Shown in pieces: positions 1 through 31,876 of a stretch of DNA of 31,876 nucleotides; positions within the stretch are counted from its first letter, which is position 1, and each line of letters begins with the position of its first letter. Both the position numbers and the translations under genes were made by a program. The notes below the pieces were generated by a model. That model did no database searches and was not told the origin of the DNA. It saw only the letters and a program-made list of their open reading frames with translations. Origin of the DNA: a virus; IMG/VR virus record IMGVR_UViG_3300021092_003951, positions 1 through 31,876 of that record; one strand, given 5' to 3'.

Positions 1-46
1 CAGATGTTCACCTTTCTTCTGTTTGAAGATATCCCCGCCGGTGTGG

Positions 47-119
47 TGCGCCCTGCGGGGGTCGAACCCGCGACCAACGGATTAAAAGTCCGGTGCTCTA
101 CCAACTGAGCTAAAGGCGC
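47..119 (-). tRNA. tRNA-Lys (anticodon TTT)
   Basis: On the minus strand this folds as a complete cloverleaf: a 7-bp acceptor stem with one G-T pair, a D arm with GCTC/GAGC, the anticodon loop CTTTTAA, and a T arm with loop TTCGACC. CCA is encoded directly after it (44-46). The TTT anticodon reads AAA and AAG, which are abundant in this AT-rich, lysine-rich genome. It lies 8 bp after the stop of the next gene on the same strand and may be co-transcribed with it. Confidence 0.96.
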
Positions 120-127
120 AAAGTGCA

Positions 128-667
128 TCATGAAAGTGATTCGCTTAATTTTTTATAGACATCGCTCAACCAAATTTTTAATTTATCTGGCTCTTTCGTT
201 AGAACAGATATCCCAGTGCTGAAAAGATTACTGGTTGGGTCAACGACTATTGCGATTGATGTTGGTGGAAAGATATTGCAGGATATGATGTTTTCAGCCC
301 ACTCATTGAAAACTTGTTTTTTATCTGAGATATCGTCCCCCCAGCTTGCGGTTGTCCACCCATTGAGTATCTCTGTCCAACTATCTATCGTCGTTTCATA
401 GTGGCCCCTATGTGCACTGGTTGACACCCATTTTCTTTTGACGGCCAACACAGAATCATCTATTTCTTCACCTTCTTCGTTGACCCTGATGTGCTCTCCA
501 ACAAAATACTTGTTTACCCAATCGCCATTGGCAATATAAATAGTGGACAATGAGCTTTCATCACTATCCCTACACCACAAACACAAGTAGTCGTCTTGTG
601 TTGAGCTCCAACCACAGTCGCCATTTATATCTACTTCGTTTTCGCAATTACAGCACTTTTTCATCAT
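128..667 (-). CDS. hypothetical protein with N-terminal zinc-ribbon-like cysteines
   Basis: This is a 179-aa protein of unknown function. The N terminus is cysteine-rich (C5, C6, C8, C18) and is followed by a C-L-W-C knuckle near residues 29-32, so the first 32 residues could bind one zinc ion. The rest is acidic and tryptophan-rich with no motif I recognise. Its start overlaps the 3' end of the upstream helicase gene by about 20 bp, so the two are probably one translationally coupled unit. Two ATG codons are adjacent (667 and 664), with AAGAAAGA just upstream as a weak ribosome site, and either could be used. tRNA-Lys follows on the same strand. Confidence 0.75.
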   Translation of the reverse strand: MMKKCCNCENEVDINGDCGWSSTQDDYLCLWCRDSDESSLSTIYIANGDWVNKYFVGEHIRVNEEGEEIDDSVLAVKRKWVSTSAHRGHYETTIDSWTEILNGWTTASWGDDISDKKQVFNEWAENIISCNIFPPTSIAIVVDPTSNLFSTGISVLTKEPDKLKIWLSDVYKKLSESLS

Positions 668-2579
668 TATTCTTTCTTAATAGATTCATAATTAGCTGTA
701 CTGCTCCCGACTCTTCCGTAGTCTCCCCGCCTTCGACGGCGGCATCGACCACTGAACGTTTTTTCTCGATAAGAGAATATATCTCTTGGTCAATTGTGTC
801 AACAGCAAGCAGATATGTTGCGGTTACCGAGCCCTTTTGTCCAATTCTGTGCAGGCGCGAATATGTCTGGTCCACATCTGCCGGAGTCCATGGAAGTTCA
901 ACAAACAGGCATTCTTCTGCTGCGGTAAGCGTGTGCCCGGTCTTTGCTGCCTGTATTGATAGAACAATTACCGGAGCGTCTTTTATCGACTCCGTTTGAA
1001 AACGTCGCTTATTCTCCTCCACTTCTTCGACCGACATGCCACCCTGAATTCGAAGGTTGCCGTATTTACGAGCAATCTCATCAACGATGTCACGGTGATG
1101 AGCAGCGACCACAACCTTCTTGCCGTTTTCGATTCTGGCATTTATCCATTCCTCCACAACTTCCATCTTTGCTTTGGCAGCTAATTTTCGTAGAACCGAA
1201 AGTCTAACCAAATGCTCGTTTGCCTCTGCGCGAATCATTGCAGATACTGCAGCACCCCACATTGGCTTGCCTTCTTTTTTGGCGATTTCGCGAGCTCGTT
1301 CAGCAATGTAGAGAATTATGTCGTTTTCTGCTTTTTTGTATTCTTTTATTGCGTCAGACTCTCCGTCGACAACGACTTTACTGTGAATCACCGGTGGCAA
1401 CTCGGAAAGAACTTGGTCTTTTGTTCGGCGAATATAACAAGAGCCGCGCAATCTGTCGTTTAATTCATCCAAATGGGAATGCCCACTGATATTCCATACA
1501 CCAAATGAATCTTGGTAGGCAGCACAGTAGCGACGATAAAAACCCCACAATCCACCAAAATCCTTAAGGCGACCCAAAATATCTAATTGGCTGGCATATT
1601 CATTGGGCCTATTTGTTACCGGAGTGCCGGTAAGACACAGAATGATGCTGTTTTTGGGGGCACTATGCGCAATTTTTATCGCTGATTTGGTTCTTTGGGC
1701 ATTTGGGGTCTTGCAGTAATGGCTTTCATCGAAAATATATGCCTTGTGATTCAGTAATTGTTTTTGCCAATGAGAGATATTGCTATATCCAACTACCACA
1801 ACATCATATGTTCCGGGGTCGGGAAATGTTTTTCTATTGGTTACCGAAGCTACGTTGAGCTTTGGGAGCCATTTATTCCATTCAGAGACCCAGTTAAGAA
1901 CAAGACTTGGTGGACAAACAACAACAGCCGGATACGAGTCGGCCACATGCTCAACTGTTGCCATTGCTTGAATCGTTTTGCCTAAACCCATCTCATCCGC
2001 GATGAATGTTCTCATTGTTTTTGCCGCATAAACCACACCGGCGCGTTGGTATGGCAGTAAATTTCCGGTCAAAGAAGGTATTTCGAGCTCAGCATCTGTT
2101 GAGCGAGAGGCTTCAATAAAATCATTCATTTTTGTAATCACAGAATCAGCAATCATTCTTACGTCTTGTTCGACTTGTATCTCAAAACTGTCTGCCCATT
2201 CGATAATTGACCGTATAGATGATTGTGGGGCACGCCAAGAATATGCTTTTGAATCCCAAGAGACAGCCGGAATCTGTTTTACGGCTTTTATGATGACGCG
2301 CTCGTAGGGAAAACGCATGTAAACCATGCCATCTTGAAGAAAAACACGAGATTTTCCCACCGGTTTCTTGGGAACATCAAATTTCATTACATCAACAGAA
2401 ACGCTGAAGTTGTGGCGAAGAGCAAAGTCCCTCCCCTCGCCAATCGATGTGAGAGGAAGCTTCCAAACACGCGAAATTTTGTCCCATCTGGCGCCGGGTA
2501 TTTGTTTTATTTCATTGACCTGAGCCTGATTGAACGGGAAATCTAGAACTATTTCATTTTTTTCTAGATATAGACGCAT
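648..2579 (-). CDS. SNF2-family DEAD/H-like helicase with HARP-like N-terminal repeats
   Basis: This 643-aa protein is a superfamily 2 SNF2-type ATPase. Two similar segments near residues 20-42 and 96-118 share an I-P-x-x-x-W-D-x-x-x-x-x-W-x-x-P pattern; they resemble the HARP-type repeats of SMARCAL1-like annealing helicases. Walker A is DEMGLGKT (195-202) and Walker B is DESH (284-287). Motif III is LTGTP (about 316), and motif VI is SRLHRIGQKG near residue 590, a SNF2 hallmark. All core motifs are intact and the length is normal for phage SNF2 proteins. The likely role is remodelling branched or stalled replication DNA. Its 3' end overlaps the zinc-ribbon gene downstream. Confidence 0.93.
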   Translation of the reverse strand: MRLYLEKNEIVLDFPFNQAQVNEIKQIPGARWDKISRVWKLPLTSIGEGRDFALRHNFSVSVDVMKFDVPKKPVGKSRVFLQDGMVYMRFPYERVIIKAVKQIPAVSWDSKAYSWRAPQSSIRSIIEWADSFEIQVEQDVRMIADSVITKMNDFIEASRSTDAELEIPSLTGNLLPYQRAGVVYAAKTMRTFIADEMGLGKTIQAMATVEHVADSYPAVVVCPPSLVLNWVSEWNKWLPKLNVASVTNRKTFPDPGTYDVVVVGYSNISHWQKQLLNHKAYIFDESHYCKTPNAQRTKSAIKIAHSAPKNSIILCLTGTPVTNRPNEYASQLDILGRLKDFGGLWGFYRRYCAAYQDSFGVWNISGHSHLDELNDRLRGSCYIRRTKDQVLSELPPVIHSKVVVDGESDAIKEYKKAENDIILYIAERAREIAKKEGKPMWGAAVSAMIRAEANEHLVRLSVLRKLAAKAKMEVVEEWINARIENGKKVVVAAHHRDIVDEIARKYGNLRIQGGMSVEEVEENKRRFQTESIKDAPVIVLSIQAAKTGHTLTAAEECLFVELPWTPADVDQTYSRLHRIGQKGSVTATYLLAVDTIDQEIYSLIEKKRSVVDAAVEGGETTEESGAVQLIMNLLRKNNDEKVL

Positions 2580-2588
2580 GTATAGATT

Positions 2589-2864
2589 TTATAGTTCAGC
2601 AAGAAGACTTTTGTCGAAATCTATCTGAATTTGAGCATGCCATTTTGCGGCATTGCAGCAGATTGCATAGGCGAAAAGTATTCTTGGGTCGATTTCGCGC
2701 TGTTCTGTTGCTTTGGGTGAATTATTAACAAATAAACATGGCTCTGATTCGGCAAGTAATTTAATCAGCAACCCCGGTTGAATATTTGTAGAATGAGTTT
2801 TGGTTCTTTCTAGTTTTTTTTCTTTTTCGTACTCTTCTATGTCGTGGGTGTCCCTGCTCGTCAT
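2589..2864 (-). CDS. hypothetical protein
   Basis: This 91-aa protein has a charged, lysine/glutamate-rich N-terminal third followed by a more hydrophobic C-terminal half (IDPRILFAYAICCNAAKWH). I do not recognise the family. I chose the start MTSRD because its ATG overlaps the TGA of the small membrane ORF upstream in a TGATG arrangement typical of translational coupling. An ATG 21 bp further upstream is in frame but would overlap that ORF more. It ends 9 bp before the helicase start, so it belongs to the same minus-strand operon. Confidence 0.7.
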   Translation of the reverse strand: MTSRDTHDIEEYEKEKKLERTKTHSTNIQPGLLIKLLAESEPCLFVNNSPKATEQREIDPRILFAYAICCNAAKWHAQIQIDFDKSLLAEL

Positions 2865-2992
2865 CAGAGGTTGTTCCCCATGCACGACGAAATAAAGGCT
2901 CCCATGAATACGAAGTAAAGCAGGATTCCACCGGCAAGCAGATACTTGCCAAACGTCCTGTACTTCCTTACATATTTGAATTCATTTTTCAT
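2864..2992 (-). CDS. small single-pass membrane protein (42 aa)
   Basis: This is a short ORF. The first 16 residues are basic (MKNEFKYVRKYRTFGK). A hydrophobic span of about 20 residues follows (LLAGGILLYFVFMGAFISS), then a short C-terminal tail. This is the charge pattern of an N-in single-pass membrane peptide. Its ATG overlaps the end of the upstream 63-aa gene and its stop overlaps the next start as TGATG, so both ends fit coupled translation. I cannot name a function; many phages carry such peptides as holin-like, superinfection-exclusion or uncharacterised proteins. Confidence 0.6.
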   Translation of the reverse strand: MKNEFKYVRKYRTFGKYLLAGGILLYFVFMGAFISSCMGNNL

Positions 2993-3173
2993 CGGCATCA
3001 CAATGTTTCTCCATTTTTATTTGATTATCTCTGAGGATTCTATAGTTTTCTTGAGAGATGTCAAGTTTGAATTTTGTTCTTGGATATTTATAAAGAAGCC
3101 AGACCTTAAAGTCCGCGAGGGTTTGGGGAACCTTGTTTGCCGACCCAAACAGGGGGTTATATCTCCGTTCCAT
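2982..3173 (-). CDS. hypothetical protein (63 aa)
   Basis: This small basic protein starts MERRYNPLFGSANKV and has a central hydrophobic stretch (LADFKVWLLYKYP). I do not recognise it. The reading frame stays open upstream into the 304-aa gene, but the ATG at 3173 has a strong G-rich ribosome site (GGGGGGC) about 6 nt upstream and begins 32 bp after that gene stops, so I use this start. The ORF overlaps the next small membrane ORF by 11 bp. The dense packing suggests a real operon member. Confidence 0.6.
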   Translation of the reverse strand: MERRYNPLFGSANKVPQTLADFKVWLLYKYPRTKFKLDISQENYRILRDNQIKMEKHCDADEK

Positions 3174-3205
3174 TTGAGATGCCCCCCGTTTGGGTTGGCC
3201 TGAGA

Positions 3206-4120
3206 CTAGCTCAGAACTGTGTTTTGTTCCTCTGGGTTTGTGGACTTCTTCTTTTTGCCATCCAAAAAGTAGACCAACTCCTTCAATCCCGGATTCATCA
3301 TGTTTGCGGCGTTCGGCGTGTACTTGCCGTAGACGTTGAATGTTCCGTCGCTCTGCTTTTCTTGACGAAGAGAGATTTGGCTCATGTCGAATCCGTAGCG
3401 GCTTTGCCACTTCCAACGGAAGGAAAACCAGCCGTCAGTGTTTGTCACGCCACTTGACAGAAGGTGCTCAACCCGTGGGGCTGAATTGATGAACTGAAGG
3501 AACTTCGCTTCGTCCTTGCTGAGTGGGTACATCCCGGCATGTATGAGGGAGACCTTTGATGGCTTTTTGGCAACGGACTTTCGAGAATGCTTTGTCTTGG
3601 AGACAGCAGGCTTGCTCTCTTCGCGCGCTTCGATGCTGGTGCGCGGAGTGGCGTTGCTAATCACAATTTTTTCGTTCTTTGCAGCAACTGCGCCAAGCTT
3701 CGCCATTTTTTTCGCAAGTACTTTCATGCGATTTTGACCGAATTTGTTCATGGTCCCACCGGTGTATCTGGCATAGTGATTGATTTTGCCATTTTCGGAA
3801 CGGCGGACCATTTCAAAGCATGCTCCCATTTGGTAAAGACCAATGTCCTGTCGCTTCTTGTTGCCGGAGAAAACGAGGAACCACTTATTCGGATTCGACG
3901 TGAGTGTGAGGACCACAATGTCGAATTTGGAGAGTTTGACGGCTTCCTTGACGGGCGTGGGATTGTTCAGGTCGTCTGCCGCCTGTGGAATGATGATTCC
4001 CGACTCTTTGATTGCGGCGGAAATTGATTCAAGGGAAGAATCGCTCATTTTGCCGAATTGCTTCGTCGAGCGAAGAATGCTCTTCAGCTCTTGGGTTGGT
4101 GTGGGCTTATTCTTTTTCAT
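3206..4120 (-). CDS. hypothetical protein, 304 aa, basic middle region
   Basis: I do not recognise this protein. It has an N-terminal helical region (about 1-60), a mixed alpha/beta segment (about 65-125, FDIVVLTLTSNPNKWFLVF), a lysine-rich linker (about 165-190, with KTKHSRKSVAKKPSK), and a C-terminal segment rich in aromatics (about 220-285). The two globular segments both end in a G-K/R-x-N-x-Y-x-x-Y-T-like string, which may reflect an old internal duplication. A GGAG ribosome site precedes the ATG. It heads a minus-strand operon and is transcribed divergently from the H1-like gene at 4438. A nucleic-acid-binding role is only a guess from the basic linker. Confidence 0.75.
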   Translation of the reverse strand: MKKNKPTPTQELKSILRSTKQFGKMSDSSLESISAAIKESGIIIPQAADDLNNPTPVKEAVKLSKFDIVVLTLTSNPNKWFLVFSGNKKRQDIGLYQMGACFEMVRRSENGKINHYARYTGGTMNKFGQNRMKVLAKKMAKLGAVAAKNEKIVISNATPRTSIEAREESKPAVSKTKHSRKSVAKKPSKVSLIHAGMYPLSKDEAKFLQFINSAPRVEHLLSSGVTNTDGWFSFRWKWQSRYGFDMSQISLRQEKQSDGTFNVYGKYTPNAANMMNPGLKELVYFLDGKKKKSTNPEEQNTVLS

Positions 4121-4153
4121 CTTGTTTACTCCAGTTTTGATAGGTGATGATGA

Positions 4154-4167
4154 AACCCCTTTTGGGG
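4154..4167 (-). promoter_or_regulatory. short hairpin in the leader of the 304-aa gene
   Basis: On the minus strand a perfect CCCC-AAAA-GGGG stem-loop lies a few bases after the proposed transcription start and about 35 nt before the ATG. It is followed by TTTC rather than a long T run, so it is more likely a 5' stabilising hairpin than a terminator. Confidence 0.4.
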
Positions 4168-4175
4168 CACCATGG

Positions 4176-4205
4176 ACACTAGGGGGGATGTCAATAGAAA
4201 AGCAA
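4176..4205 (-). promoter_or_regulatory. candidate promoter for the 304-aa gene operon
   Basis: On the minus strand, TTGCTT (4200-4205) and TAGTGT (4176-4181) are separated by 18 bp. TAGTGT fits the actinobacterial TAnnnT -10 pattern, and the same hexamer lies upstream of the 8476 gene. A TTGACA (4189-4194) lies between them but has no well-spaced -10. Confidence 0.35.
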
Positions 4206-4249
4206 CCCCTTTTTAAAAATATTTTTTAGGCCCTCTTGGGGGTGCTTTT
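4198..4249. repeat. inverted repeat in the divergent intergenic region
   Basis: The arms AAAAGCA-A-CCCC (4198-4209) and GGGG-TGCTTTT (4239-4249) pair over 11 bp with one bulged A, around an AT-rich loop. The left arm overlaps the -35 of the minus-strand promoter. It could be an operator, or a terminator for read-through toward the plus strand because it ends in a T run. Together with the neighbouring promoter and leader calls it accounts for most of the gene-free stretch 4121-4437. Confidence 0.45.
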
Positions 4250-4270
4250 TAGTTGGGGGGGTGGGGGTAC

Positions 4271-4299
4271 TTGTAATGCCGGAATGTTATGGTTAATAT
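4271..4299 (+). promoter_or_regulatory. candidate promoter for the H1-like gene
   Basis: TTGTAA (4271-4276) and TAATAT (4294-4299) are spaced by 17 bp. The predicted start near 4306 would open the transcript at the first arm of the structured leader. An alternative -10 is TATAAG at 4302-4307. The match to consensus is only moderate. Confidence 0.35.
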
Positions 4300-4307
4300 G
4301 TTTATAA

Positions 4308-4393
4308 GTCTTCCAAGGCCCTCTTGGCACAGCAATACGCCATGAAGCTCCCCTCAACTGGTTGTGCATAACCAGAAGTGGGCCTGGAAGACG
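4308..4393 (+). ncRNA. possible structured leader RNA (three-way junction)
   Basis: An outer stem pairs GTCTTCCAAGGCCC (4308-4321) with GGGCCTGGAAGAC (4381-4393), with one bulged base. Inside it are a short TGGC/GCCA hairpin (about 4325-4342) and a perfect 6-bp CTGGTT/AACCAG hairpin with a 6-nt loop (4358-4375). The element ends 44 bp before the ATG of the lysine-rich gene and begins where a transcript from the candidate promoter would begin. I do not recognise it as a known riboswitch. It could be a leader, a small RNA or a protein-binding site. Confidence 0.4.
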
Positions 4394-4437
4394 AATACAA
4401 TCAAAACCAACAAACAAAACACTAAGGACAAACACAA

Positions 4438-4626
4438 ATGGCAACAAAGAAGAAGCCAGCCAAAAAGGCTCCGGCAAAGAAGAAGCCAGCCAAAAAGGCT
4501 CCGGCAAAGAAGAAGCCAGCCAAAAAGGCTCCGGCAAAGAAGAAGGCTCCAGCAAAGAAGAAGGCATCGGTCAAGACCGCATCTCGTCCACTCGCCCTCG
4601 TACAGAACGCTGTTTCAGTCGCCTGA
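4438..4626 (+). CDS. lysine/alanine/proline-rich histone H1-like protein
   Basis: This 62-aa protein is built almost entirely from a KKKPAKKAPA decapeptide repeated three times and then degenerate copies. A short non-repetitive C terminus (about 46-62, SVKTASRPLALVQNAVSVA) follows. Such tails resemble eukaryotic histone H1 and bacterial AlgP/HU-type extensions and should bind DNA or RNA electrostatically. The likely role is nucleoid compaction or neutralisation of DNA charge. The gene has a structured leader region and runs directly into the next ORF with no gap, so the two are co-expressed. A second, different lysine-rich protein is encoded at 28126-28386. Confidence 0.75.
   Translation: MATKKKPAKKAPAKKKPAKKAPAKKKPAKKAPAKKKAPAKKKASVKTASRPLALVQNAVSVA
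4446..4535 (+). repeat. three tandem 30-bp direct repeats inside the H1-like gene
   Basis: A 30-bp unit encoding KKKPAKKAPA occurs three times in tandem with what looks like exact nucleotide identity, then decays into partial copies. Exact identity suggests recent expansion by slippage or recombination, so copy number may vary between related phages. Confidence 0.8.
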
Positions 4627-4875
4627 ATGAAGAAAGCCGATGAATTTTCATTCGATGAATGGATGAAAATAGGCATTGAAAATAATTGGTGTGGCCCACC
4701 GGTTTGCTATGTGCACGACAGTCTTCCTCTCTCCGAGGAAGAACTTGACCTCATTGAGCAGGAAGACCCGTGCATACATATTGTCCGTCTTTACAACGAC
4801 AAAGAACACAAAAAACAGATTGAAGAAGCCCATTCGCCATCACAGTGGCGAAATATATTTACTAAAAAAGTATAA
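4627..4875 (+). CDS. conserved actinophage-type hypothetical protein
   Basis: This is an 82-aa acidic protein. The stretch W-C-G-P-P-V-C at about residues 21-27, the following acidic region (LSEEELDLIEQEDPC) and C-I-H-I-V-R-L-Y (about 55-62) recall a family of small hypothetical proteins common in actinobacteriophages. I make that link from memory of the pattern, not from a search. The three cysteines could be metal ligands. Its ATG follows the TGA of the H1-like gene with no gap, so translation is probably coupled. It converges with a possible small ORF on the other strand. Confidence 0.75.
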   Translation: MKKADEFSFDEWMKIGIENNWCGPPVCYVHDSLPLSEEELDLIEQEDPCIHIVRLYNDKEHKKQIEEAHSPSQWRNIFTKKV

Positions 4876-4880
4876 TCAAA

Positions 4881-4997
4881 TCAACCACAACATTTAAATC
4901 TTCCAAGTTTTTTGGGACGTTCTGGTTTTTGAATATCTTTAACGAAAACGACGGAGCGTTTTACTTTCGGAGTTTCTTCTTTTTTCTTTCTACCCAT
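4881..4997 (-). CDS. small basic peptide (38 aa), putative
   Basis: This short ORF begins MGRKKKEETPKVKRS and ends FKCCG. It fills the otherwise empty gap between the convergent 82-aa gene and the next minus-strand gene. GGGTGA lies about 10 nt upstream of the ATG as a possible ribosome site. The composition is highly charged and the C terminus carries a cysteine pair. No family is recognised, and the evidence is only the intact frame, its position and the ribosome site. Confidence 0.45.
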   Translation of the reverse strand: MGRKKKEETPKVKRSVVFVKDIQKPERPKKLGRFKCCG

Positions 4998-5044
4998 AGA
5001 CAAGTCACCCAATATATATTGTGCCACAAAATCAAGTAAATCTA

Positions 5045-5254
5045 TTAAAACAGTGAGTCCTGAATCGATTCAACACTGTCTTTGTCACTGCAAAATGTGT
5101 GTTTATAGTCGTGAAGTTCTTCCACAACCCTAGATATTGTCGTTCCCTTGGATTTGAGCCACACGATGGCTTTTCTTTCAATCATTGTGCTGGATTGGTC
5201 AATCGGTAAACCACAGACTTTGCATATGAATAGCGGTGGGAGTCCAGATGACAT
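5045..5254 (-). CDS. small CxxC protein, hypothetical
   Basis: This 69-aa protein has a CKVC knuckle at residues 11-14 and further His/Cys residues near 48-55 (HDYKHTFC), which could complete a zinc site. A helix-rich centre (IERKAIVWLKSKGTTISRVV) resembles the recognition part of small HTH proteins, but not closely enough to call. A GGTAGG ribosome site precedes the ATG at 5254. It follows the next gene upstream by 9 bp in a tight minus-strand cluster. Confidence 0.65.
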   Translation of the reverse strand: MSSGLPPLFICKVCGLPIDQSSTMIERKAIVWLKSKGTTISRVVEELHDYKHTFCSDKDSVESIQDSLF

Positions 5255-5263
5255 GAATACAAC

Positions 5264-5461
5264 CTACCAATGACCAAGCGGGCATTCTGCCCCAATGAGT
5301 TTTGTTTTTATATGCATAAAGCACCCACATTCAGCACACTGTTTTGATGCTTTTATAAATCTTGGACACTTTTTGCAAATATCGAATCTTTCGGTCGAAA
5401 GTTGCTCATCTACATAATTTCTTCGTCTAAAAATATGCCATGGGCGTGCTTTCCTAGTCAT
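5264..5461 (-). CDS. small zinc-ribbon protein (four cysteine knuckles)
   Basis: This 65-aa protein carries two CxxC pairs and a late cysteine: CKKC near 29-32, C-A-E-C-G-C near 43-48, and C-P-L-G-H-W at the C terminus. It resembles a small phage protein family with the pattern D-I-C-x-x-C-P...C-x-x-C-G-C-F-M...K-T-K-L...C-P. The function of that family is unknown; the metal-binding fold is clear. The ATG at 5461 overlaps the stop region of the upstream membrane peptide by 8 bp. A longer reading from a TTG at 5473 is possible but less likely. Confidence 0.75.
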   Translation of the reverse strand: MTRKARPWHIFRRRNYVDEQLSTERFDICKKCPRFIKASKQCAECGCFMHIKTKLIGAECPLGHW

Positions 5462-5558
5462 AATCTCTACCAAATTTTTTGTTTTTGCGACCAGAAGCCT
5501 TCATGCTTGCATAAAAAAGAAAAAGAAATCCAATGTAAATAAAATCCATTACGTCCAT
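5454..5558 (-). CDS. small membrane peptide (34 aa)
   Basis: The sequence MDVMDFIYIGFLFLFYASMK provides one short hydrophobic span, followed by a basic tail (RKNKKFGRDYD). The stop overlaps the start of the zinc-ribbon gene, and the ORF begins 10 bp after the preceding membrane ORF. It competes with a 62-aa ORF in another frame, which I reject because its composition is unlike a real protein. The function is unknown. Confidence 0.55.
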   Translation of the reverse strand: MDVMDFIYIGFLFLFYASMKASGRKNKKFGRDYD

Positions 5559-5567
5559 ATCGTTGTC

Positions 5568-5696
5568 CTAGTCGTCTTGTTTTGACTGTAGGTATTTTAC
5601 ATAAAAACCAATAATCAGGCAGGCAGTAACAACAATCACGGCAAAGGTGTTCCATTCGGAAAAGTCATGAATATTGTGATGGTCTGAAAATATCAT
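5568..5696 (-). CDS. small single-pass membrane protein (42 aa) starting at a tRNA 3' end
   Basis: The first 15 residues are polar (MIFSDHHNIHDFSEW). A hydrophobic segment follows (about 17-32, TFAVIVVTACLIIGFY), then a charged tail (KYLQSKQDD). The ATG lies only 4 nt after the discriminator base of tRNA-Met on the same strand, so there is no room for a ribosome site outside the tRNA. If RNase Z trims the tRNA, the downstream mRNA would be nearly leaderless. It forms a tandem with the 34-aa membrane peptide. The function is unknown; paired small membrane peptides occur in lysis or exclusion modules, but nothing here proves that. Confidence 0.55.
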   Translation of the reverse strand: MIFSDHHNIHDFSEWNTFAVIVVTACLIIGFYVKYLQSKQDD

Positions 5697-5700
5697 TTTG

Positions 5701-5773
<73 letters not shown>

Positions 5774-5785
5774 ATTTTGATTTTG

Positions 5786-5858
5786 TGGGCCGAGTGGGAA
5801 TTGAACCCACGACCCACACCTTATAAGAGTGTCGCTCTCACCACTGAGCTACCGGCCC
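5786..5858 (-). tRNA. tRNA-Ile (anticodon TAT)
   Basis: This is a complete cloverleaf with acceptor GGGCCGG/TCGGCCC, anticodon stem ACACT/GGTGT, loop CTTATAA and T loop TTCAATT. A TAT anticodon reads AUA directly, which is unusual in bacteria, where AUA is normally read by CAT modified to lysidine. CCA is not encoded. Confidence 0.94.
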
Positions 5859-5871
5859 GCAATCCTGCGGG

Positions 5872-6207
5872 TTACAGCTCCCGCTCAGCCAACGTGGTAC
5901 GTATGCTCTCTTCTATTGATTTGCTTGAAAATCCCTGCGGCTTAATTCTTTCAACCATATTGCCACCCCTAAAAAGAATGAGGGCGGGAACGGTACTGAA
6001 ACCGTATTTTACGGACATTTCCGGGTACTTATCTACATCTACTTTCGCAAAAGTGACAAGCCTGTCTTCCTGTTGTGAGAGATAATCAATTGTCGGTCCA
6101 ATTAGCTTGCATGGACCGCACCACGGAGCCCAAAAATCAACGAGAACTGGCAGTTCTGAAGACCTTATAAATTCGTCAAATGTTTCTGCGGTAAGTTCAA
6201 TTGTCAT
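5872..6207 (-). CDS. trxA: thioredoxin
   Basis: This is a 111-aa thioredoxin of normal length. The active site is W-A-P-W-C-G-P-C (27-34, redox cysteines C30 and C33), and the cis-proline region is F-S-T-V-P-A (about 73-78). It reduces protein disulfides in the cytoplasm. The window also encodes a class II ribonucleotide reductase, whose C-terminal cysteine pair needs a dithiol reductant, so this thioredoxin is a plausible phage-supplied donor. The two genes are far apart and on opposite strands, so the pairing is inference. It lies 12 bp downstream of the possible nuclease gene and just upstream of tRNA-Ile. Confidence 0.96.
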   Translation of the reverse strand: MTIELTAETFDEFIRSSELPVLVDFWAPWCGPCKLIGPTIDYLSQQEDRLVTFAKVDVDKYPEMSVKYGFSTVPALILFRGGNMVERIKPQGFSSKSIEESIRTTLAEREL

Positions 6208-6219
6208 GATTTATCCATA

Positions 6220-6684
6220 CTAAGCCTTGAGACCATCATATTTGTCACTGAAAAGCATATCCATTACCTCATACGGCATTAAAATAAAGCCTCTTGCTGG
6301 ATTGTCGTTTCCACCAAGATTGAATTTTGTTTTTTCGTTAAATTGGTCCTGATGCGAGCGAAGATATCTTTTTAAACGAGCAACAGAAACAACGACAAAC
6401 GCACCTTCCGGCGAATATATATAAACCCACCATTTTGCAGTTGTCACGTTTATTCCGCTCTGAACCCATACCCTGTTTCCTGACGCATCGAGCATCCCTT
6501 GCGGATTTTGATTGGTTTCGATGACCATTTTTCCATTTCTGTACCTATCACTTTTTACCTCAAAATCACTTTCGGAAAGAGATTGAAGAAAACCGGATAT
6601 CAGTTCTTCGCCCATTTTTCCATAAGCAAGGTCTTTTTTAAAATCAAACTTTTTTGACTGCACGTCAAAGGCCGAATTTTTCAT
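6220..6684 (-). CDS. hypothetical protein, possible PD-(D/E)XK-type nuclease
   Basis: This 154-aa protein has an N-terminal helix with G-K-M-G-E-E (about 22-27), then F-E-V-K-S-D-R-Y (about 41-48) and a strand G-K-M-V-I-E (about 51-56). A Glu in the first helix followed by an E-x-K after a strand recalls the PD-(D/E)XK nuclease core, and similar small phage proteins are annotated as resolvase-like. The match is partial and a search is needed to settle it. The C-terminal half is mixed and ends near a proline/glycine-rich turn. AGGA lies 8 nt before the ATG. It is probably cotranscribed with thioredoxin. Confidence 0.6.
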   Translation of the reverse strand: MKNSAFDVQSKKFDFKKDLAYGKMGEELISGFLQSLSESDFEVKSDRYRNGKMVIETNQNPQGMLDASGNRVWVQSGINVTTAKWWVYIYSPEGAFVVVSVARLKRYLRSHQDQFNEKTKFNLGGNDNPARGFILMPYEVMDMLFSDKYDGLKA

Positions 6685-6742
6685 AAAAAAATCCTAACTC
6701 GTTTTGCTGCGTGGGTCAATCTCGTATGGTCGTATTTTGTCC

Positions 6743-7348
6743 TTACGGCTTATTTTTGCAGCGTTTGGCATATTTTTCGCCCCAGGCACAGGGGTCCCAG
6801 GGATTCCATCCATCGGCCTCATACAGCAAATACCCCACCTTTAGGTTGGTCAGCGCATCAAGTAGCGGCTCTTGGGTGCAGATATTAAGTTTGCGGCAGG
6901 CAATCGCCCATTTGTTCCGCTTGGGGTTGTAGTTGACCCCGTTTATTTGGAGAAGGCCACTATCCGACCTATGGTTCCATTCGGTAACGTGGGTGATGTT
7001 GCAGTTTTTATCAACCGCATCGCCCCCACGACGATTTGGGCATCCACCAGACTCTCGCAGGATGATTTCGGCAAGTTTTTCGTGCGTATCTTTGGGCCAG
7101 CCAGCCTCCGTGGCTAGTTCTGGCAACCATGACACATCGCCCCATGTAAATTTTATTTTCGGAGTGGCAATCGATGTTTTTGACTCAAAATTGTCAATAG
7201 ATTTGGTCATTACCGGTTTTGTGGCTGTCTGTTTCGGGGGTGTTGTGGGGTTTGTTGATTGTGGCGAGTATGCCTTGCCAGAGGGGATTCCTACTCCTCC
7301 TATGAAAAGGAGTAAAGAAACTCCCCACCCAATTAAAACTTGATTCAA
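6743..7348 (-). CDS. lytic transglycosylase-like (SLT/GH23) protein with N-terminal signal or anchor
   Basis: This 201-aa protein starts with a hydrophobic segment (about 4-20, VLIGWGVSLLLFIGGVG), which serves as a signal peptide or membrane anchor. A Pro/Thr-rich linker (30-66) follows, then a soluble-lytic-transglycosylase fold. Visible hallmarks are I-I-L-R-E-S-G-G with putative catalytic E99, D-S-G-L-L-Q-I-N (129-136), and a C-terminal G-Y-L-L-Y...G-W-x-P-W (about 172-184). Six cysteines may form disulfides outside the cytoplasm. It should cleave peptidoglycan; lysis or entry are both possible. The start is TTG, with AGGAG 6 nt upstream. A strong promoter with a leader hairpin lies 5' of it. 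Confidence 0.85.
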   Translation of the reverse strand: MNQVLIGWGVSLLLFIGGVGIPSGKAYSPQSTNPTTPPKQTATKPVMTKSIDNFESKTSIATPKIKFTWGDVSWLPELATEAGWPKDTHEKLAEIILRESGGCPNRRGGDAVDKNCNITHVTEWNHRSDSGLLQINGVNYNPKRNKWAIACRKLNICTQEPLLDALTNLKVGYLLYEADGWNPWDPCAWGEKYAKRCKNKP

Positions 7349-7423
7349 TGTTCTCTCCTGTTTTTCGGCGGATGGGACCGGGTTTAGTAATTTTCCCGTT
7401 TATTGCTTTTCTCTGATGTAAAA

Positions 7424-7439
7424 GCCCCCGCCTGGGGGG
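7424..7439 (-). terminator. hairpin plus short T run in the leader of the transglycosylase gene
   Basis: On the minus strand, CCCCC-CAGGC-GGGGG is followed by CTTTTA. It lies immediately after the predicted transcription start and about 75 nt before the TTG start. The T run is short, so this may be an attenuator or only a 5' stabilising hairpin. Confidence 0.4.
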
Positions 7440-7446
7440 TACTTCA

Positions 7447-7475
7447 ATTATAACAAGGAGATTACGGCGATGCAA
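7447..7475 (-). promoter_or_regulatory. promoter of the transglycosylase gene
   Basis: On the minus strand, TTGCAT (7470-7475) lies 17 bp from a perfect TATAAT (7447-7452), which is preceded by TGT as an extended -10. This is the best sigma70-type promoter in the window. Confidence 0.65.
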
Positions 7476-7483
7476 ACACCGCT

Positions 7484-7509
7484 AAAACCCAATAAATATT
7501 GGGGTTTTT
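7484..7509 (-). terminator. intrinsic terminator after the acidic 90-aa gene
   Basis: AAAACCC-AAT pairs with ATT-GGGGTTTT over about 10 bp with one bulged G. On the minus strand it begins at the stop codon of the 7508 gene and ends in TTTT. It separates that gene from the promoter of the transglycosylase and could also act on the other strand. Confidence 0.6.
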
Positions 7510-7759
7510 AGTCTTCTTCCCCTTCTTCAACAGCCTCCCAAACGTCTTCTACTGGTATTAAATCTATTTCAAGAAGTGAAGATTTCGAGTCGTCAGTTTC
7601 AGCCAAAAGTCGTATATCCATTGTTGCAAGAATATTCGAGCACATAAATGATGAAAATTCTTCTTGGTCGTTTGGGTCGTCAAAAACCCAAATTTCATTT
7701 ATTACTTCTTTAATAATTGTTGTCATTTTTATTATTACTTCATCGTGCTTAGTGGACAT
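7508..7759 (-). CDS. small acidic hypothetical protein
   Basis: This 83-aa protein contains T-T-I-I-K-E-V-I-N-E-I (about 13-23), a central F-x-S-F-M-C-S-N-I segment and a strongly acidic C terminus (EAVEEGEED). I do not recognise it. Three starts are possible: a TTG at 7780, ATG at 7759 and ATG at 7726. I use 7759 because 7780 crowds the divergent ssb promoter, but none has a good ribosome site. An acidic protein with a D/E-rich tail could mimic nucleic acid, though this is speculation. Confidence 0.65.
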   Translation of the reverse strand: MSTKHDEVIIKMTTIIKEVINEIWVFDDPNDQEEFSSFMCSNILATMDIRLLAETDDSKSSLLEIDLIPVEDVWEAVEEGEED

Positions 7760-7761
7760 GC

Positions 7762-7791
7762 TTGACACACTATCACTCAAGCGGCTACCGT
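7762..7791 (+). promoter_or_regulatory. candidate promoter of the SSB gene
   Basis: A perfect TTGACA (7762-7767) is followed after 18 bp by TACCGT (7786-7791), which fits the TAnnnT -10 common in Actinobacteria. Transcription would start near 7798, about 26 nt before the ATG. Confidence 0.45.
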
Positions 7792-7823
7792 GTAGTTACC
7801 ACTCAAAACAAATAGGAGCAGCA

Positions 7824-8330
7824 ATGAATTTAGCACCGGTAACAATCATCGGGAATGTCACGGCAGACCCAGAATTAACCTACACACAGAGCGGGCAGGC
7901 TCGTCTCTCGTTCTCTGTTGCGGTAAATCACGTTTGGTACGACCAAAATGACAACAAGCAAGAAAAGACCAGCTTCCACAATGTTGTTGCGTGGCGCTAT
8001 CTTGCTGAACACGCAGCGCGCACCGTCGAAAAGGGAATTGGAGTTATCGTTTTTGCCCGCCTTGAACAGCGTTCCTACGAAGACAAAGATGGCAATAAGC
8101 GCTCCATTACCGAACTTGTGGCAGAAGAAATTGGAATTGCCACCAAATCACTAGAAACAGTAACTCGCCGACAGGGCAATGGAAACGGTGGCGGAAACCA
8201 AAGACAGTCAAGCGAAAGCTCCGGCTCCCAACCGCGCCAACAACAACAGTCACCGCGTAGAAGCAAGCCGCTTGCCACTGCGTCTGTGCGAAATTCCGAA
8301 CCAGAAGAAGAAATGCCAGAGCCGTTCTGA
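7824..8330 (+). CDS. ssb: single-stranded DNA-binding protein
   Basis: This 168-aa SSB has an OB fold over residues 1-112: the start MNLAPVTIIGNVTADPEL, then F-S-V-A-V-N, W-R-Y-L-A-E, and a later V-F-A-R-L-E-Q-R-S-Y. A Gly/Gln/Ser-rich flexible linker (about 118-150) leads to an acidic tail ending E-E-E-M-P-E-P-F. That tail resembles the partner-binding tip of bacterial SSB, with Pro-Glu-Pro-Phe in place of the usual Ile-Pro-Phe. The ATG at 7824 has AGGAG 5 nt upstream; an in-frame extension to 7752 is unlikely. It protects single-stranded DNA during replication and recombination. Confidence 0.96.
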   Translation: MNLAPVTIIGNVTADPELTYTQSGQARLSFSVAVNHVWYDQNDNKQEKTSFHNVVAWRYLAEHAARTVEKGIGVIVFARLEQRSYEDKDGNKRSITELVAEEIGIATKSLETVTRRQGNGNGGGNQRQSSESSGSQPRQQQQSPRRSKPLATASVRNSEPEEEMPEPF

Positions 8331-8404
8331 TTCCCCCTGGAATTGACAATCGTTTAATTTGCAACAGAGAGGGCAAAAACGACGGTCAATTTTATGAAAA
8401 ATAG

Positions 8405-8432
8405 TTGCAATTTCAATTTACACCTGTAGTGT
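8405..8432 (+). promoter_or_regulatory. candidate promoter upstream of the 8476 gene
   Basis: TTGCAA (8405-8410) and TAGTGT (8427-8432) are spaced by 16 bp. TAGTGT is also the proposed -10 of the 304-aa gene at the other end of this region. A TTGACA at 8343-8348 has no clear -10. Confidence 0.35.
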
Positions 8433-8475
8433 TTGGGGCAGTAAATAAACCACTTATCAAGAGGGAGAAATAAAA

Positions 8476-8721
8476 ATGTCTGACTCAGAGTATGGAAAGT
8501 TAAAAGAAAAAGGCATGAGACGCGGTCGTCCGCGCCACACGCAAGAACAAAAAGAGAAATCACAATTAATAAACACGGCTCGACAGGAAGCGCGTCGTCG
8601 TGCTCACCTTGTTCTCAAAAGCAGGCACATGGACGAATACAACGAAATCTATGATGCAGAACTTTCTGCTTTGCTTTCTGTCGCAACGGAAGAAACAAAA
8701 CAAAAAAGAACACGCAAGTAG
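8476..8721 (+). CDS. small basic helical protein, hypothetical
   Basis: This 81-aa protein is very basic at its N terminus (MRRGRPRHTQEQKEKS, about 14-29) and then forms a long charged helix rich in Arg and Ala (INTARQEARRRAHLVLKSRH). It ends with KQKRTRK. The G-R-P-R string resembles an AT-hook, so DNA binding is plausible. GAGGGAG lies 7-8 nt upstream of the ATG. tRNA-Val follows on the same strand after 28 bp. Confidence 0.7.
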   Translation: MSDSEYGKLKEKGMRRGRPRHTQEQKEKSQLINTARQEARRRAHLVLKSRHMDEYNEIYDAELSALLSVATEETKQKRTRK

Positions 8722-8749
8722 CCAAAAATTTAATCCCGTCCCCAAAACG

Positions 8750-8822
8750 GGGTGCTTAGCTCAGTGGTAGAGCAGCTCGTTTACATCGACCAGGTTCGGG
8801 GGTTCGATTCCCTCAGCACCCA
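8750..8822 (+). tRNA. tRNA-Val (anticodon TAC)
   Basis: This is a full cloverleaf with acceptor GGGTGCT/AGCACCC, D stem GCTC/GAGC, anticodon loop TTTACAT and T loop TTCGATT. The anticodon stem GCTCG/CGACC contains one C-C mismatch at its second pair, which is unusual. CCA is not encoded. Confidence 0.92.
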
Positions 8823-8836
8823 CACACCACGCGCAA

Positions 8837-8998
8837 TTATGAATCAATTTTTTTATCTTCTGTCTCCGGCTGAAAAGATTTAAAAATTTTTTTGAGGTAT
8901 CTTTTTGCCCACTCTCTTTGTTCGTCATTCGACATTTCAAAAAAAACTGGTGAAATTGGAATCATGCTTAAGCCAATCTTTTTCTTACTCTTCTTCAT
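8837..8998 (-). CDS. small hypothetical protein (53 aa)
   Basis: This short ORF begins MKKSKKKIGLSMIPISPVFF and continues with a charged helix (NDEQREWAKRYLKKIFKSF) and an acidic end. It overlaps the stop of the next upstream gene by 14 bp, with GGGGAG just before its ATG. Its initiator is ATG at 8998; a second ATG 33 bp downstream is also in frame. The content looks like a real protein, but no family is recognised. It is the last gene of the long minus-strand run and converges on tRNA-Val. Confidence 0.55.
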   Translation of the reverse strand: MKKSKKKIGLSMIPISPVFFEMSNDEQREWAKRYLKKIFKSFQPETEDKKIDS

Positions 8999-9179
8999 AA
9001 TCTCCCCACCCATCATCTAGTGTCTCTTCGTCTTTGGGTTTATATTTTTTTTGCATATATGCGAATATCGTGTCAAGGTCGAGCTTGTGTTCAATTCCGG
9101 AGTTTCTTGTTGCACCATCAATTGCTATTAAATTTGCCGTTTCCGAAGAAGGAAAGCTTATTCCACCGATTGTTGTCAT
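8985..9179 (-). CDS. hypothetical protein (64 aa)
   Basis: This small protein has a beta-rich N terminus (MTTIGGISFPSSETANLIAI) and an acidic tail (DEETLDDGWGDYEEE). I do not recognise it. Its ATG lies 1 bp after the stop of the gene upstream, and GAGGAAT within that gene's end is a good ribosome site, so translation is coupled. Confidence 0.65.
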   Translation of the reverse strand: MTTIGGISFPSSETANLIAIDGATRNSGIEHKLDLDTIFAYMQKKYKPKDEETLDDGWGDYEEE

Positions 9180-9180
9180 T

Positions 9181-9366
9181 TTATTCCTCTACTCCTCTAT
9201 TTTTTCGTTTTGTTTTTTTGTGTACCCTTTTTTTTGAACCGTAATATTCCAACTCCAACCATTCATCAAAATCCTCATAAGCACCAGGCGTCATTCTCAT
9301 ATATCTCTCATATTCCTTTAGAAGTTCAATGTATTCGTCGTCATCTTCATCAAATTGCCTACCCAT
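9181..9366 (-). CDS. hypothetical protein, acidic then basic (61 aa)
   Basis: The first two-thirds is very acidic and aromatic (MGRQFDEDDDEYIELL, then EDFDEWLELEYYG) and the tail is strongly basic (KKRVHKKTKRKNR). This split charge is striking, but I cannot assign a family. It begins 15 bp after the gene upstream and runs directly into the next one, so it belongs to the small-gene operon downstream of the giant gene. Confidence 0.65.
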   Translation of the reverse strand: MGRQFDEDDDEYIELLKEYERYMRMTPGAYEDFDEWLELEYYGSKKRVHKKTKRKNRGVEE

Positions 9367-9381
9367 AAAAATGCATTACTG

Positions 9382-9876
9382 CTATTCTCTTGCTTTTTTG
9401 CCGGCTTTTGCTGCCGCGTCGGTGTTGGACACAAATTGTTTTCCAGCTCTACTGCCCAAAATTTTCTTTTTATTGGTTGCCGCACGCTGCGCTGGAGTCA
9501 TTTTTTTCCAAGCCTTAGCAGGGAGGTATCTTCTCATTCCGCCAGGTCTATTTGCAGGCTTGCCGTCGCTTGTGGTCCATTTTTCTCTTGTCCATTTAGA
9601 TAAAGAGCGTTGACTTTTTTTCTTTTTGCCCCTGTATCCGCCACCGGCTTTTCTATATTCAAGCGCAACAAGTTGAGCTTTTCTTGCAGACCACTGCCCA
9701 GGCCGTCCACCCTTCGAGCCAGCCATTATTCGATTCTTAATTGATTCTCGAAGTTTTGGCTTTGTGTAATTCATCGCAGCAGTTTTAACCAAAACAGAAG
9801 AAGCTTCAGAAACAAAAGAATTCACAGTTGCCTCAACCCAGGCAGCTGCAACATCTGAATTCTTAAAACGGCGCAT
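9382..9876 (-). CDS. basic protein with DUF5872/DUF6321-like C terminus
   Basis: This 164-aa protein is lysine/arginine-rich. The segment G-R-P-G-Q-W-S-A-R-K-A-Q-L-V-A (about 60-74) and the following S-L-S-K-W-T-R-E-K-W...R-Y-L-P-A-K-A-W (about 91-122) match my memory of the small domains DUF6321 and DUF5872, found in phage and giant-virus proteins; a profile search would settle this. The role is unknown, probably nucleic-acid or virion-associated given the charge. The start at 9876 (MRRFKNSD) is chosen because the longer ORF overlaps the upstream gene. It still overlaps that gene's end by about 14 bp. Confidence 0.75.
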   Translation of the reverse strand: MRRFKNSDVAAAWVEATVNSFVSEASSVLVKTAAMNYTKPKLRESIKNRIMAGSKGGRPGQWSARKAQLVALEYRKAGGGYRGKKKKSQRSLSKWTREKWTTSDGKPANRPGGMRRYLPAKAWKKMTPAQRAATNKKKILGSRAGKQFVSNTDAAAKAGKKARE

Positions 9877-10159
9877 TTTGTATTTTCTCCATATTTGAAT
9901 CTTTATCTTTTTCTGCAAGTTTTGACAGTGCACCAGAAAATGAAAGACGTATATGTCTTGGAAGACTTTTATACCAGGAAAAACTAGCTATTTCTTTGAT
10001 TTCGTTTTCACCCAAGTCGTCCAAAGAGCTTTTTGCCATGCCAAGAAATTTTAAGACGTCATCAGGACTTGTCATTTTTTGGATATCGGGTCGACCACCC
10101 TTTATCCAATCTGCATTGTCTATGGTTGAGTCAATATTGATAATTTTTAGTTTTGCCAT
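9863..10159 (-). CDS. hypothetical protein (98 aa)
   Basis: This small helical protein has D-W-I-K-G-G-R-P-D-I (about 17-26), then two predicted helices (DDVLKFLGMAKSSLDDL and HIRLSFSGALSKLAEK). I do not recognise the family. It sits between the 107-aa gene that follows the giant ORF and the basic DUF-like gene, in the same strand and with short spacing, so it may serve the same function as the giant protein. Confidence 0.65.
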   Translation of the reverse strand: MAKLKIINIDSTIDNADWIKGGRPDIQKMTSPDDVLKFLGMAKSSLDDLGENEIKEIASFSWYKSLPRHIRLSFSGALSKLAEKDKDSNMEKIQNAPF

Positions 10160-10176
10160 GAGAGTACCATTTTATA

Positions 10177-10500
10177 TTAGTAAACAATCCCGGTTTCAGA
10201 AGAATCATATGTTCTTTTATCAGTTATATCTGTCATTTCGACACTGTCCAAAACAGAATCTCCAAACATTTCTTTAAAATACTGTCTCACCATATGAAGA
10301 AATATTTCTGCTCTTTCGAACTGATTTTCGGGTTGTGGAGATGTCGATATCAGAAGGGTTCCCCCAAGGGCCAAAACAACAGTTGGAGGCTCGTTCTCTA
10401 TCATGTATTCAGCAAAACTTCGTGGCGAATAGCTCCAGTAGCCCGGGGATTTTTCTATTCCTTGAACCTCCTGAGTCCCAGCACGCACCCTAATCAACAT
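10177..10500 (-). CDS. hypothetical protein (107 aa), coupled to the giant ORF
   Basis: The ATG overlaps the last 11 bp of the 4668-aa ORF in another frame, so translation is probably coupled. The protein starts MLIRVRAGTQEVQGIEKSPG. It has a hydrophobic beta-like centre (P-P-T-V-V-L-A-L-G-G-T-L-L-I-S, about 39-53) and an amphipathic helix (ERAEIFLHMVRQYFKEMF). I do not recognise it. Its coupling to the giant gene is the main clue: a small partner, chaperone or immunity-like protein for one of its enzymatic modules is possible but unproven. Confidence 0.7.
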   Translation of the reverse strand: MLIRVRAGTQEVQGIEKSPGYWSYSPRSFAEYMIENEPPTVVLALGGTLLISTSPQPENQFERAEIFLHMVRQYFKEMFGDSVLDSVEMTDITDKRTYDSSETGIVY

Positions 10501-13500
10501 TGTTAGCTCTTTCTTTGTTGTTTAAATACGATTTTTGAATTTCCTGAACTAATGGAGCTAACGCAAACACGACAACCGGGTGTGTTTCGTTAAGGTCACT
10601 ATCCGAAATTGACAGAGCGTCAAAATCAGCGCTATTTTCTTCAGATTTGATTGAATGATTAGCTCTTGGTTTTCTATTAGAAGCTTGAACGTATTCAAGA
10701 TACAGTTTCATGAACTTTTCTGCTCTCTCCGCGTATCTTAAGTTGTCAAGCGATACTGGTGAGCCAGCAAAAAGAAACCAAGTAGTAAAAGATTCGGCAA
10801 AATTTTCCACGTTATTTCTTTGTCCATACTCACTTGTTGGAAATGGAACATTATCAACCAACTCGCTAAAGAAATCCGGAATCCCTCCGGGAACGCTCTC
10901 CTCAATATCTCGGGCCGCAAAATCAAGGGCGTGAGCGAGTTCGTGTATTGTTATGGCATATGTAGCGCGTTGTTTTATGTTTTGATAATATTTCGATATT
11001 ACTTTCCTGCGCAGCTTTATTTGTTCTTCAGAGAAGTAAATCCCCCCATACTTGTCTTTCATGTCCTCTGTTGGTATTGGATTTTCCTTATAGTCCCATC
11101 CAAGTCTGGCGAAAAGGTCGTCCACCATTTTTGGCAATAAATATCTTTTGCTCAAAAAACCGTTTTCGCCTCTTTCGTTTGCGTAGAGCCTGGTTGCCCA
11201 CCGACTCCCCCTGTTGTACATGTCCGTATCCCTAGCGTCTTCCTCGCTTATGTTTGTGTCAATCCGGCTACTATAAATGCCAACATCTTTTGCTATCATA
11301 CTCATTAGTTCGTCAATATTAATGCGCACAACCCCACCGCTATTATCTTGTTTTGGTTTGTCTTTAAAGAAATTTTTCAAAAGTTCTTTCTCTTTGGCAT
11401 CCATGGTCTCTACACCACGTTTATCAAATTGTCTTTCCTCAAACGTGCCGTAATAACTAGGCCTAAGAGGGTCTTTTGAATTTTTTATTATTACCACTGG
11501 AAATTTTTCTTTGTCAATTTGAAGATTTTTTACAAAATCATCAATCGCTTGAAGTGAACCATAAATTGCTGGTTCTGACGACTTGGAAATTTTTTCATCA
11601 AAAACTATATGCAATCCGTGTGTTTTGTAAAAGTAATCTCCTATTTTCTCTGGCGTATTACCAAATTTTGTCTTAAGCTGTTTGATGGTCGCCATGTTTG
11701 GCAAATTTCTCTTATCGCGGCCATAATCAAACGAAATCGGACCATTTTTGATTATCGAATCGTTATCTCTTCTCCCGGAAGAAATTCTTTCGTCTGGCGA
11801 ATAATCTGGAAGATTTTTTAGTCTGCGCAATAATGACTCCGCCATGCCTCTATTCATTTCATATCTGTAATTGATGTAGTCGTTGGCGATGCTGAGGAGA
11901 CCAGAAGACATTTTGCTTGTATCTTTTGAAGCCATTAAGCGACCAATCTGTCTTCTTAATGAACTATCATCTGTGGCACCAGAAGAAAGTCTTTCGTTGG
12001 ATTTTGGAATAACGACAGCGCTATTTCCCGGCCTTGCTGCACTTGCGAGAAGCAAACCAACGGTGAATCCCATGTGTTCTCCATCAACGTCCCTGTCTCT
12101 GAAGAAAAGCGCCTGCATGCCAGTCGTAAGTATTTCGTAATGCGTATGGCGCTCATAAAATTTGTTTCCGTAAAACTTTCCTGCATATTCTTCGAGCCAC
12201 TCATCTTTTATTGCTACTTCATCATCTTTATAGTGTGTATTGCCACTAATTGTGCTTAATTTTTGACCTTTTTCTCCCTTTTTCCTTCTACTCATGAAGA
12301 ACAAATACTCAAGGGCGCTGACCCAGTTATTTGCGGACTCAATACCATGCACGGCTTCGTGTAATTGAGTGGACTCCCATGCCCTTCGCACCGCCACATC
12401 GGAACTGAGTATTTTATCCGTAGATGCGGTTTTTATTAACACCAATGAATTACCGTCACTGTCAAGCTTGCTGCTGGCGGATGCTCTACCCTTAAATCCG
12501 AGAAGAGAAACAAATTTTAGTTTTCCTCTACGTGTTAATTGATTTTGGCTTACTCCATTTATATCCCAAAAATCATCATCCTCTCGTATAAATTCTAAAA
12601 CTTCTGATTGCGAACCATCAATTAGTGATTTTGGCAAAAACGAGACAATTTTTGCTTTTGCATTCAAAACGGCGCGCAAAAGGTCATCGCCAACTCGACG
12701 CCTTTCCATTTCTCGCGGTGATTGCCTTATCTGTCTATACACTCTGAATCTGTCAAAGTATTTATCTTCATCAGATGCATCTTTTACGGATGGTACGTCA
12801 AGAGAAACATCATATATTTCCATATCTGTGTCGGTGTCAAATGGGTCCGAAAATACAACGCCAGCTGATTCGAGAACATCAATAACTTTTTGCTGTTGTA
12901 CTTTCAAAACTCGGTCGGCCGCCCAATTTTCAATTTGGGTAAACGTCATGCTTTCCCATTCGGCATTCAATTCGTCGATATCCATGTTGTTGTTTTCTGT
13001 TGGTCTAATTACTTCAGTTTGAAATCCGGCAGTGTCTAGTTTGTTTATTTTTTTGATTTCTTCAACAACCAATTGTCTTTCCTTATTTGATTTTTTTGCG
13101 GCATCAAACGAAAGTTTTTTAAGCTCAACTTTTCTTGTTCCGGCAGGCAATATTGTTTTATCTGGTAGCTCAATATCCGCTTCTGTTGCAACATCTAAGA
13201 CTTTTCTCTCCAATGATTGAACCGAGTCAGAAGCAAGGATTTTTTTAACTTGAGCTAGGAATATTGTTTTTCTATCTTCGGCTGGAATCGCTGTAAATGC
13301 TTTGAGATTTCTTTTTATATCTTGCACAAATGTTTGATATCTTTTGGGAAGTTCATGAAAATCAATTCTCTTTAGACTGGAAATTACTCCATCTTGGCTC
13401 CCATTATCTATTGATATTTCAATTTCCTGACCAAAATCATCAATGTCGATTAGGTAATGTTCATTTCCCGCTTTAATGCGTATGGTCGCCTCGCCAATAT

Positions 13501-16500
13501 ACGGTGTGATTGTTACATATGCATTTGAGTTGTCAATTTTTTCGTGTTTTTCTTTTAATTCTTTGTATTTTTCGTCAGTCATTTTCGAGAGCCCTTCTTT
13601 TCTTTCTCTTGCTCTCGTTTCTTTGGCTAAGTCCATTGATTCAATTCTGTGTTCTTTTTGTTCTTCTTTTGACATAAATGTGAAATTTGTAGTACCATAA
13701 AAAGGAATTTTCACTGTTCGTGAATATGATTGCAACAAGTCGTCATCGCTCATTTGCAGAAGTGGAATCGGTTTTCCTGTTTTTTCATCTGTTTCAAAAT
13801 TTCCAGCAAAAACATCACCCAACAGGGTTTGTGCCCCAAGTTCAGCGTTTCGCATTATCGCCAAAAGGTCACTCACGATACTTGGGTTTGAATCAACTAG
13901 GGATTTTTCTTCATCCGTAACATTCCCAACAAGTTCTGTTGGTTTTTGTTGATAGTAGAAACCGCGCCCATATTCTCCGTCTTCACCATGTCTCACAATC
14001 CTAAAAGGTCTACTTTCACCGCGTTTACCAATTTTTTTGAGTGATTTACCAACAAATTCAACCTTATGTAAACCGTATTCGTTTCGTTCTGTCACGTTTG
14101 ACACTAGGTTTCCAGCTAATTGCAGTTGGTGAATCGTGTCTGGACTGTCTACGTAGAAATGTGTTTCCGATTTCCCATAAGCCGCATCTCGCGATGATTC
14201 GACAAGCTTTATGGCATCTCTGAGACTTTCAACAAAAGTTTTTGCATCTACTGCGTATGGGATATGCTCCATTCTTACATGTTCAGCTCTTCGGCTTTTC
14301 CCCAAGGTAATGCCATATATCGCATCGGCGACCATTTCCGGGTCTCGGGCGCCGGTTTCTTGGTCTATTTTCTCGTCTAGTTTTTTGAGTTCCTTTGACA
14401 ATGCGTTTCGAACCGAAACACTTTTGACTATTCTTCTGGCAAGGGTGTCGCCATTCACTACGTCGCCAGAGTCTGTTTCGGCATGAAAAGCATCAATTTC
14501 GTCGTTTATCGCACCAATGACAAGTCCGCCAGCCTCAATAATTTGTGAAACATATTTTTGTTCTTCCGGTGTTAGTTTTGAAATTTCATCTATAACCTCA
14601 GAATCAGACAAGCCACCCATCGTATAAACTTCGTTCCCATTTATATCTTTTGTTTCAGTTAATCCAAGTCGTAAAAGTTCGTTATATCTTTTTTCTCTTT
14701 CTTTTTCTATATTTTTTATAGAATCGACTGGGCCCGTGGGAAATATTGAATGTATTATCTCTCTTGATTTTTTAACTTTTTCTGGTGATTTGAGTCTTGA
14801 TTGTTTTGCTTCTAGGGACTCCCCGGACCTTAGCCGGTTCTCAATCGCTTCTTCTGTTTCACCGTAAAATTGAGACCGTTGAGTAATGCTCGACTCTCTG
14901 TCGAGTGAATCTTCTTCGTCTTTTCCGGACCAGTATATAAATCTTTCAATAAAATCGCGCTTTTCTTTGTCGGTTTTGAAACGGTATTGAAGATTTAATT
15001 CTGGAAAAATTTCTCTATGGAATTTAATCATTTGTTTTGAAATTCCGTTATTTCTATGCCATGCTTTTATCTTTGCTTCTTCAACTGTCCATTGAGCTGG
15101 AAACTTCTTAACATCATTGCCATACTCTTGTCCAGAAATAACTTCCGGAAAATCTGCAGCTTCTCGGTAATCAACATTAATCCAGCCGATTAATCCATTT
15201 ATGTGTCTAGAGCTGTCGTGATGTGGGCTATCTGGGTCCATATATGTTCTTATAACATTGTCCCAATTTCTGAAAGGAACTTTTTTCTTTTTTAAGTCTT
15301 TTTTAAGTTCATTTACGTCTATTGCGACAACTCGTCGATAACCATCAAGAACAAGAGCAATAAGATATTTTTTGCCGGCATCGTTTGTGTATTCAACAAA
15401 TTTTGCTTTATTGAAAACTTCTCGCCCAAATGCAACCTTGCTATTGATATTTGATGGATGCATGGGCTGGTCTTGTTTTCTGAGCTCCGCATTAAAAACA
15501 CTTGGATTGCCCTTGATGTATTCTTTGAATCTTTCCCACACATCAAAACCGTCATCTGGTCCTGTTATTTCAAAATACATTGTTCCAGCTTTTTCGGTTG
15601 TCCCATATCTCTCAACAAATTGTTTTATTCTTTTATCGCTTGAAGGCACTTGTTTAAATTTTGGTGTTTTTCTCTTTCCCGAAGAAATTCTTTCTATTGC
15701 ATCTTTTGCATCAATCAAAAAACCAGCTTTTTCCGATTCGCGACCAGCCGCAATTAAATTGGTTAATATTTTTATTCTTTCTGGTTCAATTGTCTCGGCA
15801 TTAAAATATTGTGTTGGCATTGGTTCCGGAAGGTCTCTATTCATGTTCTCGGCTATTGCTCTTTTTACACCACGTCTTTCACGCGTTTCATAAACAACAT
15901 ACCCACCCGGAACTCGACGTAATTCTGGTTTAGCTTTTCTGTCTGCTGCATTCCATCTGACTTTGTTTGCATCCGGAAGGTCATCGCCAATAGTGTTATC
16001 TAGTATTTCTGCAACTTTTTGCAATTCTGGAATATCGTAATATCTGTCCATTCCCTTAAACTTGTTAAACCAGCCATTTCCGTTTCTGTGTATGCCAAAA
16101 AATGGATACCATTTTCCGGGAGTTACACCATCTTTGGGGTTTTTCCCACTGCTTCTATAAAAAGGAACGCGCACGCCATTTACTCTTACGACAACTATTT
16201 GCCTACCAGCAACAGTAAGCAGCGGAGAAGTAATTACTTCTCCATTTGGTTGCGTATGGTTAAACCAAACAGCATTAAGTCTTGATTTTATTATCCTGTT
16301 TCCTGCGTCATTTATTTTTTTGATATCTTCTTTGCTTGGTCTTGGATATCTTTCTCTTATCCAGTCAGATTCGCTTTCATACACCGCGAGCGGTATGCGT
16401 TGGCCGTTTTTGAGCCTAAAATAGTGAACTTTTCTTTCTTTTTCGTCTCTCCCAACAATTCTTTCTTTTCCGTCTCTCCCAACAATGACGTCTCTGCCCG

Positions 16501-19500
16501 AGGCAATTCTGTTTGTTTCTTTGGAAAGTCTTTCATAATATTTGCTGACATCATTTGCATTAAATTCGTGCTGAGCACGAATCATCGCATCAGCAAGCCC
16601 CCTATTCACGTGCTCTCTATCAACAGATAAATCAAACATCGATAAAAAGTCTTTTGAATTTTCATTTGCTGTTAGTTTTGCAATCGGTTTTTCTTTTTTA
16701 ATCATTTGATTTAACTGTTGGCGCGTTGGTCTTTCCGAAGGTGAGCCAGTAATATACTTTTTCAACTGCTCTCCGGAAAATACAGAAACACGCAAACCGT
16801 CATCGGAATCAAAGATAAAATAATCTTCAAAATTATTTGGTCTCACTTCATATCTAACTCTTCTGACATTTTTGCTTTTTTCTAATTCAATTCTTCTTGG
16901 TGTGCCTATTTGTCGAAGTTTATGATTCCCGGTTGTTTGAATATTTGTTAAGCGTTGTCTCATTCGCGAGTCAAAGTTTTTGATTGTTTCACGGCTTACG
17001 TCTTTTGAGCCAGTCGCTCCAGATTTTATGAACGGGTCTTCATTTTTATTAAGTTTTGAAAGAATGACTGCATTTTGTTGTCTTTCTTCTGATGCAAAAA
17101 ATCTTGCCTTGTCAATAAACTCGGGATTTTCTGGATAAATGTCTGCAATGTCAAATCTAATTTCATCATCCGAAATTACTGCACTTAGCGCTGCTTTCGA
17201 AAAGTCTGTTTTCCCAGAAGAAAACTCTTTTTCTCCGTTAAATCTTGTCCAGGCAATAAAATCGTCCAAAAATTCTTCGGTTGGTTCACCATTTTTATCG
17301 AACAAATTCAAATTAGAAAGTTTAAAACCTTTTTCATTTCTTGGTACTGCTACGCCTTCGGTTATTTCACCGTCTGCACCGATGCCAATTTTGTAATCGT
17401 TTTTATCAAAATCGAATAAATCTGTTTTGTTATCTTCGTAAAACTCCACAGGTATGTTTTTTGCAAAACTCAATATTTCTTCGTCGTTCATGTTTTCAAT
17501 TAACCGCGAATTGAATCTTTCTGCTCCGGAGGAGATTCTTTCATCCGCTGGTATCAGTTCAAATTCTTTTTTCCTTAGCGGTTTAACAAAATCATCATCG
17601 ATTTTTTCAAAAAAACGAACCGAGCCACGAGGAAGACGCGACCCAGCTTCATCTTGATTTAGAGAAGGGGTTAGTCTCATTGCTTTTTTAATATCTTCGC
17701 TGCTTGGACTATTAAAACCCTTCTTTGTTATAACTATTGATTGTCTTGGTTTTCCAAGCAGAACAATCTCGTGTTCGTTTAGACAACCAAATCCAGTTAG
17801 TGGTATGGCCAAAATGTCCTCAACTGGAACGACGGAGGATAAAAGTATTCCAGTTCTTGATTTTGAGCCACCTGGGGTTTCAAACACATCACCGCTAAAT
17901 CTGTTGGCTACGTCAATACTTGTCGACCAAGACGATAACGGCCTCATGGAAACTGACATATTTTCGGGAGTTCCGTTTTCGAGCATTTCTTTTGACAATT
18001 CCGAAATCGGAATGCTCATTCCCCTGTATACCGTTACGTGACTTATTCCTTTTTCCCTAAAATATTGTTGCGTATTTTCATGCATTGCTTTTAATACGTT
18101 TGACAAAATTGATTTTGCTTTATCTGGAAGGTTTAGTGTTTCGTCATTTTCGTAAATGCTCCGCAAAACACCCATAATCGTTCCCTTTGGCGCAGTTGAG
18201 TCGGTCAACATATCATTTATTTCTGTTGCACCGTTTAAGAAAAACAATTCTTTAGCGATTTCTTGGGAAAGAGTTGATAACAGAACTTTGTTTGAACTTC
18301 CAGCCCAAGACCTTATTAGGTTTGAAATAATGACAGTCTTTAAGGCTTCTTGACCCTCTTCTGTTCTTGCGTCAAAACTTGGTGAATCGGTTGAGCCATT
18401 AAATGCATCTTTCACGTTTGCAAAAAAGGCTCGAGATGTCTTTGGACCCGAAGAAAATATATCTGTTATTGAAAGAATCGACGAATCTTCGTCCATTTCA
18501 TTTGGAGCGCTTAGCTTCCCAAATTCTGCACTCGACGCCTTTATTTGTTCTTCAAGAATACTGAGTCTATCTCTTGTGTGTTCCGTTGTGAAAAATCTAT
18601 CAATGACTACTGCTGCAGACTTTTCGTCCAATCCCCCAGTTTTTAGGTCAACTGTTTTCATTAATCCTTTTGGATAAAGACTTGGGTCATAATCCGGAAG
18701 CGGCTGATTTGTTTTTCTAAAAAAGTAGTGAAGCATTCCATTTTTTGATTCATAAACATCAACTTTAATGTCTTCAATTTTTGGATTATTTTCTCCAAAA
18801 AGTGGATGAATAATTGTTTTTATGTTTACAAGTCTTCTTCGCCTTAAACCGGTTTTATAATCCGTGAAAACTGCATTTGTTGTCTTGCCAGTGTATTTGT
18901 TCGGCGGATTTGGTACGGAGCCCCTTGGCATAAGCTCATCACCACCAAACTCTCTCGCTGAATTTTCTTCTGCAGCGATTATGAGGTCAACATCTTTTAT
19001 GTCGGGAGTTGGTAATCCATCTCCTAGTTCTCCTTCTAGATATCCGTTCTCGCCCCACTCAAACATTGCTTGAAATTGAGCAACTTTTATTTCTTTTCCT
19101 GTAGTTGCATCTTTGACAACCCCGGAATATGAATCCGATAATCCATTATTTATTCCCCACGCTGGTTCCGACATTCCGTGGCGCTCTTTCGAATCCGGCC
19201 AGGCGGAGTATTGAATCGTATAATTTCCAAAACTTCTTTTTCCTCTGTTTGGATTTCTGGCGTCTGAAAAAATACTGCTAAAAATTAGAAGTGCGTTTGT
19301 GTCAAATTCCAAATCATTTTTGCCATAGCCAATCATCGACATTTCGTCATCAGACAAATTTCCAACTGTTTTGAGTATCGAAGCGAGTCTCTCCCTGTGT
19401 TGTTCTGGTATCCAGGGTTGTAATTCTGTTGGATATTCATATTCTTTTTTGGAAGATGATGGTGGATACTTAACAAACAATACGTCGTGAATCAATCTTT

Positions 19501-22500
19501 CAATAAGAAGTTGCGCATGGTCTGCTTTTGATAAACGGTAATTATTCCAGTCGGATGTGATTGATGTATCCCCTTTGATGGAATCCCAGAATTCCAAACC
19601 CTCTTTTAGCTCTGGAAATATTGAAAGTATTCTTGTTTTATCGATTGTATTGTCGTCCCCAATTAACGAGGACAGCCCCCTGAGGAGTTTTTGTCGCGCT
19701 ACGTTGGTGTTTGTTGTAGCAAAAAACGTTTTTTGTTGTTTTTTAGAAATTAATTCGCCGGTGTGTTTATCTATCTTAAATCCGTATTCGTAATCGGGTA
19801 AATTTAATTCTTTTCCTGGTTTGGTTATATCTAAAAGCTCATCAAGAAACGCTGCGACAGATGTTTCGGAGCTGCCAACATCATCTGGCAAAAGACCGAA
19901 TATTGATGCTGCGCCTTTGGAAAGACCATCCTCGTCAGACAAATGTAGCTTGTCTGTAATTTTAAAAATTTTGCGCACTTCATCCCTGTATTTTTCGGGA
20001 AATAAATCAATAACGTCTTTTCTTTTAAAAATCAAAGAGGATACGTCGTGAACGCTTTCATCTAAGTGTGCAACCACTCCGGCTACGACTGCTCGTTTTG
20101 CGGAACTTTCGACAGTTGTTTTCCTTAAACCATTACTATCGACACCGCCATCTAGGTCTTCAGCTTCAGAAATTATGTCCTTCATTATCGATATTCCGGA
20201 ATCTGGTCCCAAAACAGATGAGTTTATTTCCTCTCCGTCTTTTGACAAAGTTTCAGAATCGTAATTTCTGGAATCAAATTTTCCCGTTACGAGAGCTTCA
20301 ATCCATGTGTCTTCACGAGTTGCGGAATTGGTTGGGTCAGATTTTCTGTATTTTTTGTTAACAAACTTTTTTCTTGCATTTTTAAATGCTTTGTCTAATG
20401 CAATTTTTGCACGAGACGAACCACCAGACGAAATTCGAGACGTGGATTCGTTATCGTTGTGTATGAGGTCCAATACATGCTTGCCGTATTTCTCGTTAAG
20501 GTCTTCCCGGCGCAGTACCGTCTTAAGATAGTTATTTAAATTTACGTCATTTGAAGCTTCGTCATAATTTGTCAAAAGGTCGTATATTCTGTCCTTTAAA
20601 GTGCGAAAATTTTGTTCCCGATGACCAGACGATAAATCCCCAAACCGCGGGTTGGGCATAACCTTAATGAATGATGGTCTTTTATTGTTTCTCAAAATTA
20701 TTTCTTCTTTGTCCGAAGAACCCATTCCCAAAAAATGCGTGGAAAAAACTTCGTCTATCGGAACAATCTTTTTAAGAATTATCGGTTCGGTTTTTTCTGG
20801 GTTCTTTCGGTTGGCGTAAGAATCTCCATATACTTTCCATATGTAGTCAAGATTATTTGTCCAAGATGAAAGTTCATCTTCATCAAGTATGCCAAAAAAT
20901 GTATCTTCAACTTCACGATTGAGAGTATAGTCATCGCTGGAATATTTTCTAGGCGTTCTTATTCCTACATTCAATAGAATTTCATCAAATCCACCCGAGG
21001 AATAGTATATTTTTTCTTCTATATCTTTATCTTGTTCCATCAACTTGTAAACAGCAAGATGCGTGATTCCCTTTCCCTGTAGGTAGTCTTGCGTTTTCTC
21101 ATGTATTGTTTTTACAACATCTCTAACGAAATCCATCTGCCGTTGTTCTTTAAATTCGCCAGCATCATTTGAAAATAATTGAGAAACTGCTTTCTTGAAG
21201 ATTTTTGATATTGGGTTCTCGGTTGAGTTATTCCACTCATCCAAAAGTGAAAGTATAAGCATTGTTTTGAGCACCTGAGAGCCAGTTTCTGAATTTGCAT
21301 TAAATTTGGCAAAATAGCGATTGTTTATTATTTCATCTCGTTTTTGTGCCCTGACGCTCCGCTCGAGACCATAGCCAAATCTTTTGCTCATCGAGTCTGT
21401 GCTTCGCTTTAATCTGGCAGCTTCTCTTAACATCTCTGCGTGTCTTGCAGATTTATCGAGTTCAGCTCTGTTCGTTCGAAACAGTCCATCTGACTGCAGG
21501 CCCCAAAGATTTCCGGAAATTTCAGATTTTATGGGTTTTAACTTTAGATATTCGTGTTCATTGTCTATGGATTTATCGGTAACAATGTTGTCTATCGGTG
21601 AAAAAGATGATTTCAGCCCAATAGACGAAAAATAATTTCTAGAATCGTCTGACCTCCCAAATCCAGAAATAGGAACAAGAAAATCTCCAGACTCAGCAAG
21701 TTCTGTTTGTAATTTTTTAAATCTTTCTGTATTCGGAAAAAAACTTTCGTCAAAAAGTTCAAAAAAATCTGCTGGGCTAAAATCTAGTGAATCGGCTATA
21801 TTTTTGGCAAAAAAGAATTCTGTTCCATATTCATTCGGATTTGTTGTTTTATTAAATATTCTTACCGTTTTACCGAGTTCGTCAACAAACGAAAAGTTTG
21901 CACTATTCGATTTTGATAATTCAAGTTTATCTTTAGCAATTTCTTTTGCAAGAATTTTGTTTTTGGGAGATACTCCATTGGTGTATTTGAAATTTGGTTC
22001 TGGCGCATATTTTTCTGCAAAAGACCTTCTATATGTTTCACGGCCAAGCGCATCTATTCTTCCTGAAGAAAGTCTTTGTTTTCGTTCCTTTTTTGTTAAA
22101 TAGTTTATTTTTTTCTTTCTAATTGCTATTTCTTTCGCGATGTTACTTTCCCATGGTTCGTCTTCCATGCCGTCGCCGCCGAGAAGTATTTTTGAGTCTT
22201 TTCTAAGTTTTTCATTTAGCGCTGAATTCTGTATGTTCCTGTTTGGGTGAAGAACTGCAGAAATTCCTTCAGCAATCATTTCGTTTAGTGAAACGTGAGC
22301 GTATGAGGTTATTGTTCTTGGTGCTGCCGGGTCATCATTTATATTTGTCCCATCTTCATGAAGCTTTATGAGATTCGGATTTGTCGTATGGGAGCGATAT
22401 TGTTGAGCAATTGACATTGCGCTTGCATATTGTGGGTCTGTTATGTCTCCAGAGCCATAGTAAATTCTGTTTTTGCCCTTCCCCATTGTTTCACCGTCTC

Positions 22501-24496
22501 TAATTGCTCTCCAGTGAAGCCAGTGTGACCACTCATGCAAAATTCTTCCAGCTATTGAAGTATCAATATGTGCATCACCCGAAACAACCACATGATTCTG
22601 TCCCATAGTTAGCGGTATTGTTTTATTTTCATTTCCGATTCTGTCATTCATTGTTTTTGGATGAAAAACGGTCAGGTCAATAAATGGGGACAGTCGTCCA
22701 GAAGTGTATGGTCGCTCAGAATAACCACGTTGTTGTATTATTTTGTCCATAAATTCTTGAACTTCTTTTCTTGATTCCCAATTTTCTATTCCTGCCTGTG
22801 ACCAAATCGCATACATTGGGGCGCCGTGTTTTTCAAAAGCCCACCGCATATATGGATTAGACTCAAGGGAAAGTTTCAGCATATTTTTCATCGTTTGTGT
22901 AGCTTCAGGCGATGAATCAATGTCGTCCCATGGATTTCTATCAAGATGATTTTGCCAATACTTTCTAAAAGCATCAACTATTTTTCGATTTGATTCTGTT
23001 CTTGCTCCTGGGGCTATATCGTCAAGCCACATTTCAAATAGTTCATTATTTGACGACGGAACAAGCACGTCAGCCATCTGTTCTGGCGTCATTCCTTCAA
23101 GCCAGTCGTTTCTGTCTCTTCTTATTTGTTTTCCTTGATGGAGAATGCTGTCATCTCCATATTTGTATTTTTTTCTTCTGTGTTGTTCTATTGCTTCGAC
23201 TTCTTCTGCTGAAATTTTTACTATTTTTTTCTTATCAATACCAGAACTAAGTCTCTCGTCTTCAATATTGTTTTTAAGCCAATTTTCTTTATCTATTTTA
23301 AATTTTTCAATTTTCGTATCAAATGACTTTTTATCTGCCAAGATTTTTGCATCTCTTTTTTCTTTACTTAGCAGGTCTGTCGACCAGTTATTTTCTATGG
23401 CTCTATCAATTATCGCCTGCATAACTTCTGCTGCAGCTCTTGCATCCTCTGTTGCGTAGTGGTGTTTTTTGCCCAAATCAACGCCTAAATATTTTGTTAT
23501 ATCAGCTAAGCCGTTTGATGGGACTTTGTTTCCATCGATAATCTTGTATGGTCCATCTTGTGTTTCTGGGTTCCATTTTGGCAAAACCATGTCTGAAATT
23601 TCTTTTGTGTCGATGTATCCATACGGTCTCCAACTAATTCCAGAATCCTCTAGAGCATCTTCCAAAACGTCTTTATCAAAACTGGCGTTTTGAACACCGA
23701 ATATTGCATCTTCTCCAGCAAAATCAACCAATTGTTTATGCGCGTCAGCTATGGACATTTGTGTTGAAAGCCACTGGTCTGTTATCGGATTTCCATCAGC
23801 GTCTCGCAAATTGTCCCTTGACCATGGCTCTAATTGCATATTCGGATTCATGAACAAATTCAATTTGCCAGTAATTTTTCCATTTTTTACTTTTACCAAA
23901 CCAAGCTGTAGTGGATTTCCGTTGTGTGATGGTTTTCTGTATTCATCGAAAATCAATCCAGTTGTTTCGTAATCGAGCCAAATAATCTCTCTGTCTTTGT
24001 ATATATCACTAAATTCTTTCCATGTTTTTGCCCTTCCAAATATCTCCTCTGCCCCACCAACGAAAGCTCCATACGTTGGCTTTCTTGGCCAACTTGGTTT
24101 TTTCGCACCGGAGGAAAGTCTGTCTGGCGGGGTTTCTTTTCGTGGGCTTGTATTTTTGTCTTTGGGGGGACGTGAAGCTTTTGGTTTTTTGTTTTTTTTG
24201 TCTAATAGTCTTCTTATTCCAACCCAAACTGGATTTTTTGTTCCCTCGTCAGACCATCCATCATTATCTGGGTCAAGTCTTGAGCCAGTTGGCTCGTTAT
24301 ATCCCGGAATTCCACCAGTTGGTATATTTATATCTATTCCTCTTCGTCGCCTACCCCTTCTGCCCCCAAGGTTCGGTCTATCAATGAGTCTTCTTGCTCC
24401 ATAAGAGACAGCCCTGCCTAATAAATTGCTGTCTTTTGTTTCTGGCGATTCTGTTTCGCGCGCAACACGTGAGTCGTCATTTTTGTCATCAAACAT
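10490..24496 (-). CDS. giant multi-domain polyprotein (4668 aa) with recurrent RxSSG motif
   Basis: One uninterrupted ORF encodes 4668 residues. Modules in order: a basic N terminus with a D-P-D-N-D-G-W-x-D-E-G string (76-85); a DnaQ-like exonuclease (165-365); metallopeptidase 1 (HEWSH 654-658); a degenerate ADP-ribosyltransferase (1070-1280); a canonical ADP-ribosyltransferase (2046-2255); metallopeptidase 2 (HEAVH 4046-4050); and metallopeptidase 3 (HELAH 4518-4522). Large segments between (about 1360-2040, 2325-3990) match nothing I know. A motif near [E/D/N]-R-[L/I]-S-S-G recurs about ten times, with G at 130, 419, 812, 1358, 2324, 2667, 2940, 3225, 4173 and 4241. There is no signal peptide or membrane segment. 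The ATG has no Shine-Dalgarno, and TATTAT lies 8 nt upstream. I infer a polyprotein of effector or virion enzymes, possibly processed at the motif. It could instead work uncut as one giant virion protein. Confidence 0.9.
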   Translation of the reverse strand: MFDDKNDDSRVARETESPETKDSNLLGRAVSYGARRLIDRPNLGGRRGRRRRGIDINIPTGGIPGYNEPTGSRLDPDNDGWSDEGTKNPVWVGIRRLLDKKNKKPKASRPPKDKNTSPRKETPPDRLSSGAKKPSWPRKPTYGAFVGGAEEIFGRAKTWKEFSDIYKDREIIWLDYETTGLIFDEYRKPSHNGNPLQLGLVKVKNGKITGKLNLFMNPNMQLEPWSRDNLRDADGNPITDQWLSTQMSIADAHKQLVDFAGEDAIFGVQNASFDKDVLEDALEDSGISWRPYGYIDTKEISDMVLPKWNPETQDGPYKIIDGNKVPSNGLADITKYLGVDLGKKHHYATEDARAAAEVMQAIIDRAIENNWSTDLLSKEKRDAKILADKKSFDTKIEKFKIDKENWLKNNIEDERLSSGIDKKKIVKISAEEVEAIEQHRRKKYKYGDDSILHQGKQIRRDRNDWLEGMTPEQMADVLVPSSNNELFEMWLDDIAPGARTESNRKIVDAFRKYWQNHLDRNPWDDIDSSPEATQTMKNMLKLSLESNPYMRWAFEKHGAPMYAIWSQAGIENWESRKEVQEFMDKIIQQRGYSERPYTSGRLSPFIDLTVFHPKTMNDRIGNENKTIPLTMGQNHVVVSGDAHIDTSIAGRILHEWSHWLHWRAIRDGETMGKGKNRIYYGSGDITDPQYASAMSIAQQYRSHTTNPNLIKLHEDGTNINDDPAAPRTITSYAHVSLNEMIAEGISAVLHPNRNIQNSALNEKLRKDSKILLGGDGMEDEPWESNIAKEIAIRKKKINYLTKKERKQRLSSGRIDALGRETYRRSFAEKYAPEPNFKYTNGVSPKNKILAKEIAKDKLELSKSNSANFSFVDELGKTVRIFNKTTNPNEYGTEFFFAKNIADSLDFSPADFFELFDESFFPNTERFKKLQTELAESGDFLVPISGFGRSDDSRNYFSSIGLKSSFSPIDNIVTDKSIDNEHEYLKLKPIKSEISGNLWGLQSDGLFRTNRAELDKSARHAEMLREAARLKRSTDSMSKRFGYGLERSVRAQKRDEIINNRYFAKFNANSETGSQVLKTMLILSLLDEWNNSTENPISKIFKKAVSQLFSNDAGEFKEQRQMDFVRDVVKTIHEKTQDYLQGKGITHLAVYKLMEQDKDIEEKIYYSSGGFDEILLNVGIRTPRKYSSDDYTLNREVEDTFFGILDEDELSSWTNNLDYIWKVYGDSYANRKNPEKTEPIILKKIVPIDEVFSTHFLGMGSSDKEEIILRNNKRPSFIKVMPNPRFGDLSSGHREQNFRTLKDRIYDLLTNYDEASNDVNLNNYLKTVLRREDLNEKYGKHVLDLIHNDNESTSRISSGGSSRAKIALDKAFKNARKKFVNKKYRKSDPTNSATREDTWIEALVTGKFDSRNYDSETLSKDGEEINSSVLGPDSGISIMKDIISEAEDLDGGVDSNGLRKTTVESSAKRAVVAGVVAHLDESVHDVSSLIFKRKDVIDLFPEKYRDEVRKIFKITDKLHLSDEDGLSKGAASIFGLLPDDVGSSETSVAAFLDELLDITKPGKELNLPDYEYGFKIDKHTGELISKKQQKTFFATTNTNVARQKLLRGLSSLIGDDNTIDKTRILSIFPELKEGLEFWDSIKGDTSITSDWNNYRLSKADHAQLLIERLIHDVLFVKYPPSSSKKEYEYPTELQPWIPEQHRERLASILKTVGNLSDDEMSMIGYGKNDLEFDTNALLIFSSIFSDARNPNRGKRSFGNYTIQYSAWPDSKERHGMSEPAWGINNGLSDSYSGVVKDATTGKEIKVAQFQAMFEWGENGYLEGELGDGLPTPDIKDVDLIIAAEENSAREFGGDELMPRGSVPNPPNKYTGKTTNAVFTDYKTGLRRRRLVNIKTIIHPLFGENNPKIEDIKVDVYESKNGMLHYFFRKTNQPLPDYDPSLYPKGLMKTVDLKTGGLDEKSAAVVIDRFFTTEHTRDRLSILEEQIKASSAEFGKLSAPNEMDEDSSILSITDIFSSGPKTSRAFFANVKDAFNGSTDSPSFDARTEEGQEALKTVIISNLIRSWAGSSNKVLLSTLSQEIAKELFFLNGATEINDMLTDSTAPKGTIMGVLRSIYENDETLNLPDKAKSILSNVLKAMHENTQQYFREKGISHVTVYRGMSIPISELSKEMLENGTPENMSVSMRPLSSWSTSIDVANRFSGDVFETPGGSKSRTGILLSSVVPVEDILAIPLTGFGCLNEHEIVLLGKPRQSIVITKKGFNSPSSEDIKKAMRLTPSLNQDEAGSRLPRGSVRFFEKIDDDFVKPLRKKEFELIPADERISSGAERFNSRLIENMNDEEILSFAKNIPVEFYEDNKTDLFDFDKNDYKIGIGADGEITEGVAVPRNEKGFKLSNLNLFDKNGEPTEEFLDDFIAWTRFNGEKEFSSGKTDFSKAALSAVISDDEIRFDIADIYPENPEFIDKARFFASEERQQNAVILSKLNKNEDPFIKSGATGSKDVSRETIKNFDSRMRQRLTNIQTTGNHKLRQIGTPRRIELEKSKNVRRVRYEVRPNNFEDYFIFDSDDGLRVSVFSGEQLKKYITGSPSERPTRQQLNQMIKKEKPIAKLTANENSKDFLSMFDLSVDREHVNRGLADAMIRAQHEFNANDVSKYYERLSKETNRIASGRDVIVGRDGKERIVGRDEKERKVHYFRLKNGQRIPLAVYESESDWIRERYPRPSKEDIKKINDAGNRIIKSRLNAVWFNHTQPNGEVITSPLLTVAGRQIVVVRVNGVRVPFYRSSGKNPKDGVTPGKWYPFFGIHRNGNGWFNKFKGMDRYYDIPELQKVAEILDNTIGDDLPDANKVRWNAADRKAKPELRRVPGGYVVYETRERRGVKRAIAENMNRDLPEPMPTQYFNAETIEPERIKILTNLIAAGRESEKAGFLIDAKDAIERISSGKRKTPKFKQVPSSDKRIKQFVERYGTTEKAGTMYFEITGPDDGFDVWERFKEYIKGNPSVFNAELRKQDQPMHPSNINSKVAFGREVFNKAKFVEYTNDAGKKYLIALVLDGYRRVVAIDVNELKKDLKKKKVPFRNWDNVIRTYMDPDSPHHDSSRHINGLIGWINVDYREAADFPEVISGQEYGNDVKKFPAQWTVEEAKIKAWHRNNGISKQMIKFHREIFPELNLQYRFKTDKEKRDFIERFIYWSGKDEEDSLDRESSITQRSQFYGETEEAIENRLRSGESLEAKQSRLKSPEKVKKSREIIHSIFPTGPVDSIKNIEKEREKRYNELLRLGLTETKDINGNEVYTMGGLSDSEVIDEISKLTPEEQKYVSQIIEAGGLVIGAINDEIDAFHAETDSGDVVNGDTLARRIVKSVSVRNALSKELKKLDEKIDQETGARDPEMVADAIYGITLGKSRRAEHVRMEHIPYAVDAKTFVESLRDAIKLVESSRDAAYGKSETHFYVDSPDTIHQLQLAGNLVSNVTERNEYGLHKVEFVGKSLKKIGKRGESRPFRIVRHGEDGEYGRGFYYQQKPTELVGNVTDEEKSLVDSNPSIVSDLLAIMRNAELGAQTLLGDVFAGNFETDEKTGKPIPLLQMSDDDLLQSYSRTVKIPFYGTTNFTFMSKEEQKEHRIESMDLAKETRARERKEGLSKMTDEKYKELKEKHEKIDNSNAYVTITPYIGEATIRIKAGNEHYLIDIDDFGQEIEISIDNGSQDGVISSLKRIDFHELPKRYQTFVQDIKRNLKAFTAIPAEDRKTIFLAQVKKILASDSVQSLERKVLDVATEADIELPDKTILPAGTRKVELKKLSFDAAKKSNKERQLVVEEIKKINKLDTAGFQTEVIRPTENNNMDIDELNAEWESMTFTQIENWAADRVLKVQQQKVIDVLESAGVVFSDPFDTDTDMEIYDVSLDVPSVKDASDEDKYFDRFRVYRQIRQSPREMERRRVGDDLLRAVLNAKAKIVSFLPKSLIDGSQSEVLEFIREDDDFWDINGVSQNQLTRRGKLKFVSLLGFKGRASASSKLDSDGNSLVLIKTASTDKILSSDVAVRRAWESTQLHEAVHGIESANNWVSALEYLFFMSRRKKGEKGQKLSTISGNTHYKDDEVAIKDEWLEEYAGKFYGNKFYERHTHYEILTTGMQALFFRDRDVDGEHMGFTVGLLLASAARPGNSAVVIPKSNERLSSGATDDSSLRRQIGRLMASKDTSKMSSGLLSIANDYINYRYEMNRGMAESLLRRLKNLPDYSPDERISSGRRDNDSIIKNGPISFDYGRDKRNLPNMATIKQLKTKFGNTPEKIGDYFYKTHGLHIVFDEKISKSSEPAIYGSLQAIDDFVKNLQIDKEKFPVVIIKNSKDPLRPSYYGTFEERQFDKRGVETMDAKEKELLKNFFKDKPKQDNSGGVVRINIDELMSMIAKDVGIYSSRIDTNISEEDARDTDMYNRGSRWATRLYANERGENGFLSKRYLLPKMVDDLFARLGWDYKENPIPTEDMKDKYGGIYFSEEQIKLRRKVISKYYQNIKQRATYAITIHELAHALDFAARDIEESVPGGIPDFFSELVDNVPFPTSEYGQRNNVENFAESFTTWFLFAGSPVSLDNLRYAERAEKFMKLYLEYVQASNRKPRANHSIKSEENSADFDALSISDSDLNETHPVVVFALAPLVQEIQKSYLNNKERANNVD
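10697..11299 (-). other. polyprotein module: metallopeptidase-like domain 3
   Basis: Approximately residues 4400-4600. H-E-L-A-H (H4518, E4519, H4522) lies in a helix, I-T-I-H-E-L-A-H-A-L-D. A downstream acidic helix, N-V-E-N-F-A-E-S-F (E4564, E4568), could give the third zinc ligand, the layout of gluzincin-type zinc peptidases. It follows the last motif copy (G4241) and forms the C-terminal module. Whether it cleaves the polyprotein itself or a host target cannot be read from sequence. Confidence 0.75.
12047..12499 (-). other. polyprotein module: metallopeptidase-like domain 2
   Basis: Approximately residues 4000-4150. H-E-A-V-H (H4046, E4047, H4050) is preceded by S-T-Q-L. A glutamate-rich helix, W-L-E-E-Y-A-G (E4102, E4103), lies 52-53 residues later and could supply the third ligand. 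The domain ends just before the motif copy with G4173. The sequences around its HExxH differ clearly from those of modules 1 and 3. Confidence 0.7.
16432..16485 (-). repeat. 27-bp tandem duplication inside the giant ORF
   Basis: Two adjacent 27-bp units (16432-16458 and 16459-16485) differ at one base. They encode the near-repeat V-G-R-D-G-K-E-R-I / V-G-R-D-E-K-E-R-K right after the RIASG motif. This is an in-frame micro-duplication of recent origin. Confidence 0.75.
17732..18361 (-). other. polyprotein module: canonical R-S-E ADP-ribosyltransferase
   Basis: Approximately residues 2046-2255. The three ART hallmarks are in order and well spaced: V-Y-R-G-M with R2158, S-S-W-S-T-S with the S-T-S at 2191-2193, and N-E-H-E-I-V-L with the E-x-E pair E2241/E2243. 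E-x-E is typical of arginine-specific ADP-ribosyltransferases. The enzyme would transfer ADP-ribose from NAD to a protein; T4-type phages use such enzymes on host RNA polymerase and other targets soon after entry. The target here is unknown. The module ends about 70 residues before the motif copy with G2324. Confidence 0.85.
20657..21289 (-). other. polyprotein module: degenerate duplicate of the ADP-ribosyltransferase domain
   Basis: Approximately residues 1070-1280. It aligns by eye with the downstream ART. L-K-T-x-x-I-x-x-L-x-x-x-W is shared in the first helix. H-E-K-T-Q-D-Y-L-Q-G-K-G-I-T-H mirrors H-E-N-T-Q-Q-Y-F-R-E-K-G-I-S-H. The catalytic residues have changed: R to K1151 (V-Y-K-L-M), S-T-S to T-N-N (S-S-W-T-N-N), and E-x-E to K-x-E (K1263, E1265). 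Only the last glutamate remains, so catalysis is doubtful. It may be a structural or substrate-binding copy. Confidence 0.75.
22217..22699 (-). other. polyprotein module: metallopeptidase-like domain 1
   Basis: Approximately residues 600-760. G-R-I-L-H-E-W-S-H-W-L-H has the HExxH pair H654 and H658 with catalytic E655. S-L-N-E-M-I-A-E-G (E739, E743) about 85 residues on could hold the third ligand. It lies between motif copies with G419 and G812. The domain is preceded by a helical region (about 460-600) I cannot place. Confidence 0.75.
23402..24004 (-). other. polyprotein module: DnaQ-like DEDDh 3'-5' exonuclease
   Basis: Approximately residues 165-365, flanked by motif copies with G130 and G419. 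Exo I is W-L-D-Y-E-T-T-G with D175 and E177. Exo II is G-V-Q-N-A-S-F-D with D274. Exo III is H-H-Y-A-T-E-D-A with H346 and D351. All four acidic residues and the histidine are in place, so it should be active on DNA or RNA 3' ends. An isolated exonuclease module inside a virion-type polyprotein, away from any polymerase, is unusual. Confidence 0.88.
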
Positions 24497-24504
24497 TTAA
24501 AGTA

Positions 24505-24510
24505 ATAATA
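24505..24510 (-). promoter_or_regulatory. candidate -10 of a leaderless promoter for the giant ORF
   Basis: On the minus strand TATTAT lies 8 nt before the ATG and there is no Shine-Dalgarno in the gap. Transcription would begin at or beside the start codon. No convincing -35 is visible. Confidence 0.35.
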
Positions 24511-24541
24511 CCATTTCGTTATAAATAGGGTTCGTTTATAT

Positions 24542-24868
24542 TTATTTTGTTAAGCGTTGACGACAATCCATGCAAATTGTCGCCCACGGATAAACCTTTA
24601 ATCTCAAATGCTGACAAACAAGAATTAGATTTGCTTTTTCATTTAAATTTTTCCTAATCCAGGCAGAGAGATTTTCTCCTTCTTTTGCTGCAGCATCTTT
24701 CCAGTTTTGTCTTTCTAAATCTGTGGTTCTTATTAGAACCTGCTTATCTGCTGGCCCACCGTCGCTAGTCACGGATATGGGCATTGTCGGCTCAAGTGTT
24801 TCTGCAACTTTATCCATTGCGACTCGAATATTTGATAGTTCTGGGTTTTTGTTATTTTCATTATTCAT
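24542..24868 (-). CDS. ribbon-helix-helix-like protein with C-terminal zinc knuckles
   Basis: This is a 108-aa protein. The central segment Q-V-L-I-R-T-T-D-L-E-R-Q-N-W-K-D-A-A (about 43-60), followed by G-E-N-L-S-A-W-I-R-K-N-L-N, has the strand-helix-helix layout of Arc/CopG-type DNA-binding proteins, where the sequence before the first helix contacts DNA. The C terminus has C-Q-H and C-M-D-C, a likely zinc site. It may be a small transcription regulator. I use the ATG at 24868, which overlaps the upstream gene's stop by 8 bp; four residues upstream is an alternative. It immediately precedes the giant gene and could control it. Confidence 0.7.
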   Translation of the reverse strand: MNNENNKNPELSNIRVAMDKVAETLEPTMPISVTSDGGPADKQVLIRTTDLERQNWKDAAAKEGENLSAWIRKNLNEKANLILVCQHLRLKVYPWATICMDCRQRLTK

Positions 24869-25496
24869 TTTCGTTCTCATTGTCGCCCACTATTTCCGCT
24901 TCCAATATTTCTTCCTCTGGAGACATTAGTGCTTTTACGGTATGTTCAGGCAGAACCCCAGCGATTGCCATCAATTCAAGCAGTCGTTTCGCTTCTGACT
25001 CTGGGTCGAATCCTGTCGCCGGTTTTTCGATTCCTGGTTGACCAGCGATTGTTGCTCGTATCATTCCGGTTCCGCTCACTTCTGCTTCCATTTGTACGTT
25101 GACATTTGTTTGTTCCATGCCGAGAAGCTTTGACCTTCTATCCATTATTGAGAGCACTTGCTGTACTGCCTTAATATCTGGTTCGATTTGAATCTCGGTC
25201 CCATCGTCCATTACTTGTCGTCTGTGCTGGGTCAGTGGCCATAGGGCCTGCTGCATGCTGTCCAATCTTTCAAGCTCCATTCTCAATACTTCTGGATAAG
25301 CAAGGACGGCTTCACGATTCATTTTTTCTAGTTGTCTAGATATCGAACGAGACACGGTTTGTGTTGAAACACCAAATCTTCTTGCTATTTCCCCAATTGA
25401 TGTGCCAGCTTGACGCAATTTGAATATGCGCGTATCTCTTTCGTGAACAGATTCTGCAGTTTTTATCGGAGAAGTATTTCTTTTCTCATCGCTCAT
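24861..25496 (-). CDS. HTH protein resembling a terminase small subunit
   Basis: This is a 211-aa protein. Residues about 20-52 form a helix-turn-helix (R-I-F-K-L-R-Q-A-G-T-S-I-G-E-I-A-R-R-F-G-V-S). Next comes L-E-R-L-D-S-M-Q-Q-A-L-W-P and V-L-S-I-M-D-R-R-S-K-L-L-G-M (about 116-129), a pattern I associate with phage small-terminase-type proteins, which bind DNA and hand it to the large subunit. The acidic tail ends GDNENENE. No large terminase lies in this window, so the assignment rests on sequence style only; a plain regulator is the alternative. Its ATG overlaps the stop of the primase gene as ATGA. Confidence 0.65.
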   Translation of the reverse strand: MSDEKRNTSPIKTAESVHERDTRIFKLRQAGTSIGEIARRFGVSTQTVSRSISRQLEKMNREAVLAYPEVLRMELERLDSMQQALWPLTQHRRQVMDDGTEIQIEPDIKAVQQVLSIMDRRSKLLGMEQTNVNVQMEAEVSGTGMIRATIAGQPGIEKPATGFDPESEAKRLLELMAIAGVLPEHTVKALMSPEEEILEAEIVGDNENENE

Positions 25497-27265
25497 GTGC
25501 TTACTTTATTCCATTCAACGACTTCAAATGGAAAGCGCTTTCCGCGTTTGATTTTCAGTGGCCATTGCCGCTCATCTCGTGCCCCACGGAAGTGCTTAAT
25601 GTCGTAAACATATTCTCCCACAATGGTTGGGTCTGGCTGTAGAGAAATTCCAAATTCTGGCCACCTGGACCATACGGCAGAACCAAACGGACGCAAATCT
25701 CGACTTGAACCAGAAGAGCCAAGCGGAGCATGGTGCTCAATCCACAGGGCACAGTTATAAATTGTTCTAATCGTGTCAAGGTATCTTGCAACCTCTACCG
25801 CTATTGCCTCTGACGTTCTTCCGCCTGGGTCAATAAATGCCTTATACAGGGGTCCAATTATGAGCATGTGTGGCTTGACTTCGTCTAGGGCTTCTTCAAG
25901 TATTGCCCTGTCGCGCGCCTGCAGCAAATCCATTCCAGATGGCTTTGTCAAAATAAAAGCATCAAGTTCGCCCGGGGATTGATGAAGTGCTTGAACGGCG
26001 ACCGAGCGTGAGGTTCTTCTAATGATTCTTTCTGGGTTTTCAAGGTCAACCGAAAGCGTTCTCACTCTTGGTATTGGTTGAAAGCTAAATGGATGAATCC
26101 CAGCACCACACAAAATTCCAACTTGCCGTGCCAGCATGGTTTTGCCGACACCTTCTGCGGCAACAACAATAACTCTTTCACTTCTTTCAACCAATCCGGG
26201 AATAACCCAATCGTATGTGTCTTTTTCCGATTCACCAAGAAAATCAGACCAGCTAACCAATCGCCCAGAATCGAGGATAAAAGAAATAGTTGATGTTGCA
26301 ATTATGAGATTGCTTTTGGCGAGTTTCTGTTTTGTATTTAAATCGTCTCTATCTAGTAATTCTTTTAGTTTTCCGAGAGCAACTTCCTCCGGTGAATTAT
26401 TTATTTGTTCGTTTTGTTCATTTTTTTGTGGTGCTTGTATTTCTTCAAGCGGAACAATATCGGCTAAATTATTTCCAGCATTGATGTGGTCACTTATGTC
26501 TTTGTGTGACGGACAAATCCACGCCTGAGCATCACATCCGGCTTTTATGAGTTTTTCCAAAATTGACCTAGCGTGATTTATTCCGATTTCGTCTCTGTCG
26601 GCAATAATGTCCACAACTGCGCCAGCGAGAGTTTCTGTGTGAATATCAAGCCACTTTCCGGCACCACCAGGCATTGTGGTTGCCACAAAACCAAGCTCAT
26701 TGAGGGTGTTGGCATCTTTTTCGCCCTCGACAACCCAAATTGCTTGTTTTGCTTCTTTTGCTTTTAAAATTGCTGGTAAATTGTACAAAACCTTGGGTGT
26801 GTCACCAAGGGAATATTCCCAACCACCGCCAACAGATGGTTTTCTTTGTCTAAACGTTTTTTTGCCATTTTCTTCAACGTAGCGAACTTTTTGAAAGAGC
26901 AATTTTCCGAATTCATCTACATAGTCGTATGATTCAACAAATTTTGGTTTAGATTCTTTTTTTTCATATTTAACCGACGATGATTGAGATTGATTTGGAT
27001 TGAACGTGATTATCTTGTCTCCAGAATTCGGCATCAGTTCCGCTACGCGCATCCCAACCGCATTGCAAATCTGCTCTACATTGCAAGACATGGCACGATG
27101 ACATGTAATAAGTGTTCGTCCGTCATCTCCCTGACCAATTGACAGGGATGGATTATTGTCGTCGTTTCTGCATGGGCACCTAGCAACCCATCCATTATTC
27201 GTTTGGCGAACACCATTCAGCCGTGATAAAAAAGTGGCTGTTTGTTGTGATGGCGAGACTGGCAT
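25493..27265 (-). CDS. DNA primase/helicase (zinc finger, Toprim, RecA-like ATPase)
   Basis: This is a 590-aa fusion. An N-terminal zinc-binding domain uses C30, C32, C55 and C61. A Toprim domain has V-V-E-G-E-K-D (E180) and I-I-A-D-R-D-E (D223, D225). A C-terminal RepA/DnaB-like ATPase has Walker A A-A-E-G-V-G-K-T-M (369-377) and a later hydrophobic Walker B-like strand, M-L-I-I-G-P. It should prime and unwind at the phage replication fork. Its start is 4 bp after the WhiB gene and its stop overlaps the next ATG, so this is a tight operon of regulator, primase and terminase-like genes. Confidence 0.92.
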   Translation of the reverse strand: MPVSPSQQTATFLSRLNGVRQTNNGWVARCPCRNDDNNPSLSIGQGDDGRTLITCHRAMSCNVEQICNAVGMRVAELMPNSGDKIITFNPNQSQSSSVKYEKKESKPKFVESYDYVDEFGKLLFQKVRYVEENGKKTFRQRKPSVGGGWEYSLGDTPKVLYNLPAILKAKEAKQAIWVVEGEKDANTLNELGFVATTMPGGAGKWLDIHTETLAGAVVDIIADRDEIGINHARSILEKLIKAGCDAQAWICPSHKDISDHINAGNNLADIVPLEEIQAPQKNEQNEQINNSPEEVALGKLKELLDRDDLNTKQKLAKSNLIIATSTISFILDSGRLVSWSDFLGESEKDTYDWVIPGLVERSERVIVVAAEGVGKTMLARQVGILCGAGIHPFSFQPIPRVRTLSVDLENPERIIRRTSRSVAVQALHQSPGELDAFILTKPSGMDLLQARDRAILEEALDEVKPHMLIIGPLYKAFIDPGGRTSEAIAVEVARYLDTIRTIYNCALWIEHHAPLGSSGSSRDLRPFGSAVWSRWPEFGISLQPDPTIVGEYVYDIKHFRGARDERQWPLKIKRGKRFPFEVVEWNKVST

Positions 27266-27269
27266 TTTG

Positions 27270-27659
27270 CTATTCGTACTTTAAATTCATTCCTGAAATG
27301 TTGATGATTGAATCACGCTTTACTAGCTTGATTCCAAATCTTCTGCGAAGTGATTTTCTTTCTCTTTCGGTATATCCTCCCCAGATTCCCCATAATTCGT
27401 TTTGTAATCCGTACGCAAGACACTCCATTTGTGCGTGACACGAAAAGCAAATTCTTTTAGCTCTTGCGCTGTTCTCTTGTGAGCGTTTGTAAGTTTCTCT
27501 GGTTGCTTCTTCTTTTTCAAAATACGGGAACCACATGGAAACGTCATATCCCAAACAGGCCCCATTTCTTGGTGGAGCATCAACTGGTTTGGAAAGTTGA
27601 TTTGAGTCCAAATTTCTTGATATTCGCGCAGATAATTGTTGGTCTTGCTGTCTGTTCAT
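27270..27659 (-). CDS. whiB: WhiB-family iron-sulfur transcription regulator
   Basis: This is a 129-aa WhiB protein. Four cysteines, A-C-L-G and then I-C-F-S-C-H-A-Q-M-E-C (C-x2-C-x5-C), hold a 4Fe-4S cluster. The G-I-W-G-G turn and the basic tail (ERERKSLRRRFG) contact sigma factor and DNA. WhiB proteins act with the host primary sigma factor at selected promoters. Phage copies are known to modify host or late transcription. The family is restricted to Actinobacteria and their phages, which places the host. The ATG at 27659 has GGGAG 7 nt upstream; a TTG four codons earlier is less likely. It sits directly upstream of the primase. Confidence 0.94.
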   Translation of the reverse strand: MNRQQDQQLSARISRNLDSNQLSKPVDAPPRNGACLGYDVSMWFPYFEKEEATRETYKRSQENSARAKRICFSCHAQMECLAYGLQNELWGIWGGYTERERKSLRRRFGIKLVKRDSIINISGMNLKYE

Positions 27660-27687
27660 TTTGTCTCCCAAATGTGTGGGCGACAGA

Positions 27688-28113
27688 CTAGTTGTTTTTT
27701 GTAAGCTTGTCTACGTCAGTCGCGGAAAGATAAATGGTTGCGCTTCTAATAATTAGTTTTCCAGAAATGTATTCAGATATTACGTCAATTGCATCAAGCG
27801 GCACTCCAAATTTTGCGGCAAGTGCTGCTCTTGTTCTTTCTATTTTTAATTCGTCATCAAAAAAAGTATCATCATTTCCAACGACGAGTGGGGATACGCG
27901 TGAAAGTGCTCGAATTTCTTTTTTCATCGCCTCTTCCCTGAGGCAGCGAACACAGGCTATTTCGCTTGACGGCGCAATCCTTTTTCGAGTCTCTGAGTGC
28001 CCACAGGAAAGATGATGGATGTATTCAATTTTTCCCCACCCGCCGATTTTTTCGACGAGTTTTACTTTTCTTCTTGGGGATTGTCTTCTTTCGGTTGTCA
28101 CTGGGATGCCCAC
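27688..28113 (-). CDS. hypothetical protein with zinc-ribbon motif
   Basis: This 141-aa protein has H-H-L-S-C-G-H (about 33-39) and C-V-R-C (about 54-57), which together could bind zinc. A basic helix follows, then an acidic stretch (GNDDTFFDDELKIE) and a helix A-A-L-A-A-K-F-G-V. It resembles small actinophage proteins of unknown function. The spacing to WhiB is 28 bp, so they are probably cotranscribed. A nucleic-acid-binding role is an inference from the zinc motif and charge. Confidence 0.7.
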   Translation of the reverse strand: MGIPVTTERRQSPRRKVKLVEKIGGWGKIEYIHHLSCGHSETRKRIAPSSEIACVRCLREEAMKKEIRALSRVSPLVVGNDDTFFDDELKIERTRAALAAKFGVPLDAIDVISEYISGKLIIRSATIYLSATDVDKLTKNN

Positions 28114-28125
28114 AGCATCCGTGTG

Positions 28126-28386
28126 CTATCCGAGAAGTTTTTTAAAAAACTTCTTTAGCCAGCTACTCGATGAATACGAGCCAACATTTGTACTCGCCAC
28201 AACAGCGCCATTTGTGGATTTCTGTGAATCCCCCAACGCGCTGCGCAGGGACGCTGCGGAGTCGTTAATCGAAATTTTTGCTTCGGGTTTTTTTGTTGCT
28301 GACGACTTCTTTTTGGCGGCTGGTTTTTTTGCAGCAGTTTTTGAAGTTGTCGTCTTTTTTGGTGTTGATTTCTTATTTTCTGTCAT
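28126..28386 (-). CDS. lysine-rich H1-like protein with amphipathic C terminus
   Basis: This 86-aa protein has a first third made of K/A/T/P repeats (K-T-A-A-K-K-P-A-A-K-K-K) like a histone H1 tail. A serine-rich, low-complexity middle follows. The last ten residues (S-W-L-K-K-F-F-K-K-L-L-G) form a short amphipathic cationic helix, which could touch membrane or protein. It differs in sequence from the H1-like protein at 4438 and has no exact DNA repeats. It is the first gene of the minus-strand operon containing WhiB, divergent from the 28485 gene. Confidence 0.65.
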   Translation of the reverse strand: MTENKKSTPKKTTTSKTAAKKPAAKKKSSATKKPEAKISINDSAASLRSALGDSQKSTNGAVVASTNVGSYSSSSWLKKFFKKLLG

Positions 28387-28445
28387 GGTTCGACATTAGT
28401 GCATGTAACCGTTTGGTGGTGTAACAAAAATTTATTGAACATATC

Positions 28446-28478
28446 TTGACAATACATGATTTTTTATTGTTCTAGTAT
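28446..28478 (+). promoter_or_regulatory. candidate leaderless promoter of the 28485 gene
   Basis: TTGACA lies at 28446-28451 and TAGTAT at 28473-28478, six Ts before the ATG. There is no Shine-Dalgarno. The 21-bp spacing is longer than usual, so the -35 may be coincidental or weak. Confidence 0.35.
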
Positions 28479-28484
28479 TTTTTT

Positions 28485-29117
28485 ATGGATGAATATGTAA
28501 ATGATTTTGGGAAAATGGCTCTTGCCCTTACTTCAGCACAAATGGCAAAAGAGCAAGCTGTTGCCGACTATGGAATCGGCGAGGAAATAGCAACTCATTT
28601 TCTTGGTTGGCAAAGTGGAAGGCTCGCAATAATTTGTCAAATGAGAAATGACCTTTTTCGAGCAGATATACAGGAAAGATTCGTACAAAGTAACGATTTG
28701 TGTACAATTTTGAGAAGATACTGGTGGGTAACCTCACTCAGCATGGTAGCCGAGGGTTACTGTTCATTTGATAAAGCAAAGACCACCGGAGCAAATTTGG
28801 CTGATGCTTTTCTTGATAAAAATATGCCGGTTAGCGAATGCATAACGGTTAGCCATGCATCTGTGGATTCTGATGGCCACATAAATCCAACATCAATGGT
28901 GGCGGCCCCCTATTCTGTAAATGTCGGTAAGAAAATTGTTTGGGACTCTTTACTTGTATATCCAAGAAAACCAGAAAAAAATTTGAAGCAAACCAAATGG
29001 CCGATAATGCTTCAAAAAACGCTAAAAGAAGACCCCATATATGACATGAACGAAGCCCAACTCGAAAACGCCAGACAAGAAATAACACTGCTTGGCTTTA
29101 TTGTTCAAGAAATGTAA
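28485..29117 (+). CDS. hypothetical protein (210 aa)
   Basis: I do not recognise this protein. The N-terminal half is helical, with A-L-T-S-A-Q-M-A-K-E-Q-A-V-A-D-Y (about 15-30) and F-L-G-W-Q-S-G-R-L-A-I-I-C-Q-M-R (about 38-53), then R-R-Y-W-W-V-T-S-L-S-M-V-A-E-G-Y. The C-terminal half is more polar and ends in an acidic helix. There are no signal peptide, membrane segment or motif residues I can name. The ATG has no ribosome site and lies 6 nt after a TAGTAT hexamer, so the mRNA may be leaderless. It is followed by the 29140 gene after 22 bp. Confidence 0.8.
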   Translation: MDEYVNDFGKMALALTSAQMAKEQAVADYGIGEEIATHFLGWQSGRLAIICQMRNDLFRADIQERFVQSNDLCTILRRYWWVTSLSMVAEGYCSFDKAKTTGANLADAFLDKNMPVSECITVSHASVDSDGHINPTSMVAAPYSVNVGKKIVWDSLLVYPRKPEKNLKQTKWPIMLQKTLKEDPIYDMNEAQLENARQEITLLGFIVQEM

Positions 29118-29139
29118 ATTAAAAAGTGTAAAATGTATT

Positions 29140-29469
29140 ATGACACCATTTTATAATAGCCCTGCCTTTACTGGAAACAATTCCGAGCGCGAAGAAATCG
29201 ACGGAGTTCAACACTTAAGAGCGACAAGGGGTCCATGTCCTGTTTGTGGACACCCAACGGGGGATTGCAAGGGGGAAAGCGGTCCCCCAATAGCGATATG
29301 GGGTTATAATACAAATTCAAGTCTTGACGTAAATCAAACGTTTTTAATTGAAGAAGATTATTTTGAACAACGTGAAGTCGGTCCTAATCTTTTTATAAAA
29401 ATTCTTGTTTATCCAAAGGGTAAGCAAATACCGCTCCTTAAAGCGAAAGAATTGGGTTTCATTAATTAA
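29140..29469 (+). CDS. zinc-ribbon protein of an actinophage-type family
   Basis: This is a 109-aa protein. C-P-V-C-G-H-P-T-G-D-C (about 34-44) is a metal-binding knuckle seen, as I recall, in many small actinobacteriophage proteins of unknown function. The rest is beta-rich, with F-L-I-E-E-D-Y-F and I-L-V-Y-P-K-G. I start at ATG 29140 and not at the in-frame site 48 bp upstream, which lies inside the previous gene. TAAAAT lies 5 nt upstream with no ribosome site, which suggests leaderless translation or coupling. It precedes the reductase gene. Confidence 0.75.
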   Translation: MTPFYNSPAFTGNNSEREEIDGVQHLRATRGPCPVCGHPTGDCKGESGPPIAIWGYNTNSSLDVNQTFLIEEDYFEQREVGPNLFIKILVYPKGKQIPLLKAKELGFIN

Positions 29470-29558
29470 TTTTATTGATGCTGGACCATTTCAGTATTTG
29501 TTCTTGGGTTACACTCGTAGACCACGCAATCCCACCTCGTTAATTGTCAGGAGCAAAT

Positions 29559-31637
29559 ATGACATCTATTTTTTCATTTAGGCTCAGTGATGATTTTGTT
29601 TCCGGGTACAAAAACCAAGTACCACCTTTTGGCTATAGGGATGCGGCTGGAAATTCTGTTGGTGAAATAACTTTTCTTCGCACATACTCGAGATTAAAGG
29701 AAGATGGAACAAAAGAAACATGGGTGGATGTGTGCGAGCGAGTCATAAACGGCATGTACTCACTCCAGAAAGACCACGCGAAAATGAACCGCCTGCCTTG
29801 GAATGACGCCAAAGCACAGGCGTCGGCAAAAGAAGCATATGACAGGCTTTTCAATCTCAAATGGACTCCGCCGGGTCGCGGTCTGTGGGTGATGGGCACC
29901 CCACTTGTGAATCAGCAACGAAATTCCGCTGCGCTCCAGAATTGTGCGTTTGTTTCCACTCTGGAAATGACAAAACACAATCCCGCGAAACCATTTGTAT
30001 TTTTGATGGAGGCATCAATGCTTGGTGTTGGTGTTGGCTTTGATGACAAGGGTGCTGATAAAGATTTTATTATCTATGAACCACAAATTTCTACGGAAGT
30101 AACAGTTGTGGACGACAGTCGTGAGGGGTGGGTTGATTCTGTCGAAAAATTAATTAACGCATATTTGAAGCCAGAGCAATTCTCTCCGATTTTTGATTAT
30201 TCCCTGATTCGCCCTGCTGGGCAACCAATTAAAACGTTTGGTGGCACGGCTGCTGGTCCAGAACCACTAATTAAGCTTCATAACCACATAATTAATCTTT
30301 TTTCCGGCAGAAGCGGTGAAAAACTTACTCGAATTGATATTGCTGATATTGGAAATATGATTGGCGTTTGTGTCGTTTCTGGAAATGTGCGTCGCTCTGC
30401 GGAATTGCTTATTGGCAGAATCGATGATGAAGATTTTCTCAACCTTAAAAATGCAAAGCGCTTTCCAGACAGAAACTCATATGATGCGGAAAAACCTGGT
30501 TGGGCATGGATGTCAAACAATTCCGTCGAGGCAAAAGTCGGTTCTGATTTTTCAAAAATAATAGATGGGATTGTTCTCAATGGCGAACCCGGTGTCGTGT
30601 GGATGGATGTATCGCGTCAATATGGGCGATTAATTGACCCACCGAACAATAAAGACTGGAGAATTGCTGGCTACAACCCGTGCGCGGAACAAAGTCTTGA
30701 ATCATTTGAGTGCTGCACACTGGTGGAAACATACTTAAATCGACACGAGAATCTAGAAGATTTTAAACGAACTTTGAAATTTGCTTATCTTTATGCAAAA
30801 ACCGTAACCCTTCTTCCAACCCACTGGGAAGAAACAAATGCAATTATGCAAAGAAACAGAAGAATAGGAACTTCAGTTTCCGGAATAGCAAATTTTGCCG
30901 ACAACAATGGATGGACAAAACTCAGAGACTGGCTGAATTTGGGGTACGAAACGGTCAAAAATTATGATGAAACATACTCTGAATGGCTAGGCATCAGAAA
31001 ATCGATAAAAATGACAACAGTGAAACCCTCCGGCACTGTTTCAATTCTCGCCGGAGAGAGCCCTGGTGTGCACTGGGCCTCTGGTGGGAAATATTTCATG
31101 AGAGCAATAAGGTTTGCAAATAGTGACCCGATGCTAGAGCTTTTCAAAATGGCAAACTATCGTGTTGAGCCAGCATCAGAATCACCAACTACCACATCTG
31201 TCGTGTTTTTTCCCATAAAAACAGAAGCTCTTAGGGCGGAAAAAGAGGTTTCTGTTTTTGAAAAAGTTGCTCTTGCTGTTGTTACCCAGAGATATTGGTC
31301 GGACAACTCTGTGTCCGTCACTGTAACATTTGACCCAGAAAAAGAATCAGAACATATTCCAGCGATTCTTCATATGCACGACGGACAGCTAAAGACTGTT
31401 TCTTTCCTGCCCATGGGAAATCATGTTTATCCCCAGATGCCGTATACGCAGATATCCGAAGAGGAATACGAAGAGGCAAAGTCTAAGATTTTCCCAATTG
31501 ACCTGGCAGGAATATACGCAGGGCTTGCCGTAGACGCAATTGGCGAAGCGTATTGCACAACCGACTCGTGCGAGATTAAGCTGATAAGAGACAACACCAA
31601 GGAGAGTCTTATCGGCGTCGGTAGCTCAGCTGGATAG
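29559..31637 (+). CDS. nrdJ: adenosylcobalamin-dependent ribonucleoside-triphosphate reductase (class II)
   Basis: This is a 692-aa monomeric class II reductase converting NTPs to dNTPs with adenosylcobalamin. Key residues are in place: C129 (Q-N-C-A-F-V-S-T), the thiyl cysteine C375 with E377 (N-P-C-A-E), C386 (E-C-C-T-L-V-E), and the C-terminal shuttle pair C666/C671 (C-T-T-D-S-C). The 11-residue gap between C375 and C386 matches the Lactobacillus leichmannii enzyme. The ATG at 29559 has AGGAG 5 nt upstream; the frame extends to a TTG at 29544, which I reject. The last eight residues plus stop lie inside or at the edge of tRNA-Arg, giving a tail longer than usual after the cysteine pair. 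Confidence 0.95.
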   Translation: MTSIFSFRLSDDFVSGYKNQVPPFGYRDAAGNSVGEITFLRTYSRLKEDGTKETWVDVCERVINGMYSLQKDHAKMNRLPWNDAKAQASAKEAYDRLFNLKWTPPGRGLWVMGTPLVNQQRNSAALQNCAFVSTLEMTKHNPAKPFVFLMEASMLGVGVGFDDKGADKDFIIYEPQISTEVTVVDDSREGWVDSVEKLINAYLKPEQFSPIFDYSLIRPAGQPIKTFGGTAAGPEPLIKLHNHIINLFSGRSGEKLTRIDIADIGNMIGVCVVSGNVRRSAELLIGRIDDEDFLNLKNAKRFPDRNSYDAEKPGWAWMSNNSVEAKVGSDFSKIIDGIVLNGEPGVVWMDVSRQYGRLIDPPNNKDWRIAGYNPCAEQSLESFECCTLVETYLNRHENLEDFKRTLKFAYLYAKTVTLLPTHWEETNAIMQRNRRIGTSVSGIANFADNNGWTKLRDWLNLGYETVKNYDETYSEWLGIRKSIKMTTVKPSGTVSILAGESPGVHWASGGKYFMRAIRFANSDPMLELFKMANYRVEPASESPTTTSVVFFPIKTEALRAEKEVSVFEKVALAVVTQRYWSDNSVSVTVTFDPEKESEHIPAILHMHDGQLKTVSFLPMGNHVYPQMPYTQISEEEYEEAKSKIFPIDLAGIYAGLAVDAIGEAYCTTDSCEIKLIRDNTKESLIGVGSSAG

Positions 31638-31688
31638 AGCAACAGACTTCTAATCTGTTGGTCGGGGGTTCGAATCCCTCCCGACGCG
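31615..31688 (+). tRNA. tRNA-Arg (anticodon TCT), overlapping the reductase 3' end
   Basis: The cloverleaf has acceptor GCGTCGG/CCGACGC, anticodon stem ACAGA/TCTGT with loop CTTCTAA, and T arm GGGGG-TTCGAAT-CCCTC. CCA is encoded at 31689-31691. It reads AGA. Its first 23 nt (31615-31637), covering the acceptor strand and D arm, are also the last codons and the stop of nrdJ. Confidence 0.95.
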
Positions 31689-31700
31689 CCAAATGAAATC

Positions 31701-31771
31701 GCTCGGGTAGCTTAAGTTCAGAGCCCCTGATTGTATTGGGGAAGGTGTGGGCCCAAATCCCACCCCAAGCA
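31701..31771 (+). tRNA. degenerate tRNA-like sequence, possibly Thr (TGT)
   Basis: A cloverleaf can be drawn: acceptor GCTCGGG/CCCAAGC with one C-A mismatch, D stem GCTT/GAGC, anticodon stem CCCTG/TGGGG with loop ATTGTAT, and T stem GTGGG/CCCAC. The D loop lacks the usual GG, the T loop reads CCCAAAT in place of TTCAAAT, and CCA is absent. It lies between two good tRNAs. It may be a decayed tRNA or a tRNA mimic. Confidence 0.4.
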
Positions 31772-31775
31772 AGTA

Positions 31776-31850
31776 CGGGATGTAGCACAGCTTGGCTAGT
31801 GCGCCTGGTTTGGGACCAGGAGGTCGCAGGTTCAAATCCTGCCATCCCGA
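31776..31850 (+). tRNA. tRNA-Pro (anticodon TGG)
   Basis: The cloverleaf has acceptor CGGGATG/CATCCCG, an anticodon stem CCTGG/CCAGG with loop TTTGGGA, and T arm GCAGG-TTCAAAT-CCTGC. CCA is encoded at 31851-31853. The C1-G72 first pair is typical of bacterial tRNA-Pro. Confidence 0.96.
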
Positions 31851-31867
31851 CCAATTAGGATACATTT

Positions 31868-31876
31868 ATGCTCGAA
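31868..31876 (+). CDS. possible start of a further gene, cut by the window edge
   Basis: An ATG at 31868 follows tRNA-Pro by 14 nt with a weak TTAGGA upstream. Only three codons are inside the window, so nothing can be said about the product. Confidence 0.2.

Follow-up and report, generated by a model that had tools for sequence, protein, structure and literature searches.

Stem-loops at the 5′ end of an mRNA, of the type found in ompA and papA, are reportedly mRNA stabilizers, as described by Emory et al. in 1992 and by Bricker and Belasco in 1999. The leader of Bacillus subtilis aprE is said, in the title of a paper, to owe its stability to a 5′ stem-loop and ribosome binding. The leader analyzed here belongs to a phage gene for an H1-like, lysine-rich protein and lies in a virus record of 31,876 bases, all of which we call the window. 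It resembles the aprE leader in its 5′ stem-loop and differs in host and gene. With ompA and papA it shares a stem-loop no more than 2 bases from the 5′ end (a predicted distance here), an unpaired linker, and a ribosome site; it differs in that the element is in a phage leader, is larger and branched in the window, and has a predicted stabilizer role.

In an excerpt from one report, the ompA effect is ascribed to a nonspecific stem-loop together with the ribosome site (PMC7148126); that the sequence of the stem-loop is unimportant is a further point of likeness. The same excerpt has RNase E as a major nuclease in mycobacteria too. Extracts from two other papers state that B. subtilis RppH requires at least two unpaired 5′ bases (PMC3997798) and put further mRNA-stabilizing stem-loops in 5′ untranslated regions on record (PMC7509114). 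T4 gene 32 is a precedent of another kind, with a structured leader ahead of a phage gene for a DNA-binding protein (PMC3014915, in extract); the targets of its product, gp32, are a pseudoknot and A+U-rich repeats that cover the ribosome site. No gp32-type operator was seen in the phage H1-like leader when it was looked at without a pseudoknot-search tool.

RESULTS

Layout of the locus

The intergenic region 4121 to 4437 is flanked by a 304-aa gene on the minus strand and, on its other side, by the genes for the H1-like protein and an 82-aa protein on the plus strand. The 82-aa protein has one relative encoded by Mycobacterium phage Aminay (38%) and another from a MAG of an actinobacterium, and the host is therefore probably an actinobacterium; we infer a freshwater origin for the virus. 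The parts of the locus are as follows.

4155 to 4168, minus strand: short hairpin GCCCC-AAAA-GGGGU (−7.8 kcal/mol), opening 8 nt beyond the −10 box, where transcription of the divergent 304-aa gene is predicted to begin
4176 to 4205, minus strand: candidate divergent-gene promoter TTGCTT-18-TAGTGT, from sequence comparison; spacing kept in related loci L002, L003, and L004
4271 to 4276, plus strand: −35 box TTGTAA of the predicted H1-like promoter, the top sigma70-like site
4294 to 4299, plus strand: −10 box TAATAT, spacer of 17, predicted +1 at 4307
4308 to 4321, plus strand: 5′ arm of the outer stem, with one bulged A, opening 9 nt after the −10 box
4358 to 4375, plus strand: inner perfect 6-bp hairpin CTGGTT-GTGCAT-AACCAG, from sequence and fold
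4380 to 4392, plus strand: 3′ arm of the outer stem, from the fold
4393 to 4423, plus strand: A-rich linker from the stem-loop to the Shine-Dalgarno sequence, predicted unpaired
4424 to 4428, plus strand: Shine-Dalgarno sequence AAGGA, predicted unpaired
4438 to 4626, plus strand: H1-like lysine-rich protein, 62 aa, with a weak match to Pfam HC2 (18.9 bits versus a cutoff of 40)
4627 to 4875, plus strand: 82-aa protein (WCGPPVC family), whose open reading frame (ORF) starts directly after the H1-like stop codon

Several other features were seen. A G-rich tract, GGGGGGGTGGGGG, lies between the two divergent promoters (4236 to 4268); the tract at the corresponding place in L004 (about 3845 to 3885) is C-rich on the same strand. 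The direct repeat AGGCCCTCTTGG has copies at 4228 to 4239 and 4316 to 4327, 88 bases apart, the first being inside a terminator-like site upstream of the H1-like promoter. A terminator-like hairpin at 4833 to 4852 falls inside the end of the 82-aa coding sequence (SPSQWRNIF), and L002 and L003 have a similar one. Almost half of the window is a single minus-strand ORF of 4668 aa (10490 to 24496).

Promoter and fold of the leader

Sigma70-like sites were scored blind to structure over the 230 bases that precede the ATG. The best site, TTGTAA-17-TAATAT (4271 to 4299), puts the predicted +1 one base before the outer stem, so that the stem-loop would start almost at the 5′ end of a transcript with this predicted +1. 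Sites of equal score occur about 0.9 times per kb on the plus strand of the window, and a simpler consensus promoter scan did not list this one. An earlier note on this DNA had placed the outer stem where transcription from a plausible promoter would start; the blind scan, together with similarly placed hairpins in relatives (below), agrees with it.

The outer stem (4308 to 4321 with 4380 to 4392) has 13 base pairs and the bulged A, which can be placed to give 8+5 or 7+6 pairs at equal energy. The earlier note had this stem enclosing two hairpins. The outer stem and the perfect 6-bp hairpin stand; the remaining inner elements are two weak 3-bp stems, which are not reliable because the ensemble frequency of the minimum free energy structure is 0.066. 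Comparison of folding energy with that of shuffled sequence, proposed in the same note, bore the structure out: the minimum free energy of 4308 to 4393 is −37.0 kcal/mol versus a mean of −22.3 for shuffles (standard deviation, 3.2; z = −4.6), and 0 of 200 shuffles were as good. Because the ends of this segment were the earlier reader's choice, we rescanned with unselected ends in 86-nt windows. For the stretch from promoter to ATG (4271 to 4437), no shuffle of 400 was as stable as the best 86-nt window, and here too stability is above chance; with the whole G-rich intergenic region (4121 to 4437) as background, 12 of 400 shuffles held an equally stable 86-nt window. Thus, the significance of the fold with unselected ends depends on the background chosen. 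With a hypothetical later start at 4316, the fold would still have −23.9. The element does not stand out in a fold scan of the whole window in 40-base steps, whose frames cut it, and an ungapped inverted-repeat scan missed the bulged outer stem.

In the predicted fold of 4304 to 4437, both linker and Shine-Dalgarno sequence are unpaired, leaving the ribosome site accessible. A terminator or attenuator was rejected, as no U-run follows 4392 and the terminator scan lists none there; so was a stand-alone small RNA, with no terminator after the element. The only frames overlapping the element lie next to the repeats, which disposes of a gene running through it.

At gathering scores, Rfam gave only tRNAs in the window and nothing in the element; at E values up to 10, it added only a chance snoRNA match outside the element (E = 1.1). 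No prior report on the element was found in a narrow literature search.

Related loci

A search of IMG/VR for the 82-aa family gave 166 loci, the best 80 of which were kept; by a simple rule, a strongly lysine-rich ORF lies just upstream in 9 of these 80. A start motif brought in L014 and L020/L027/L030, and L086 was added from a contig of an actinobacterial MAG, the one match for the 82-aa gene among genome contigs. Related loci were also sought via the 304-aa gene and a 63-aa gene. Loci that do not differ over the last 100 bases were counted once (L009 with L010, L064 with L068, and L020 with L027 and L030). Seven loci whose lysine-rich ORF next to the 82-aa gene contains less lysine (L017, L018, L019, L021, L022, L026, and L028) were left out; only L017 and L019 among them appeared in the promoter scan, and the leader test was run on none.

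Only one other contig of the window's lineage was found (L001/L006/L211), and it is identical to the window here. The other lineages retain the H1-like and 82-aa genes, not the leader sequence. An H1-like protein pattern matched 599 stretches, none of which was confirmed. Among at least 79 starts listed for a MATKKK-start DNA pattern, only L117, which is the same contig as L009, has the window's Lys/Ala/Pro type; L129, L131, and L146 were set aside by eye, without a leader test. DNA patterns for two linkers gave no new lineage, L209 being an unrelated chance match to the linker pattern. DNA similarity against 50,697 phage records gave only short chance-like pieces outside the element.

Hairpin position across lineages

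With the top-ranked promoter, the window, L007, L008, L014, L039, and L064 have a hairpin that opens 7 to 9 nt downstream of the −10 box, at the place expected for +1; L053 and L020 have no hairpin at the predicted +1. L009 and L086 show this spacing with a promoter ranked fourth and second, respectively, and their top-ranked site has no significant terminal hairpin. We took the energy of a hairpin 7 to 9 nt after the −10 box of the blind promoters and compared it with 400 shuffles per leader. The P values were 0.002 (window), 0.015 (L014), 0.045 (L039), 0.052 (L008), 0.060 (L064), and 1 (L053 and L020). Fisher's method, with one row per lineage and L007 not in the final run, gave a combined P of 0.0005 for the H1-like leaders and 0.010 minus the window. 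Rows for L009 (P = 0.020) and L086 (P = 0.100) were run but excluded, as were L003 and L009 for the divergent gene.

An earlier variant of the test, with the top-ranked promoter, gave P values of <0.05 in 4 of 10 H1-like leaders (window, L008, L014, and L039). Of 49 control leaders, taken from other genes in these loci, 4 had P values of <0.05; the control used crude gene calls, and just two H1-like leaders (L064 and L086) passed its filters. Stable terminal hairpins per se are not rare, since 12 of the 49 controls had energies of −6 or lower.

L009 and L086 share an identical stretch of 43 nt, which begins with the hairpin's first base and ends just short of the ATG, while four of the 7 bases that separate the −10 box from the hairpin differ. 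The two copies in L007 together with L008 keep all 10 outer pairs (13 of 13 pairs overall); two 5′-arm positions vary C/U opposite G, and there are no two-sided changes. Because the 3′ arm is invariant, a shuffle control cannot tell this retention from chance. A block of about 91 bases (promoter and hairpin) upstream of the H1-like gene is tandemly duplicated in L007/L003.

No leader motif or shape is common to the lineages, and hairpins at equal position are unrelated. By sequence comparison, the fixed feature is position at the predicted +1, not sequence or shape. The possible "new structured leader RNA" of the earlier note, taken as a family with a conserved fold, finds no support, given unrelated hairpins in lineages of the same gene order and no Rfam match.

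The window has a second lysine-rich HC2-like gene (28126 to 28386, minus strand), whose best predicted promoters lack a strong terminal hairpin.

The divergent 304-aa gene and its neighbor

Upstream of the 304-aa gene, the window, L002, L003, and L004 have TTGYTT-18-TANNNT, with a small hairpin beginning 7 to 8 nt later; a weaker version of 3 bp is present in the divergent leader of L009 and L086. Most of the divergent-gene hairpins are weak, with energies from −2.4 to −7.8. The combined P over four lineages was 0.027, a weaker version of the H1-like pattern, with promoters picked by conservation after the pattern was noticed; the blind scan does not place the window's own promoter, TTGCTT-18-TAGTGT, among its four best sites.

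The longest inverted repeat of the window (3139 to 3199, minus strand; 19-base arms; z = −4.4) spans the start of the 63-aa gene, which follows the 304-aa gene. Its loop holds the ATG, and its 3′ arm is coding (NPLFGSAN). L004 (about 4900 to 5000) has the same layout with a different sequence (NILFGSAD); from window and L004, this start-site hairpin looks to be kept by compensating changes in the noncoding arm. L002 and L003 have no 63-aa gene there and carry another strong hairpin instead.

DISCUSSION

Computation yields a fold, a predicted promoter, and same-place hairpins in several relatives of differing sequence. Judging by these models, the H1-like mRNA very likely starts with a folded hairpin, as do those of several relatives. 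We propose, at a probability of about 0.52, that the stem-loop shields the H1-like mRNA from 5′-end-dependent decay in the manner of ompA and papA. The real +1 would be at about 4307, about one base before the strong stem-loop (4308 to 4392), which would be followed by an unpaired A-rich linker, the Shine-Dalgarno sequence, and the start codon. Decay dependent on the 5′ end, by an RppH-type pyrophosphohydrolase, RNase E, or RNase J, would be left without a free 5′ end, and the message of a presumably abundant DNA-binding protein would in consequence have a longer half-life, while the linker would keep the ribosome site open. Because the hairpins differ between lineages yet sit at the predicted +1, a stabilizer fits and a specific protein operator fits poorly. 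A counterpoint is that a branched structure with a 13-bp stem exceeds what a plain stabilizer needs.

Capping might be systematic in this phage group, affecting both divergent mRNAs across lineages, with a stem-loop at +1 selected while sequence and size drift; the class would be defined by promoter-relative position and be invisible to family-based RNA searches. This extension of the stabilizer reading is tentative and, in our judgment, rather doubtful.

It is unlikely, if still worth weighing, that the element has no function and combines a chance stable fold in a GC-rich leader with a chance promoter agreement. The 12 of 400 whole-intergenic shuffles that fold equally well, the frequency of promoter-like sites at that score, and the lack of a hairpin in two lineages (L053 and L020) all favor chance; however, the position agreement replicates minus the window, and control leaders reach P values of <0.05 at a rate close to that of chance (4 of 49).

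Quite improbable, in our view, is that the element trims read-through transcripts to a mature 5′ end, as an insulating structure or as a site for processing by RNase III or another enzyme. The long double-stranded stem would suit it, and strong hairpins occur at other gene junctions of the phage group, including L002/L003, but the L009 and L039 hairpins have just 5 to 6 bp, and the predicted promoter directly upstream would put the hairpin at the 5′ end already. The odds are similarly long for a DNA-level element, in which the inverted repeat would serve as an operator overlapping the start site or belong to an origin. The stem is also an inverted repeat in DNA, and the divergent intergenic region has G-rich tracts, but relatives do not keep the sequence; moreover, the variable outer-stem positions in L007/L008 keep G-U pairs, tolerated in RNA and unneeded by a DNA site, although two positions prove little.

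Least probable, and very much so, is autogenous control, an option raised in the earlier note, in which the H1-like protein would bind the leader and repress translation of its own message, in the way that T4 gp32 works through the pseudoknot in its leader. The layout is that of gene 32 (PMC3014915, in extract), but we found no evidence for such control: a protein of low-complexity Lys/Ala/Pro sequence is no obvious candidate for specific RNA binding, the Shine-Dalgarno sequence is about 30 nt off in an unpaired linker, and the absence between related phages of a kept operator motif, or of a common leader sequence or shape, argues against a specific operator.

The stem-loop is thus probably an ordinary cap that slows mRNA decay rather than a new regulatory RNA, a likely instance of an already known kind, and current ideas of RNA regulation would stay unchanged. 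The analysis predicts where transcription of the H1-like protein gene starts and how its leader is built. If the stabilizer reading is true, such elements must be sought by promoter-relative position, because neither sequence nor covariation finds them, and an uncultured phage group, probably of actinobacteria, would join the known users of 5′-terminal stem-loops.
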